This document shows positions 1 to 64,000 of a DNA stretch of 64,000 bases, in pieces (the stretch's first letter is position 1; each line of letters starts with the position of its first letter). The DNA comes from Phycisphaeraceae bacterium (GTDB lineage Bacteria > Planctomycetota > Phycisphaerae > Phycisphaerales > Phycisphaeraceae). The position numbers and the translations under genes were made by a program. The DNA lies in assembly GCA_020849625.1 (NCBI GenBank), contig JADLFV010000021.1:1-64000 (forward strand), read 5' to 3'. Below the pieces are notes generated by a model. It was given only the letters and a program-made list of their open reading frames with translations, was not told the origin of the DNA and did not search any database.

Positions 1-256
1 CGATCAGCCCGATGTACTGCTCGAGCGGATCGGTCTTGCGGGCGATGTTGTCGTAGACGCGGTGCACCTGCTGCTCCATGCTGCTGACCTGCGGGGGCAG
101 GAGGCCCTGGAGCTGAAACTGCTCGCGTTCCAGTTCGGTGAAGGCGGTGCCCTTGTTCAGCAGCGGCTCATTCAGCAGGGCGTAGCCGCGCAGGGTGACC
201 GGTTGCGGCTCGTGCTGAGCCGGGTGCGTTTCACGGAATGGCGTTGGCTTGGACAT
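1..256 (-). CDS. NAD-dependent malic enzyme, N-terminal part (truncated by window start)
   Basis: Reverse-strand reading from ATG at 256..254: MSKPTPFRETHPAQHEPQPVTLRGYALLNEPLLNKGTAFTELEREQFQLQGLLPPQVSSMEQQVHRVYDNIARKTDPLEQYIGLI; the LLN.PLLNKGTAFT..ER..F.L.GLLPP pattern is typical of malic enzyme N-termini. Confidence 0.85.
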   Translation of the reverse strand, partial: MSKPTPFRETHPAQHEPQPVTLRGYALLNEPLLNKGTAFTELEREQFQLQGLLPPQVSSMEQQVHRVYDNIARKTDPLEQYIGLI

Positions 257-415
257 GTGAGTTCCCCACTTGTCGATGGATGAGCGACGTCAGAAGCGGG
301 CAGATTGTCAAAGGATACCTCAAGGTGCTGAGGGTCGCCGCGACGGCCCGAGCGGCGAGCATTCATTTTTCAAATGGCATGTACTCGGCTGGAACGAGAC
401 TGATACAATGTCCGC

Positions 416-1663
416 ATGCTGCCAGCGTTGATTGTCGTATCCGTGTTGGGGTTGATCGCCATTGCGGTCTGTGCGTACCTGTGGGCCGACCGCCGGGCGG
501 CGGTGTCGCGCTACATCCAGATGCAGGCCGAGCGCGACGAAGCCGAGCAGCAGGCGGAGACTTTCAAGCAGCAGATCGTGGAGATGGCGGAGAAGCTGAC
601 CGTCTTCAAGACGCGCAGCGACGGCCTGCCCGATCAGTTCAAATCCCTGGCTGTCGACGTGCTCAAGCAGACCTCCGAGCAACTGGTCAAGCTGAACAAG
701 CTCACCTTCGAGGGCGAACAGAAGGAACTGGAGGGCATGGTCAAGCCCATCCAGGACGCCCTGGAAAAGAGCAGCAAACAACTGGCGGAAATCGAAAAAG
801 AGCGCAAGCAGGACAAAGGCGGCTTGCAGGAAATGCTCACCGCCATGGCAGCCGACCAGAAACAGTTGCGCAGCGAAACCGCCAACCTGGTCAAAGCCCT
901 GCGCCGGCCGGAGGTGCGCGGGCGCTGGGGCGAACTGCAACTGAAGCGCGTGGCGGAACTGGCGGGGATGATCGATCACTGCGATTTCGCCGAGCAGGTG
1001 GCGACCGCCGACGGCAAGCGGCCGGACATGGTGGTGCACCTGCCCGCGGGCCGCGATATCGTCATCGACGCCAAGACGCCACTGGACGCTTATCTGAGCG
1101 CCATGGAGAGCGAGCAGGACGATGATCGCCAGAAGCACCTGGCTGCGCACCTGCGGCACATCGAACAGAAGGTGGCGGAGCTTTCAGCCAAGAGCTACCA
1201 GTCGCAGTTCAAGCGCAGCCCGGACTTCGTGGTGCTGTTCATTCCCGGCGAAGCGTTCCTGCAGGCGGCGGTGCAGGTGGAGCCGACGCTGATCGAAACC
1301 GCGATGAGCCGGGGCGTGGTGATCGCTTCGCCCTGCATCCTGATCTCACTGCTGAAGGCGGTGGCCATCGGCTGGCAGGAGCAGAAGCTGTCGGAAAACG
1401 CCGAGCAAATCAAACAGTTGGGCATCGAGATGCATAAGCGGATCGCGGTGTTCATCGAGCACCTGGTGCGCCTGGGCCGCTCCATGACCGCCTGCAACGG
1501 TCACTACAACAGCCTGGTCGGTTCACTGGAAGCCAACCTGCTGCCGCACGCCCGCAAGTTCAAGGAATTCGGCGCTGACAGCAACAAGGAGCTGCCGGCC
1601 GAGGGGCAGGTGCCGCTGATCGAGACATTTGTGCGTGAAGTGACGCAGCAGGTGGAGGCTTGA
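416..1663 (+). CDS. rmuC: DNA recombination protein RmuC
   Basis: Coiled-coil N-terminus, then RRPEVRGRWGELQLKRVAELAGM and IVIDAKTPLDAY motifs of RmuC. Confidence 0.93.
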   Translation: MLPALIVVSVLGLIAIAVCAYLWADRRAAVSRYIQMQAERDEAEQQAETFKQQIVEMAEKLTVFKTRSDGLPDQFKSLAVDVLKQTSEQLVKLNKLTFEGEQKELEGMVKPIQDALEKSSKQLAEIEKERKQDKGGLQEMLTAMAADQKQLRSETANLVKALRRPEVRGRWGELQLKRVAELAGMIDHCDFAEQVATADGKRPDMVVHLPAGRDIVIDAKTPLDAYLSAMESEQDDDRQKHLAAHLRHIEQKVAELSAKSYQSQFKRSPDFVVLFIPGEAFLQAAVQVEPTLIETAMSRGVVIASPCILISLLKAVAIGWQEQKLSENAEQIKQLGIEMHKRIAVFIEHLVRLGRSMTACNGHYNSLVGSLEANLLPHARKFKEFGADSNKELPAEGQVPLIETFVREVTQQVEA

Positions 1664-1841
1664 TTGAACCGCAGAGACGCGGAGGACGCAGAGGAAGACA
1701 AAAACAGAGAAGGAAGGCAGGAAGACAGGAACCGCAGATTTCGCAGATGACGCAGATTAAGAAGTAAAAATCTGCGTCATCTGCGAAATCTGCGGTTTTT
1801 TTACTGTCTTCCTCTGCGTCCTCCGCGTCTCTGCGGTTCAA
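1664..1841. repeat. Word-repeat palindrome, family A (CCGCAGAGACGCGGAGGACGCAGAG / CCGCAGATTTCGCAGATGACGCAGATT)
   Basis: Nested inverted arms between rmuC stop and UDP-sugar dehydrogenase. Confidence 0.92.
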
Positions 1842-1847
1842 CTTGAT

Positions 1848-3158
1848 TCACGCATTGACCACAACCGCTTTGCCGGGTTTGGTCCGTCGCATCACGCCGC
1901 GGGTGTCGATCACCAGTTTGGCGCAGTCGGCGATCTGCTGCCAGTCGCAGGCGTCGTGGTGGGTGGCGATTAGGACCGCGTCGTAACCAGCCAAAGTCTG
2001 AGGCGATAACGCCACGCTCTGCATCTTCAGATCGTGGCGGCGCATGCGATGGGTCTGCGGCACGTGTGGGTCGTGATAGTCCACTTCCGCGCCGAGCGCG
2101 GAGAGCTTCTCGATCAACTCGAAGCTCGGGCTCTCGCGCACGTCGTCCACGTTGGGCTTGTAGGCCAGCCCCACCACCAGCACGCGCGAACCTTTCACCG
2201 GCTTGCCCTGTTCGCCCAGCGCCGCGGCCACGCGACGCACCACGTAGTCGGGCATCTCGTGATTCACGCGGCCGGCCAACTCGATGAACTGCGTGCTCAA
2301 GCCCAGCTCGCGGGCTTTCCAGGTCAGGTAAAAAGGATCGATCGGTATGCAGTGACCACCTAACCCCGGCCCGGGATAGAACGGCTGATAGCCGAAGGGT
2401 TTGGTGGCCGCGGCATCGATCACCTGCCAGACGTCGATACCCATCTGGTCAAGGATGACTTTCAGTTCGTTGACCAGGGCGATGTTGACCGAGCGATAGA
2501 CGTTCTCCAGGATCTTGGCAGCCTCGGCGATCTCGGCGCTGGCGACGGGGATGACGGTCTTGATGGCCTGGCGGTAGAGCAGCGTAGCGATGGAGCCGGA
2601 GGTTTCGTCGATGCCGCCGACGAGTTTGGGGATCGTGGCGGTGGTGGTGCCGGCGCGGCCGGGATCTTCGCGCTCGGGTGAGTAGGCCAGGTAGTAATCG
2701 CTTCCGCAGACCAGGCCGGTGGCGTCCAGCAGCGGCTGCATCACCTCGCGCGTGGTGCCGGGATAGGTGGTTGACTCCAGCACCACCAGTTGCCCTTGGC
2801 GCAGGGTTTTGGCGATAGCCCGCGTGGTGTCTTCGATGAACGAAAGGTCCGGCTCCAGGTGCCTGCCCAGCGGCGTGGGCACGCAGATCAGCAGGCCGTC
2901 AGCTTCCGATAACCGCGCCATGTCGGACGTGGCCTGGAAGCGGTCCGATTTCGACATTTCCGAGACGAAGTCAGCCCCCAGGTGCTTGAGATAGTTTTCC
3001 CCGGCATGGAGCATTTCCACCTTCCGGGGGTCGATGTCGAATCCCAGCACGGGGAAGCCGGCATCGAAGAAACTTCGCAGCAAAGGCAGCCCCACGTAGC
3101 CCAAAGCCACGACGCCGACGCGGAAACTGCGGTCCAGGATGGCCTGCTCGTGTTGCAA
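1848..3158 (-). CDS. Nucleotide sugar dehydrogenase (UDP-GlcNAc/UDP-Glc 6-dehydrogenase, WbpA-like)
   Basis: GYVGLPL Rossmann motif, ESTTYPGTTREV, YSPEREDPGR, GGHCIPIDPFYL, GLAYKPNVDDVRESPS. Confidence 0.92.
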   Translation of the reverse strand: MQHEQAILDRSFRVGVVALGYVGLPLLRSFFDAGFPVLGFDIDPRKVEMLHAGENYLKHLGADFVSEMSKSDRFQATSDMARLSEADGLLICVPTPLGRHLEPDLSFIEDTTRAIAKTLRQGQLVVLESTTYPGTTREVMQPLLDATGLVCGSDYYLAYSPEREDPGRAGTTTATIPKLVGGIDETSGSIATLLYRQAIKTVIPVASAEIAEAAKILENVYRSVNIALVNELKVILDQMGIDVWQVIDAAATKPFGYQPFYPGPGLGGHCIPIDPFYLTWKARELGLSTQFIELAGRVNHEMPDYVVRRVAAALGEQGKPVKGSRVLVVGLAYKPNVDDVRESPSFELIEKLSALGAEVDYHDPHVPQTHRMRRHDLKMQSVALSPQTLAGYDAVLIATHHDACDWQQIADCAKLVIDTRGVMRRTKPGKAVVVNA

Positions 3159-3209
3159 GGCCGGCCATTATAGAATGGTGGATTCGTTTGGCGAGGAGGG
3201 GAGGGGGAA

Positions 3210-3302
3210 TGTCTGATGGCTGATTGCTGATTGCTGATGTCAGAAGCGGTACGAACCACAATGTCTTAACATCAGCAATCCGCAATCAGACATCAGCAAT
3301 TG
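3210..3302. repeat. Word-repeat palindrome, family F (CTGATTGCTGATTGCTGAT / ATCAGCAATCCGCAATCAG)
   Basis: Inverted arms in intergenic DNA. Confidence 0.85.
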
Positions 3303-3370
3303 GCTCAGGATTCCTGGCCCCGCCTGTGGTGGTCGGCCGATAGAGACAGCAGAAGGAAGCGTGGTGTGCC

Positions 3371-3643
3371 ATGTCCGATGAAATGGATCACGGATCGCCC
3401 TCGTGCCCGTACCTGGAAGCGGGCGATCTTCGTTGCGGCCACCGCTTCACCCTGCCGCGCATGGACCAGGCGTTCGGCGTGTGCATGAGCGGCTGGCGCA
3501 GTTGCCCGATTTACCTGATGCTCACCCGCGAGCAGGCGCAACGTGAAAACCACTCCCACGCCATCCAGGTCACGGTCCGCCACGGCGAATACCTCGCCGG
3601 CCGCGTCGGAACGGTCGGCCCGCTTCGACCCACCGGTTCGTGA
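3371..3643 (+). CDS. Small Cys-containing hypothetical protein
   Basis: 90-aa ORF with CPYL..C and C..CPIY; overlaps the annotated 5' end of xerD by 100 bp, so one start is probably wrong. Confidence 0.4.
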   Translation: MSDEMDHGSPSCPYLEAGDLRCGHRFTLPRMDQAFGVCMSGWRSCPIYLMLTREQAQRENHSHAIQVTVRHGEYLAGRVGTVGPLRPTGS

Positions 3644-4514
3644 TTTTCTCTCCTACTGCAAGGTCGAGTGCGGCTTCGCCTCCGCCACGCTGGCCGCTTA
3701 CAGCGCGGACCTGCGCGATCTGACGCAGTGGATGATCGACGCGCACTGCGACAAGGCTTGGTCGCAACTGACCATCGAGCGCATCGGAGCGCACCTGCGC
3801 TTTCTGGAGCAGCGCGGGCTGAACGTCTCGTCCATCGCCCGTCACGTGGCGGTGCTGCGCGTGTTCTGCCGCTTCCTGCATTCCTCGGGCTACATCCCCA
3901 GCAATCCCTGCGAACTGCTGACCCAACCCGCACGCTGGCAGCGCTTGCCCAACGTGCTGGCCGCCGAGCAGGTCGCCAAACTCATCGCCGCGCCCGATCC
4001 GGAAGACCCGCTCTGCCTGCGCGACGTGGCCATGCTGGAGTTGATGTATGCCGCGGGTTTGCGGGCCAGCGAGGTGGCGACGATAGAGATCGATCGGCTG
4101 CACTTCGACCTGGGCGTCGTGCGCGTTCTGGGCAAAGGTGACAAGGAACGCATCGTGCCCATCGGCAGGCCCGCCCAACAAGCCGCCGAGCGCTACCTGA
4201 AGGACCTGCGCCCGAAACTGCTGCGCCCGACCAAGCCCACCGATCGCCTGCTGCTGTCGCGCACCGGCTCACCCATCACCCGCGTGGTGGTCTGGCAGAT
4301 CATCAAACGTCACGCCCTGCGGGCCGGCCTTCACGACGTGCACCCGCACCTGCTGCGGCACAGCTTCGCCACCCACCTCCTGGCCGGCGGCGCCGACCTG
4401 CGCGTGGTGCAGGAACTGCTGGGCCACAGCAACATCAACACCACGCAGATTTACACCCACGTCGATCGCACGCATCTGAAGAAGGTGGTGGCGCGCTGCC
4501 ATCCGAGGCCGTAG
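3543..4514 (+). CDS. xerD: Tyrosine recombinase XerD/XerC
   Basis: HPHLLRHSFATHLLAGGADLRVVQELLGHSNINTTQIYTHVD catalytic region; SAM-like N-terminal core-binding domain. Confidence 0.9.
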   Translation: MKTTPTPSRSRSATANTSPAASERSARFDPPVRDFLSYCKVECGFASATLAAYSADLRDLTQWMIDAHCDKAWSQLTIERIGAHLRFLEQRGLNVSSIARHVAVLRVFCRFLHSSGYIPSNPCELLTQPARWQRLPNVLAAEQVAKLIAAPDPEDPLCLRDVAMLELMYAAGLRASEVATIEIDRLHFDLGVVRVLGKGDKERIVPIGRPAQQAAERYLKDLRPKLLRPTKPTDRLLLSRTGSPITRVVVWQIIKRHALRAGLHDVHPHLLRHSFATHLLAGGADLRVVQELLGHSNINTTQIYTHVDRTHLKKVVARCHPRP

Positions 4515-4518
4515 GGCG

Positions 4519-4648
4519 GGAAATTCGAAACTCGAAATCCGAGACTCGAAATAAATCCAAAATCACAAACTCGAAGCCGGATGACGACTATTTGAGTTTT
4601 GCGGTTTGGAGTTTATTTCGAGTTTCGAGTTTCGGATTTCGAGTTTCC
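4519..4648. repeat. Word-repeat palindrome, family B (AAATTCGAAACTCGAAATCCGAG / CGAGTTTCGGATTTCGAGTTT)
   Basis: Inverted arms between convergent genes. Confidence 0.9.
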
Positions 4649-4650
4649 CC

Positions 4651-5571
4651 CTACTCCTCCTCCACCCGCACAAGCTGGTCCTGCACCGTCTCCTCCTGCT
4701 TCTGCACCAGTGAGCCGTTGGGCAGATTGATGGTGACGGTGGTGCGCAGGGTCTGGGTGATGTTGCGGGCGGCTGCTTCGCCGCGCGAGAGGTCGAAGAC
4801 CACCTGCTCGAAGCGCTGGCCGGCATCCTGTTTCATGTCCACCTTAGGACCGTCGGCGCCCAGGTCGGGCTTCTCGAACTCCAGCTTCACCTTCGACTCG
4901 CCACTGATCATGGCCACCGGCACGCCCGCCAGGTCGCCCACGTCGTCGAGCTTGTAGGTGGTTGACAACTCCAGCTTGCCCATGTCGTGGTTCCAGGTCG
5001 GACTGACGGACCAGGTGGCGTCCACCGCAGCCTCGGCCGGCGCCGCGATCAGCGTGGCCAGGTAGCTGGCAGCTTCCTGGAAATCCGCTTCGTCGTAAGT
5101 GTCTTTGTCGCCGCCCAGGGCCTTGTTGATGGGCGCGAAGCCGGTGACTTTGCCGATCGAGCCGTCGGCTTCCACCTGCACGCTGATGGGTTTGCCAGCC
5201 ATGGCCTTGACGAAGGCGTCGCCCTGCTCCCAGTCGCCACCGCCTTTGCGCGAGTCAGCTTTGCCGGTCTGGCTGCCTTCGACTTCGAACTCAGCAGCGA
5301 TCCATTCGAAGGTCATCGTGCAGTCAGCCGAACCATCGCTGCGCAGCTTGTCCACTCGCCAACTGATCTGGCCGGTGACCGTCTCGTGCATCTTCACGCT
5401 GCGCTCGTTGCCCAGCATCTGCTGCGTGGCGGTCTGATCGCGCCGGGTCCAGAACTCGTAGGTGCTGGCCTGCCCGGCCGCCAGCCTGGGCCGCAGATCG
5501 ACCGCCTGCTCCTGGGCCGAAGCCGTGGCGCTGACAATCAACAGGCACGTGATCGACATGATCGTTCGCAT
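4651..5571 (-). CDS. Secreted hypothetical protein (DUF6263-like)
   Basis: Signal peptide MRTIMSITCLLIVSATASA; beta-rich repeated STYKLDDVGD.AGVPVAMISGESKV. Confidence 0.65.
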   Translation of the reverse strand: MRTIMSITCLLIVSATASAQEQAVDLRPRLAAGQASTYEFWTRRDQTATQQMLGNERSVKMHETVTGQISWRVDKLRSDGSADCTMTFEWIAAEFEVEGSQTGKADSRKGGGDWEQGDAFVKAMAGKPISVQVEADGSIGKVTGFAPINKALGGDKDTYDEADFQEAASYLATLIAAPAEAAVDATWSVSPTWNHDMGKLELSTTYKLDDVGDLAGVPVAMISGESKVKLEFEKPDLGADGPKVDMKQDAGQRFEQVVFDLSRGEAAARNITQTLRTTVTINLPNGSLVQKQEETVQDQLVRVEEE

Positions 5572-5630
5572 GGTGGTTCACCTTTCATTCACGGCGACGC
5601 TGGAAAACACGTTAGAGCAGAAAAAAGAAT

Positions 5631-5780
5631 TCACCGCAGAGGACGCAGAGTGCACAGAGAAAGACAGGAACCACAGATTGCGCAGATTTTTTGCTCTGAA
5701 TCTGCGTCATCTGCGCAATCTGCGGTTTCTTTCACTTTTTGCATTTCTTCTCTGCGTCCTCTGCGTTCTCTGCGGTGAAA
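5631..5780. repeat. Word-repeat palindrome, family A
   Basis: TCACCGCAGAGGACGCAGAG ... CTCTGCGTCCTCTGCGTTCTCTGCGGTGA with inner GCAGATT words. Confidence 0.9.
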
Positions 5781-5795
5781 TCTGGTTCTTTTCCT

Positions 5796-6374
5796 CTACC
5801 GCCAAATTCCTTCCGGGGGCGGCTCCTGGTTGTTCAAGGTCAGCCACTGTACGTCCTGAATCTGCCAGTGATCCTGATCCACCTGCCGCCAGGTCAGCAG
5901 CCAGGAGGTGTTCATCGCTGGTGCGCCGCTGCGCTCGGTATTGGTGCGCACGGTCAGATGGGCGATCGCCACGCCCGGCCGGGTCACCTCTACGTCCAGG
6001 CTGCGCATCGTCTGCTGCGTGACTTCGAAACGATGCACCGCCTCGGCCAGTTCCAGCGGCAACGGTTGCAGCAGGGTGAGCGTGATGCCGTTGGGCAGGC
6101 GCACCGCGGCGTCCGGGCGAATCAACTGCTGCAACGTGGCGGCATCCAGCGGCACGGTGGCGTCCAGCACGCGCTGCGTCAACCGCTCGACCACTTCCCG
6201 ATCGGTGGTCACCAGCGTCGCGGTGATGAACACGCCCACCGCCGCCGCCAGCAGCACCCCCGCCACCACGATGGGGCTGCGCTTGCGTCGGCGCAGACCC
6301 GAGATCAGCAGCGCCGCCGCCAGGCAGGACAGAACCACGATCAGCGGCCAGGGTTGTTCGAAAAGGTATCGCAT
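5796..6374 (-). CDS. Hypothetical membrane-anchored protein (two N-terminal TM segments, NTF2-like tail)
   Basis: 192-aa ORF with hydrophobic LIVVLSCLAAALLISGL and VVAGVLLAAAVGVFITATLV. Confidence 0.6.
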   Translation of the reverse strand: MRYLFEQPWPLIVVLSCLAAALLISGLRRRKRSPIVVAGVLLAAAVGVFITATLVTTDREVVERLTQRVLDATVPLDAATLQQLIRPDAAVRLPNGITLTLLQPLPLELAEAVHRFEVTQQTMRSLDVEVTRPGVAIAHLTVRTNTERSGAPAMNTSWLLTWRQVDQDHWQIQDVQWLTLNNQEPPPEGIWR

Positions 6375-6411
6375 GGGCTTGCGGACTGGAGTTTATCGGA
6401 ATGGAACGCCG

Positions 6412-8325
6412 ATGGCAGATATCGTGACGGAGATTCTACGCGCAAACTTGGCCGCCATCGCCCAGCGTCATCCCGACCTGGCCCAACGCATTGAACGCGC
6501 TTCAGCGGCAAGTCTGACCTGGTCCGAGTCCAAGGCCGGCCCGCTGACCGCTTGCATGGACTGGCAGGGCCGCAGCATCAGCCTGGCCAGCCGCTATGAC
6601 CCCATGGCCGAGGCGGACAAACTGCTGGCCGACCTCGACCGCGCCAGCACCGCCTGCGTGGTGCTGCTGGGGTTAGGCCTGGGCTATCACGCGCAGCGCG
6701 TGGCCCAGACGCTGGGCAAGGGCGTGCTGATCGTGTTCGAGCCGGACGTGACGCTGTGGCGTGCGGTGCTGGAGCGCATCGATCACAGCCGGTGGCTGGG
6801 CGCCAAGAGCGTGGTGCTGGGCGACGATCAACTGGACACGCCGCGATTGACCAAACGGCTGGAAGGTTTCGCGGGGATGGTGACGCAGGGCACCAAAATC
6901 ATCACCCATCCGCCCAGTCGGCAGCGCTGCGCTGATGCGTTCAAGCGCTTCAGCCAGACGGTGACCGAGACGCTGGCCTTCTGCCGCACCAACGTCGCCA
7001 CCGCTCTGGTCAACAGCGCCCGCACGTGCAGCAATTTGGCGGGCAACCTGGCTCACTACGCGGCCGGCTCGACCACCGATGATCTGCACCGCGTGGCAAC
7101 CGGCTATCCCGCCGTGTGCGTGGGCGCGGGGCCGAGCCTGGTCAAAAACATCGACCTGTTGCGCGACCCGGTCGTGCGCCGCAACATCGTGCTGATCAGC
7201 GCCCAGACCACGCTCAAGCCGCTGCTGGCCCGCGGGATCTATCCCGACTTCGTCACCGCATTGGACTACTCGCAAATCTCCGTGCGCTTTTACGAAGACC
7301 TGCCTCCACTTCCGGGGGTGACGTTGGTCGCTGAGCCGAAGGTGCATCCCGCGGTGCTCGACGCCTTTCCCGGGCCGGTGCGTCTGACCGCCAACAAGTT
7401 CAACGATCAACTGCTGGGCCCGCTCGCCTCGCCACGCATCAACATCAGGCCCGGCGCTACGGTGGCCCACCTGTCGGTCTATCTGGCCGAGCACCTGGGC
7501 TGCGATCCGATCATCATGATCGGCCAGGACCTGGGCTTCTCCGACGGGCTCTACTACTGCCCCGGCACCGCCGCCTGGAACGTCTGGTCGAGTGAGCTGA
7601 ACCCGTTCAACAGCATCGAGATGATGGAATGGCAGCGCATCGCCCGCCACAAATCGCACCTGCGCAAGCTCGAAGACGTCAACGGCCGACCCATCTACTC
7701 CGACGAGCAGATGATCACCTACCTGCGCCAGTTCGAGCGCGATTTCGCTGAGACTTCCGCCACCATCATCGACGCCACCGAGGGCGGCCTGCCCAAGTCC
7801 CACACGCAGCGCATGACCCTGGCCGACGCTCTGCACCAATACGCCACGCGCCCCCTGCCGCATCTGCCGCCAGCCGCCATGTCGCTCGACCTTCGGAAGC
7901 TGGAGCAACTGCGCGAGCTGGTGCAGAAGCGCGTGCGCCAGGTGCATGAGATTCGTTCGACCTCGAAACAGACGATCCCCATCCTGCGGCAGATGCTCGA
8001 ACATCAGCGCGACCAGGTGCGCATGAACAAGCTGTTCGAGCGATTGAACGCCAACACGCGCAAGGTGGAAGGTGAACTGGGTGAAGCATTCGCCCTGATC
8101 AACCACGTAAACATGATCGGGGCCTTCAAGCGGATCAAGGCTGACCGCGCCATCGAGCACCAGGGCGGCAACGAACTGGACCGCCAGGCCAGCCGCATCG
8201 AGCGCGACATCGCCAACATCGAACTGCTGATTGAAGCCTGCGACGAAACGCTGCGCATCTTCGAGGAAGCAAGGACCAGACTGGACAAAGCGTGTCAACA
8301 GTTGACACAGGTGCAGGCTGCATGA
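6412..8325 (+). CDS. DUF115 / Maf-like motility-associated (flagellin glycosylation) protein
   Basis: Internal ATG at 6412 gives MADIVTEILRANLAAI...; VCVGAGPSLVKNIDLLR, IYPDFVTALDYSQIS, MIGQDLGFSDGLYYCPGTA are DUF115 hallmarks. Confidence 0.85.
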   Translation: MADIVTEILRANLAAIAQRHPDLAQRIERASAASLTWSESKAGPLTACMDWQGRSISLASRYDPMAEADKLLADLDRASTACVVLLGLGLGYHAQRVAQTLGKGVLIVFEPDVTLWRAVLERIDHSRWLGAKSVVLGDDQLDTPRLTKRLEGFAGMVTQGTKIITHPPSRQRCADAFKRFSQTVTETLAFCRTNVATALVNSARTCSNLAGNLAHYAAGSTTDDLHRVATGYPAVCVGAGPSLVKNIDLLRDPVVRRNIVLISAQTTLKPLLARGIYPDFVTALDYSQISVRFYEDLPPLPGVTLVAEPKVHPAVLDAFPGPVRLTANKFNDQLLGPLASPRINIRPGATVAHLSVYLAEHLGCDPIIMIGQDLGFSDGLYYCPGTAAWNVWSSELNPFNSIEMMEWQRIARHKSHLRKLEDVNGRPIYSDEQMITYLRQFERDFAETSATIIDATEGGLPKSHTQRMTLADALHQYATRPLPHLPPAAMSLDLRKLEQLRELVQKRVRQVHEIRSTSKQTIPILRQMLEHQRDQVRMNKLFERLNANTRKVEGELGEAFALINHVNMIGAFKRIKADRAIEHQGGNELDRQASRIERDIANIELLIEACDETLRIFEEARTRLDKACQQLTQVQAA

Positions 8326-8330
8326 ACCAC

Positions 8331-8451
8331 CCCCCTCTCCCCTTGGGAGAGGGGATGGGGGTGAGGGCCGAGGTAAGAAGAGCGAACATGATGAATCGAA
8401 GCACAACAACAGCGGCCCTCACCCCGGCCCTCTCCCAAGGGGAGAGGGAGT
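8331..8451. repeat. Word-repeat palindrome, family I (CCCCTCTCCCCTTGGGAGAGGGG...CCCTCACCCC)
   Basis: Left and right arms between DUF115 and SPASM genes. Confidence 0.88.
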
Positions 8452-8457
8452 AAGCCC

Positions 8458-10155
8458 ATGACCGCCATCGCCCTGATCCCGGTTGATCTGGAGCGCACCG
8501 CGCTGAACGGCCCGGGCTGCGCCGGCGAAGCGGTGGCGGGTCGGCCGCTGCTGTGGCACACCGTGCAACTCGCCCGCCGCATCGAGGGCATCACCCGCGT
8601 GGTCGTTATCCATCCAGGGGCACAACAAGTTGCGCCGTTGATCGACGGCGCTGACACGTTCGCCGTCGATTCGCTGGATGATCGCTGGGTGAAGCGCTGG
8701 CACATCGCCCGACGCTGGTCGCCGCGCGGTTGGCGCGGTGGACTGGGCGGCGCGACGGTGTTCGATGAATGTCTGCCGGCCGGGCCGCTGCTGCAAGCGA
8801 TGGATCACTTCAAGGCCGAGCATGCCGTGCTCTTGCGCGGCGAGTGGTGCCTGCTCGATCCCGCGTTGTGCGGACAGGTGCTGGCCAAACACCTGGAAGC
8901 GCCCGATGCTTTCAAAGCCTGCTTCACGCAAGCGCCGCCCGGCATCTGCGGCATCGCCACCAGCCGCGACGTGCTCAGCCAACTGCACGAACATCATGCC
9001 GCGTTCGCGCACATCCTGGGCTATCAACCTACCGCGCCGCAGGCCGACCCCGTGGGCAAGGATGTCAACCTGCCCATCGATTCCGACCTGCGTGACACGC
9101 ATCTGCGCCTGATCGGCGACACAACAGACAGCCTCGCACTGATCCGCCGCATCGCCGATGAACTGGGCGACGATTTTGCCGACGCTGATGCCGACACCAT
9201 CGCCGCGACCGCTCGCCGGATATCGCAATTTCCTGAACTTCCAGACTGGATACACGTGGAGTTGACACCGCGGCGGCAGGTGACCGGGCCGATCACGCCG
9301 CAGCATTACGTGACGTTCGAGCGCCCGGACATGGATGTCGATCTGGCGGGCCGGATTTTTCAGCAGCTTCCCGCCGGTGAAGCCTGCGTCATGTTCGGCG
9401 GCCTGGGTGATGCGCTGCTGCATCCGCAATGGGACACCATCGTGCAACAGGCCCACGAGGCCGGCGTCGCGTCCATCGGCATCGAAACGGACCTGCTGTG
9501 CGATGAGTCGGACCTGACAAATATTCTGGAGCTTCCGATCGACGTGGTCGTAGTGCGCTTGAACGCTGACCGTGCGGAAACCTATCGCCGCGTGATGGGT
9601 GAAGACCTGTTCCGCAAGGTGATCGAGAACCTGCAGTCGCTGTTCAACCAGCGCAATCGTCGCGGTAATGACTTACTTCGGGGGCTTGGATCGAGCCGGA
9701 CTCTGCGAGTCCGGTCCGGGAACTCCGGGCACACAGTGCCCGGCTCTGTTGCGGGGGTGGGGGTGCCGTGGATTGTGCCGAGCATGGTCAAGACGGCCGA
9801 GACGCTGGGCGATCTGGAAGGTTTCTTCGACAAGTGGGTTCACCTGTCGGGCCACGCCTTGCTGGACGGACCGCGTTGCGGTTGCGGGCTGATGCCGGAG
9901 CAGGGCGTGGTGTGCATGACGCCGCCGGATCGCGGCCCTTGCCGCCAACTCGGGCGGCGCATGAGCATTCTCAGTGACGGCAGCGTGGCCCAATGCGATC
10001 AGGACTGGCAGGGCCGCGGGGCTTTGGGTGATCTGAAGATCACCGCTTTGGCCGATATCTGGCAACAGGCGCATCAACTGGCCGCCGCCCACGAGCAGGG
10101 CCGATACACGCAGTTGACCTTGTGCGGCTCGTGCGGCGACTGGCACCGGGCGTGA
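8458..10155 (+). CDS. SPASM-domain protein with N-terminal nucleotidyltransferase-like region; degenerate radical-SAM core
   Basis: N-term MTAIALIPVDLERTALNGPGCAGEAVAGRPLLWHTVQ (NTP-transferase-like); C-term CGCGLMPEQ...CRQLGRRMSILSDGSVAQCDQDWQG...LCGSCGDW is SPASM-like; CxxxCxxC replaced by RQVTGPIT. Confidence 0.7.
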   Translation: MTAIALIPVDLERTALNGPGCAGEAVAGRPLLWHTVQLARRIEGITRVVVIHPGAQQVAPLIDGADTFAVDSLDDRWVKRWHIARRWSPRGWRGGLGGATVFDECLPAGPLLQAMDHFKAEHAVLLRGEWCLLDPALCGQVLAKHLEAPDAFKACFTQAPPGICGIATSRDVLSQLHEHHAAFAHILGYQPTAPQADPVGKDVNLPIDSDLRDTHLRLIGDTTDSLALIRRIADELGDDFADADADTIAATARRISQFPELPDWIHVELTPRRQVTGPITPQHYVTFERPDMDVDLAGRIFQQLPAGEACVMFGGLGDALLHPQWDTIVQQAHEAGVASIGIETDLLCDESDLTNILELPIDVVVVRLNADRAETYRRVMGEDLFRKVIENLQSLFNQRNRRGNDLLRGLGSSRTLRVRSGNSGHTVPGSVAGVGVPWIVPSMVKTAETLGDLEGFFDKWVHLSGHALLDGPRCGCGLMPEQGVVCMTPPDRGPCRQLGRRMSILSDGSVAQCDQDWQGRGALGDLKITALADIWQQAHQLAAAHEQGRYTQLTLCGSCGDWHRA

Positions 10156-10256
10156 GGCTTAAGGGGTGAGGCTTGAGGCATGAAGGTTTTGATTCGCAAG
10201 CCTCAACTCGCAACCCTCAAGCCTCAGGACTCAAGCCTTAAGCCTCAAGCCTAAAG
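10153..10256. repeat. Word-repeat palindrome, family C (GAGGCTTGAGGCATGA / CTCAAGCCTTAAGCCTCAAGCC)
   Basis: Inverted arms between SPASM gene and cytidylyltransferase gene. Confidence 0.9.
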
Positions 10257-10263
10257 GACCTCT

Positions 10264-10995
10264 ATGAAAACCATCGGCATCATCATCGCAAGAGCGGGCA
10301 GTCGGGGACTGGCGGGCAAGAACATGCTGCTGCTGGGCGGCCGACCGCTGCTGGCCTGGACCATCGAGCACGCTCGCGGCTGCAAAAAGCTGTGCGGCAT
10401 TGCCCTGACTTCCGACATGACCGAAGCCCTGCGCTCAGCCCGCAGACTTGGCGTCGATGCTTACGAGCGTCCCGCCGAACTGGCCAACGACAGCGCCACC
10501 GTCGATGCCGCCGCCCGGCACGGCGCCAGTTGCTGGGTGCAGCAGCACAACCAGCAGCCCGATGCCGTGGCCATCATGTACGCCAACGTGCCCATCCGCC
10601 CCCGGAACTTGACGGATGATGCCATTGCGCTGCTCGAATCATCCGGCGCGGACAGCGTGCAGAGCGTCTATCCGGTGGGCAAGATGCACCCCTACTGGAT
10701 GCGCACGCTGGGCGAGGAGGGCAAGATCGGCATGTATCAGAACAACCGCGTGTATCGCCGCCAGGACCTGCCGCCGCTATTCATGCTGGACGCCGGCGCG
10801 TTGGTGGTGCGCTGGTCGAGCCTGTTCACCGTCAAGCCCAGCGAGCCGCATGCCTTTCTGGGCAAGGATCGCCGCGGCCTGGAAACCCCGGCCGGCAGCG
10901 TGGTCGATGTGGACACCGCCCTGGACCTAAAATTCGCCGAAGCCATCCTGGCCGAGCGCCGGGCGAAAGCTGCCGACGCCACACACGCGGCGTAA
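10264..10995 (+). CDS. Acylneuraminate (nonulosonate) cytidylyltransferase family protein
   Basis: IIIARAGSRGLAGKNMLLLGGRPLLAWTIE, typical CMP-sialate synthetase N-terminus. Confidence 0.88.
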   Translation: MKTIGIIIARAGSRGLAGKNMLLLGGRPLLAWTIEHARGCKKLCGIALTSDMTEALRSARRLGVDAYERPAELANDSATVDAAARHGASCWVQQHNQQPDAVAIMYANVPIRPRNLTDDAIALLESSGADSVQSVYPVGKMHPYWMRTLGEEGKIGMYQNNRVYRRQDLPPLFMLDAGALVVRWSSLFTVKPSEPHAFLGKDRRGLETPAGSVVDVDTALDLKFAEAILAERRAKAADATHAA

Positions 10996-11000
10996 GGAAA

Positions 11001-11169
11001 TGAAACCGCGGATGTTTTAGAGCAGAAGACAAAATGAGCCACGAAGGCACGAAGAACACGAAGACAGGACCAAGTGTATGGGTTTTCCCTTCGTGACCTT
11101 CGTGCCTTCGTGGCGAATCCAGTAATGTTAGGGGCTATTAATCTCAATCCGCGTTCATCCGCGGTTGCC
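11001..11169. repeat. Word-repeat palindrome, family A variant (CCACGAAGGCACGAAGAACACGAAG / CTTCGTGACCTTCGTGCCTTCGTGG)
   Basis: Nested arms between neuA-like and neuC-like genes. Confidence 0.88.
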
Positions 11170-11176
11170 TTGAATC

Positions 11177-12244
11177 ATGGCCAGCACGAAGCGCACGATT
11201 GCCGTGGTCACCGGGTCGCGGGCTGAGTTCGGCCTGCTTGAGCCGGTGATGCGCGCCATTGATGAACATCCCAGGCTGCAACTGAAGGTGATCGTGGCGG
11301 GACTGCACCTGGTGCAGCAGACGTATCGTGACGTGAAGTTCAAGATCGCCGCCCGGGTGCCGATGCAGCGTGCGGGCGAGAGCGGCTACGCAGCCGATGT
11401 GCGGTCGCTGACACGAGGCGTTGAAGGTTTCGGGCGCGTGTTGGCAAGGCTGCGGCCGGACTTCGTGGTGGTGCTGGGTGATCGCATCGAGGTGCTGGCG
11501 GCCGCGACGGCAGCGAGCGTGGGCGGATTCCGCGTGGCACACATCCACGGCGGCGATCGCGCTGAGGGCGTGGCCGACGAAGCGATCCGACATGCGGTGA
11601 CCAAGCTGGCTCACGTGCACTTTGCCGCCACAGCGCAGAGTCGCCGCCGCATCCTGCGCCTGGGAGAGCGGCCGGAAGTGGTGTTCAATGTCGGGTCGCC
11701 GTCGATTGACGGATTGATGGGTATTGAGCCATTGTTCGGTGCGCCGCCGATCGTGCTGGTGCAGCATCCGATCGGGGAGTCGAACGCGCAGGAACAGCGC
11801 TGGGCTGCGCAAACGCTGCGGGCGGCACGGTCGTTTCGCCTGGATGTGTTCATCGGCCGACCCAACCAGGATCCCGGCAGCGCCGGCGTGGTGCGCGGCT
11901 TGAAGCTCAAACGTGGTGAAGGTCACTTGCCGCGGCGCGACTTCGCCCGACTGCTGGCCGGGGCCAAACTCATCGTGGGCAACAGCTCGGCCGGTCTGAT
12001 CGAAGCCGCGGCGCTGCGTATCCCCTGCGTCAACATCGGCCCGCGCCAAAGCGGACGCGAACGCTGCGGCAACGTCATCGACTGCGACTACGGCACCACG
12101 AACGTCAGGCTAGCCATCACCCGTGCCTTGAAGCTGGACCTGCGCCGCCTGCGCCATCCCTACGGTGACGGGCACGCGGGACAGCGCATCGCTGATCTGT
12201 TGGCCAGACTTGATCCACCGTGGCGCAAATGTTGCACATATTAG
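11177..12244 (+). CDS. UDP-N-acetylglucosamine 2-epimerase (hydrolysing, NeuC-like)
   Basis: VVTGSRAEFGLLEPVMRAI, VVLGDRIEVLAAATAA, HIHGGDRAEG..DE.IRHA, VGNSSAGLIEA. Confidence 0.9.
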   Translation: MASTKRTIAVVTGSRAEFGLLEPVMRAIDEHPRLQLKVIVAGLHLVQQTYRDVKFKIAARVPMQRAGESGYAADVRSLTRGVEGFGRVLARLRPDFVVVLGDRIEVLAAATAASVGGFRVAHIHGGDRAEGVADEAIRHAVTKLAHVHFAATAQSRRRILRLGERPEVVFNVGSPSIDGLMGIEPLFGAPPIVLVQHPIGESNAQEQRWAAQTLRAARSFRLDVFIGRPNQDPGSAGVVRGLKLKRGEGHLPRRDFARLLAGAKLIVGNSSAGLIEAAALRIPCVNIGPRQSGRERCGNVIDCDYGTTNVRLAITRALKLDLRRLRHPYGDGHAGQRIADLLARLDPPWRKCCTY

Positions 12245-12245
12245 C

Positions 12246-13106
12246 TCAACGAGACCGGTACACCTGCTTGCGCCAGTGCAGGGGACTGGCGCCCATCACT
12301 TCCTTGAACTGGCGGCTGAAAAAGTAAATGTCTTCGTAGCCCATCTGATCGGCGATCTGACTCACGCTTTGCTTGCTCTCAGCCAACAAAGCGGCAGCGG
12401 CGCGTATGCGCACGGATTTGATGTAGGCCTGGGGTGTGGCTCCAAAACAGCACTTGAAGCGGCGGGTGAAATAGGCGCTGTTGAGGCCCACGTGCCGGGC
12501 CAGGTCGTCGATGGTGAAGCGATTGGACATGTTTTGATGGATGAAGGAGAGCGCCAATTGACGCTGCTGAAGCTGCAATCCCTCCTGCAAGGTCGGCCGT
12601 TGCTGACCCGACAGCAGATGACACAACAACGCCGCCAGCAGCGCCCGTCGGCGCAGCGGCTCATAGTCATCGGCCAGTGAATGATCCGGCAGCAGTGATG
12701 ACATCAAGGTGCAAGCATGCGGGTTAGCCGGTGATTCAATCAGCGGCGGCTTGATGCGGATGGGCCGCTGCCGCACGCTCAGAAAGATGCGGTAGAACAT
12801 CAACCGCGCGCGTTCACGGCATTCCTGCGTCAGGTTGTACTGCTCGCCCGGCTGAAACCACACCAGTCCGCCCGGCCGCAACGACGATTGCCGATCGCCG
12901 ATGTGGCAAGTGACTGCACCGCTTTCCATGCCGAATATGCGGTGCTCGGCCACCATCCCGGAGCCCAGTTGCCAGCCTTCGTTCAACGTCTGGCGCCCCA
13001 TCACCACCACGCGGCACACCGTGTGCGGATTCAGCAACTGCCTGAGAAACGCTTCGCCCGCCAGCACCTTGGGCTTGGGAACGGCATGAATCTTTGAGTT
13101 AGCCAT
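12246..13106 (-). CDS. AraC family transcriptional regulator
   Basis: Two HTH motifs at C-terminus: TIDDLARHVGLNSAYFTRRFKCCFG...VSQIADQMGYEDIYFFSRQFKEVMG. Confidence 0.93.
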   Translation of the reverse strand: MANSKIHAVPKPKVLAGEAFLRQLLNPHTVCRVVVMGRQTLNEGWQLGSGMVAEHRIFGMESGAVTCHIGDRQSSLRPGGLVWFQPGEQYNLTQECRERARLMFYRIFLSVRQRPIRIKPPLIESPANPHACTLMSSLLPDHSLADDYEPLRRRALLAALLCHLLSGQQRPTLQEGLQLQQRQLALSFIHQNMSNRFTIDDLARHVGLNSAYFTRRFKCCFGATPQAYIKSVRIRAAAALLAESKQSVSQIADQMGYEDIYFFSRQFKEVMGASPLHWRKQVYRSR

Positions 13107-13182
13107 GTATGGAATAATACAAAACTTTATTTCTTTGATCTATGGACGGATTGACCAGGAATCCCACAATTACCGTTGAATC

Positions 13183-13968
13183 ATGGATGAGGGGCAACCT
13201 CAACCCCTGGAGACGACAGTGAAAAATCACAAACAAGCGCTGGAGCAATACCGATTGAAGGGCTGGGCCGTGGTGGAGGATGTCTTCTCCCGCGCCGAGG
13301 CTGAAGGCATTGCCGAATTGGCTTTGTCGCACGTCAGCAACCACACCATCCCCGGCAATGCGCAACTCGAGCCGCGCAAGGTCGATTCGCCGTTCCTGGC
13401 CGACGAACGGTTTCGTCAGTTCGTTCTCGATCCACGGATGATCGAATTAGTGCGGCTGTTTCTGAATGGCCGCGAACCGCTGCTGGCGACGGACCAGATC
13501 TTCCTCAAGCCGCCGCGCCAAGGCTCTGCCAAGCCATATCACCAGGACAATGCGTACTTCCGCTGCGAGCCGGCCGAGTGTCTGGTCACCGCGTGGATCG
13601 CGCTCGACGACGTCGATGAATCCAACGGCTGCCTGCGCTACATCGATGGCTCGCAGAACCAGCCGATCCTGCCCCATGCCCGCGTGCCCGGCCAGCAGTG
13701 GAATCTCACACCCGATCCAGCCCTGATCGACCTGTCGCGTGAATCGCTGGCCCCGGTAGGCAAAGGCGGCGTGGTGTTCCATCACGGCAATGTCCTGCAC
13801 ACCAGCCATCGCAATGAATCGGATCGCTGGCGCCGCGCGTATGCCAGCCATTGGGTCTGCCCTGAAGTGCGTTCCAATTCCGAGTGGTTGAATCAGTGTT
13901 ATTTCAATCGTAGCGATTATCCCCGCAGCACCGTGACCGGTACCAGTAAAATGTCGAAAGCCACATGA
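13183..13968 (+). CDS. Phytanoyl-CoA dioxygenase (PhyH) family protein
   Basis: PYHQDNAYFRCEP (HxD), LDDVDESNGCLRYIDGSQ, HGNVLHTSHRNES. Confidence 0.88.
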   Translation: MDEGQPQPLETTVKNHKQALEQYRLKGWAVVEDVFSRAEAEGIAELALSHVSNHTIPGNAQLEPRKVDSPFLADERFRQFVLDPRMIELVRLFLNGREPLLATDQIFLKPPRQGSAKPYHQDNAYFRCEPAECLVTAWIALDDVDESNGCLRYIDGSQNQPILPHARVPGQQWNLTPDPALIDLSRESLAPVGKGGVVFHHGNVLHTSHRNESDRWRRAYASHWVCPEVRSNSEWLNQCYFNRSDYPRSTVTGTSKMSKAT

Positions 13969-15089
13969 CGCGGACCTACACCGGCACCATGACGCCGCAA
14001 CAGCGCGGGCAATGCACGCTGCAGCTTCGATCCACCGATCGCGCGCCGCGCTACATCTCCGCCATCGCCTGCAGCGTCGGCAGCGCCTTGCTCGGCCGCC
14101 CCGCCCTCACCGGGACCGGCTCGCTGCGCTATGCCGAAGCCCTGGCCCTATATCGCGGACCCGCTGCTCACGCCGAGTTTCTGGCCCGATTCGAACAGGA
14201 TTTGCTGGACATCCATCGCATGCTGGACGTTGACGTCATCCGCATGCCCTGGCGCATGAGCGTCAAGCCCAGCCTGATGATCGATCAGCACACGTTCTTG
14301 TTCGGCGACCGCGACGCCAGCTACAGCGTCTATCGCTACAACCCCGACACCACCGACTTTGATGCGATCGAGATCGTCAGGCGCGATGCGCCCACGCCGC
14401 CGCGGACGCCGCAGCAGATCAGCCTGCAAACAAGCGAAGCCCTGGCCCCGATGCTGGATTTTCATCGCCGCCTGTGCAGCGGGTGTTTCAACGTGATTCC
14501 AGCAGGCGGCATCGGGATCGGGCTTCATCCCGATGACCTGCTGCGCCTGGCGGAAGATCCGGCCAGCATGCTGAACAGCACCATGCAGCAGGCGGACACG
14601 GCCATCGAGTTCGGCCGGCAGATCAAGGCCAGCGGCGTGTCATCGGTCATGCTCGGCGGCGGCGACCTGGCGGGGAGCACCGGCCCGATGTATTCGCCGG
14701 CCAGCTTCCGACAGGTCATGCTGCCAGCCCTGCGCCAAGCGATGAACGCGCTCAATGACATGGGCATCCACTACGTCTTCCGCACCGACGGCAATCTCTG
14801 GCTGCTGGCGGACATGATCTTCGCCGATGCGGGCTGCCCCGGTTACGGCGAAACCGATCGCGATGCGGGCATGACCGTCGGCGCCCTGCGGCAGCGCTTT
14901 CCCAGACTGGTGATCTGGGGCAACGTCTCTTCATCCCTGCTGCATCGCGGCACGGCCGAGCAGGTGCGCCAGCAGTGCAGGCAAATCCTGGAAGAATCCC
15001 AAGGCGTCGGCTATTTCCACGGCTGCTCCAATGCCATCGTGCACGGCACGCCGCCGCAGAACGTCGAGGCCATGTTCAGCGTGGATTGA
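13965..15089 (+). CDS. Uroporphyrinogen decarboxylase (URO-D/methyltransferase) family protein
   Basis: GGGDLAGSTGPMYSPASFRQVMLPALRQ...IWGNVSS; 4-bp overlap with PhyH gene implies co-translation. Confidence 0.75.
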   Translation: MTRTYTGTMTPQQRGQCTLQLRSTDRAPRYISAIACSVGSALLGRPALTGTGSLRYAEALALYRGPAAHAEFLARFEQDLLDIHRMLDVDVIRMPWRMSVKPSLMIDQHTFLFGDRDASYSVYRYNPDTTDFDAIEIVRRDAPTPPRTPQQISLQTSEALAPMLDFHRRLCSGCFNVIPAGGIGIGLHPDDLLRLAEDPASMLNSTMQQADTAIEFGRQIKASGVSSVMLGGGDLAGSTGPMYSPASFRQVMLPALRQAMNALNDMGIHYVFRTDGNLWLLADMIFADAGCPGYGETDRDAGMTVGALRQRFPRLVIWGNVSSSLLHRGTAEQVRQQCRQILEESQGVGYFHGCSNAIVHGTPPQNVEAMFSVD

Positions 15090-15113
15090 CCGATTGATGC
15101 ATGTGTTGATCGG

Positions 15114-15764
15114 TCAGGCGTCGATCAACTCCAACAGTTGCATGGGCTGATGGATGATGGCGTCGGCGTGGTTGTCGCGCAGTTCACGTTCCTGGCGGAA
15201 GCCCCAGGTCACGCCCACGGTGAACAGCTTGGCGCCCTTGCCGGTCTGCATGTCCACGGCCGTGTCGCCGACGTAGAGACATTCGGCGGCCGGCACGTTC
15301 AATTCCGCCAGCACCTTCTGCACGCAGGAGGGATCGGGCTTGATCGGCTCACCCTCGCGGGCTCCGCGCAGCACGTCGAAACGCCAGCGGGCGAACTTCT
15401 CGGCCAGCAGCACGGCGGCCGGTTCGTCGGGCTTGTTGGTCAGCACCGCGAGTTTCAGCTTGCGTCGCGTCAGGGCATCGAGCATATCGGGAATGCCGGG
15501 GTATGGCTTTGTCAGCACGTGGCCGCGCAGGTACCAGTTGCGGATCATCTCAGCCCCGCGCTCGATGCTGTCAACATCCGGTGAATCGCCCAGGGCATGC
15601 TCGACCAGGTAATGCACGCCCTGGCCCACGATCAGGCGATAGTCATCCACCGCCATCGCGGGCCGGCCGAAGGATGCCCGCATGTTGTTGGCGGCGGCTG
15701 CGATGTCCGCCAGTGTGTCAGCCAGCGTGCCGTCGAGATCAAAGATCACTGCGCGGTAATTCAT
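15114..15764 (-). CDS. HAD family hydrolase (phosphoglycolate phosphatase-like)
   Basis: MNYRAVIFDLDGTLADTLADI, VLTNKPDEPA, YVGDTAVDMQTGK; longer ORF upstream is word-repeat translation. Confidence 0.9.
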   Translation of the reverse strand: MNYRAVIFDLDGTLADTLADIAAAANNMRASFGRPAMAVDDYRLIVGQGVHYLVEHALGDSPDVDSIERGAEMIRNWYLRGHVLTKPYPGIPDMLDALTRRKLKLAVLTNKPDEPAAVLLAEKFARWRFDVLRGAREGEPIKPDPSCVQKVLAELNVPAAECLYVGDTAVDMQTGKGAKLFTVGVTWGFRQERELRDNHADAIIHQPMQLLELIDA

Positions 15765-15865
15765 GATCAGGACATGGTACAGGATGAAAGCGGCAGAGCA
15801 GATTTGCCGCAGCGGCAGACATCGAGGCATGACGTCCTGCGTGGGTTGGCAAGTCTCGGGTTGAG

Positions 15866-16007
15866 AAACTCGAAATTCGAAACTCGAAACTCGAAATAAA
15901 CCCGAAACCTCAAAGTTCACCGGGTGCCGCTTTTCCCCCATTCGAGTTTTGAGATTATTTCGAGTTTCAGGTTTCGTGTTTCGGGTTTTGTATTTCGGGT
16001 TTATTGT
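15866..16007. repeat. Word-repeat palindrome, family B
   Basis: AACTCGAAATTCGAAACTCGAAACTCGAAATAAACCCGAAA ... TTTCGGGTTTTGTATTTCGGGTTTATT. Confidence 0.9.
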
Positions 16008-16123
16008 TCCCGCGTGGCGTGCCATGCACCGGCAGATATCCGCGATTGTGAGGCTCGTTTTTACATGCGGGGCTGCATGCCCTATCTTCATGGGACAATC
16101 CAACGCCAGTAAGGAATGGACTG

Positions 16124-16687
16124 ATGAGTCGTGAGGTGAAAGCAGCCATCGTTAAGGCCTTCGCTCGCCTGCCGGCGGGTATGTTCGTGCTGACCGCTGA
16201 GCACGAGGATCATCGACTGGGTTCGCTGGTCAGCTTCGTGCAGAAGGTGAGCAACAATCCGCCCCTGGTGAGCGTGGCGGTGAGCAAGGGCGACCCCATC
16301 ATGCCCCTGATCAGCGAATCGCGGCACTTCGGGCTGTGCCAGTTGGCGGCTGACGACAAGCTGCTGCGGCGCAAGTTCGGCAACGATTCGGCGCATGGCG
16401 AAGATCCGTTCCTGGGACTGGAACTGACCAGCGGATTGCTGCCACGGGTGCCGGTGCTCAGCCAGTCGCTTTCCTACATGGAATGCGAGGTGATCCGGCA
16501 TCTGGACGTGGAGGGCGATCACGATCTGTTCGTGGGCATCGTCAAGGCGGCCGGTGGACGCCAGGGGCAACCGCTGATGAAATCCGCTTCGCACCCGGAA
16601 GTGCCCCCGCCCCCGGAAGGCGAGCAACCCTGGGAACAGCAGCCGGCCAATGGCGAGGGCAACAACCATCTTGGGCCGAGCGCATGA
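16124..16687 (+). CDS. Flavin reductase-like (FMN-binding split barrel) protein
   Basis: LPAGMFVLTAEHEDHRLGSLVSFVQKVSNNPPLVSVAVSKGD...FGLCQLA. Confidence 0.85.
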   Translation: MSREVKAAIVKAFARLPAGMFVLTAEHEDHRLGSLVSFVQKVSNNPPLVSVAVSKGDPIMPLISESRHFGLCQLAADDKLLRRKFGNDSAHGEDPFLGLELTSGLLPRVPVLSQSLSYMECEVIRHLDVEGDHDLFVGIVKAAGGRQGQPLMKSASHPEVPPPPEGEQPWEQQPANGEGNNHLGPSA

Positions 16688-17820
16688 ATCAGGCGTCGGT
16701 TCCCATCTCGATTGACGACCCGATCAACGCCAGCATCCTGGCGATCAGCGAAGACAAAATCGACGGCTTCCAGCGCGATCCGATCGGCTGCATCGCCCAG
16801 CGCAGCGGTGTGCCGGCGGAGGTGGTGCTCGAACGCATCGGGGCCATGCTCAGCGCAGGCGTCATTCGCCGCGTGCGCCAGACGCTGCTGACCACCAGCC
16901 TGGCTCCCGGAGCGCTGGTGGCGTGGAAGATTGAACCTGAAAAGGTCGATGAGGCTTTTGATTTCTTCTTCCGGGTGGACCCTTTCAGCGGGCACGTGGT
17001 GATCCGTTCGACCGATCGCCAGTGTCCGGGCAGTGAATTCAGGCTGTGGACGACATTGAAGGTTCCCGCGGGTTTTTCGCTGCAAAAGCACTGTCAATAC
17101 CTGGCGCAGCGCACCGGCGCGGAGGATTTCGCCGTGATGCCCGCAAAAAAGGTGTTCGCCCTGGGCGTGGGGCACCTGCGTCGCCGGTCCTTGGAGCCGG
17201 GCACACGGTCGCAGAAGCCGACGCGCGTGCTGGACGTTCGTGTTGAGCAACTGAGCGACGCCGAGTGGCAGGTGCTGGAGGCATTGAAGCGTGAGTTCGC
17301 GGCGGACGAGTTGCGGATGGGCGTCGATCTGTGGAAGCCGCGTGCGGATGAAGCGGGCGTGACGCTGGAGGCGTTTTTCGATGCGGCAGAGCAGTTGAGT
17401 CAGCGCGGCATCGTGGGGCGGTTCTCCACGTTCCTTGAACACGTCAAGAAGTTGAGCGACGGCAGCACGGTGACTCGCTACAACGCGCTGTTTCACTGGG
17501 CGGTGCCGCCTGGCCGCGAGATGGAAGCGGGCATCGAGGTCGGCCGGCATCCGGTGATGACGCATGCGTATTGGCGAGATGGCGGGCCGCGCTTCAATCA
17601 GGTCAACATCATGGGCGTCGCCCACGGCACCGACCGCGACTGGCTGCTGGCTCACAAAGCCGCCATCGACCGTCACCTGGCGCAAGCGGGCATCGAGGTG
17701 AGCTACACCAACGTGTTCTGGGGCGGTCGCAGCGAGATCAAGCCGAGCGAAGTGGTGCCATCCGCTTATCACCGATGGTGCGCCGAACAGGGGATCGATC
17801 CCGAGTCGATGCGCGCGTAA
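16684..17820 (+). CDS. Lrp/AsnC-like tandem protein resembling fused siroheme decarboxylase subunits (AhbA/AhbB-NirD/L-like)
   Basis: Two AsnC-like halves (ILAISEDKIDGFQRDPIGCIAQRSGVPAEVVLERI; SDAEWQVLEALKREFAADELR); THAYWRDGGPRFNQVNIMGVAHG; ATG at 16684 overlaps upstream stop. Confidence 0.65.
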   Translation: MNQASVPISIDDPINASILAISEDKIDGFQRDPIGCIAQRSGVPAEVVLERIGAMLSAGVIRRVRQTLLTTSLAPGALVAWKIEPEKVDEAFDFFFRVDPFSGHVVIRSTDRQCPGSEFRLWTTLKVPAGFSLQKHCQYLAQRTGAEDFAVMPAKKVFALGVGHLRRRSLEPGTRSQKPTRVLDVRVEQLSDAEWQVLEALKREFAADELRMGVDLWKPRADEAGVTLEAFFDAAEQLSQRGIVGRFSTFLEHVKKLSDGSTVTRYNALFHWAVPPGREMEAGIEVGRHPVMTHAYWRDGGPRFNQVNIMGVAHGTDRDWLLAHKAAIDRHLAQAGIEVSYTNVFWGGRSEIKPSEVVPSAYHRWCAEQGIDPESMRA

Positions 17821-17827
17821 CCGCGCT

Positions 17828-17890
17828 GGCCGCTTGCGGCTTCGCGGGACTCAACTGCCAACGGACGGTTCCGTGAAGCCGCAAGCGGCC
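17828..17890. repeat. Perfect 16-bp inverted repeat GGCCGCTTGCGGCTTC, 31-nt loop containing TGCCAACGGACGGT
   Basis: Arms 17828-17843 and 17875-17890; the loop word recurs inverted near 63545. Confidence 0.88.
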
Positions 17891-18152
17891 GAGACATCAT
17901 CCATCCGCGCAGTTCTTGCGCCGCTGTTGTGATTCCTGCGCCGGACCTCGGAAGGATTCTTAAACTATCAAGACGGGGTGAACAACGATCGTCGCCCAGG
18001 CGTGACCATTTTTAACCAATTGATACCGCATCACTTGCATCAATCTTTCCGCCTCCGCCATCGCCCTTTTGCTCGGATTTTCCCCACTGGCATCGCGGTT
18101 GCGTCGAAGGGGTCGGCGGTGTCGGTGTACGCCGCAGGCGGTGCCATGAACG

Positions 18153-18368
18153 ATGATGCGACCGACGGAAAAAACCAACTGGCTGACGCTGCTGGGTGAG
18201 GACCGCGCTGAGGTGGGTGCGGCCATCCTGCGCTGGAGCCGGTTGGCTGCGGCCGCTCGACTGCAGGAATCTTCCGGACCGGCCAAAGGACTGGCTGGCC
18301 TCGCTGACCGGACGCTCGTGAACGTCGCTTGCCGCGATCCTTCGGCGCACAGGGAGGTGCGGCGATGA
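18153..18368 (+). CDS. Small hypothetical ORF translationally coupled to flgF
   Basis: 71-aa ORF whose stop overlaps the flgF start (CGATGA); no recognised domain. Confidence 0.35.
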   Translation: MMRPTEKTNWLTLLGEDRAEVGAAILRWSRLAAAARLQESSGPAKGLAGLADRTLVNVACRDPSAHREVRR

Positions 18369-19144
18369 ACTACGGGCTGTACCTGTCGGCCTCCGGCGTC
18401 CTGACCAATCTGTACCGCCAGGACGTCTTTGCCAACAACCTGGCCAACGTGCAGACCACCGGCTTCAAGCCGGACCAGCCTGCGTTGACCCAGCGACCCA
18501 TCGAACGCATCGAAGATCAACTGGGCATGCGGTTCTCCGATCGACTGCTCGATCAACTCGGGGGCGGCGTGTTTGCCGGGCCGCAATCGATCGATTTTGC
18601 CGTCGGCTCGTTCCAGCCAACAGGCAACGACCTGGACGTCGCACTGCCGCAGCGCGATTGCTTCTTCGCGGTCCAGCACACCCATGAAAAGACCGGCCAG
18701 ACCTCGGTGCGCCTGACCCGTGACGGCAACTTCACCCGCAATGCCGAGGGCCTACTGGTCAATCAGTCCGGCCAGTTCGTGCTCGATATCGACGATCAGC
18801 CCATTCGCCTGCCGGATGAAGGCGACGTCGCCATCAGCGGCAGCGGACAGGTGACCATTGATGGTGAGCCATTGGCCCAGCTTCAGGTGGCCCGCGTGGC
18901 GGACCTGTCGCAGTTGCACAAGGCGGGCGCCAACCAGTTCGCTTTCCAAGGCGCTGACCCGCGCCGCATCGAGCAAAGCCCGCAGGTGCAGACCGGCGCT
19001 TTGGAATCCAGCGCCGCCGACCCGGTCAAGACCATGGTCAAGATGATCGCCGCCACCCGCGCCGCCACCGGCAGCGCCCAGTTGATGAGCTACTTCGACA
19101 CCCTGATGGACCGCGCGGTCAACACGCTCGGCCGCGTGGCTTAG
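18365..19144 (+). CDS. flgF: Flagellar basal-body rod protein FlgF
   Basis: MNYGLYLSASGVLTNLYRQDVFANNLANVQTTGFKPD N-terminal motif. Confidence 0.88.
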   Translation: MNYGLYLSASGVLTNLYRQDVFANNLANVQTTGFKPDQPALTQRPIERIEDQLGMRFSDRLLDQLGGGVFAGPQSIDFAVGSFQPTGNDLDVALPQRDCFFAVQHTHEKTGQTSVRLTRDGNFTRNAEGLLVNQSGQFVLDIDDQPIRLPDEGDVAISGSGQVTIDGEPLAQLQVARVADLSQLHKAGANQFAFQGADPRRIEQSPQVQTGALESSAADPVKTMVKMIAATRAATGSAQLMSYFDTLMDRAVNTLGRVA

Positions 19145-19148
19145 AAAG

Positions 19149-19187
19149 AACCCGATACCCGATACCCGAAACCCGATACCCGGAACT
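19149..19187. repeat. Word repeat, family D (CCCGATACCCGATACCCGAAACCCGATACCC), single arm
   Basis: Between flgF and flgG. Confidence 0.88.
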
Positions 19188-19193
19188 GAAATC

Positions 19194-19997
19194 ATGGCCA
19201 TTGTCGCACTGCACTCGGCGTCCACCGGCCTGTCGGCCATGTCCACGGCCATCGACGTGATCTCCAACAACCTGGCCAACGTCAACACCACCGGCTTCAA
19301 GACCCTGCGCAGCAACTTCCAGGACCTGATCTACCAGGAAAAGGAACAGCCCGGCGTCGAAAACGCCAACGGTGATCAGCGGCCCGCCGGTTTGTTCGTC
19401 GGACTCGGCACCAAGATCGCCAACACCCAGGCCAGCTTTGAGCAGGGCCCCACCGTGCCCACCGGCCAGGACCTCGACCTGATGATCCAGGGCAACGGAT
19501 TCTTCCAGGTTGACATCCTCGACAGCCAGGGCGACGTCGGATACACCCGCAGCGGCAACTTCTTCACCAACCGTGACGGCGAAATCGTCCTGGGCAACAG
19601 TGACGGCCCGCGACTCGAGCCGCCAATCACCATTCCGGAAGACGCCACCACCATCAACATCAGTGCTGACGGCACCGTCTCCGTGCTGCTGGGCGGCGAA
19701 ACCGAACTGACTGAGATCGGGCAGATTCAACTGGCCAGCTTCGTCAATCCCTCCGGCCTGCGACAGATCGGCGGCAACCTGTGGGTTGAGTCGGCGGCGT
19801 CCGGCCCTCCGGTCGAAGGCAACCCCGGTGAGGGCAGCCTGGGCACCATCCTCCAGAATCACCTGGAAGGCTCCAACGTCAACCCCGTCGAGGAATTGAT
19901 CTCGCTGATCAAGACCCAGCGCGCTTTCGAGATGAACAGCCAGACGATCCAAGCCGCAGACGAAGTGCTCCAGGTGGTCAGCAATTTGAGAAGGTAG
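19194..19997 (+). CDS. flgG: Flagellar distal rod protein FlgG
   Basis: LHSASTGLSAMSTAIDVISNNLANVNTTGFKTLRSNFQDLIYQ...NPVEELISLIKTQRAFEMNSQTIQAADEVLQVV. Confidence 0.95.
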   Translation: MAIVALHSASTGLSAMSTAIDVISNNLANVNTTGFKTLRSNFQDLIYQEKEQPGVENANGDQRPAGLFVGLGTKIANTQASFEQGPTVPTGQDLDLMIQGNGFFQVDILDSQGDVGYTRSGNFFTNRDGEIVLGNSDGPRLEPPITIPEDATTINISADGTVSVLLGGETELTEIGQIQLASFVNPSGLRQIGGNLWVESAASGPPVEGNPGEGSLGTILQNHLEGSNVNPVEELISLIKTQRAFEMNSQTIQAADEVLQVVSNLRR

Positions 19998-20095
19998 GGA
20001 GTAGGGAGTAGGGAATAGGAAGCAGGGTTAGGAAATGCGAGCAAAACCGATGACAACAAAACCTACTGCCTACTGCCTGCTGCCTACTGCCTGGG
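19995..20095. repeat. Word-repeat palindrome, family E (GTAGGGAGTAGGGAGTAGGGAATAGG / CCTACTGCCTACTGCCTGCTGCCTACTGCC)
   Basis: Between flgG and flgA, running into the annotated flgA N-terminus. Confidence 0.9.
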
Positions 20096-21147
20096 ATTTT
20101 CTCAGGCGAATCGCATTATTCCTGATCGGGGCGGCAGTCATCGGCTGTGCCATCGCAGCCCACGGCGATTCGATCCGCCTCAACGATCAGGCGGTCGCGC
20201 GCGGCGGCAGCATCACGCTGGGCCAGATCGCCGAACTGGATGGTGTTTTGGCCCAGGCCCTGTCGGACACCGTGGTCGCCACGATGACGGATCAGCAGAA
20301 TCGTACGACCGTGACGCTGGACACCGTCCGCCGGGCTTTGGAGCAGCGCAAAATCAACTGGGCTGATGTTTCTCTGTGTGGCTACGCCGCCTGCCGGGTG
20401 GTGATCCCGGAGGCTGAACCGTCTGTTGCTGTTTCTGATGCTTCACTTCCGGGGGGGGTGAGCAATCCGCGTGACGAAGTGACGCTGAACAGTCGCATGA
20501 CGTTGCGTGATCTGCTGATCGAACGCATCGAGCGCATGGCTGGGGCTTCAAGTGACCAGTTGCAGATCAATTTCGACCAGCGCGACGACGAGCAGCTCAA
20601 GCGCACGATCTTCGGCCAGCGCTACGAGGTCGAGCCGCATACGCAGAACGGCCTCGGTCGCCTGCTGCTGCGGGTGCGCCGTTACGAGCTGGACCAGGTG
20701 GTCGAGCAGTTCACCATCGCTGCGGACGTGAGTAAGCGCCTGCTGGCGGTGGTCGCCGCGACGGCCGTCGAGCGCGGCCAGAGCTTCACGTCCGGCAACT
20801 GCGAGGTGCGCCAGATTCTGCTCGATGACGCCAACGTGCAGCCGCTGGAGGATCCCGACCTGCTGCTGGGTCAGACCGCAGCCAGGCAACTGCGTGCGGG
20901 CCAGACCATTGTGAACGAAGACGTGCGCTCGGCTGTGCTGATCAAGCGCGGCGAGCTGGTCATGGTTCGCTGCATCAGCGGCAACCTGGTCATCCGCACC
21001 ACCGCCCGGGCTGTGCAGGACGGGGCCATGAACGAAACCATCCGCCTGCGCAACGAGCGCAGCCGCGAGGAATTTTCCGCATCCGTCACCGGCCTGCGCC
21101 AGGCCACGCTGACGCTCAACGCTGACACCACCTTGGCCATGCCATGA
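20035..21147 (+). CDS. flgA: Flagellar P-ring formation chaperone FlgA
   Basis: Position between flgG and flgH; C-terminal SAF-like region VVAATAVERGQSFTSGNCEVRQI...AARQLRAGQTIVNEDVR..VLIKRGELVMVRCISGNLVIRTTARAVQDGAMNETIRLRN. Confidence 0.88.
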   Translation: MRAKPMTTKPTAYCLLPTAWDFLRRIALFLIGAAVIGCAIAAHGDSIRLNDQAVARGGSITLGQIAELDGVLAQALSDTVVATMTDQQNRTTVTLDTVRRALEQRKINWADVSLCGYAACRVVIPEAEPSVAVSDASLPGGVSNPRDEVTLNSRMTLRDLLIERIERMAGASSDQLQINFDQRDDEQLKRTIFGQRYEVEPHTQNGLGRLLLRVRRYELDQVVEQFTIAADVSKRLLAVVAATAVERGQSFTSGNCEVRQILLDDANVQPLEDPDLLLGQTAARQLRAGQTIVNEDVRSAVLIKRGELVMVRCISGNLVIRTTARAVQDGAMNETIRLRNERSREEFSASVTGLRQATLTLNADTTLAMP

Positions 21148-21866
21148 AACTCACGCCCATTTGCCTTTACATTCTGTTGATCGTCACGGCTGACAGCGCG
21201 TGGGCCCAGTCCTCGTCGCTGTATCTTCAGGTCGAGCCGCAGGCTTCGCCCTATGCCGCCATGCAGCGACCTGATGCCATGCGCCAGGACCGGTTACCCG
21301 CGGCGGTGGCGGCGTTCAGCATTACGGCCGTGGACCTGGCCGAGCCGCGCTTCTTCGCCGTCAACGATCTTGTAACCATCATCGTCCGCGAATCGACGGT
21401 CACCGATTTCGAGTCCACGCTCAACACCGAGAAAAAGAGCGACTACAAAGGCGAAATCAGCGACTTTCCCAACCTCGACCTGATGAAACTGCTTCAGTTC
21501 CAGTTGCAGGGTTCAGCCAACACCAATCCGCCCAAGCTGGGCATCACCTTCAACAAGAAGTTCGAAGGCGACGGCGAATACTCGACCAAGAACGAAATCT
21601 CCAGCCGCCTGGCCGCCCGCGTCATCGACGTCAAGCCCAACGGTACGCTGGTGCTCGAAGCCCGCAAGTTCATCCAGTCCGACAAGGAAACGCTCTCGCT
21701 GGTGCTCACCGGCACCTGCCGGGCTGAGGACGTCGATGCCGACAACACCGTGCTCTCGACCAACTTTTACGACCTGAACCTGGTCAAGAAGCACGAGGGC
21801 GACCTGCGCAAGGCCACCAAGCCCGGCATTTTGACCCGCGTGTTCGATTTCCTGTTCGCGTTTTAA
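21144..21866 (+). CDS. flgH: Flagellar L-ring protein FlgH
   Basis: VNDLVTIIVRESTVTDFESTLNTEKKSD...IDVKPNGTLVLEARKFIQSDKETLSLVLTGTCRAEDVDADNTVLSTNFYDLNL. Confidence 0.93.
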   Translation: MKLTPICLYILLIVTADSAWAQSSSLYLQVEPQASPYAAMQRPDAMRQDRLPAAVAAFSITAVDLAEPRFFAVNDLVTIIVRESTVTDFESTLNTEKKSDYKGEISDFPNLDLMKLLQFQLQGSANTNPPKLGITFNKKFEGDGEYSTKNEISSRLAARVIDVKPNGTLVLEARKFIQSDKETLSLVLTGTCRAEDVDADNTVLSTNFYDLNLVKKHEGDLRKATKPGILTRVFDFLFAF

Positions 21867-21877
21867 GTGAGGCGGAT

Positions 21878-23068
21878 ATGAAGATTGAAGTAAGAAGGCG
21901 AAAGCGAAGGCACCGAGGCACCAAGGCACCAAGGCACCAAGGGTCGTGCTTGCGGTCGCATGGTCAATCCCTCGGTCCCTCGATGCCTTGGTGCCTTGGT
22001 GCCTTCCTCCTCGGTGCCTTGGTGCCTATTCTTTTCGCCTCTCCCGCTTTCGCGCTGAAGATCGAAGACGTCGTGCGCCTCAAAGGCTCCGAGGGCGGCA
22101 CCATCACCGGCGTCGGACTGGTCGTCGGCCTCAACGGCACCGGCGACGGCGGCAAGTACGCACCGGCCATGAAGGCTCTCAAGCAAATGCTGGCCAACAT
22201 GCAGGACGCCACCGTCACCGCTGACGAGCTCAAGGACGCCAAGAACGTCGCGGTGGTCTATGTCTCCTGCCGCCTGCCGGACACCGGCGTGCGCGAGGGC
22301 GATCGACTCGATGTGCACCTGGCCACGGCCGGTGCGTGCAAGAGCCTGCGCGGCGGGCGGCTGGTGTTCACGCCGCTGTTTACGCCCAACAAGAACGCCC
22401 AGCGCCTGTTCGCCGTGGCCGAGGGCGCGGTGGTCATCGAAGACGACGCCATCCCCACCACCGCCAAGGTGGACGGCGGGGCTCAGATGGTGGCGGACAA
22501 CTTCACGCAACTGATGGACAACGCCGGGCGGCTGACGCTGGTGCTCGATGATTCGATCGCTTCCTGGAGCGCAGCCAAGAACATCTCAGATGAAATCAAC
22601 AGCATCTTCACGCTCGACGGCTCCGAGCCGGTGGCCCGGGCCCTGGATCAGAAGAACGTCATCGTGCTGGTGCCCGGCCACAGCCGCCAGGATCCGGCCG
22701 CGTTCGTCAGCTCCATCCTCAACCACTACATCCATCCCTCCAGCGTCGCCAATGCCGCCAAGGTCGTCATCAATCAGCGCACCGGCACCATCGTCATCGG
22801 CGGCGACGTGGAAATCTCGCCCACGCTGATCTCCCACCAGGGACTGACCATCACGCTGCTGACCCCGGCCCCCGAGCCGACCGCCTTCAACCCGCAAGTG
22901 ACAGAGCAGAACTTCGTGCCGCTGGATCCATCCAAACGCGGTGGCGCCCGGCTGGCGGACCTGGAAGCTGCTTTCAACCTGCTCAAGGTCGAGGCCCAGG
23001 ACCGCATCGAAATCCTCAAGGCCATGCACGAGGCGGGCTACCTGCACGCACAGTTGATTCTGGAATGA
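21878..23068 (+). CDS. flgI: Flagellar P-ring protein FlgI
   Basis: LKIEDVVRLKGSEGGTITGVGLVVGLNGTGDGG...VLVPGHSRQDPAAFVS..; start either 21878 or 21983; signal peptide overlaps a word-repeat palindrome. Confidence 0.95.
   Translation: MKIEVRRRKRRHRGTKAPRHQGSCLRSHGQSLGPSMPWCLGAFLLGALVPILFASPAFALKIEDVVRLKGSEGGTITGVGLVVGLNGTGDGGKYAPAMKALKQMLANMQDATVTADELKDAKNVAVVYVSCRLPDTGVREGDRLDVHLATAGACKSLRGGRLVFTPLFTPNKNAQRLFAVAEGAVVIEDDAIPTTAKVDGGAQMVADNFTQLMDNAGRLTLVLDDSIASWSAAKNISDEINSIFTLDGSEPVARALDQKNVIVLVPGHSRQDPAAFVSSILNHYIHPSSVANAAKVVINQRTGTIVIGGDVEISPTLISHQGLTITLLTPAPEPTAFNPQVTEQNFVPLDPSKRGGARLADLEAAFNLLKVEAQDRIEILKAMHEAGYLHAQLILE
21894..22054. repeat. Word-repeat palindrome, family J (CACCGAGGCACCAAGGCACCAAGG / CCTTGGTGCCTTGGTGCCTTCCTCCTCGGTGCC), inside flgI 5' end
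   Basis: Both arms in frame within the FlgI N-terminus. Confidence 0.9.
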
Positions 23069-23463
23069 GCATGCAACTTGCCGCGATCGACAACACGCTG
23101 ACCGCGCAGACCACGGACCTGATCCGCGGCCTGCAGCCTGAGTCCGCCCCGTTCGCAGCGGCCCTGGGCGGCAAAGAAAAACTGCGGCAAGCGGCGGAGC
23201 AGTTCGTGGCCACTTCGCTGATCGGGCCCCTGATGAGCGAACTGCAGAAGGACCCGTTCCGCAGCGAGCTTTTCCACGGCGGATTCGGGGAAAAGGTTTT
23301 CAATCAGCAGTTGACCACCATGCTGGCCGACCGCATCGCCCAGCGCACCAGCCTGCCCATCGTGGAAAGCATTTACCAGCAGTTCGCAGGTGAAGCCCAC
23401 GGGTTCAATCCGTGGGCTTCCGCGGGTGCTTCCGGGGGTGGAAAGGTGGACGTGCATGGTTGA
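23065..23463 (+). CDS. flgJ: FlgJ-like rod-binding protein
   Basis: LRQAAEQFVATSLIGPLMSELQKDPFRSELFHGGFGEKVFNQQLTTMLADRIAQRTSLPIVESIY. Confidence 0.82.
   Translation: MSMQLAAIDNTLTAQTTDLIRGLQPESAPFAAALGGKEKLRQAAEQFVATSLIGPLMSELQKDPFRSELFHGGFGEKVFNQQLTTMLADRIAQRTSLPIVESIYQQFAGEAHGFNPWASAGASGGGKVDVHG
23392..23420. repeat. Hairpin GAAGCCCACGG-GTTCAAT-CCGTGGGCTTC inside flgJ 3' end
   Basis: 11-bp perfect stem. Confidence 0.9.
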
Positions 23464-23977
23464 TCCGCGCCTCGAACCTCTGGTCGGCGGCATCGAGAAG
23501 GTGTTGCAGCAGTCCTACGAACTGCACGCAGCCCTGCTGGAGTTGCTGCAGCGCAAGCGGGCCGCCCTGGCAGCGGCAGACAACGCGGGCATGATCGAGC
23601 TGTGCAAGTTGGAAAACGAAAAAGTGCAAATGATCAGCGAGCTGGAAAAGAGCCGCCAGGAACTGGTGGCCCGCCTGACGCTGCTGGTCGATCCGAACGC
23701 GGCGGCGCCGCTGGCGCTGCGCGACCTGGCCATGAAGCTGCCCGAGCCGGCCCGTACGCGACTGCTGACCAAGCGGCAGTTGCTGCGCGACCGCATCGGG
23801 CAGGTCAAGGAGCAGACATCCGTCGCCCGCAAGGCCACCGAGACATTGCTGCGTCACGTGCAGGGCCTGGTGCGCACGGTCAACGGCTTCGCGGCCGGCG
23901 GTGCAGCCTACGGCCAGCGCGGTGAAACGCCGCGGCCCAAAGCCATCGCGGTCGGTTCGATCAATCTGGTGGCGTGA
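23456..23977 (+). CDS. flgN: FlgN-like flagellar export chaperone
   Basis: Coiled coil; ALLELLQRKRAALAAADNAGMIELCKLENEKVQMISELEKSRQELV; position before flgK. Confidence 0.7.
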   Translation: MVDPRLEPLVGGIEKVLQQSYELHAALLELLQRKRAALAAADNAGMIELCKLENEKVQMISELEKSRQELVARLTLLVDPNAAAPLALRDLAMKLPEPARTRLLTKRQLLRDRIGQVKEQTSVARKATETLLRHVQGLVRTVNGFAAGGAAYGQRGETPRPKAIAVGSINLVA

Positions 23978-23980
23978 ATC

Positions 23981-24021
23981 AGTTTCAAGTTTCAAGTTTC
24001 AAGTTTCAAGTTTCGAGTTTT
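23981..24021. repeat. Word repeat, family B, single arm (TTTCAAG x4, TTTCGAG)
   Basis: Between flgN and flgK. Confidence 0.9.
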
Positions 24022-24026
24022 AGATC

Positions 24027-25736
24027 ATGGGACTGAATGGCGCATTACAAGTCGGACGCACGGGGCTGCTGACCAGTCAGGTCGCCCTGCAGGTGGCGGG
24101 CAACAACCTGGCCAACCTGTCCACTGACGGCTATCACCGCCAACGCGTCGATCAGGTCGCCCTGCCCGGACAGAACATCGGCATCGGCCTGACCCTGGGC
24201 AGCGGCGTGGGCATCGAGGCCATCACCCGCATCACCGACGAGGCCCTGGAAGCCCGCCTGCGCGCTTCGATCACCGATGAGTCCGGCCAGCTCGCCCGCC
24301 AGGAGCTGCTGCGCCAGATCGAAACCATTCAGAACGAATTTTCCGACGTCGATCTGTCCACGCGATTGAGCAAGTTCTTCAACGCCTGGTCGCAGCTTGC
24401 CAACAATCCGCAGGACCTGAGCCTGCGCACGCTGGTGCTGCAGGAAGGCGCGACGCTGGCCAACTACATCAGCGACATGCGGGCCGAGCTGGGCACGCTG
24501 CGCGCTCAGGCTGACCAGGCAGCCGGCGCCGCGGCCGTACACGTCAACGATCTGTGCGATCAGATCGCCGACCTGAACCGTCGCATCTCGCTGCAGGAAG
24601 GCTCGGCCGGCAACGCGGCGGCACTGCGCGATCAGCGCGACGGCGTGCTGCAGGAACTGGCCCAGTATCTGGACGTATCGACCGTCGAGCAGAGCAACGG
24701 CGCGGTCGATGTCTATGTCGGCTCCATCCCCATCGTGCTGGGCACCGTCAATCGCGGGGTCGAGCTGCGCACCGACGAGGTGAACGGTGAGTCGCAGATC
24801 AGCCTGGTGCTGGCCTCCGATCAATCGCCGCTGGACATCAGCACCGGGCAGTTGGGCGCGATCGTCGAGTTTCGACAGAGCGATCTACAGGACGCGCTGG
24901 ACACGCTCGACACTTTCGCCGGGCAGTTGATCTACCAGGTCAACCGCCTGCACAGCCAGGGCCAGGGCCTCGAAGGTTTCAGCAGTGTCAGCGGCAGTTA
25001 CCAGGTGCTCGACAGCACGGCTGCCCTGACCGACGCCGATGCCACCGGGCTGGACTTTATCCCCGGCCACGGCTCGTTCGTCATCCGCGTCACGCAGAAA
25101 TCCACCGGCATCAGCGACGCCACCACGATCAACATCGATCTCGACGGCATTGGCCCCGGAAGTGACACCACGCTGAGCAGCCTGGCTGCGGCACTCGATG
25201 CGGTCGGTGACATCAGCGCCACCGTCACCGCGGACGGCCGACTCAGCATCAGCGCCGACTCCGACGATTTCACCTTCAGCTTCAGCGATGACACCAGCGG
25301 CGCGCTGGCAGCCCTGGGCCTCAACGGTTTCTTCACCGGGGCTGATGCTTCCGACATCGACATCAGCAGCGTGGTGCGGACCGATCCCACCCTGCTGGCC
25401 GCCTCGGGCACCGGTGAGCTGGGCGACAACAGCAATGCGTTGGCCATTGCCGGCCTGCGTGACAGCGGCGTCAGCGAACTGAACGGGTTCAGCCTGACCG
25501 ATTACTGGGCGCGGCACGTGGAGGATTTCGCGGTGCGCCTGGCCGGGGCGGGCAGTTCCTACAACGCCAGCCGCGTGGTGCGCGAGAACCTGCAGGCCCA
25601 GCAGCAGTCGATCAGCGGTGTCAATGCCGAGGAGGAAACAATCAGCCTCCTGCAGGCCCAGCGAGCCTTCCAGGCCAGCGCCCGTTTTATCAGCGTCGTG
25701 GATGAACTGATGCAGACCTTGTTGAACATGGTGTAG
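24027..25736 (+). CDS. flgK: Flagellar hook-associated protein 1 FlgK
   Basis: LLTSQVALQVAGNNLANLSTDGYHRQRVDQ...GVNAEEETISLLQAQRAFQASARFISVVDELMQTLLNMV. Confidence 0.95.
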   Translation: MGLNGALQVGRTGLLTSQVALQVAGNNLANLSTDGYHRQRVDQVALPGQNIGIGLTLGSGVGIEAITRITDEALEARLRASITDESGQLARQELLRQIETIQNEFSDVDLSTRLSKFFNAWSQLANNPQDLSLRTLVLQEGATLANYISDMRAELGTLRAQADQAAGAAAVHVNDLCDQIADLNRRISLQEGSAGNAAALRDQRDGVLQELAQYLDVSTVEQSNGAVDVYVGSIPIVLGTVNRGVELRTDEVNGESQISLVLASDQSPLDISTGQLGAIVEFRQSDLQDALDTLDTFAGQLIYQVNRLHSQGQGLEGFSSVSGSYQVLDSTAALTDADATGLDFIPGHGSFVIRVTQKSTGISDATTINIDLDGIGPGSDTTLSSLAAALDAVGDISATVTADGRLSISADSDDFTFSFSDDTSGALAALGLNGFFTGADASDIDISSVVRTDPTLLAASGTGELGDNSNALAIAGLRDSGVSELNGFSLTDYWARHVEDFAVRLAGAGSSYNASRVVRENLQAQQQSISGVNAEEETISLLQAQRAFQASARFISVVDELMQTLLNMV

Positions 25737-25739
25737 GAG

Positions 25740-25813
25740 GGGTGAGGCTTGAGGCCTGAGCCTGAACCTCGATCTTCAACCCTCAAGCCTCATGCCTCAA
25801 GCCTCAAGCCTAA
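25740..25813. repeat. Word-repeat palindrome, family C
   Basis: GGTGAGGCTTGAGGCCTGAG...CCTCAAGCCTCATGCCTCAAGCCTCAAGCC between flgK and flgL. Confidence 0.9.
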
Positions 25814-25817
25814 CCCA

Positions 25818-27773
25818 ATGTCCACCATCTCCTCCGTCTTCGCCCGCACGTCCTCGCTGATGATGAATCAGCAGTTGCTCAACCGTCTGCGCCAGACGCA
25901 GCTCGACCTGTTCGACGCGCAGAAGCAGATGACCACCGGCAAGCTGCTGTCAAGCCCTTCGGATGATCCTTCCAAGGTCTCTTCCATTCTGTTTCTCAAA
26001 AACGCCCTGTCGGCCCGCGAACAGACGGATCGTAATCTCAGCAACGCTTTGTCTAATCTCAACAATGTCGATGCCGCCCTCAGCGACGCCACCGATGTCA
26101 CGCTGGAGGCCAAGACCATCGCCCTGTCCCAGATCGGTGTCGGCTCTGACGCCAAGACCCGCCAGGAACAGGCGGTGGTGGTCGATTCGCAGATCGAGGC
26201 CCTGATCGACATCGCCAATCGCCAGCTCAACGGCCTGCCCCTGTTCGCGGGCACAGCCGGCGCCCTCAATGGAAAGCAGGTCTTCGAGGAATTCCTCGGC
26301 GGCATCCGATACAACGGCTCGACCAGAAGCCTCACCGCTGACGTCGGGCGACTCAGTTCACAAGTCTTCACCAGCAACGGCCTGGATGCCTTCGGCGCCC
26401 TGTCCACCCGCGTGCAGGGCGACGTCGATCTGGACCCCCAGGCCTCAGCCACCGTGCGCCTGGCTGACAGCGACGGCGCGGCGGGCACCGGCATCAGCCT
26501 GGGCACGTTGAACGTCAACGTCAACGGCACCGACGTCACTGTCGATCTGTCCGATGCCGACACCCTCGGCGACGTGGTCACCCGCATCAACGATGCCATC
26601 GACAGCGTCGCCGTCGGGGCCGGCACACTCAGCTACAGCGGCGAAGGCTTCGCAATCACCGGTTTGGGCGCCAACACCATCACCATCAGCGAGATCGGCA
26701 GCGCCCGCACCGCCAGCGACCTGGGCATCGACGGCCTGACCTCCACCGGCGGCGTGGCGGATGTCGGCGACGGGTTGAACATCCGACTCAGCGAGCACAC
26801 GCTGCTGGCCGACCTGGGCGCTGCGGTCGATTTCGCCGGCGGCCTGCAGATCACGCAGGGCCAGACCACCGCGACGGCTGACTTCTCCACCGCCACCACC
26901 GTGGGCGACATGATCAAGGTCATCAAGGGCCTGAACCTGGGCCTGCGCCTGGAGATCAACACGGGCGGCGACGGACTGAATCTGGTCACCGAAGTCAGCG
27001 GCATCAGCCTGTCGGTGGGCGAGAACGGCGGCAGCACGGCTGAGGATCTGGGCATCCGCACCTACGGCGCCAGCACGCTGCTGTCCGACTTCCGCGATGG
27101 CTTGGGCATGGAGCCGGTGGACGGCCAAGACGACTTCGAAATTCAGTTGCACGATGGAACCACGTTCAGCATCGACGCCACGGGCCTGACCACGGTCAGC
27201 GATCTGATCAGCGCGATTCAGGCGGCCGCGACCGGCGCGGGGCTGACGGTGGGCGTGGACTTCGACGTAGCGCTGGCGAGCACGGGCAACGGGCTGACCT
27301 TTACCGACAACACGGTCGGCGCATCGGAGTTCGTGGTGCGCGATGCCGGCACGAGCCTGGTGGCCACGCAGTTGGGCATCGCCCAGAACGCCGGGGCGGC
27401 CGCCAGCATGACCAGCGCGGACCAGGCACAGGTTCGCGTGCGGAATCTGTTCACCGATCTGATGGATTTGCGTGACGCACTGACCAATAACAACGAGTCT
27501 GGCATCACCCTTGCTGGTAGCAGGTTGGAAGATGACCTGGACGACCTGACCGTGGCACGAGCCATCGTGGGCGTCGAGAGTCGAAGAGTGCAGGATGAAC
27601 AGGAAAGGTCAGCGGAAATGAAAATCTCTGAGAAAGCCATGCTCAGCGAAATCCAGGACGCGGACCTGACGCAAGTGATCACGCGGTTTTCCCAACTGCA
27701 GACGCAGTTGCAGGCCAGCCTTCAGGCGGGAGCCTACAACCTGCAGTTGAGTCTGATGGATTTTTTGCGCTAG
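25818..27773 (+). CDS. flgL: Flagellar hook-associated protein 3 FlgL, enlarged with internal Flagellin_IN-like repeats
   Basis: MMNQQLLNRLRQTQLDLFDAQKQMTTGKLLSSPSDDPSKVSSILFLKNAL...SEIQDADLTQVITRFSQLQTQLQASLQAGA. Confidence 0.9.
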   Translation: MSTISSVFARTSSLMMNQQLLNRLRQTQLDLFDAQKQMTTGKLLSSPSDDPSKVSSILFLKNALSAREQTDRNLSNALSNLNNVDAALSDATDVTLEAKTIALSQIGVGSDAKTRQEQAVVVDSQIEALIDIANRQLNGLPLFAGTAGALNGKQVFEEFLGGIRYNGSTRSLTADVGRLSSQVFTSNGLDAFGALSTRVQGDVDLDPQASATVRLADSDGAAGTGISLGTLNVNVNGTDVTVDLSDADTLGDVVTRINDAIDSVAVGAGTLSYSGEGFAITGLGANTITISEIGSARTASDLGIDGLTSTGGVADVGDGLNIRLSEHTLLADLGAAVDFAGGLQITQGQTTATADFSTATTVGDMIKVIKGLNLGLRLEINTGGDGLNLVTEVSGISLSVGENGGSTAEDLGIRTYGASTLLSDFRDGLGMEPVDGQDDFEIQLHDGTTFSIDATGLTTVSDLISAIQAAATGAGLTVGVDFDVALASTGNGLTFTDNTVGASEFVVRDAGTSLVATQLGIAQNAGAAASMTSADQAQVRVRNLFTDLMDLRDALTNNNESGITLAGSRLEDDLDDLTVARAIVGVESRRVQDEQERSAEMKISEKAMLSEIQDADLTQVITRFSQLQTQLQASLQAGAYNLQLSLMDFLR

Positions 27774-27924
27774 AACGCGCAGGACTTGCGCTGAGGTGAG
27801 CGGCACCGGCCGACCTCGCCACCCGGCGCCGACGGCAGGATGCCGTCACCCCCGCCCCCGGAAGTGACCGGAATGCAGGGGTCCATGATGCAGGACGAAT
27901 CGGCCGCGGAAAGAGGACTTGGTC

Positions 27925-28371
27925 ATGTGGATCAACACCTCGCGTTTCGGACAGATCCAGGTCAACGAGCAGCGGGTCATTCATTTCGCCAAAGGCCTGC
28001 TGGGCTTCCCCAAGTATCGGGACTTCGTCCTGATTGAGGCCGGCCAGGACAGCTATTTCTGGTGGCTGCAATCGATCGACGTGGAAGACCTGGCGTTCGT
28101 GGTGACCGATCCCAGCCTGTTCGTGCCCACCTACAAGGTGCCCATCGGCCGCGAACAGATGGCGGAGATGGGTCTGGCCTCGCTGGACGAGGCCCAGGTA
28201 TTCGTGGTCGTCAACAAGCGCAACCAGGTGCTCACCGGCAACCTTCAGGGCCCGCTGGTGGTCAACGTGGCCCAACGCAGCGGCGAGCAGATGGTGCTCA
28301 GTGACCGCCGCTTCACCACCCGCGTGCCGCTGATCGAGCTGCCGCAGCGGGTGCAGGCAGTTTCAGCGTAA
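27925..28371 (+). CDS. fliW: Flagellar assembly factor FliW
   Basis: FGQIQVNEQRVIHFAKGLLGFPKYRDFVLIEAGQDSYFWWLQSIDVEDLAFVVTDPSLF. Confidence 0.95.
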   Translation: MWINTSRFGQIQVNEQRVIHFAKGLLGFPKYRDFVLIEAGQDSYFWWLQSIDVEDLAFVVTDPSLFVPTYKVPIGREQMAEMGLASLDEAQVFVVVNKRNQVLTGNLQGPLVVNVAQRSGEQMVLSDRRFTTRVPLIELPQRVQAVSA

Positions 28372-28427
28372 GCAGGGACGCAACGCGGAAGCGACGTTCG
28401 GATCTCCAAGGAAGGAGCCGCCAAGGC

Positions 28428-28703
28428 ATGCTGGTGCTTTCCCGTCAGCGCGACGAAACGATCATGATCGGTGATGAGATTGAGATCACCGTCGTGGACA
28501 TTCGGGGCGACAAGGTGCGCCTGGGCATCAGCGCCCCGCGCAGCGTGCAGGTGCATCGCAAGGAAGTCTATGAAGCGATCCGCCGCGAGAACGCCGCCGC
28601 CGCCACCGACATCCGCGCCGACGATCTGGATGCCGCCGACAACCACTTGCGGGCCAATGGCAACGGCAAGCCCGCTGATGATAAACCGAATCGCAAACCC
28701 TAA
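28428..28703 (+). CDS. csrA: Carbon storage regulator / translational repressor CsrA
   Basis: MLVLSRQRDETIMIGDEIEITVVDIRGDKVRLGISAPRSVQVHRKEVYEAI. Confidence 0.97.
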   Translation: MLVLSRQRDETIMIGDEIEITVVDIRGDKVRLGISAPRSVQVHRKEVYEAIRRENAAAATDIRADDLDAADNHLRANGNGKPADDKPNRKP

Positions 28704-28734
28704 CCCCCCGCCCCCGGAAGTCGTGCAGTGGATG

Positions 28735-28793
28735 AATGCCTGAATGTGTGAATGCCTGAATATTCAAGCAATCAAGGCATCAGGGAATCAAGG
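28735..28793. repeat. Word repeat, family H (GAATGCCTGAATATTCAAGCAATCAAGGCAT)
   Basis: Between csrA and flagellin; shares words with 35383-35445. Confidence 0.75.
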
Positions 28794-28844
28794 ACCCGCC
28801 CGTGTCGTTTGTGAGCACGGATGCGACAGTCAGGGAAGATTGTC

Positions 28845-30308
28845 ATGACCAGAATCAACACCAACGTCTCAGCCCTCATCGCCCAGCACAACCTCAACAA
28901 GTCCAACCTGGACGTGTCGCAGTCGCTTCTGCGCCTGAGCACCGGCCTGAAGATCAACCGCGGCGCCGATGACCCGGCCGGGCTGATCGTCTCCGAACGA
29001 TTGCGCACGGAGATTTCCGGCGTCAACCAGGCCATCGACAACATCGAGCGGGCCAGCAACGTCATCGCCACCACCGAGGCGGCCCTGCAGGAGATCAACA
29101 CCCTGCTGGTCTCGATCAAGAGCCTGACCATCGAGGCCGCCAACACCGGCGCCTTCAGCGAACAGGAGATCGAAGCCAACCAGTTGCAGATCGACTCGGC
29201 GGTCGAGTCCATCACCCGCATCAGCAACACCGCCAGCTTTGCCGGCCTCAAGCTGCTCAACGGCTCGCTCGACTACCTGACCAGCGGGCTGGACACCTCG
29301 CAGATCAGCGATGTGCGGATTAACGGGGCCAATTTCGGCACCAACGACTCCATCCCTGTCACCGTCGAAGTGCTCAACAGCGCTGAAACCGCCCAGCTTT
29401 TCATCTCCGGCAACACGGCCGGCTCCACCGGGGCACTGCTCTCCAGCGTCACCGTCGAGGTCCAGGGCAACTACGGCGTACAGGTGTTCGAGTTCGTCTC
29501 CGGCACCGCTCTCTCGGCCGTCGTCGCCGCCATCAACACCACCGCCGACGCCACCGGCGTCTCCGCCTCCCTGGTCGATGCCGCCGATCAGACCTCCGGC
29601 ATGATCCTGACCTCCACCGCCTACGGCTCCGACAGCTTCGTCAGCGTGCGCAAGATGGATGGCGGCAGCTTCTTCCAGACCTTTGACGCCCAGGGCGGCT
29701 CGGCCGTCGCCCGCGACATCGGCGAGGACGTGCTCGCCCTGGTCAACGGCAACCTGGCCATCGGCGACGGCCTGGATGTCAGCCTCAAGACCACCACCCT
29801 CAACATCAACATGACGCTCACCAGCGCCGCCGCCCAGACGCTCAACACGCCCTACGCCTTCTCCATCACCGGCGGCGGGGCCACCTACCAGATCGGCCCC
29901 GAAATCAGCAGCTCCCAGCAGGTCGGCTTCGGCATCCAGTCCGTGGCCGCCAGCCACCTGGGCACCCGCGCCATCGGGTTCCTCAACTCCATTGTCACCG
30001 GCGGCGACAACTCGCTGCTGACCGGCAAGGCCCGCGAGGCCGGCGACATCATCGACGCGGCCATCGATCAGATCACCACCCTGCGCGGCCGACTGGGCGC
30101 ATTCGAGAAGAACACCCTGCAGACCACGCTGCGCTCGACGCAGATCGCCCTGGAGAACCTGACCGCCTCCGAGAGCCAGATCCGCGACGCGGACTTCGCT
30201 GAGGAAACCAGCTCCCTGACACGAGCCCAGATTCTCCAGCAGGCCGGCACATCAACGTTGGCCATCGCCAACAACCAGGCCTCCAGCGTGCTGTCCCTGT
30301 TACAGTAA
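28845..30308 (+). CDS. Flagellin
   Basis: RINTNVSALIAQHNLNKSNLDVSQSLLRLSTGLKINRGADDPAGLIVSERL...AEETSSLTRAQILQQAGTSTLAIANNQASSVLSLLQ. Confidence 0.96.
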   Translation: MTRINTNVSALIAQHNLNKSNLDVSQSLLRLSTGLKINRGADDPAGLIVSERLRTEISGVNQAIDNIERASNVIATTEAALQEINTLLVSIKSLTIEAANTGAFSEQEIEANQLQIDSAVESITRISNTASFAGLKLLNGSLDYLTSGLDTSQISDVRINGANFGTNDSIPVTVEVLNSAETAQLFISGNTAGSTGALLSSVTVEVQGNYGVQVFEFVSGTALSAVVAAINTTADATGVSASLVDAADQTSGMILTSTAYGSDSFVSVRKMDGGSFFQTFDAQGGSAVARDIGEDVLALVNGNLAIGDGLDVSLKTTTLNINMTLTSAAAQTLNTPYAFSITGGGATYQIGPEISSSQQVGFGIQSVAASHLGTRAIGFLNSIVTGGDNSLLTGKAREAGDIIDAAIDQITTLRGRLGAFEKNTLQTTLRSTQIALENLTASESQIRDADFAEETSSLTRAQILQQAGTSTLAIANNQASSVLSLLQ

Positions 30309-30421
30309 CCGCAAGCGAGACGCCATCGTCTCTCCCTGAACACGCAACCGCCCCGTGCCTCACAGCGCGAGGCGGCTGTGTTGTTATGATGAGCGGACAC
30401 CTTCATACAAAGGGGGCTGAC

Positions 30422-31195
30422 ATGAACGAATCTTTCGAAGCGAACCTGCAAGGCGCGACCTCGCGCATGGCGATCTGGTCGGTGGTGCTGGGCATCGTGG
30501 GGCTGATCAGCGCCTGCGTGCTGCTGGGCTTGCCGGTGGCGGTGCTGGGTTTGATCCTGGGCATCGTGGCGCTGGCTCAGATCGGCAAGCCGGGCCGGCC
30601 GGGACAGGGTCAGGGTTTCGCCATCGCCGGCGTGGTAATCAACGCGATCACGCTGGTGGTCGGGCCGCTGATGATTGTGCCGCTGATGATCGGCATCATG
30701 CTGCCGGCCCTTGGCGCGGCCCGCACGACCGCCCGGCAGATGCAGGCCAACACACAAGCCCGCGGCATCCAGCAATCCATGCTCATGTGGGCCCAAGGTC
30801 AGCAAGCGAATCCACAAACCGGGAACCTGCCGCTACCGGACCACGTCTGGACATTGGTAGAGCAGAGCTTCATCACCGCGGAGTACCTCATTTCACCGCT
30901 GAGCAACAATGCCCCGCCCGGCAACTTTGACACGTTGCCGCCGGATCAGCAGCGAGCATGGGTCTGTGCCCACAGCGCATTTGTCGTTGTGCCGGGTCTG
31001 GAAGAAGATTTGGACAGGAGCAAGATCGCGTTGTTTGGCAAGCCGAACCACTTCGACAACCACGGCATCCCGGTGGCGTACAACGACACTCACGCCGCCT
31101 GGGAACGCGACGTGGGCGCCATCGATCGCCAGCTTCAGGCCCAGACGGGCAAGACCATGGCGGAACTGATCGCGCAGTCGGAAGCGTATCCGTAG
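30422..31195 (+). CDS. DUF4190-like membrane protein with prepilin-like central segment
   Basis: SRMAIWSVVLGIVGLISACVLLGLPVAVLGLILGIVAL (DUF4190-like); MLPALGAARTTARQMQANTQARGIQQSMLMWAQ resembles post-TM region of planctomycete prepilins. Confidence 0.6.
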   Translation: MNESFEANLQGATSRMAIWSVVLGIVGLISACVLLGLPVAVLGLILGIVALAQIGKPGRPGQGQGFAIAGVVINAITLVVGPLMIVPLMIGIMLPALGAARTTARQMQANTQARGIQQSMLMWAQGQQANPQTGNLPLPDHVWTLVEQSFITAEYLISPLSNNAPPGNFDTLPPDQQRAWVCAHSAFVVVPGLEEDLDRSKIALFGKPNHFDNHGIPVAYNDTHAAWERDVGAIDRQLQAQTGKTMAELIAQSEAYP

Positions 31196-31226
31196 TTCGT
31201 GTGTCGAAGTTTTGTTGCATGCCATC

Positions 31227-31291
31227 GGGTGCCACTGTCGCGTGCGGCAGTGCATGACACATCGCACGGCCGACGCGCGGCCGTGGCACCC
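31227..31291. repeat. Three-stem palindromic element GGGTGCCA...TGGCACCC
   Basis: Outer 8-bp stem with inner hairpins CACTG/CAGTG and CACGGCC/GGCCGTG, between convergent genes. Confidence 0.7.
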
Positions 31292-31315
31292 CGTTAAAGA
31301 AAACTGGGACGCAAT

Positions 31316-31669
31316 CTAGCGCCCGCGCTGTTCGCGGGCTGCTTTGCGCTGGGCCTTGCCGGCCAGGCGATCGGCGGCGGCTTTGCGCAAGGCGCCCAGG
31401 CGATCCAGCAGCTCGGCGATGGCTTTCATCTTGGCTTGCGGCGGCGTGTGATACTGCTTGAGCTTCTCAAGACGCTGGGTCAGCCGCGCCACCTCCTGGT
31501 CGATGGAGGCGATCTTGGCTTCCAGCTTGGCCATGTTCATGGCGTTGATCTTGCCCAGGGAAGGCGAAGGCTCACCCAAGAAGATGGGCGGCGCGTTGCC
31601 GCGGCGCTGCTGACGGGGTCGGCCGTAGCCGCCGGGGCGGCCTTGGAAGCGGGGTCGGCGTGGGTTCAT
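31316..31669 (-). CDS. Basic coiled-coil hypothetical protein
   Basis: MNPRRPRFQGRPGGYGRPRQQRRGNAPPIFLG...coiled coil...AGKAQRKAAREQRGR. Confidence 0.5.
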   Translation of the reverse strand: MNPRRPRFQGRPGGYGRPRQQRRGNAPPIFLGEPSPSLGKINAMNMAKLEAKIASIDQEVARLTQRLEKLKQYHTPPQAKMKAIAELLDRLGALRKAAADRLAGKAQRKAAREQRGR

Positions 31670-31787
31670 GTGCGACTGCTCACCTATCTCCGGGTCAAGG
31701 GGCCAGGGAACTGACTGGATGGTACTATTGTAAGCCAACGGACCGATGTCCGCCTAGGGGGCGATCCATTTCTATAGGAGATTTCAC

Positions 31788-32147
31788 ATGGGACTGATTC
31801 AGGAATTCAAGGAGTTCGCGGTCAAGGGCAACGCCATGGACATGGCGGTGGGCATCATCCTGGGGGCTGCCTTCAACAAAGTGGTGCAGTCGATCGTCAA
31901 CGACCTGATCATGCCGCCGATCGGCATGCTGATCGGGGGCGTGGATTTCAAGGACTTGAACATCCCGCTCAAGGCGGCGGAGCTGGCCGCCGACGGCAGC
32001 GTGGTCAAGCCGGAGGTCGCCATTCGCATCGGCACGTTCGCCAACATCGTCATCGAATTCCTGATCGTGGCCTGCAGCGTGTTCGTGATCGTCAAGTTCA
32101 TGAACCGGCTGATCCGCAAGCGCGAAGCGGAAGCCGCTAAGAGCTGA
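31788..32147 (+). CDS. mscL: Large-conductance mechanosensitive channel MscL
   Basis: [52 protein letters not shown]. Confidence 0.97.
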
Positions 32148-33567
32148 GCAGGAAGTCGATGGCCTGGGCTGCCGAATAACTGGTCGCCCCGTCGCGCAGC
32201 ATGCCGGCGATCTGCTTGGTGTCGTCCCCGCAGGTCAAAAGCGGCAGTTCCTGTCCACCCATGGCCTGCACCTGGCCCAGGCCGATGTTCGCCATCAGCC
32301 CGTTGCACAGGCATTTGCGGCCGACGGTGTCCTCCAGCTTGCCGCCCTTGCGCAGATAATCATCCAACGGTTCTGACGGGCAGCGCCAACCCAGTTCGCC
32401 GTCAGCTTTTTGATAAGCTTCGCGCAGGTAGCCCAGGTCGCAGATGCGATTGCGCTGTTCGTAAACCGATTGCTGCGAGTGCGTGCCCTCCAGGCTCAGC
32501 ACCTTGAAGGGAAAGCCGGTGGGCGAGGCAACCGGATCGGTGAAAACGGATTCCTTGCCTTCGATGCACAGTTGAATCACCTGCTGCTTGATATCCTCGC
32601 ACAGGCCGGACTCCCGGCAGAAGGCGAAGAGCGTTCCCACCTGGACGCCCACCGCCCCGGCTTCCTGGGCAGCCCGCAACTGCTGCGGCGTGCCGCGTGA
32701 ACCCGCCAGCCAGAACGGCACGCCCAGATCGCTGATGCCCTTGAGGTCCACCTCATCGCGCGGGCCGTAGATCGGCTCACCACCGGCGCTCAACTGCAGC
32801 TTGCCGCGCGGCGGGGCGTTGTGACCCCCGGCCGTGGGCGCCTCGACGATCAGACCATCCACCCGCCCGGTGGCGCGCTTCAGCAGCATGGACCCCAGCG
32901 TGACCGAGGAAATCACCGGAAAAAACATCGGCCGCTTCAACTCGCCAGGCAATACGCTCAGCACATCGCGCGGATCGAAGTGGCAGACCGTTTCGTTGCC
33001 GTTGCTCGTCTCAGCGACGTACAGCTTGAGTTTGGCCGGCTCGTTGCGGGCCAGTTGATCGAGGAACCCGGGGATGTCCTTGGGAATGCCCGCGCCCATG
33101 ATGACCGCATCGACCCCGGCCAGGATCGCCCCGTACAGCGAGGGCAGCGTGGGGGCTTGAATCTTCTCCAGCAGATTGATGCCCACCAGTCCGTCGTGGC
33201 CTTCCTTGGCCAGATAGACCTCGACGAAATTGGCCAGCACCAGCAGCTCCAGCCCCAGGCGCGAGGGCTGGTTGTTCACCATCGGTTTGCTCTTGAAAGG
33301 CTGATCGGCCGCCTTGCCGCCGGGCACGTGGTAGCGCTCATAAATGCGATCGGCCAGGGCCCGATCGGGAAAGGCATCCAGTGCCCGCCGCAGGTGCCCG
33401 CCCGGATCGCCCAGTTGCAGGCGGCGCACCAGCACCACATCCAGGGCGGTGCCGGAGATGACACCGAACTGGCCATGCATGGCCACGGCACGAGCAAGCG
33501 TCCAGTTGGAGACGCCTGCCCCCATGCCGCCTTGAATGATGGGGGGTAGGCGCATTGGCCTGATCAT
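32137..33567 (-). CDS. Nitronate monooxygenase / NPD-type flavin oxidoreductase (PfaD-like)
   Basis: [36 protein letters not shown]...[14 protein letters not shown]...[31 protein letters not shown]. Confidence 0.85.
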
Positions 33568-33607
33568 AGCATCATTCTCCAGCCGTCGTTCGCTGTGCGG
33601 GTAAGAA

Positions 33608-33743
33608 GCTGTTTCAGAACCCTCTCCCCCCGGGAGAGGGCAGGGTGAGGGCGGACCACCTGAAGCGTGTTTGCAATGTCACCAGTTGAAATTCGGCCCT
33701 CACCCCAACCCTCTCCCAAGGGGAGAGGGAGTTAAGAAACAGC
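33608..33743. repeat. Word-repeat palindrome, family I, with outer GCTGTTTC/GAAACAGC stem
   Basis: Inverted arms beside dut. Confidence 0.85.
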
Positions 33744-33752
33744 CCCACGTCC

Positions 33753-34235
33753 TCAGTGCTGGCCGGTGTGGCCGAAACCGCCTTCACCGCGCTGGGTGGG
33801 GGGAAGCTGGTCAACCTCGTCCCACGTCACGCGCGGCACGGGCTTGATCAACATCTGGGCGATGCGCATGCCGCGGGTGATGGTCACCGGCTCGCTGCCG
33901 AGGTTGACCATCAATACTTTCACCTCGCCGCGATAATCGGCATCGATCGTGCCTGGTGCATTGGGCATCGACAGGCCGTGCTTGTACGCCAGGCCCGAGC
34001 GCGGCCGAATCTGCGCCTCGTAACCCACGGGCACCGCCATGATGAAACCGGTGGGCACCAGCACGCGCTGGCCGGGGGCGATCAGCAGTGGCTGGCTGAC
34101 CGCGGCGTGAATGTCCATGCCCGCGGCGTGATCGGATTGATAGTCCGGCAGGGGTACGTCCTCATGGCCCGGCAGGCGACAAACAGACACGCGCAAAACC
34201 GTTGTTTCAGTGGTGGTTTCACACATCGGATGCAT
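33753..34235 (-). CDS. dut: dUTP diphosphatase
   Basis: HAAGMDIHAA, RPRSGLAYKHGLSMPNAPGTIDADYRGEVKVLMVNLG, RIAQMLI, RGEGGFGHTG. Confidence 0.96.
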   Translation of the reverse strand: MHPMCETTTETTVLRVSVCRLPGHEDVPLPDYQSDHAAGMDIHAAVSQPLLIAPGQRVLVPTGFIMAVPVGYEAQIRPRSGLAYKHGLSMPNAPGTIDADYRGEVKVLMVNLGSEPVTITRGMRIAQMLIKPVPRVTWDEVDQLPPTQRGEGGFGHTGQH

Positions 34236-34348
34236 GATATCGGACCCTCGGAAGAATCGAAAGCCATCGCCGAAAAAAGCTCACGCTCCTTCCGGGGGCT
34301 GGCCGATAACCCTGCTGTTTCCACTGTATCTATGCCAGGAGGCCTACC

Positions 34349-34555
34349 ATGCGCTGGCTCGCACCCCTCATGCTTCTGACCCTGCTGTCGCTGACCGGAT
34401 GTAACACGGTCAAAGGCTTCGGCACCGACATCCACGACGTCGCCCAGAACACCCAGACCTTCTTCGAAGGCGGCACCGGGTACAACACCGACTCGCGCAC
34501 GCCCAGCCCCAATTCCTCCTCGCGCGCTATCAACCGCACCGCGTCGGCGTATTGA
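34349..34555 (+). CDS. Entericidin A/B-like small lipoprotein
   Basis: MRWLAPLMLLTLLSLTGCNTVKGFGTDIHDVAQ (lipobox LTGC plus NTVKGFGxDI). Confidence 0.8.
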   Translation: MRWLAPLMLLTLLSLTGCNTVKGFGTDIHDVAQNTQTFFEGGTGYNTDSRTPSPNSSSRAINRTASAY

Positions 34556-34661
34556 TGTCTGATGGATGATGGATGAAGGATGATGAAAAGAAATGCGCGA
34601 TCGCCGCGCCTTTCACTTCATCCATCATCCATCATCGATCAGACATCATCCATTAGACATT
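34555..34661. repeat. Word-repeat palindrome, family G (GATGGATGATGGATGAAGGATGATG / CATCCATCATCCATCATCGATC)
   Basis: Between entericidin-like gene and clpP (convergent). Confidence 0.9.
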
Positions 34662-34662
34662 C

Positions 34663-35304
34663 CTACTTCTTGGCTTCGGCGGCCTTCTCGATCACCTCGT
34701 CCACCAGGCCGTAGTCCTTGGCTTCCTGGGCGTTGAAGAACTTGTCGCGCTCGGAGTCCTCTTCGATGCGCTTGATGTCCCGGCCGGTGTGCTTGGCCAT
34801 GATCTGGATGAGCATGGTCTTGGTTTTGAGGATTTCCTCGGCCTGGATCTGCACATCGGTGGTCTGGCCGTAGATCCCACCGTAGGGCTGGTGGATCATG
34901 ACCTTGGAGTGGGGCAAGGCATAGCGTTTGCCCTTGGTCCCGGCCGCGAGAATGACCGCCCCGCCGCTCATGGCCTTGCCGATGCAGTAGGTGTTCACGT
35001 CGCAGTCGAGAAACTGCATGGTGTCGTAGATGGCCATGGTGTCATCGACGGTGCCGCCGGGGCAGTTGACGTAGAGGTTGATGTCCACGCCGCGCTTGGT
35101 GTTCTGCAGGTGCAGCAGGCGCATGATGACGCCGGTGGCGCTGGCGTGATTGATCTCGCCGACCAGGAAGATCACGCGATTTTCCAGCAGCAGCTCATCG
35201 ATGGTCATCTCGCGGTAGCGCTGGTACGGCGCCTGGATCATGGCCTGGCCCAGCGGACCCGGCAGCAGCGACATTTGCGACGAATCAAGGGGAAAACGGC
35301 TCAT
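34663..35304 (-). CDS. clpP: ATP-dependent Clp protease proteolytic subunit
   Basis: LLLENRVIFLVGEI, YVNCPGGTVDDTMAIYDTMQ, GKAMSGGAVILAAGTKGKRYALPHSKVMIHQPYGG. Confidence 0.93.
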   Translation of the reverse strand: MSRFPLDSSQMSLLPGPLGQAMIQAPYQRYREMTIDELLLENRVIFLVGEINHASATGVIMRLLHLQNTKRGVDINLYVNCPGGTVDDTMAIYDTMQFLDCDVNTYCIGKAMSGGAVILAAGTKGKRYALPHSKVMIHQPYGGIYGQTTDVQIQAEEILKTKTMLIQIMAKHTGRDIKRIEEDSERDKFFNAQEAKDYGLVDEVIEKAAEAKK

Positions 35305-35382
35305 CGTGTCATCCTGTGTGAGGGTTCAATTCCCTGTAGCACTCCATCATAGCAGAGACTTACTTGCCGGGGTGGGGGCCTT

Positions 35383-35445
35383 GATTCCTTAATTGCTTGA
35401 TTGATTGAATGCTGAATATTCACGCAATCAGGCATTCAGGCGTTC
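35383..35445. repeat. Word repeat, family H, overlapping last codons of the HMT-MTHFR gene
   Basis: CTTGATTGATTGAATGCTGAATATTCACGCAATCAGGCATTCAGG. Confidence 0.75.
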
Positions 35446-37308
35446 ATCACTTGGCTTGCGGCGGCGAATGTGGTGGAGCAACTCCACCGCCACGCGGGCG
35501 CGGTTCAGCGGCGGGATCAGGTACAAGCCATCAGCGCACTGGCTGAATTCATCGATCAACTCGCGTGCAATGGCCATGCCCTCTTCTGCCATGCGCTGCT
35601 TGTCCGGGGCGGCTTTGGCCATGCGCTGGCGCACCGCGTCGCAGATGGTGATGCCGGGAAATTCGTTGTGCAGAAACTCGGCGTGATTGACCGACAGCAG
35701 CGGGAACACCCCGGCGAAAATGGGGATGCCCAGGTGCCTGGCCGCCGCGCAGGCCCGCTGCATGGTCGCGGCATCGAACACCGCCTGCGTCAGGGCATAG
35801 GTCGCGCCGCGCTCGACCTTGCGCTCCAGCCGGCGAAGCTCGGGCGTGATGTCGCGCTTGTTGGGATTGAACGCCACGCCCACGTGGAAGGCGGTGGGCT
35901 TGCCGATGGATTGACCCGCGGCGTTAACGCCCTGATTGAGGCGCACGATCATCTCGATCAGCGAAAAACTGTTCAGGTCATACACGCTGGCGGCATCGGG
36001 GTGATTGCCCACCTTGGCCGGGTCTCCGGTCAACGCCAGCACGTTGCGGATGCCCTGCACGTGCGCGCCCAGCAGCAGGCCCTGCGTGCCGATCAGGTTG
36101 CGATCGCGGCAGGACAGGTGGCAGATCACGGGGATGCCCACCTGCTGCATGACCGCCGCTCCCGCCGTGAACCCGCACATGCGCAGTTGAGCCAGCGGCG
36201 AATCGCCCAGGGTCACCGCATCGGCCCCGGCTTCCTTGACTGCCGCGGCGCTCTCCAGCAGCTTGGCCATGTCCGTGGTCTTGGGCGGGTCCAGTTCGAC
36301 CAGCACGGGAATGCGGTCCTTGCGATGCTCGAGAAAATCCGGCGGCGTCGGCGGTGCGGCCACCGCGGTAACCTGTTGCGGTGCGGGCTTGACCTCGATG
36401 CGTGCAGCCCGCCTTGCCGGTTTGCGTTGTCCCAGGCGCTGAGCGATGGCAGCGATGTGCGCTGCCGTGGTGCCGCAGCAGCCGCCGATGAGATTTGCCC
36501 CGCAGTCCGCCATGCGGGCCGCGGCCTCCGCCACGTAAGCGGGCGTGGTCAGATAGAGCAAGCGGCCATCGACCTGCTCGGGCATACCGGCATTGGGATA
36601 GGCGCTCAGCGGGGCATCGGTGCGGGCTGCCAGGTATTCCACGGCTCGCAGCACGCGCGACACGCCGTGCCCGCAGTTGGTGCCGACCACATCCGCGCCC
36701 TGATCGCGCAACGATTGCAGCGCCTCATGCGCATCGTGACCATCCGGCGCGTGTCGGCCGTCGGGCAGCGTCATCTGCGCGATCACCGGCAGATCACAGC
36801 AGGCCCTGGCTTCTTGCAGCGCCCAGCGCAACTGGTCCAGGTCGGTGAAGGTTTCCAGTTGGATGACATCGACCCCAGCCTCCGCCAGCAGGGAGATCTG
36901 CTGTCGGAAAGCTGCGCGGGCCTGCTGCTCGGTCAACGGCGCCAGATTGTCCCCGGCCGCCAGTGCAGGCAAAGGCCCCACCGCGCCGCTGACAAACGCT
37001 CTGTCGCCGGCGGCCGCTTTGGCCAGCTCGACGCCCTTGCGATTGATGGCAGCCACCTGCTCCGCCAGCCCGAAGGCCGCCAGGCGCACGCTGTTGGCGG
37101 AAAACGTGTTGGTTTCCAGCAGTTGCGCCCCGGCCGCCAGGTATTCCTCGTGGACCTGTCGCACCAGGTCGGGCCGCGCCAGGTTCAGGGCATCACTGCT
37201 GCCGCCCAGCGACATGCCAAGCTCGTACAGGCGCGAGCCCATGGCGCCGTCGCCGATGACGACCTGCTCGGCCAACCGCTCAAAAAATGCCTGTCCGCGT
37301 GCAGCCAT
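35428..37308 (-). CDS. Bifunctional homocysteine S-methyltransferase / methylenetetrahydrofolate reductase
   Basis: GDGAMGSRLYELG...IGGCCGTTAAHI (Hcy-methyltransferase) fused to MTHFR-like VLVELDPPKTTDMAKLLESA...TYALTQAVFD. Confidence 0.92.
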   Translation of the reverse strand: MAARGQAFFERLAEQVVIGDGAMGSRLYELGMSLGGSSDALNLARPDLVRQVHEEYLAAGAQLLETNTFSANSVRLAAFGLAEQVAAINRKGVELAKAAAGDRAFVSGAVGPLPALAAGDNLAPLTEQQARAAFRQQISLLAEAGVDVIQLETFTDLDQLRWALQEARACCDLPVIAQMTLPDGRHAPDGHDAHEALQSLRDQGADVVGTNCGHGVSRVLRAVEYLAARTDAPLSAYPNAGMPEQVDGRLLYLTTPAYVAEAAARMADCGANLIGGCCGTTAAHIAAIAQRLGQRKPARRAARIEVKPAPQQVTAVAAPPTPPDFLEHRKDRIPVLVELDPPKTTDMAKLLESAAAVKEAGADAVTLGDSPLAQLRMCGFTAGAAVMQQVGIPVICHLSCRDRNLIGTQGLLLGAHVQGIRNVLALTGDPAKVGNHPDAASVYDLNSFSLIEMIVRLNQGVNAAGQSIGKPTAFHVGVAFNPNKRDITPELRRLERKVERGATYALTQAVFDAATMQRACAAARHLGIPIFAGVFPLLSVNHAEFLHNEFPGITICDAVRQRMAKAAPDKQRMAEEGMAIARELIDEFSQCADGLYLIPPLNRARVAVELLHHIRRRKPSDERLNA

Positions 37309-37341
37309 AGCAACCTATGGTTAGCAAGTTGCCGCGATAAG

Positions 37342-37510
37342 GCAAACCGCGGATTCTGAGCGCCATGAGAAATCGAGATAAACAAACCGCAGATTTCACA
37401 GATGGCGCAGATTTGAATGTCTTAATCTGCGTCATCTGCGCAATCTGCGGGTTCTGTCTTCTTGGTTTGTTCTGTTGCCTTTCTTGGCGCTCTTGCGTCT
37501 TGGCGGTTCA
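37342..37510. repeat. Word-repeat palindrome, family A
   Basis: ACCGCAGATTTCACAGATGGCGCAGATT ... AATCTGCGTCATCTGCGCAATCTGCGG. Confidence 0.9.
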
Positions 37511-37526
37511 ATCCGTCAGACGTTAT

Positions 37527-39212
37527 TCAGAACAGCCCGACGATCTGGCCGGTCTCGTCGATGTCGATGGACTCGGCGGCCGGAACGCGGGGCAGGCCGG
37601 GCATGGTCATGATGTCGCCGGTCAGCACCACGACGAAACCAGCACCCGCCGCCAGGTAGGCATCGCGCAGCGGCACGTCGAAGTTCTTGGGCCAACCCTT
37701 CAGCAGCGGATCGGTCGAGAGCGAATACTGCGTCTTGGCCATGCAGATCGGCAGCTTGCCGTAGCCAGCCTCGTCCATGGCCTTGAACTTGTCGCGCAGT
37801 TTCTTGTCCGCCAGCACGTCGCCGGCCCCATAGACCTTCTGGGCGATGGCACGCACCTTCGACAGCAGCGGCATGTCGTCGGGATAGGTGAACTGCAACT
37901 TGGCTTTGCCGTTCTTGGTGACATCGACCACCGCCCTGGCCAGGTCCAACGCACCTTCGCTGCCGCGGGCCCAGTGATCGGAGGGCACAGCCGCCACGCC
38001 CAGGCCCTGGCAGCGGCTGCGGATGCACTCGACTTCCTCGGGGGTGTCGGTGGGGAACATATTGATGGCCACCACCGCGGGCAGGCCCCACTGCCGCACG
38101 TTGGCGATGTGCTTCTCCAGGTTCTCCATGCCGTTGGCCACAGCATCGACATTGGGCGTGCCCAGTTCCTTGATGGCGACGCCTCCGTGCGATTTGAGGG
38201 CTCGCACCGTGGCCACGATCACCACGGCATCGGGCGCGATGCCCGCCTTGCGGCACTTGATGTTGATGAACTTCTCGGCCCCCAGGTCGGCTCCGAAGCC
38301 GGCTTCGGTGATGGTATAGTCCGCCAGGCGCATGGCCAGCTTGGTCGCCAGCACACTGTTGCAGCCGTGGGCGATGTTGGCGAACGGTCCGCCGTGGATG
38401 AAGGCGGGGTTGTTCTCCAGTGTCTGCACCAGGTTAGGCTTGAGGGCTTCGCGCAGCAGTACGGTCATGGCCCCGTGGGTCTTGAGTTGTCTGGCGGTGA
38501 CGGGATTCTTATCGAAGTCGTAGGCCACGATGATCTGAGCCAGTCGTTCCTTGAGTTCCTCCAGCGATTCGCTGAGGCAGAAGATGGCCATCACTTCGGA
38601 GGCCACGGTGATATCGAAGCTGGACTCGCGGGGGAAGGAGTTGGTCACGCCGCCCAGCCCGATGATGACGTTGCGCAGGGCGCGGTCGTTCATATCGACG
38701 ACGCGCTTCCACACCACGCGCCGTGGATCGATGCGCGGCTCGTGCCCCCAGTGGATGTGATTGTCCAGCGTGGCCGCGAGCAGGTTGTGGGCCAGGCCGA
38801 TGGCGTGGAAGTCACCGGTGAAGTGGAGGTTGATGTCCTCCATGGGCACGACCTGTGCATACCCGCCGCCGGCCGCGCCGCCCTTCATGCCGAAGCACGG
38901 CCCAAGCGAAGGCTCGCGCAGACACAACGCTGTCTTCACACCCAGCTCGTTCATGGCGTCAGCCAGACCGACCGACGTGGTGGTCTTGCCTTCACCGGCC
39001 GGCGTGGGGCTGATGGCGGTGACCAGGATCAGCTTGCCCATCGGGCGATCCTTGGTGCGTTCCAGGAAGTCAAAGGTGACCTTGGCCTTGGTGTGGCCGT
39101 AGGGTTCGAGGTCGCCCGGCTCGATGCCGAGTTTGGCTGCCACCTGGGGGATGGGTTGCATCACGGCCTGGCGAGCGATCTCGATGTCGGAGGGAACTTT
39201 GGTGGTGGTCAT
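37527..39212 (-). CDS. fhs: Formate--tetrahydrofolate ligase
   Basis: [24 protein letters not shown]...[41 protein letters not shown]. Confidence 0.98.
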
Positions 39213-39249
39213 ATCAGACGTCCTCTTGTCCGTTGAGCTGAATGCCTTC

Positions 39250-39292
39250 AGCCCTCACCCCAGTCTTCTCCCAAGGGGAGAGGGAGTAAGAA
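39250..39292. repeat. Word repeat, family I, single arm (CCCTCACCCCAGTCTTCTCCCAAGGGGAGAGGG)
   Basis: Between acsE-like and fhs genes. Confidence 0.85.
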
Positions 39293-39293
39293 A

Positions 39294-40157
39294 TCAGGCG
39301 TAATATTCCTGCACGCGCATCAGCACGTCGAAGCCTTCCAGCTTCAGGATGTCGCTGAGGCAGACCATGGCATCGTGGTCCGGCGGCAGCAGTTCGTATT
39401 TGCGCTTGACCGAGCCGATGACCATGTCCAGACCCAGCGGCATGGCCAGAGTGAGAAACGCGCTTTCCAGCGGGCCCTTGGTGGGCTGCCCGTTGCCGCG
39501 CTTGGGCGGCAGCATGACGGTGAAGTTGCTCAGGCCCACCGAGTAATGCACCCCCCGGAAGCGAGAATCATCGTGCATCTGTCGCAGTGCCCCCAACAGG
39601 CGATGGATGTTGCCCTCCGAGTCGCTGCCGATGGGTGCGATGCCCAGGTCGAAGATCATCTGATCGTTCTTGAGGCCGCGCTCGCCGGCCAGCTTGTGCA
39701 TGTCGCAGGCGGTGCGATAGGTTTCCTCGACCGTGTGGTTGGGTTGGCCGTGACCAGCTTCCATGCGCTCGGAAACCAGCAGGATGGGTTTGAAGGGCTT
39801 GACCTTCAGCAGATCGAAAATCTGCAGGCGCAGCGGAGAAATTGAGTTGACGATGGGGGCCTTTCCTCCCGCGCGATTCACATCGCAGGCTTTCAGGGCC
39901 GCGGCCACCATGGCCGGGTCGGGCGTGTCGATCGACAACGGCTTGCTGGTGACGCTCTGCACCAGCCGCACCACTTCCGCCAGGTAATCCGCCGAACGGG
40001 AGCCGACGTTGACGTCGATGTAGGCCGCCCCGCCTTCGTCCTGCGAGCGGGCCAGTTCCTTGATCGCGTCCAGGTCGTTGGCGTCGAACAGCTTTTTGGT
40101 CGAGGGCACCGAATCGTTGATCGATTCGCCGATGATCGTCAGTCCGTCGATGGCCAT
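39294..40157 (-). CDS. Methyltetrahydrofolate:corrinoid methyltransferase (AcsE-like, pterin-binding)
   Basis: IIGESINDSVPSTKKLF, GAAYIDVNVGSR, LSIDTPDP, NSISPLRLQIFDLLK. Confidence 0.85.
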   Translation of the reverse strand: MAIDGLTIIGESINDSVPSTKKLFDANDLDAIKELARSQDEGGAAYIDVNVGSRSADYLAEVVRLVQSVTSKPLSIDTPDPAMVAAALKACDVNRAGGKAPIVNSISPLRLQIFDLLKVKPFKPILLVSERMEAGHGQPNHTVEETYRTACDMHKLAGERGLKNDQMIFDLGIAPIGSDSEGNIHRLLGALRQMHDDSRFRGVHYSVGLSNFTVMLPPKRGNGQPTKGPLESAFLTLAMPLGLDMVIGSVKRKYELLPPDHDAMVCLSDILKLEGFDVLMRVQEYYA

Positions 40158-40202
40158 GATGGCGCCTCCCGTGTGTGTGAATCGCCCCCTCGGGCAGGTG
40201 GG

Positions 40203-41843
40203 CTAGGTTTGCGGCGGCGGTGCGTCGGTGGTCGGCGGCTGCACCTGGTGGTGATCGCGACCGAGGTAGAAATTGGCCCAGGAACTGGTGTCCTGGCGCT
40301 CCGCGTTGTAGAACACAGCCGGACCTTCCAGCATGTGCTGCGACTCGCCGTAGTACTTGAGCCGTTCATACGCCCGCACCCACAGACACTCCTTGTCGTC
40401 CAGTTCGCAGCGGCCGTTGAAGGAACCACCGCAGGGCCCGTTGCGCCCGGTCTTGGAGCAGGCGCTGCGCGGACAAAGATACGCCGTCTCCGGCAGGGAG
40501 CAATCGCCGCACTCCTTGCAACCGAAGGTCAAAGCTTTGGACACGTGCTCGATCTTGTTCAACGCCCGCAGCGCCAGGCCGTCCTTGTTGCGCTCCAGGC
40601 GCTGATAGAGCTTCTGCATGCGCGGGAACTGGCTCTGATCCGGCGTGAAAAACCGGTTGTGCACCGCGCGGGAAAGTCGATAGCCCAGCGTGACGTTGGC
40701 GGTCTTGGGTGGGCGCGAAAGCGATTGCAGGTATTGCTCGTTCATGCGCTCGCTATCGCACAATCCCGTCTGCGGATCGCGCTCGAAGAGGTAAAACTCA
40801 TCATCCTGCGGGAACTGGATTTCGCGGGCGAAGTCCTTCCAGTCGTTTTCGCCGTAGCTTTCCGCCAGTTCGATGACCTTGAAAAAGGTCTCCGCCTTGG
40901 AAGCGCCGGCCAGGTAACCCGCGGCGAAACCCAGACCTTTGAGCACCGCCAGTTGTTTGGCTGCCAACTGTTCGAAGAACGATCGCCCCTTGTCCGGGCC
41001 GCCGGCCTCCTGCTGCACTTTCTCCAGCAGGGCCGCGCTGACCACGCAGCCGGGGAAGCGGCGATCGTGGAACATCTTGGCCACGGTCTTGTTGAGGACA
41101 TAGACGTTGCCGATCACCGGAGCGTTGACGCCTGCCCACTTCATGAACAATAGCAGGTCGTGGAACTTGCGCATGTCGTAGCCGAGCTGCGTGATGATCC
41201 ACTGGGCGCCGCAGTGAATCTTGCGGGCCAGCTTGAAATACTGCGGCATCAGCTCAGCTTCGAGGCGCTTGAAGGGCGAGACCGCGCCGCCGAGGTAGAA
41301 ACTGGTGGCGGTCAGCTTGTCGGTCTTGCCGCCGCGGCCGGGCACTTGCAGCCCATCGTTCATCGCTGACAGCAGCGCGATCAGGCTGACCGAATCGAGA
41401 TCGAAGACGGACCCTGCTTTACCGCCGTAGCCGGTGGTGGGCAGATCGCCAGTCAACGCCAGGATGTTGTTGAATCCCTCAGCCGCATAGCGCCACGCAG
41501 CCGACTCCAGCCCGTTGCGGTTCAGGTCCTTGCAGGTCAGGTGAATGACCACTTCGCATTGCTTGCTGGCCAGGATTCTGCCCAGCCAGTCGGCGGGCAG
41601 CATGGGATTGCCGCCGGGGTTGTCGGTGACCGAGATCCAGCCGATGCGAGGATCAGCGCAAAGTGCTTCGCCCAGTTGCACCAGCTTGTGAGGTTCGCCC
41701 GGCTCGGCGATGCCGCGGGTGGTGACCAGCTCGACGCCGTAGGCGAACTGCGGCGACTCGAGCAATTGACGAAAGCTCAACTTCTGCGGCGTGGCGTCAG
41801 TCATCACCATTCTCGACTTGGCGCTGAAGCGCGTGTGGATCAA
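40203..41843 (-). CDS. Methylenetetrahydrofolate reductase with C-terminal Cys-rich (MetV-like) domain
   Basis: MetF-like GWISVTDNPGGNPMLPADWLGRILASKQCEVVIHLTCKDLNRNGL...; C-terminal FGCKECGDCSLPETAYLCPRSACSKTGRNGPCGGSFNGRCE. Confidence 0.88.
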   Translation of the reverse strand: MIHTRFSAKSRMVMTDATPQKLSFRQLLESPQFAYGVELVTTRGIAEPGEPHKLVQLGEALCADPRIGWISVTDNPGGNPMLPADWLGRILASKQCEVVIHLTCKDLNRNGLESAAWRYAAEGFNNILALTGDLPTTGYGGKAGSVFDLDSVSLIALLSAMNDGLQVPGRGGKTDKLTATSFYLGGAVSPFKRLEAELMPQYFKLARKIHCGAQWIITQLGYDMRKFHDLLLFMKWAGVNAPVIGNVYVLNKTVAKMFHDRRFPGCVVSAALLEKVQQEAGGPDKGRSFFEQLAAKQLAVLKGLGFAAGYLAGASKAETFFKVIELAESYGENDWKDFAREIQFPQDDEFYLFERDPQTGLCDSERMNEQYLQSLSRPPKTANVTLGYRLSRAVHNRFFTPDQSQFPRMQKLYQRLERNKDGLALRALNKIEHVSKALTFGCKECGDCSLPETAYLCPRSACSKTGRNGPCGGSFNGRCELDDKECLWVRAYERLKYYGESQHMLEGPAVFYNAERQDTSSWANFYLGRDHHQVQPPTTDAPPPQT

Positions 41844-41927
41844 TCCATCCGCCCATCGCCAAAACCCGGGCGGGTGAGCAGGTCCCGTTTTGAGGCGGTC
41901 GCGTCACAGCAATCACACGCATGGAAA

Positions 41928-41957
41928 ATTATAAAGGCACCGGTCAGCCGGCGTCAC
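41928..41957 (-). promoter_or_regulatory. Candidate sigma70-type promoter for metF-metV/acsE/fhs run
   Basis: Minus strand GTGACG-N18-TATAAT upstream of 41843; leader of about 80 nt or more before the coding start. Confidence 0.45.
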
Positions 41958-42126
41958 GCGTGAATGCGTGCGGCGCACAAAAATGCAAAAAATTGGCCAA
42001 AAAAGCCAAGAGAGACCGCTGAATGACCTCGGCTGAGGCCGGTTTACCGGCCGTGGCGATGAGGAATCTGACGTGCTTGTCTGTTATGCATAGATCCCAA
42101 GTGCGACCCATCGCTCAACATTTGCA

Positions 42127-42157
42127 TAAAAAAACAGACGCTGTCAGAGACAGCGCC
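42127..42157 (-). terminator. Rho-independent terminator downstream of ORF 42238..42519
   Basis: Minus strand GCGCTGTCTCTGACAGCGTCTGTTTTTTT: 8-bp stem and T run. Confidence 0.8.
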
Positions 42158-42237
42158 CGTCCGGGATCGGGTCACATGTACCTTGGATCGGGTCCGTTCA
42201 ATCTCTCCACCGCCGCGCCAGTGTGAGTCGTGGGACC

Positions 42238-42519
42238 TTATGCCTCGTCGTCGTGGTCCGTCGCTCGATCTTCCTCCAGCATCTTGCGTAGATAGGCGTT
42301 TTCCCGCCGCGTCGCTTCCAGGTCGAACACCAGGTACTTGATGCTCAGTCGCAGGTAGTCAAGGCTTTCCTGCAGGTCGGTCACGGTCTTCTTGAGCTTC
42401 TGGTGCCGCTGCTGGGTCTTGGCGGCCAACTGCTCCAGCTTCTCCCGCTCGGCCTTGGGCAGCGTGGAGATTTCCTTCATCAGTTCCGCCAGCTTGGTCT
42501 GAAAAGTCTGTTCGTCCAT
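42238..42519 (-). CDS. Coiled-coil hypothetical protein
   Basis: 93 aa, heptad-rich LTKLAELMKE..KAEREKLEQLAAKTQQRHQKLKKTVTDLQESLDYLRL; followed by a terminator. Confidence 0.55.
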   Translation of the reverse strand: MDEQTFQTKLAELMKEISTLPKAEREKLEQLAAKTQQRHQKLKKTVTDLQESLDYLRLSIKYLVFDLEATRRENAYLRKMLEEDRATDHDDEA

Positions 42520-42766
42520 GGTTGGCGTTCCTTTCTGACAATCGTGGTCAGCTACTGATGGTTATATCACAAGGCCAACGCCGGGCGAAGCGGGTTGAAA
42601 ACACAGGGCTAACAATTTTGTAAGTCTTTCTGTTTCAGTCTTTTGCAACTCTTGGCGGAGCGAGACGGCCGCCTGCGGGTTAGGACGGGTGGACCGGATG
42701 TGGCCTCCAGTCAACACGACGCTGTGGACTGGCCGCCACATGGGGGGCCGGCCGCCGTTTCCTGGG

Positions 42767-45700
42767 TCAGGGGGCCGGCGAGAACTGCAGCCAGACCTGG
42801 CCCGACCCCAGTTCCGCGGGGTCAAGCTCGGCCCGTAACCGCCCTGCTTCGTCGACCGTGGCAAATGTCCGGGGTTGATCATCACCCATGATAGCCAGCA
42901 GACGCGACCCGGCCGGGGCATCCACGGTCAACATCACGCGGCGATTGCTGCGCAGCAGGTAGCGGCCGTCGTCGCTTCGGGTCAGCGTCACCGTGGTGGG
43001 CATGGTCAGCACGTCGCCGGGCTTGGCGGTCATGACCATCAGTCGCTGTCCGGGCTGGAAGCCGTCGGTGCTGTCCAGTTCAACTTTCTTGATCACGTAA
43101 CTGCGGATGATCGAGACCGCATTGGCGTCGCCTTCAGCCGCGATCATGCGTCCATCAAAACTGTGCGAACCTTCAAAGCGGGCCAGCTCGTTGCACCAGT
43201 CGGCACTGATGGTGCGCGTTGCCGGATCCACTTCAGCAGCCCGCAGGCGGGTGGCGACCAGCGTCTGTCTGTCGAACACCAGCGTGCAACCGCCCCGCTC
43301 GTCGGGCGTCACCGTTTCAATGGCGTAGTATTCGTTGTGCGAGTATGGCCTGTCCGCGCCCTGGGGACTATCGATCAGCACCATCGATCCTTGCAGCGCC
43401 CGGCCCGAAGGCAACGGACGATTGATGGTCAGCCGACTCTGCACCCAGTCGGCTTCCGCTTTCAACACTCTGGCTTCCAACGCATCGCTCTCAGCCTGCA
43501 CGCGCCAGCCGCCGGCCTCGATGGACGTGCCTTCCTGCAACGCCAGGTGAACCAGCTTGCCATCCGCATCCAGGCGGGCAAAGCCGCGACAGCCCGACAT
43601 GCTCACCGCTTCGCAACTCAATTGCTGCGACTTGCGTGAGCTGAGCAGGTAATCATTGCGGCCATCGGGCAATTCCACCCTCAACACCGCCGCATCACGG
43701 GCATCACCACTTGCTTTGAAGTCCACTCGTTGCGCAGACTGCAGCGGCCAGTCACCGTCTTTACCCACCTGCGTGATGTTCACGAAGCGACTGCGCAGCG
43801 GGGCGTCGCTTGCTTGCGGTTGCGCACGGCGGGCGATGATGATGTTGAAAGGCTTGCCCGCCTCAAGACTTGGAGCGCGTCCAGCCACCGCGGTCATGCC
43901 GTCGAAATTCAGCAGGTCGCAGCGCAGGAAATGCTGATTGTCCTGCAGTTTCCACACCGCGGACCAGTCGCTGTCGGTGCATTGCGATCTGATGTCCCAG
44001 ATCATGCCGTAGCCGTTGCCCGGCTCGGGGTTCCAGCGGTACATCTTTTCGGGCAGGTCGTTGAGTCCCACGTCACGAACGTTGCCGTCGCCGCTGAACA
44101 GTCGCTCGCCCCAGCTTTGTTTGGGCTTGTTCCACGCCGCCTCGCGATGCTCGCCGGACAGGGCCGCCAGCGTCCAGACGCCCTCCTGAGCCTGCGGCTG
44201 AACGCCGACGACCTGGAACGTTCTGTCGTCCTCATGCTCGTCGTAGGACGCTTTCCATGCGTAGTCGTGAACGCGCCCGCCCTCAATGTGAAAGATGTCG
44301 GCGAAGTAGTATTGTTGGTCATCGATGTCGATCAGCCAGGTCAGCCGCCGGTAATCGCGCATGTCGTCAGCCGCGGCTTTCCACATGCCGACGTTGCGCA
44401 GCTCCACGCACTGGGCCGGCCCTTCCGTCACCAAGCCGATGACATCGGAGGGCGGCCCGGGGATTTCATCGTTGACGCCCTTGTAAATATACGGAGCAGG
44501 CAGATCCTCGTTGACGGTGGCGGTCAGGTGATTGATGGCCCGCACGCCCCAGCCCAGGTGATCGGTGGTGCCGTAGAGGTTGTAGCCGTAGGTCCCGTCG
44601 AGCACCATGCCGTGCCCGTAAGGCACGATGGCCATCTGGTTGTCGTGGGCGTGAGACCCGCAACTGCCGCCGCGGACAAACAGGGCCCGGCCATGCTCGC
44701 CCGCGCCACTGCGCAGCACAGCAATCACCTTGGCAGCCCGAAGTTCGCTGTGCGGCCGGACCTCTTCCAGTGCCGCCTCCGATTCCGGCCGGGGCGGCGC
44801 GATCCACACGCTCACGCCCTTGGCCAGCAAATCCTTGGCTTCATACTCCACGTCCAGGTCGGCGCTGGTCAGCCAGTACATCGCGGCAATGCGCCGCTTC
44901 CACTGCGGATTGGAAACCTGCTGATACAACTGGCGCAGGAAACCGCTGCGCATGGCAGCCAGGTTCGACGCCGTCTTGTCCAACAGCACGTCCCGGTCGG
45001 GCTTGTCGTCGCCATAGGGCGGATAACGCCCGAGTACGGGCTGGCGCAGCGTCATCTCCGCGCCGTGCACGTACCAGCGCGGGTCCTGTCCGAAATCCAG
45101 TTGGTAGGGATAGTCCGCCGGATCGGGCAGCGCGGAGGGGTTGTCGTAACGCTGCGGGTCGTAGCGCGTCAGCAGACCGATGGGCAGGCCGGCATAGACG
45201 CGGCCGAGGTTGCCGTAGCCCCCGGCCAGTTCGTAGTAGTCGCCGTCGCGATCGATGGTGCCTTCCAGAAACGCGCATGTGCCGTCGATGCCGGTGGCGA
45301 TGTAGTCGGCCTTGCCGAAGAGCAATCCCTGCACGGTGGTGTTGGCGATGACCATCAGGGCGTGGTTCTGCAACGAGTTTTTGCCCGCGATGTTCTCCGG
45401 TTCATAGACGTCGAAGAAGTTGTCGCGAATGTTCTCGAACACCGTCACCCCCGCAAGTGAGGGCGAAGGATCACCGGCGTAACGCGCGTTGGCCAGCAGA
45501 TCGAGGGCGAGGCCGGCAAAGGCGGTGCGATCGTTGGCCAGGTTACCCACGAGCCCGAAATAACCCTGCCCGGGTTTCAGATCGTGCGGCCAGTCGATGG
45601 CGCCGTCGATGGCCGGCCGCTGGGTGCGGCAGTACGCCAGGCGATCGAGGATGAACAGGCAGCGCTGCGCGATCGCCTCGTCGCCGGTGAGCATGTACGC

Positions 45701-46243
45701 CAGCGCCAACTGGTAAATCACCTCGTGCAGCAGGCGGTCCATGTATTCGTGCCAGACGCCCTTGAAGTAAAAACGTTTGCCATCCGACGGCCGAACCCAG
45801 CCGTCGCCGGGGTCGTAGAATTCCTCACCGGGCTTCTGAATGCCGTAGATGTCACCGGTGTGAGGCGAGCGGACCTCGCCGGGCCGATCAAGGCTGCAAA
45901 CACCGTCGCGGCCAAACCACGGCCAGTTCTGATCCGTTTTGGAATCACCGGCAAAACCATAGGCAAAAGCTGCGTCGGGCGGGGGAATCAGATCGATCAC
46001 TTCCTGCTCGCTGTAAGCAAGCCAGCGCGCGGCGACCTTGAACACCTCATCGACCGCACGGCGATTGACCCCCGCCAGCGCCGCCCGGCGAACCGCGGCA
46101 ATGTCAGCCTGTGAGTAGGCTAACTCACGGTACGGGCGCACCGGCATCTGGTCCGGGTCCGCGATGTGAAGCGGTTGAGTCTGCTGCGCCACCACCAGCA
46201 GCGACGACACGGCCGCATATACCCATGTCATCCAGGTTGTCAT
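42767..46243 (-). CDS. Heparinase II/III-family polysaccharide lyase-like protein (secreted)
   Basis: Start MTTWMTWVYAAVSSLLVV at 46243; alpha-toroid N-terminus; GGSCGSHAHDNQMAIVPYGHGMVLDGTYGYNLYG. Confidence 0.78.
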   Translation of the reverse strand: MTTWMTWVYAAVSSLLVVAQQTQPLHIADPDQMPVRPYRELAYSQADIAAVRRAALAGVNRRAVDEVFKVAARWLAYSEQEVIDLIPPPDAAFAYGFAGDSKTDQNWPWFGRDGVCSLDRPGEVRSPHTGDIYGIQKPGEEFYDPGDGWVRPSDGKRFYFKGVWHEYMDRLLHEVIYQLALAYMLTGDEAIAQRCLFILDRLAYCRTQRPAIDGAIDWPHDLKPGQGYFGLVGNLANDRTAFAGLALDLLANARYAGDPSPSLAGVTVFENIRDNFFDVYEPENIAGKNSLQNHALMVIANTTVQGLLFGKADYIATGIDGTCAFLEGTIDRDGDYYELAGGYGNLGRVYAGLPIGLLTRYDPQRYDNPSALPDPADYPYQLDFGQDPRWYVHGAEMTLRQPVLGRYPPYGDDKPDRDVLLDKTASNLAAMRSGFLRQLYQQVSNPQWKRRIAAMYWLTSADLDVEYEAKDLLAKGVSVWIAPPRPESEAALEEVRPHSELRAAKVIAVLRSGAGEHGRALFVRGGSCGSHAHDNQMAIVPYGHGMVLDGTYGYNLYGTTDHLGWGVRAINHLTATVNEDLPAPYIYKGVNDEIPGPPSDVIGLVTEGPAQCVELRNVGMWKAAADDMRDYRRLTWLIDIDDQQYYFADIFHIEGGRVHDYAWKASYDEHEDDRTFQVVGVQPQAQEGVWTLAALSGEHREAAWNKPKQSWGERLFSGDGNVRDVGLNDLPEKMYRWNPEPGNGYGMIWDIRSQCTDSDWSAVWKLQDNQHFLRCDLLNFDGMTAVAGRAPSLEAGKPFNIIIARRAQPQASDAPLRSRFVNITQVGKDGDWPLQSAQRVDFKASGDARDAAVLRVELPDGRNDYLLSSRKSQQLSCEAVSMSGCRGFARLDADGKLVHLALQEGTSIEAGGWRVQAESDALEARVLKAEADWVQSRLTINRPLPSGRALQGSMVLIDSPQGADRPYSHNEYYAIETVTPDERGGCTLVFDRQTLVATRLRAAEVDPATRTISADWCNELARFEGSHSFDGRMIAAEGDANAVSIIRSYVIKKVELDSTDGFQPGQRLMVMTAKPGDVLTMPTTVTLTRSDDGRYLLRSNRRVMLTVDAPAGSRLLAIMGDDQPRTFATVDEAGRLRAELDPAELGSGQVWLQFSPAP

Positions 46244-46269
46244 CGCGCCACCTCCACTTTGATGCGGAG

Positions 46270-47364
46270 TTATTTCAACTGGACGTTGCCGGAACCGGCC
46301 ACGACCTTGCCCAGCACGCTGACCTGCTCTCCCAAGTGTCGCAAGCGGTCGGCGATGGCCTCGGCGAAGTACGGCCGCACGATCAGCACGTAACCGATGC
46401 CCATGTTGAAGACGCGCCACATCTCGTCCTCGGCCACGTTGCCCTGGCTCTGGAGGAATCGAAACAGCGGCGGCACCTGCCATGATTGGGTGTCAATGCG
46501 GGCGTCGCAATCCTCGGGCAAAGCGCGACAGACGTTGCCGGGCAACCCGCCGCCGGTGATGTGAGCCATGCCGCCGATGGTGTGTTTGACCTTGTAGCTG
46601 TTGAGCACGCTGACGATCTGTCTGGCGTAGATGCGTGTCGGCTCCAGCAGCAGTTGGCCGAGCGTGCGCTCGGATTCCAACTCGGGGTATGTCTTGTCGA
46701 GCTGGAGTTTTTCGCGTTTGAGGATGGCCCGCACCAGCGTGTAGCCGTTGGAGTGCACGCCGCTGGAGGCCAGGCCCAGGATCACATCGCCGCGCTGCAC
46801 GCGCTCGCCGCCTTCGATCACCCGCTTGAGCTCCACCACGCCCACGGCAAAACCCGCCAGGTCGAAGTCGCCGCTCTTGTAGATGTCCGGCATCTCCGCC
46901 GTCTCGCCGCCGATCAGCGCGCAGCCCGCCAGTTCGCAGCCGTCGGCCACACCTTTGACGATCTGCTCCATCTGCTGCGGCGTGACCTTGTGAATGCCCA
47001 CGTAGTCGAGAAACAGCAGCGGCTCGGCACCCTGCACGATCATGTCGTTGACGTTCATCGCCACGCAGTCGATGCCAATGGTGTCGTAAACGCCCATTTC
47101 GATGGCCAGCAGCACCTTGGTGCCGACGCCGTCGGTGCAACTGACCAGGACGGGGTCGCGGTAATTTTTTTTGAAAAGTTTTTCGTTGTAGTCGAGGCGG
47201 AACAGCCCCGCGAACGAGCCGTGTTTGCCCAGCACGCGCGGGCCGTGGGTCCGGCGGAGATGGCTTTTGATGCGATCGACAACCGCGTCTCCAGCGTCAA
47301 TATCCACGCCGGCGGCGGCGTAGGTGAGACTCGGTCGCACATTGGGAGCCGGATTATTGCTCAT
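46270..47364 (-). CDS. purM: Phosphoribosylformylglycinamidine cyclo-ligase
   Basis: SLTYAAAGVDIDAGDAVV, CTDGVGTKVLLAIEMG, IGGETAEMPDIY, GLASSGVHSNGYTLVR, HITGGGLPGNV. Confidence 0.97.
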   Translation of the reverse strand: MSNNPAPNVRPSLTYAAAGVDIDAGDAVVDRIKSHLRRTHGPRVLGKHGSFAGLFRLDYNEKLFKKNYRDPVLVSCTDGVGTKVLLAIEMGVYDTIGIDCVAMNVNDMIVQGAEPLLFLDYVGIHKVTPQQMEQIVKGVADGCELAGCALIGGETAEMPDIYKSGDFDLAGFAVGVVELKRVIEGGERVQRGDVILGLASSGVHSNGYTLVRAILKREKLQLDKTYPELESERTLGQLLLEPTRIYARQIVSVLNSYKVKHTIGGMAHITGGGLPGNVCRALPEDCDARIDTQSWQVPPLFRFLQSQGNVAEDEMWRVFNMGIGYVLIVRPYFAEAIADRLRHLGEQVSVLGKVVAGSGNVQLK

Positions 47365-47465
47365 GCGTGGTTAGTTTACCGTCCCCGAAGAAAATGACAG
47401 GTGTCCCCTTAACATCCTACATTTTTTTACTGGAATTGGTCTTATTAAAAAGATATTATTTTTGC

Positions 47466-47906
47466 ATGATTACTGAAACCCTCGATCATCTGTTTACTTC
47501 CCGCGGCCTGCGTTGCACCTCGCATCGTCGCACCATCTACCGTGCTTTGGCCGCCACCACGGCCCATCCGACCGTCGATGAGTTGTACCAGCAACTCGAC
47601 GGCCGCATGAGCCTGGCTACGGTCTATAACACATTGGAATCTTTCTGCAAGACCGGCCTTGTACGAAAGATCCCCGGCAGTGGTGAGAACGGCTCGGCCC
47701 GCTACGATGCGACCACCGATCCCCACATGCATGCCTGCGATCCGATGTCCGGCCGCGTCGTCGATGTGCCCGACGAATTGAGCCGGGCAGTGTTCGAGCA
47801 GATCCCCAAGGAACAGCTCGAAGCCATCGAGAAGTGCCTGGGCTTCCGCATCCACGACGTACGCATCGACCTGACCGGTGAGTTCGTCTCGGCACGGAAC
47901 AACTGA
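47466..47906 (+). CDS. Fur/PerR family transcriptional regulator
   Basis: GLRCTSHRRTIYRALAATTAHPTVDELYQQLDGRMSLATVYNTLESFCKTGLVRKI. Confidence 0.92.
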   Translation: MITETLDHLFTSRGLRCTSHRRTIYRALAATTAHPTVDELYQQLDGRMSLATVYNTLESFCKTGLVRKIPGSGENGSARYDATTDPHMHACDPMSGRVVDVPDELSRAVFEQIPKEQLEAIEKCLGFRIHDVRIDLTGEFVSARNN

Positions 47907-48004
47907 ACCGCAAGGTCCGCAGCCGCCCTCGTTTGAAACCCCACGGGGCCGCAGTGATCTATTTTCAAGGCCGACCGGAATCAACCGGCCGGCCTTGTTG
48001 TTTC

Positions 48005-50424
48005 TCAGGCGGTCCGCCAACTGCGGAGATCGCTTGCCGCGCCGCCCGCACCTCTGCGGCGACGGCGAGGCACGTACAGACATGCTCCCGCCAGACCCAA
48101 CAGCAAAGCGGCCGGCTCGGGGATGAACTGGGCTGCAAGCTGCGCGAAGTCGCCGCTCTGTCCCCAGTGATCACCCACGATTTGCAGGTCTGCCAGGTTG
48201 ACCAGGCCGTCGCCGGTCAGATCGCCGGTGATCCAGCTCTTACCCGTGCCGTTCCAGTTGTCGCCGATGATCTGCAGGTCGGCCAGGTTCACTGTGTGAT
48301 CGAGATTGGCATCGCGGGGATGGCGGTGGTGATGACCACAGCCTGGTTGTTGGCTACGCCATACCTGACCGCAAAGGCCATGTCCAGCGCGTTGATGTTG
48401 ACGCCGCCGACTTGCGCGAAGATGCCGTTTACCGTGAGATTGCTCTGTTCGTCGGGATTGCCGACGAGCACGAAACTGGTGTATAGGTCTGGCGTAAAGT
48501 CATCGATCAGGTAAAGCGTGAGTTTGCCGGCGAGGTCGGCACCGCCGAAAAGAACGATGTGAGCGAACTCTGTATCAGGAATCTCGCCGCCGATGCCGAT
48601 CTTCAGTTCCGCGCCGGATTCGACGGTCAGATCGCCGACCCACACTTCGCCGTGGTCCATCTGTAAGATGCCTTGCAGCGTGACATCCTGCGCGAGAATG
48701 AGTGCGGGCGCTACGGCATCAGTAACCGTGGCGGTGCCCCCGGCCTGGATGCGCAGCTCGGCGATCGGCAGAAGATTGACCGGCTCGCCGATCACACCGC
48801 CGGTCATGGTCAGCGACCTTCCGGGGGTGACATAGAACGCATCATCGTAGGTTTCGATGACGCCACCGTGAACCTCGTAGTCGGTGCCGGCCAGTGACAA
48901 CGGCGTACCGCGGTCATAAAAGAAAACGCCGTATTCATTGACGATGATGCGATCCACGTTGAGCGAGGTGGCGCTGCTGTGGTCATACCAGTCGAATACG
49001 CCGGGCAGAGGATCGGGCGGCCCGATGTAAGGTGGGGCCGCCTGAATCACCAAATTGTCGGCCGTCACATCCCCGTCGGTCAGCAACACGTAGCCGTTGG
49101 TGTCGATGGTGATATCTCCGTCAACGTTGACCTCCGCGCCATACGCCAGGTCGAGTATTTTCTGTCCCGGTCCGGTGCCCACGAACAGGCCAGCGATATT
49201 GGTGACCGTTGACGGTCCGTTGATCGAGCCGGGGCCGGCGATGGTGAGTGTTGAATCTGACCACGAGTCAAGATATGGCATTTCGTCACTTTGAGGAGAG
49301 CCAGCCGCCCAGGTATCTCCGTCATCCCAGTCCATGCTTTGTGGCCCCGAACCTTGAGGTTGGCTTGTATGCGGTTTCTTGAGGATTTTCTCAATCCACG
49401 TATAGATCGGGTCATAGGTCACAAGCGTATCCACAGCGAACTCACCCCACGATCCTCTTATCAGAGTATTGACGTCGGTGTCAACGTATGGTGAAGGCTG
49501 ATCTTTGAATGTGTCCCCGTAGGAGTGTACCCCAACAATGCGTGCCACACCTTCCTCAACAATGAAAGTTGGGCCACCTGAGTCGCCATAGATTGTACTT
49601 ACTTCGTCCTCGTCATAGCCCCGATCCGATATTCCAAAATTGCGGCCGAAGAAATCGTTGGTATCAGTGTTGTTGTCGAAGTCAAATGCAATTTGTGTCC
49701 TCCAACTAGTTGAGTTAAACGGTGTGTTAAAATCATAGCGATTGTATCCCCAGCGCTTCGTGCCAAACGGGTAGTTTGCCTCGTCTCCCCCGGTAGCCCC
49801 CCATCCTCCCCATCCATAACCAACGACAACGACTTGGGGATGCCCAAGCCAGGTCTGCAAACCGCTGGGATCTCGAGGGCCCAATTTGTAAGTTGGTACG
49901 TCTTGAACATATCCCTGTTGCTCTGGCGTCAGCGCAATCAGCGCGACGTCGTATCCATCATAAATAGGATCGTATGTTCCTTGGTCGAGCTTCGTTTTGA
50001 TGGTGTAGTTGTAAACACTTACGAAACTCGTAGATGACACCACCGGTATTGTACCTTGAGGCAAGTACCACGTTATAGGCACATTTCCGATAGACACCAT
50101 ATCGTTGAACAAGTGAGCGGCAGTCAATACAAATTTGCTCCCATCGAGCCCCTCAATCAGTGTGGCCGAACCCTTTGTATACCAAATAGACGGAAGGACC
50201 TTGTCTAACGTAAAGATTGTAGCTACGCCATCGAGATTAAAGCCTGCCACAAGGCTGCCTGGAGTAACAATATGATTGTCGGGATCATCGGAAGTTACTA
50301 TCCCCCAGGCTGGGCCGGAAAACAAGCAGCACCAACACCATGAAAGTTCCTTTAATGATCCATGCGGTCTGGTATATGCCATAGCTGCGGACATGGTTAC
50401 TCTCTGATCGTGCGACTCGTGCAA
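48005..50424 (-). pseudogene. Trypsin-like protease with beta-rich region, dockerin-like repeats and PEP-CTERM anchor, split by a frameshift near 48310
   Basis: ORF 48289..50424 (FVLTAAHLFND; STIYGDSGGPTFIVEEGVARIVGVHSYG) and ORF 48005..48292 (NLADLQIIGDNWNGTGKSWITGDLTGDGLVNLADLQIVGDHWG...IPEPAALLLGLAGACLYVPRRRR) become continuous with one added base. Confidence 0.75.
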
Positions 50425-50459
50425 AGGTCATGGCTGTCCCCTTTCCTTGAAAAAGACGC

Positions 50460-51254
50460 TCATTCTGATGTTGCATTGAATTCGGGCCGTGAAACTACTG
50501 ATCCACATTCCGGGCAACGTGTTGATCGAACATTACCACGTAGGTCATACCCACATTTCCAACAATACCCATGCATCTGTTTCCGCTTGGTCTTGATAAT
50601 CAGATAAGATGACATACAAAACACCGCAAGAATGATGAGCGGCACTCGGATGTAATAAGGCCAGACCGTTTCCATCGTATGCTGGAAGCCTCCTTTGTTC
50701 AGCGGTTCCATTTGCCCTTGCCACACGAGGAACGCACGTATGATGGGGCGTGCCAATTCTTCCCAAAAGCCATAACGGTTCGCAGGTTCCAGGAAACGGA
50801 AATAACCAAACTTCAAGTAAAAGAGCCACACGGAAATGGCGCATCCGAATAAATAGCTGATCATCCCAGTGGTCAAGATGTAGCGTCGTGTCAAAGGTGA
50901 CCTGCGGCGGCGCGCCAGCAGGTAAAAGAGCAGAAGGCTGAATACGATCCCATCGCGCGTCAGCGGTGAAATCCAGAAATGGTATTTCGCTGACCAGTTA
51001 CGGAGATTCATCGGTGGAGTGGCTGGTCGCCAGGAGACCCTTTCACCGAATGGCCATCTCTGGGCCAGACCGTACGGATTGCCCCCTCGAGCCCTGTCTA
51101 TCCAGTAGGCAACCTCAGGGTAATAAGCCGCCGCAAGAAGAGCGATGACAAAAACTGCCAACGCCCAGCGGAACCAACGCGCCGAAGTTAGATAAGCGGC
51201 GAACGTTGTCCCTGTCGTGCGTATTGAGGTCCACAGTCTTGGGTGTTTCATCAC
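50460..51254 (-). CDS. Membrane protein with C-terminal zinc ribbon
   Basis: Multiple TM segments; GYCWKCGYDLRGNVRSTRCPECGSVV. Confidence 0.65.
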   Translation of the reverse strand: MMKHPRLWTSIRTTGTTFAAYLTSARWFRWALAVFVIALLAAAYYPEVAYWIDRARGGNPYGLAQRWPFGERVSWRPATPPMNLRNWSAKYHFWISPLTRDGIVFSLLLFYLLARRRRSPLTRRYILTTGMISYLFGCAISVWLFYLKFGYFRFLEPANRYGFWEELARPIIRAFLVWQGQMEPLNKGGFQHTMETVWPYYIRVPLIILAVFCMSSYLIIKTKRKQMHGYCWKCGYDLRGNVRSTRCPECGSVVSRPEFNATSE

Positions 51255-51440
51255 AGCCTCCCTTTTTGATAGGTGTCCTCGACATCATACGTCGGCGGAC
51301 CGCGCGCGGACGGGGGATCGAAGCCCGGATGTGCGGGAAAAGCGTTGAGGACGGTGATCCCCTCGTACCCGCCCCGAAGCGGCTGGTCTGGATTGGGAAA
51401 GCCCGGATGTCCCCGGCGAGAAGCCACGTTCGCTCACCCC

Positions 51441-51488
51441 TGAGTAGCTCTGAGCCTTGAGCTATGAGCCGTGAGCCTTGAGCCGTGA
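51441..51488. repeat. Word repeat, family C-like (TGAGCCTTGAGCTATGAGCCGTGAGCCTTGAGCC)
   Basis: Tandem degenerate words. Confidence 0.8.
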
Positions 51489-51608
51489 TGGTCCCATTCT
51501 GTCGCGGTGGTTCGTGGCGGCGAATTGATATTGTCGTGGGGTGCTGTCGGATTTTACGCCGTCACCTGTTGTGGTGATGCGTCAGCCGGAGCAGATGCGG
51601 TGAATGGG

Positions 51609-52184
51609 CTATCTGATGCGGCGGCGGGCCAGGAGGGCGGGAAGGAGAATGAGCATCGCTGCGCTCGGCTCGGGAACCAGCGTCGGAACCTGCACCAGGC
51701 AGAAGTTGGCGTTGTCAAGGAATGACACCGTGACTTTGAACAGGCCCGAGTCGCCCACGCCGATGGATGTGCCGGCGTAGTAATCGATGATGCCGACGTA
51801 CTCGCTGCCGCCGTAGGTCACGGGCGTCACCACACTCGACCAGTCGCCGGGCGCCAGTGTGCTGTCGATGCTGAACGGCAGATCGCGCGAGATGGTGATC
51901 TGATAGCCGTTCCATGCGGCGGCCGAGTCGTTGGTCACATCCTTCCAGAAGCTGGTGATCGGATCGCCCGGGGTGTCGAGCGTCAGGTCCACGAACATGG
52001 CCCCCGGCCCCCAGTGCAGCGTTTCATCGATCGTCACCACGCTGTCGGCGGCATTCCAGTTCCAGGCGTTGACATTGACCGATCCGTCATCGCCGTCGTA
52101 GCAATCCACCGCAATGATCTCCGCTTGTGTCGCCCCCGCGATGGAAAGCAACAGCGCCGCAGCACCAATCGTCAGCTTGTACAT
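51609..52184 (-). CDS. PEP-CTERM sorting domain-containing secreted protein
   Basis: Signal peptide MYKLTIGAAALLLSIAGATQA; C-term VPEPSAAMLILLPALLARRRIR. Confidence 0.88.
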   Translation of the reverse strand: MYKLTIGAAALLLSIAGATQAEIIAVDCYDGDDGSVNVNAWNWNAADSVVTIDETLHWGPGAMFVDLTLDTPGDPITSFWKDVTNDSAAAWNGYQITISRDLPFSIDSTLAPGDWSSVVTPVTYGGSEYVGIIDYYAGTSIGVGDSGLFKVTVSFLDNANFCLVQVPTLVPEPSAAMLILLPALLARRRIR

Positions 52185-52423
52185 GACTTGTCTCCTCATC
52201 TTGATATGGGCCGCCCTCGGACCCCAGCGCGACCACTTTCCCTTCCCAGCAATCCCAGAAACTCCCAGAAGCACGACAATAACCAGCACGTTGATTCTAT
52301 GACGATGGGTGCATCGCCACAATGGATATCTGACGAAATCCGCACATATGGGACACAATAAGTCCCAGCAGACATTCACACTGTCAGATGCAAAGGGGAC
52401 AGCGGTTTGATGTGCGCGTTATC

Positions 52424-53059
52424 TCAGCGGATGCGTGCCACGCGGCCGACAATCTCAACGCGCTGCTCAGCGATCAACTGGATCGCTTCGGGATATGCCT
52501 GGCACTCCTGCTCGAACACGCGGGCTGCCAGCGTGTCGGGGGTGTCGTCGTCGCGCACGGGACAGCAGCGCTGCACCAGGATGGGGCCGGTGTCGTAGGT
52601 CTGATCGGCAAAGTGCACGGTGCAGCCGCTGACCTTGCAGCCGTGAGCGATCACCGCTTCATGTACGTTGTGACCGTACATGCCTTGTCCGCCGAAGGCC
52701 GGCAACAGGGCGGGGTGAATGTTGAGCACGCGCCGGGCGTAGTCGTCGGGAATCTCCAGCAGACAAAGAAATCCCGCCAGGGCGACCAGTTCCGCTCCGC
52801 TGCTGCGGATGGCGTTGAACACCGTCTGCGAGAACGACGTTACATCGTTGAAGGTCTTGCGATGGATCACCTGCGTCGGAGGAAGTCGATCGCCGAGCTT
52901 GTCGCGCACCTTGCGTTCGGCGGCCGGGTTGGAGCAGATGACCAGCTCGATGCGGGCGCTCAGTCGGCCGGCGTCGATCTTGTCGAGCAGGTTGAGCAAC
53001 GTGGTCCCGCCGCCACTGATCAGCACCGCCAGTCGGATCGCTTGTCGTGTTGCCGCCAT
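52424..53059 (-). CDS. purN: Phosphoribosylglycinamide formyltransferase
   Basis: LAVLISGGGTTLLNLLDKI, LVALAGFLCLL, VLNIHPALLPAFGGQGMYG, VHFADQTYDTGPIL. Confidence 0.95.
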   Translation of the reverse strand: MAATRQAIRLAVLISGGGTTLLNLLDKIDAGRLSARIELVICSNPAAERKVRDKLGDRLPPTQVIHRKTFNDVTSFSQTVFNAIRSSGAELVALAGFLCLLEIPDDYARRVLNIHPALLPAFGGQGMYGHNVHEAVIAHGCKVSGCTVHFADQTYDTGPILVQRCCPVRDDDTPDTLAARVFEQECQAYPEAIQLIAEQRVEIVGRVARIR

Positions 53060-53080
53060 GACGCGGTACGATAACGCGCC

Positions 53081-54094
53081 ATGAGCGCTGCGGACAATCC
53101 AACCTCTCACAGCACGGGCACGCCGCGCACCCGCCTGGCGCCTTCGCCCACCGGAGCCCTGCACCTGGGCAATGCCCGCAGCTTCATCATCAACTGGGCC
53201 CTGGCCCACCGCCATGGCTGGAGCATCCTGCTGCGCATCGAAGACCTCGACGGCCCGCGCCTCAAGCCAGGCACCGACCTTCAAGCCATCGACCTGCTCC
53301 ACTGGCTGGGCATCGACTGGGACGAAGGTCCGCTCTACCAGACGCATGATCTGTCGCCCTACGCTGCCGCATTGGAAAAGCTCGGCCGCGCCGGCCTGAC
53401 CTATGCTTGCACCTGCACCCGCAGCGACATCGAGCAGGCGGCCAGCGCTCCGCACGGCGACGAACACGAACTGCGCTACCCGGGGACGTGTCGGGTATCG
53501 GGTGTCGGGTATCGGGTATCGGGAAGATCCATCCGACCCGAAACCCGATACCCGAAACCCGCTACCCGATCCGCCTGCATTCGCGTCATCGCGCCCGATG
53601 AAGCGATTGATTTCACCGACACGCTGCACGGCCCACAACAGATCAACGTGCAGCAACAGGTCGGCGATTTCATCGTGGCGACCAAGGCTGGTCTTCCCGC
53701 TTACCAACTGGCCGTGGTGGTGGACGATGCGCGGCAGGGCATCAGCGAAGTCGTGCGCGGCGATGATCTGCTTTCCTCCACCGCACGCCAAGTGCTACTC
53801 TATCGTTATCTCGATCTGCAACCGCGGCCGCGCTACACGCACCTGCCGCTGGTCCTGGGCAGCGACGGCAAAAGACTGGCAAAACGGCACGGCGACACGC
53901 GGCTGCTGACCTATCGCCAGCGCGGCGCGCCTGCGGAGCGCGTCATCGGCCTGCTCGCTTACTGGTCCGGCATCACCAGCCATCGTCAGCCGATGGACGC
54001 CGGCGAGTTCGCGGCTGGATTTGACCTCAAGCGTCTGCCGCGGGAACCTGTCACTTTCACCAGGGAAGACGACGCATGGCTGCTCAACGCTTGA
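53081..54094 (+). CDS. gluQ: Glutamyl-Q tRNA(Asp) synthetase with internal word-repeat insert
   Basis: RLAPSPTGALHLGNARSFIINWALAHRHGWSILLRIEDLDGPR; TCACTRSDIEQ...YPGTCR zinc site; DDLLSSTARQ. Confidence 0.9.
   Translation: MSAADNPTSHSTGTPRTRLAPSPTGALHLGNARSFIINWALAHRHGWSILLRIEDLDGPRLKPGTDLQAIDLLHWLGIDWDEGPLYQTHDLSPYAAALEKLGRAGLTYACTCTRSDIEQAASAPHGDEHELRYPGTCRVSGVGYRVSGRSIRPETRYPKPATRSACIRVIAPDEAIDFTDTLHGPQQINVQQQVGDFIVATKAGLPAYQLAVVVDDARQGISEVVRGDDLLSSTARQVLLYRYLDLQPRPRYTHLPLVLGSDGKRLAKRHGDTRLLTYRQRGAPAERVIGLLAYWSGITSHRQPMDAGEFAAGFDLKRLPREPVTFTREDDAWLLNA
53495..53575. repeat. Word-repeat palindrome, family D, inserted in frame in gluQ
   Basis: GTATCGGGTGTCGGGTATCGGGTATCGGG ... CCCGAAACCCGATACCCGAAACCCGCTACCCG; 81 nt = 27 codons. 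Confidence 0.92.
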
Positions 54095-54552
54095 TGTTCC
54101 TTCTGTTGGCCATTCTACTGGCCGGTTGCACCAGCAACGGCTCGACCGCGACGCCCACCGCGCAGACGCTGACCATCAGCGGCCGCACCTTCACCTTGGA
54201 CCTGGCGCTGGATCCCGAAAGTCGCTTCAAAGGTTTGGGCGGCCGCAAGTCCATTCCCGATGACGGCGGCATGCTGTTCGTGTTCGAGCATGCGCAACCG
54301 CTGGCGTTCGTGATGCGTGATTGCCCGGTGCCGATTGATCTGATTTTTCTCGGACCCGACGGCCGGGTCGTCGCCATGCACGCCATGCAGCCGGAGCCGG
54401 GCGTCGAAGAGGTGGACCTCAAACGCTACGCAAGCCGCTGGAATGCCCAGTTCGCCATCGAGTTGAAGGGCGGCACGCTGGAGCAGTTGAACCTGTCGGT
54501 CGATGATCCGATCGATCTGCCGGTGGATGAGCTTAAGGCGTTGGCCCGGTAA
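54076..54552 (+). CDS. DUF192 domain-containing lipoprotein
   Basis: LAGCTSNG lipobox; LALDPESRFKGLGGRKSIPDDGGMLFVFEHAQPLAFVMRDCPVPIDLIFL. Confidence 0.88.
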   Translation: MAAQRLMFLLLAILLAGCTSNGSTATPTAQTLTISGRTFTLDLALDPESRFKGLGGRKSIPDDGGMLFVFEHAQPLAFVMRDCPVPIDLIFLGPDGRVVAMHAMQPEPGVEEVDLKRYASRWNAQFAIELKGGTLEQLNLSVDDPIDLPVDELKALAR

Positions 54553-54639
54553 GTCGATGAGAACGTAGGGTGCGCCCCCTCTGCCGCAGTCCGAGCCGGA
54601 CACTGCGTGTCCGGTCTCAAGTGCCGCCGACGAGCCGCC

Positions 54640-55881
54640 ATGCTTCAGCCATCGATTCTGCTGTTGATCGCCAGCGACCGTGACGTCACGGATGTGTGCC
54701 GTCAGGCCCAGGCGATGCTGCAACATTGGCCGGGCCAGGGACCATTGCGGGGGCCGACGCTGCGCCATGCTGATGCCTGGCAGGCGATGAACGATCCGAA
54801 ACTTCTCAAGGGCGTCGGCGTCGCGTGGCTGTGGCTGGAGAGCGATCCCGACGGCCGCAGCTTCGAGTTGATCGATCACTTGCAGACCCGGCCATTGCCG
54901 GTGATGCTGACCAACCCCGCGCTCGATCTGCAACCCGGTGAGCCGGTGCAGGACGGCGTGATCGCCTGCCCGCCCGCCACGGAGCCCGCGCTTGCCTGCG
55001 CCCTGCTGGCTGCGCTGCACAGCCAGGCCAATACCTTCACCGCCATGCGCACCGAGCTGGAGCTGTTGCGACTGCACCAGGAGGGCGTGATCGATCAGAT
55101 GCAGAAGGTGGACGAGGAGCTGCGCCTGGCTGCGCAATTGCAGCGCGAGTTTCTGCCCACCGATCTGCCGCGACTGGGAAGCATCGCCTTTCACGTGCTG
55201 TGGCGACCGGCCGGTTACGTCAGCGGCGACATCTATGACGTGCAGCGCCTCGATGAAAATCACGTGGGCATGTTCATCGCCGACGCGGTGGGGCACGGCG
55301 TGCCCGCGGCCCTGATGACCGTGTACATCAAGCGATCCCTGGCCACCAAGGAGATCGACCCCGGGCATCCCAACAGCTACCGCATCGTGCCGCCGGGCGA
55401 GACGCTGTTTCGACTCAACCATGACCTGGTCCGCCAGCATGCCGACAAGGTGCGCTTCGCTACTGCTGCCTATGCGGTGATCGACACCCGCGCCCTGACC
55501 GTGCAGATCGCCCGGGCCGGCCATCCCTTCCCCATGCTGCTGCGCCACAACGGGAGCACCGAACTGCTCGAGCCCGACGGCGGCGTGCTGGGCGTGTTCG
55601 CTGACCAGAGCTTCGAGCAGCTCGACATGCAACTGCACCCGGGCGATCGCCTGCTGCTCTACAGCGACGGCTTCGAAATGGCCTTCCCCGATGCGAACCC
55701 CAACGACGCGACCGGCCGCAAACGCCTGGCCAACCAGCAGTACGCCCACGAATTCGAAAAGCTGCGTGATGAAGCCATGGAACTGAGCCTGCTGCGCCTC
55801 AGCAGCCGCCTCGACAACCAGGCCGGCTCACTGAACCAGCGCGATGATCTGACCATCCTCGCCGCTGTCGCCCAACAATGA
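54640..55881 (+). CDS. PP2C/SpoIIE-type serine phosphatase (RsbU-like)
   Basis: LAAQLQREFLPTDLPRLGSIAFHVLWRPAGYVSGDIYDVQRLDENHVGMFIADAVGHGVPAALMT. Confidence 0.9.
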   Translation: MLQPSILLLIASDRDVTDVCRQAQAMLQHWPGQGPLRGPTLRHADAWQAMNDPKLLKGVGVAWLWLESDPDGRSFELIDHLQTRPLPVMLTNPALDLQPGEPVQDGVIACPPATEPALACALLAALHSQANTFTAMRTELELLRLHQEGVIDQMQKVDEELRLAAQLQREFLPTDLPRLGSIAFHVLWRPAGYVSGDIYDVQRLDENHVGMFIADAVGHGVPAALMTVYIKRSLATKEIDPGHPNSYRIVPPGETLFRLNHDLVRQHADKVRFATAAYAVIDTRALTVQIARAGHPFPMLLRHNGSTELLEPDGGVLGVFADQSFEQLDMQLHPGDRLLLYSDGFEMAFPDANPNDATGRKRLANQQYAHEFEKLRDEAMELSLLRLSSRLDNQAGSLNQRDDLTILAAVAQQ

Positions 55882-55947
55882 CCGGGCAAACCAGCCGCTG
55901 CAAGCCCCCGCCACGTCACCGCCTTCTACCGTGCCGGACAAGCACAT

Positions 55948-56128
55948 ATTCAGCCACGGATGAACACGGATGAAAACCCAGCCTACCCGCCCATGACGGC
56001 GACCAAATATAGGATCATTTTTACTTAAATAAGATCATTTTAACTTAAATATGATCTTGCCCGCGTGTCGATAAGCAGCGTATTTTGGCGTTTATCCATT
56101 TCTATTCGTGTTCAGTCGTGGCTGAATC
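55948..56128. repeat. Word-repeat palindrome, family L (ATTCAGCCACGGATGAACACGGATG / ATTCGTGTTCAGTCGTGGCTGAAT) with AT-rich GATC core
   Basis: Right arm overlaps ribE stop codon; core 56013-56059. Confidence 0.88.
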
Positions 56129-56786
56129 AGTTCACAAACCCGGCATCGCGCAACAGGTCCATGTTGACCGCGGCCCCCGGAAAACCTTCCGCCTGCATGT
56201 GCAGGCGATGCACGATGGTGCGGGCCAAAATGTCAGTCTCGATGTTGACCCGGTCGCCGACCTTGTGCAGGCCCAGCGTGGTGATGGATAACGTGGTTGG
56301 GATCAACGCCAGCGTGAATGTGTCGTCTTTGACGTCAGCCAAAGTCATGCTCACGCCGTCCACGGTGACCGAACCGCGCGGCACGATGTAGGGCATGATG
56401 TGTTTCGATGTGCGATAGGTGATCCACACGCCGCCGTCGGAAGTTTTCACTTGCGTGACCGTGCCGGTGCCGTCGATGTGGCCCTGCACGAAGTGCCCGC
56501 CCATCGGTTGACCCGCGGCCAGTGACGGCTCGAGGTTCACCTTGTCGCCGACATGCTTATCACCCAGCGATGTTTCCGCCAGCGTCTGCGGGATCACGTC
56601 GAACTGAAGCGTTTTTTCGTCCGCTTTGACCACGGTCAAACACACGCCGCTGATGGCGATCGAGTGGCCGTCCTGCGGCAGGTAATCGGTCTTCCAGTCG
56701 CGGCGGTCGATGACCAGCCGCACGCCGAAGTCGCGTTTTTCCAGGGCCGCGATCGTGCCCATCGCCTGAACAATGCCGGTAAACAT
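56127..56786 (-). CDS. ribE: Riboflavin synthase alpha subunit
   Basis: MFTGIVQAMGTIAALEKRDFG...DGHSIAISGVCLTVV...GQPMGGHFVQGHIDGTGTV. Confidence 0.97.
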   Translation of the reverse strand: MFTGIVQAMGTIAALEKRDFGVRLVIDRRDWKTDYLPQDGHSIAISGVCLTVVKADEKTLQFDVIPQTLAETSLGDKHVGDKVNLEPSLAAGQPMGGHFVQGHIDGTGTVTQVKTSDGGVWITYRTSKHIMPYIVPRGSVTVDGVSMTLADVKDDTFTLALIPTTLSITTLGLHKVGDRVNIETDILARTIVHRLHMQAEGFPGAAVNMDLLRDAGFVN

Positions 56787-56873
56787 GCCCCGATGGTAGC
56801 AGACCCGGGCAAACCCGGCGAAGGCCGCTGCGCCTACAATCTCTGGTCCCTTCACCCCCCTGGAGACTCCATC

Positions 56874-57080
56874 ATGTGCATGGAACGTTGCATTCGCGCG
56901 ATCGCCGGCAGCTTCATTCTCATTTCCCTGGCCCTGGGTCACTGGATCAATCCTTACTGGTACCTGTTCACCGTTTTCGTCGGCGCCAACCTGTTGCAGT
57001 CCGCCTTCACGCAATGGTGCCTGATGGAAAAGATCCTGGCCAAAGCCGGCATCGGCCCATGCGTGGCGAAAGAAGCGTGA
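56874..57080 (+). CDS. DUF2892 (YgaP TM-like) inner-membrane protein
   Basis: MCMERCIRAIAGSFILISLALGHWINPYWYLFTVFVGANLLQSAFTQWCLMEKILAKAGI. Confidence 0.88.
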   Translation: MCMERCIRAIAGSFILISLALGHWINPYWYLFTVFVGANLLQSAFTQWCLMEKILAKAGIGPCVAKEA

Positions 57081-57082
57081 GC

Positions 57083-57212
57083 GGATTTACGATTTGCGAT
57101 TTAGCAGCCAAGGCTGCTGTTGAGGCCGTTAGATTTGCGATTTGCGATTGTTCACGTGCAGTTCGCATGATAACTTCCAATCGCAAATCTAAAATCGAAA
57201 ATCGAAAATTCG
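57083..57212. repeat. Word-repeat palindrome (GATTTGCGATTTGCGATT / AATCGCAAATCTAAAATCGAAAATCG)
   Basis: Inverted arms downstream of DUF2892 gene. Confidence 0.87.
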
Positions 57213-57595
57213 CCGCGCCGCGGCATGACGGATCCGATCGGCCCGAATCCGCCACGCGCGCAGCGAAGCGACCCCCGGAAGTTCCGCTTGCGCGGACGAC
57301 AACTTCCGGGCAGGAAAGCCAGCGTCGGCGAGGCCCCATAGAGCCGGTAGGCGACGCGCCTGTCAGGCCTCCAAAAAAGGGGAGGCTCCCCTTTTTCTGA
57401 GGCTTTCTGAACGCTTGTGATCCGGGCACGGGCGGACGTACGTCAAGCCGATGGCGTCGAAGCAGCACTCACTCACTTGGGCCCGGTCGCGTCCGTGCCG
57501 AGTGTTTCATCACTCAGGCGACTGGGGTTAATCAAGCAATTGAGCCTCATCCGAAACCGGACGGCCTTCCTATAAAAGGGCGAAGCGTCACGTTT

Positions 57596-58459
57596 GTGCG
57601 CGCCGGAGGCACTTTTGAGGGGTCGAAAAGTAACATAAGTGCCTACGCAGGCAGCAATAGAAATTTTTTCGTGCGACCTCTAAAAAAAAGAAAATCGCTG
57701 ACCATTCTGTGCGCGCCGGTGGTCATGTTCGAAAAAAGTCGCGTAGCACCGAATGTCCATGCGGTGCCCCACGCCACATTGCAGCATGACGCCGTATTGA
57801 CATGCGGTGCTAGCGCGGAACAAACTGTTAGGGTGGATAGAGCAAAGCGAAACCCGCCCTGCAAACTGCTCATACCGGCAAACACGAGCAAGATGGTAAC
57901 ATGGAACACAACGATGATGATCCGGCGCCATCCTGAAATGAGTGGATTGGTCACAGTGATCGGTATTTTGATTCATTGGCTGCTTTGTGTACCGGCCGCT
58001 ATTCAACGTGGTTGGCCACCACTAAATCCTTATCTGGAATTCGTCGCTCCCTATCTGGGAATTTTTTTGCCCGTGTGTTTCCCTGCGCTCGATGACTCGC
58101 GGCGGCTTAGACATGTGCAGCAATGGTTGTACGCAATCACTATCCCAATAGGAATTGGTTTCGCTGCACAATACCGCCTAATGGGACACGCCCGCCCTAA
58201 TCATGGCCCGTATTGGTATGAAACAGTCCTAATTGCAGGATTACTTTTCCCGTTCACCTGGATATTGGGAGGAGTTCTAGATCGCCTGGGTGAAAAAGTA
58301 TGGGCGCTTCTACGTACTTTTGTCGAGCAAGATGGCAGGCATTGCAGTAGTTGTGGCTACGACTTGCTGGGAACTCAACTGGCAGGGAAAACCGAGTGTC
58401 CCGAGTGTGGCCACCAAAATCCCTTACCCACAAGGGCGACCAATGATCATATCAGCTAA
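57596..58459 (+). CDS. Membrane protein with C-terminal zinc ribbon (start uncertain, possibly about 57890)
   Basis: TM-rich; HCSSCGYDLLGTQLAGKTECPECGHQ; AT-rich relative to neighbours. Confidence 0.55.
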   Translation: MRAGGTFEGSKSNISAYAGSNRNFFVRPLKKRKSLTILCAPVVMFEKSRVAPNVHAVPHATLQHDAVLTCGASAEQTVRVDRAKRNPPCKLLIPANTSKMVTWNTTMMIRRHPEMSGLVTVIGILIHWLLCVPAAIQRGWPPLNPYLEFVAPYLGIFLPVCFPALDDSRRLRHVQQWLYAITIPIGIGFAAQYRLMGHARPNHGPYWYETVLIAGLLFPFTWILGGVLDRLGEKVWALLRTFVEQDGRHCSSCGYDLLGTQLAGKTECPECGHQNPLPTRATNDHIS

Positions 58460-58489
58460 ATAAATCCAAATGGGGATGCTTATATCGTT

Positions 58490-58517
58490 TTGCTGCCGTA
58501 ACAATCCGATGTATAAT
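58490..58517 (+). promoter_or_regulatory. Candidate sigma70 promoter
   Basis: TTGCTG-N16-TATAAT. Confidence 0.55.
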
Positions 58518-58523
58518 CCTGCC

Positions 58524-58638
58524 ATGCTGACCGCCCCGACCAACGCCAATCGTCAGGACCATACCCCGCAAGGCCGGTAGGCGACGCTGTCATCACGCAA
58601 CAGACACGAGCCCCGCCGGCCAAAAGGCGGGGTTTTTT
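58524..58638 (+). ncRNA. Candidate about 115-nt sRNA or terminated aspS leader
   Basis: Lies between the promoter-like element and an intrinsic terminator; no conserved ORF. Confidence 0.3.
58611..58638 (+). terminator. Rho-independent terminator
   Basis: CCCCGCCGGCCAAAAGGCGGGGTTTTTT stem-loop and T6 run. Confidence 0.85.
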
Positions 58639-58800
58639 GTTGGGATGAATCCGGGGTGCGGCCAGGGGAGACTTGCGGGGAACTTCCGGGGAACTTCCGG
58701 GGGGATCCGGCCCTTCGCGGTGCTCAGGGCTCGGCTTCGTTGGGAAACGGAAACTGATATCATTTGCCGCCTTCGACAGATGCAACACAAGGATCGAACC

Positions 58801-60600
58801 ATGACCATGCGAACCCACACCTGCGGTCAATTGCGGGACACCCACGTCGGCCAAACCGTCACGCTGGCGGGCTGGGTGAACAACTACCGCGATCACGGCG
58901 GGCTGATCTTCATCGACCTGCGCGACCGCGAGGGCGTCACCCAGCTCAAGTTCGACCCCGACCTGGCTGGCAGCGCGCACAAGGTCGCTGAAGGTCTGCG
59001 CCACGAGGACGTGGTGCGGGCCACGGGCAAGGTGGTCGATCGCGGCGTCAATGACAAGGGCCAGGCGCTGGCCAACCCCAAGCTGGCCACGGGTCAGATC
59101 GAGATCGAAGTCAGCGAACTGGTGATACTCAACAAAGCCAGCACGCCGCCGTTCACGCCGGACGATGCCCAGACCAGCGAAGAGATTCGTCTGCGCTATC
59201 GCTACATCGACATGCGCCGGCCGCAGATGCAGAACATCCTGCGCACGCGCCATCGTGTGGCCAAGATCATCCGCGACTACTGCGATAAGCACGGCTTCTA
59301 CGAAGTGGAAACGCCCTTCCTCTGCCGCAGCACGCCGGAGGGAGCGCGCGATTTTCTGGTGCCGTCACGTTTGCAGCCGGGCTCGTTCTACGCCCTGCCG
59401 CAGAGTCCGCAGCTTTTCAAGCAGATTCTGATGGTGGGCGGCGTGGACAAGTACATTCAGATCGTGCGCTGCTTCCGCGATGAAGACCCGCGGGCCGATC
59501 GTCAGGCGGAGTTCACGCAGATCGACCTGGAGATGAGTTTTGTCGAGCCGGACGATGTGATGAGCATCTGCGAAGGGATGATCCGCGAAGTGTGGAAGCA
59601 GGTGCTGGGCGTGGACGTGCCGAAGGTCGAGCGGATGTGCTACGCGGAGGCGATAGGTCGCTTCGGATCGGATCGGCCGGACCTGCGCTTCGGGATGGAG
59701 TTAGTGGATGTCAGCGATTTGGCCCAACAAACTGACTTCAAAGTCTTCCGGGGGGCGATCGAAGCGGGCGGCCTGGTAAAGGTGATTTGCGTTCCGGGGG
59801 CGGGCGGTGGTTCAATGAGCCGCAAGGAGACGGACGCTCTGGCCGAGTGGGTCAAGCAGTTCGGGGCGGGTGGTCTGCCGACGTGCAAAATTGAATCAGG
59901 CAAGCTGACCACCGGCGTCGCCAAGTTCCTCGAATCAATCTCCACCGCCCTGATCGAACGCACCGGGGCCAAGGACGGCGACCTGCTCTGCTTCGGCGTC
60001 AGCCCCAGGAAAACCGTCGTGCATCGCACGCTGAGCGAGTTGCGTGTGAAGCTGGCCCACGATCTGAAGATGATCAAGCCGGGCCAATGGAAATGGCTGT
60101 GGGTGGTTGATTTCCCGATGGTGGAGTGGAACGACGAGCAGAAGCGCTGGGACTCGCTGCATCACCCGTTCACCGCGCCGCTCGATGCCGACCTGGACAA
60201 AATCGAATCCGACACCGCCAACGTCAAGAGCAAAGCCTACGACCTGGTACTCAACGGCAGCGAGCTGGGCGGCGGCTCGATCCGTATCCATCGCCCCGAT
60301 GTGCAGCAGCGCGTGTTCAAACTGCTGGGCATCGATGAAGAAGCCGCGAAGATGAAGTTCGGCTTCCTGCTCGACGCATTGCAATACGGCGCACCGCCCC
60401 ACGGCGGCCTGGCCTTCGGGCTCGATCGCCTGGTCATGCACCTGGTCGGCACCAGCAACATCCGCGACGTGATCGCCTTCCCCAAGACGCAAATGGGCGC
60501 CGACCTGATGACCGAAGCCCCAGCCCCGGTCGATGACGCGCAGTTGAAGGAACTGTCACTGCGGGTGCAGACGCATGCCAAACCTGACAAAGCGGTGTAA
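58801..60600 (+). CDS. aspS: Aspartyl-tRNA(Asn) synthetase
   Basis: RTHTCGQLRDTHVGQTVTLAGWVNNYRDHGGLIFIDLRDREG; QSPQLFKQILMVGGVDKYIQIVRCFRDEDPRADRQAEFTQID; GLAFGLDRLVMHL. Confidence 0.97.
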   Translation: MTMRTHTCGQLRDTHVGQTVTLAGWVNNYRDHGGLIFIDLRDREGVTQLKFDPDLAGSAHKVAEGLRHEDVVRATGKVVDRGVNDKGQALANPKLATGQIEIEVSELVILNKASTPPFTPDDAQTSEEIRLRYRYIDMRRPQMQNILRTRHRVAKIIRDYCDKHGFYEVETPFLCRSTPEGARDFLVPSRLQPGSFYALPQSPQLFKQILMVGGVDKYIQIVRCFRDEDPRADRQAEFTQIDLEMSFVEPDDVMSICEGMIREVWKQVLGVDVPKVERMCYAEAIGRFGSDRPDLRFGMELVDVSDLAQQTDFKVFRGAIEAGGLVKVICVPGAGGGSMSRKETDALAEWVKQFGAGGLPTCKIESGKLTTGVAKFLESISTALIERTGAKDGDLLCFGVSPRKTVVHRTLSELRVKLAHDLKMIKPGQWKWLWVVDFPMVEWNDEQKRWDSLHHPFTAPLDADLDKIESDTANVKSKAYDLVLNGSELGGGSIRIHRPDVQQRVFKLLGIDEEAAKMKFGFLLDALQYGAPPHGGLAFGLDRLVMHLVGTSNIRDVIAFPKTQMGADLMTEAPAPVDDAQLKELSLRVQTHAKPDKAV

Positions 60601-60719
60601 GCCTCGCGCGGCAACGTGTGGCTGACACCCAGAGCGCCGCGCGGACACTGCCTTGAGCGCGCAACAAGGCAAGCCACAACAAGACAAGGCCATCCGCGGC
60701 ACAGCAAGACAATCCCAGG

Positions 60720-60908
60720 CAAGCCACGGAAGGACGCGGATGAACACGAATAAGCGCGAAAAATGCCGTTTATCCGCACGCGAGCAAGATCATATTTAAG
60801 TTAAATATAATCTTATTTAAGTTAAAAATGATCTTGTCCATGGCGTTAGAGATTGTCGGATGGCGTTGAGTTGTCATCCGTGGACATCCGTGATCATCCG
60901 TGGCTGAT
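60720..60908. repeat. Word-repeat palindrome, family L, second copy, AT core inverted
   Basis: AGCCACGGAAGGACGCGGATGAACACG ... CATCCGTGGACATCCGTGATCATCCGTGGCT; core 60785-60836 is the reverse complement of 56013-56059 with few changes. Confidence 0.88.
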
Positions 60909-61095
60909 TCTGATTTGCTTGGCGTTCCTGGCGGCCTTCGCGCGACATTGCGCTCAGACAGCGCGTTTCAAGTTTCAGTGCAGCAACTGGAGGCGGCGCG
61001 GCTCATCGTGCAGGAGCACAAGAGCCGCGTCGCCTGGTCATCTCCGCTGCGATCAATCAGAAATCGCTCTGGATCTGCGCCCGGCGAGATCAGCG

Positions 61096-62442
61096 TTACG
61101 CAAACACGGCCGGCTGGCCGGTGGTTTCCAGGACGCTGAGCCAGATGTCGGATTCGGGGTCCACGCGGTTGCGGCCGGCGGTGACGGCGGCGATGGGCAT
61201 GTGCACCATGGAGCCGTGCCGGCGGCCGACGACCATTTCGGTTTTGCCGGCCATGGCGGCGTGCACGGCGTTCTGGGCCAGTCGCCAGCAATAGACCGAA
61301 TCGGAGGGCGTGGCGGGCACGGAGCGGATGATGTAGCTGGGATCGATGTACTTGAGCGAATGCTCGATGCCCAGTTCGCTCATGTAGTTGCCGATGCGTT
61401 CAGCCAGGAATGTGCCGACGTCCAGCAGCTTGGTGTTGCCGGAGGCATCGGTGCTGTCCTGGGCCTGCTGGGCCATTTTGATCTGATCCTGGAAAGCGCC
61501 CTCAGCCACGACGATCACCGCGTGATGGCGGCGCTGCAAGCGTTCGCGCAGGGCATCGAAGAAGGCGAGGTTGCTGGTCGGCAGCAGGGGCATTTCGGGG
61601 ATGAGGCAGAAGTTGACGTGGCTGGTGGCCAGGGTGGCGTGGGCGGCGATGAAGCCGGAGTGGCGGCCCATGAGTTTGACCAGGCCGATGCCGTTGTAGG
61701 TGCCGCGTGCTTCGTTGTGGGCGCTGATGATGGCGTTGACAGCCTCGGTGTAGGCGGTGTCGAAGCCGAAGCTGCGATCGATCCACAGCAGGTCGTTGTC
61801 GATGGTCTTGGGCACGCCGATCAGGGAGATGGGAGCGTTGCGTTTGTGCAGTTCGCGTGAGATATCGAGTCCGCCGCGCAGCGTGCCGTCACCGCCGATG
61901 ACAAAGAGGATGTTGACGCCCAGTTCAGCGAGGCGATCAGCGATGTCGCTGGTGTCCTGCGGGCCGCGTGAGGAGCCGAGCATGCTGCCGCCCTGCTCGT
62001 GGATTTCGCTGACTAGTTCGGGGTCGAGCTTGATGGGAGCGAAGTCGCTGTCGGGGACCAGGCCCTTGTAACCGAAGCGGAAGCCGAGGATGTTACGGAT
62101 GCCGTAGCGATACCAGGACTCCATGACCAGTCCGCGGATGACATCGTTGAGGCCGGGGCACAGGCCGCCGCAGGTGACGATGCCGACGGTGGTCTCCGCG
62201 GGGTTGAAGAAGATGTTGCGGCGTGGGCCGGCGATTTCGAGGGTGGGCTGAGCGTCCAGGCCGCCGGTGTCGTGGATGCGGCCGAGGTGATTGTGCAGCA
62301 GCAGTCGTTCGTCGTCATCCACGAAGCGCGGCGTGTGGGCCCGATGCATGGCCAGGTCCGCCAGGGGCGAATCGTACAAGCACGAGCCAAGGTCACGGAT
62401 CACGAAGTCATCCATCTCTAAGCGCACCATGCAGGATATCAT
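61096..62442 (-). CDS. ATP-dependent 6-phosphofructokinase (plant-like group)
   Basis: VGIVTCGGLCPGLNDVIRGLVM, FVIGGDGTLRGG, GVPKTIDNDLLWIDRSFGFDTA, KLMGRHSGFIA. Confidence 0.92.
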   Translation of the reverse strand: MISCMVRLEMDDFVIRDLGSCLYDSPLADLAMHRAHTPRFVDDDERLLLHNHLGRIHDTGGLDAQPTLEIAGPRRNIFFNPAETTVGIVTCGGLCPGLNDVIRGLVMESWYRYGIRNILGFRFGYKGLVPDSDFAPIKLDPELVSEIHEQGGSMLGSSRGPQDTSDIADRLAELGVNILFVIGGDGTLRGGLDISRELHKRNAPISLIGVPKTIDNDLLWIDRSFGFDTAYTEAVNAIISAHNEARGTYNGIGLVKLMGRHSGFIAAHATLATSHVNFCLIPEMPLLPTSNLAFFDALRERLQRRHHAVIVVAEGAFQDQIKMAQQAQDSTDASGNTKLLDVGTFLAERIGNYMSELGIEHSLKYIDPSYIIRSVPATPSDSVYCWRLAQNAVHAAMAGKTEMVVGRRHGSMVHMPIAAVTAGRNRVDPESDIWLSVLETTGQPAVFA

Positions 62443-62480
62443 AGGACCTCCCGCAGTTTATCATCGGGGATCGGGAGGGG

Positions 62481-62582
62481 GATGATTGGGTGATTTGATG
62501 ATTTAGTGATTTGATGATTTGGTGATTATTTCATGGCAGGACAATCAGGGTATTTTCAATCACCTAATCACCAAATGATCAT
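62481..62582. repeat. Word-repeat palindrome, family K (GGTGATTTGATGATTTAGTGATTTGATGATTTGGTGATT / AATCACCTAATCACCAAATGATCAT)
   Basis: Upstream of the secreted nuclease gene. Confidence 0.9.
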
Positions 62583-62619
62583 ATCCCCCTGCCAGGGGAC
62601 GGTCTGCTACACTGATGGC

Positions 62620-63525
62620 ATGAAGCTGAGACTTATCGCTCTTTGCGCCGTGCTGGCCGCTCTGTTGATCAACCAGTCCGCCCTGGCGGGGCAACAGACG
62701 GTCACGCTGGCTGCGTATAACATCGAAAACGCCTTCGATGTGTTCGACAATCCCTACACCGACGATCAGGACAACGAGGTCAAGCCGCGGTCGGAGTGGG
62801 AAGCGATCGCCAACGTGCTGCGCCAGGTGAATCCCGATGTCTGCGCCTTCTCGGAGTTGGAGAACGAATACGTACTGCATGCCATGGTGAGCGATTTTCT
62901 TCCGGGGGCCGGCTATCACTACGTCGCGGCTGATCACACCAACTCGACGCGCGGCATCAACCTGGGCATCATCAGCCGGCTGCCCATCCTGAGCCTGACC
63001 AGTTACCGCTTCCTGGAACTGACGCTGCCGGGCGAAGAACAGACGTGGACGTTCGCCCGCGATCTGTGGCGGGTGACGCTGGAAGCACCGGATGGCAAGC
63101 CGCTGGACGTGTTCGTGGTGCACCTTAAGAGCCGGCACGATTCGGATGACGATCCCAACAGCGCCAAGTGGCGGCTGGCGGAGGCGAGCATGGCCCGCAG
63201 GATCATCGACGGTCTGCTCGAGCAGAACCCCGAAGCGCGTCTGGCCATCATGGGCGACTTCAACGACACGCCGGGCGACCCGGCCATCAGCGCCCTGACC
63301 AGCGGAAAAAGCCTGATTGACGTGCACGCTAATCTCCCAGCCGAGCAGCGCATCACGTATCTGCGCAAGCCCTACCGCTCGACCATCGACTACATCCTGG
63401 CCAGTCCCGCGCTGGTCAATTTACTTGTGCCCGGCTCGCCTCGCGTGCTGCAGGATGAACGGTTGCTCGGCGGCTCGGATCACGCACCGGTGATCGCGAC
63501 GTTCCGCTTCGAGAGCGCGGAATGA
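62620..63525 (+). CDS. Secreted endonuclease/exonuclease/phosphatase family protein
   Basis: Signal peptide; TLAAYNIENAFD, PDVCAFSELEN, FVVHLKSRHDSD, IMGDFNDTPGD, GGSDHAPVIATF. Confidence 0.92.
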   Translation: MKLRLIALCAVLAALLINQSALAGQQTVTLAAYNIENAFDVFDNPYTDDQDNEVKPRSEWEAIANVLRQVNPDVCAFSELENEYVLHAMVSDFLPGAGYHYVAADHTNSTRGINLGIISRLPILSLTSYRFLELTLPGEEQTWTFARDLWRVTLEAPDGKPLDVFVVHLKSRHDSDDDPNSAKWRLAEASMARRIIDGLLEQNPEARLAIMGDFNDTPGDPAISALTSGKSLIDVHANLPAEQRITYLRKPYRSTIDYILASPALVNLLVPGSPRVLQDERLLGGSDHAPVIATFRFESAE

Positions 63526-63631
63526 GAACCGGCGGAGGACGGTTCACCGTCCGTTGGCAACTATTTGCGCAGAGAAGCGACGGTGGCTAAAGCCACCTCA
63601 GCCGCCAAGGCGCGATCCGTCAAGATGGATT

Positions 63632-64000
63632 TCAATCGAGCCCGTTGATGGTCACTTCGCCTGTCGAGGCCTGGACGGTGAGGGTGATGGTTTTGTCTTG
63701 GCAGGCGAGGGTGATGGTGGCGTCGGGGGTCTGGTCGAGTTGGCCGTAGATGCCGAAGCCCAGTTGATCGTCGCCGCCGACGCTGAGGCTGTCGATGGTC
63801 ACGCCGGTCAGTGCCCCGGCCCGGTCGGAGCCGAAGGTCACGCGATAGGGCACATCGCCGATGGGGTTGGTGATGGGCGTGGCGGGATCGGAGGCGGTTG
63901 CGATCTGATAAGCGTTGTTATCGGGATCGAACACCACCAGGCGCAGGTCTTGGCCGTGGGTCATCGACTCGATCTGCGCCTCGCCCAGATCGGCCGCCAG
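63632..64000 (-). CDS. GspH/FimT-like pseudopilin, C-terminal part (truncated by window end)
   Basis: Open to window edge: LAADLGEAQIESMTHGQDLRLVVFDPDNNAYQI...QDKTITLTVQASTGEVTINGLD. Confidence 0.6.
   Translation of the reverse strand: MAADLGEAQIESMTHGQDLRLVVFDPDNNAYQIATASDPATPITNPIGDVPYRVTFGSDRAGALTGVTIDSLSVGGDDQLGFGIYGQLDQTPDATITLACQDKTITLTVQASTGEVTINGLD

Follow-up and report, generated by a model that had tools for sequence, protein, structure and literature searches.

The window, by which we mean the whole 64,000-nucleotide stretch analysed here, carries a flgI gene neighboured by flgA, flgH and a gene for a rod-binding protein. Its product is matched by the profile PF02119 over residues 61-394 (E = 5e-66) and is the sole full-strength FlgI match in the genome, a 4.82-Mb planctomycete draft of 154 contigs. 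From the preferred start codon (Table 1) the frame is open through a palindrome of short repeated words, and through two extra words that follow it, into mature FlgI; the signal peptide predicted from this start is 59 residues long. We also noticed a 12-nt direct repeat (TGAAGATYGAAG, 11/12 identical) at the start codon (21879-21890) and at the mature N-terminus (22056-22067), reading MKIE and LKIE, respectively, which may be either chance or the trace of a duplication.

Table 1. Features of the flgH-flgI junction and the flgI leader, with the further palindromes of the window
Feature	Coordinates	Strand	Basis
flgH stop codon	21864..21866	+	flgH ORF 21144-21866, PF02107
GAGG, Shine-Dalgarno-like, 5 nt ahead of ATG 21878	21869..21872	+	sequence
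flgI, 396 codons, preferred start ATG 21878	21878..23068	+	ORF, PF02119
n-region MKIEVRRRK, host-derived	21878..21904	+	translation, in-silico excision
Palindrome left arm, RAGGSACC words, reads RHRGTKAPRHQG	21906..21943	+	
Palindrome loop, 25 nt, matching the loop of the C91 copy at 18/26 positions	21944..21968	+	
Palindrome right arm, reads SLGPSMPWCLGAF	21969..22006	+	
Internal ATG in right arm, without Shine-Dalgarno, within hairpin stem	21983..21985	+	
Two extra right-arm words CCTCGGTGCCTTGGTGCCT, encoding the core of LGALVP	22009..22027	+	
Signal-peptide end ILFASPAFA (ATT CTT TTC GCC TCT CCC GCT TTC GCG), host-derived, AxA-type cleavage motif	22028..22054	+	alignment with relatives
Mature FlgI (LKIEDVVRLKG...)	22055..23065	+	PF02119 from residue 61; relatives align from here
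Further palindromes in the window	1730-1797, 3213-3296, 4518-4649, 10149-10251, 11038-11114, 15866-15988, 34553-34648, 37387-37450, 53491-53569		

The palindrome in flgI (21906-22006, 101 nt) consists of two 38-nt arms that are 87% complementary, each an array of one 8-nt word. This word is best rendered as RAGGSACC, with two variable positions and the others nearly fixed. The consensus of the element is GAAGGCACC...GGTGCCTTC, and the two extra words beyond the right arm match the right-arm words at 95%. A first-pass annotation of this DNA had described the palindrome, its coordinates and the translations of both arms, with all of which the sequence and its translation agree. It had further taken the arms for word repeats, a reading borne out by counts beyond chance: GGCACCAAGGCACC occurs seven times in the window at up to two mismatches against 1.2 expected, with no shuffle reaching seven, and genome-wide there are 17 occurrences, compared to 0 of its reversed control. 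Nine further palindromes of other short words (e.g., CGCAGATTT, CTGATTG, AACTCGAAA, GTGAGGCTT, GCCACGAAG, GATGGAT and CGGGTATCGGGT) represent several lexicons in a window rich in such structures. The RAGGSACC-type word itself is near-absent from 60 relatives and at background in most of 393 other genomes of the phylum, and several hits inspected in G084, G343 and G075 are other word palindromes. Analogous palindromes with the words GACCGATT, CACGGAGACA and CACCAAGACA occur in other planctomycetes (L154, L157, L170 and L171; genomes G084, G075 and G343), and the class thus looks widespread.

A covariance model built from nine copies of the element retrieved seven more, giving at least 16 dispersed copies of 82-103 nt in the genome at E < 1e-8; the double word was counted 55 times and its reversed control 0 times. 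The loops of the copies are more alike (mean best identity 11.6/26) than shuffled loops (9.9, with a maximum of 10.3 in 200 shuffles), which suggests that the copies share descent as whole elements and did not arise by independent expansions of the word. With locations assigned by a codon-score gene call, ten of the 16 copies are intergenic, mostly in tight gaps (e.g., between prs and rplY, between the genes for an acyl carrier protein and a dehydratase, upstream of the galactokinase gene and upstream of dapA), and the remaining six are translated. No target-site duplication was found around the copies, whose flanks share words of 4.2 nt compared to 3.6 nt between unrelated flanks. Mobilisation by RAYT transposases was rejected, since no double word lies near any of the four Y1 transposase (PF01797) genes found in the genome. 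The element is non-autonomous and probably spread by copying.

Besides flgI, translated copies are found in five genes whose homologues are without these inserts. In pyrG, of which the genome yielded a single copy, the element makes up residues 493-522, where the Thermus CTP synthase (PDB 1vco) has four residues; in bioA it makes up residues 366-396 against two residues in 3dod, and in a PlsC-like acyltransferase residues 270-303 against about four in seven relatives. In NuoM it forms a C-terminal extension past the end of homology, after residue 510, and in an ABC-2 permease an N-terminal extension. Intragenic palindromes placed at N-termini can be annotation errors, as has been pointed out (PMC3733652). 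Homology that flanks the element on both sides disposes of this objection in pyrG, in bioA and in the PlsC-like gene, and for flgI it is answered in part by the upstream start and the want of a usable downstream one. The product of bioA (P0002, contig C66) also has a second insertion compared to 3dod, at residues 211-255, which amounts to about 33 residues, contains cysteine and is not the palindrome. The right arms in the soluble enzymes read S/R-rich (SVPRCLDASVP; L138:2915-3014, L143:2963-3063 and L151:2955-3036), unlike the W/L-rich right arm in flgI (window 21969-22027), although the numbers are small.

The FlgI leader displays the features of a Sec signal peptide, with a basic n-region (MKIEVRRRK...), a strongest hydrophobic window, LLGALVPIL, of mean hydropathy 2.63 over nine residues (h9), and AFA ahead of LKIED. 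The P-ring protein FlgI requires a cleaved signal, and translation from any start codon past the repeat would give a protein without a usable one; the repeat must therefore be translated and supply most of the h-region, which on the translated sequence appears to be largely repeat-encoded. The protein with this leader is presumably exported. In-silico excision of 35 codons (21905-22009) gives a normal-looking leader of 24 residues, MKIEVRRRKLGALVPILFASPAFA (h9 = 2.52), the core of which, LGALVP, still consists of repeat words, whereas excision of all repeat-derived codons leaves host sequence only, MKIEVRRRKILFASPAFA, of 18 residues. The first-pass annotation had proposed that the two arms furnish a charged n-region and a hydrophobic h-region with an AxA cleavage site. 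What holds of this is the translation of the repeat and its contribution to the h-region; the left arm is not needed for an n-region that already begins with the basic, repeat-free MKIEVRRRK, the hydrophobic core lies mostly in the extra words beyond the palindrome, and the cleavage site belongs to host sequence. Among 36 relatives, each with flgH upstream of flgI, all 36 FlgI proteins have ordinary signal peptides (20-49 residues from the first ATG, with ordinary hydrophobic cores) and none has the repeat. Neither of the two findings that the first-pass annotation named as contradicting its proposal, the same signal peptide in orthologues from genomes without the repeat family or a true start past the repeat, was made. 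The leader in the window is thus longer than any of these, and its flgI lies within their range in the distance from the flgH stop codon to mature FlgI (188 nt here; 72-281 nt, median 127, in the relatives). No empty site was seen in flgI at the DNA level, the closest relatives sharing only 55% FlgI identity and the best named ones (Pirellulales/Planctomycetaceae MAGs) only 42%.

The properties of the encoded peptide follow from the word. As an 8-nt word returns to phase after 24 nt, an array of it encodes the same cyclic octapeptide in all three frames, which is KAPRHQGT for one strand and GALVPWCL for its complement, and as the element is palindromic, a basic segment precedes a hydrophobic one in either orientation. 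Across the six frames of all 16 copies, hydrophobicity is higher over the final 13 residues than over the initial 13 in 96/96 frames. The initial 13 residues carry a mean charge of +1.9 and the final 13 one of +0.5, and the initial part exceeds the final one in positive charge in 68/96 frames. Stop codons interrupt 18 of the 192 arm frames and 32 of the 96 whole-element frames, compared to 47% for 101-nt frames drawn at random from the genome. The basic-then-hydrophobic pattern at flgI is hence a property of the word and not of the site: it is automatic, and the first-pass reading of it as a special adaptation to export is not supported, for every copy has it in every frame and the same element sits in soluble enzymes, where nothing is exported.

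We consider it likely that a dispersed palindrome inserted in frame in the segment of flgI that encodes the signal peptide, and that translation from ATG 21878 yields the 59-residue signal peptide. In this scheme, a non-autonomous palindromic repeat of about 100 nt would have landed in a flgI whose ancestor probably had an ordinary short signal peptide. Translation would then run through the entire element, so that the leader would combine the host residues MKIEVRRRK, a repeat-coded basic stretch, a repeat-coded h-region (PWCLGAFLLGALVP) and the host c-region ILFASPAFA. The compatibility of such an insertion with export would stem from the make-up of the element, whose stop-poor 8-nt words give a basic-hydrophilic and then a hydrophobic segment in any frame or orientation. 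Some observations stand against an insertion. Neither an empty site at the DNA level nor a target-site duplication was seen, and full removal of the repeat leaves only 18 residues, which implies that the old h-region was partly lost or that the extra words (22009-22027) came in as a separate gain; the n-region, of 35 residues, is also unusually long. An in-frame insertion that was tolerated or co-opted at the FlgI signal peptide is nevertheless the best reading.

That the palindrome was recruited and kept under selection because the arms serve well as n-region and h-region would agree with an h-region that is now largely repeat-encoded in a protein that needs a signal. It would also agree with the T variants of the word (giving W and L), which are somewhat richer in the right arms of flgI, nuoM and the permease than in those of pyrG, bioA and the PlsC-like gene, by a hand count too small for significance. 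We regard such selected exaptation as unlikely, because the pattern is common to all 96 frames, the frame used by the palindrome core in flgI comes only 66th among the 96 by hydrophobicity, and MKIEVRRRK already makes the basic arm superfluous. A start at the ATG within the right arm, with the left arm as an untranslated leader, would yield a signal peptide of 24 residues (MPWCLGAFLLGALVPILFASPAFA), a length that fits the relatives. This ATG, however, has no Shine-Dalgarno sequence, while GAGG precedes ATG 21878; it lies inside a very stable hairpin, belongs to a GATG variant common in other, non-coding copies, and would give an n-region without a charged side chain, whereas ATG 21878 is 11 nt past the flgH stop codon, as in many relatives. 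Its use is decidedly improbable, and it was rejected as the main reading for want of a Shine-Dalgarno sequence and for its place in the stem.

The fold of the palindrome as RNA (z = -7.1), in a hairpin that begins about 28 nt past the start codon, would accord with an RNA element that controls flgI and whose coding capacity is incidental. Differences between the copies are, however, uncompensated across the stem, with changes on both sides at only 2 of 38 pairs, below the shuffles, which argues against selection on the hairpin. The copies also lie in many unrelated genes, and the Rfam search gave no family above the gathering cut-off, only sub-threshold microRNA hairpins; we hold this function to be quite improbable. 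An assembly artefact might be suspected in a draft of so many contigs, but it is hardly credible given frames that are open across all intragenic copies, normal gene neighbours and host sequence that continues correctly on both sides of the copies.

The element documents intragenic palindromes of the Rickettsia type in a planctomycete lineage, in a single-copy pyrG among other conserved genes. It also points to a simple rule that would account for their tolerance, namely that stop codons are scarce and that each frame gives an identical peptide, and flgI is a concrete case, amenable to testing, in which a repeat supplies the core of a signal for export. For the origin of signal peptides and protein inserts, the implications are real but for the present modest. 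A more general proposal, which we put forward tentatively and think rather doubtful, is that word palindromes with a word length that is not a multiple of three constitute frame-independent protein modules. Any such element with this word would encode a basic and then a hydrophobic segment wherever it inserts and would be pre-adapted as a source of signal peptides or membrane anchors, flgI being one case of a recruitment that would have recurred.

The element matches none of the known families with which it was compared, and a search of a literature collection for its words as sequence strings returned no published description. REP and the GTAG and CGTC palindromes associated with RAYT transposases are short and dispersed, also found in Planctomycetes and in some cases intragenic (PMC3733652); the stem in our element is much longer, its consensus has no GTAG or CGTC tetranucleotide, and no copy lies beside any of the Y1 transposase genes found. 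PARCEL, the palindromic amphipathic repeat coding elements, are 25-residue tandem protein motifs, often in membrane-targeted ORFs (PMC2996958). They too are palindromic DNA encoding an amphipathic or hydrophobic repeat peptide, but the element here is a single inverted array of 8-nt words, encoding the cyclic octapeptides given above and no tandem 25-mer. With the MITEs, which are non-autonomous dispersed inverted repeats able to fuse in frame (PMC10969869), it has the dispersed inverted repeat and the in-frame fusion in common; it differs in that no target-site duplication was found and no related transposase was identified in the search for Y1 transposases. The Rickettsia palindromic elements (RPE; Ogata et al. 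2000, 2002), as summarised in two papers (PMC10969869, PMC3733652), are dispersed palindromes of about 100-150 bp, many of which lie in frame in unrelated protein genes, a placement that is their hallmark. The element resembles them in being palindromic and dispersed in multiple copies (here 82-103 nt, at least 16), and in inserting in frame in conserved genes (here pyrG, bioA, the PlsC-like gene and flgI), to which it adds a few tens of residues. It differs in its host, which is a planctomycete and not Rickettsia, and in arms that are degenerate arrays of 8-nt words, so that its peptide is independent of frame. Likened to the RPE by description, and not filed among them, it thus appears to behave as they do.
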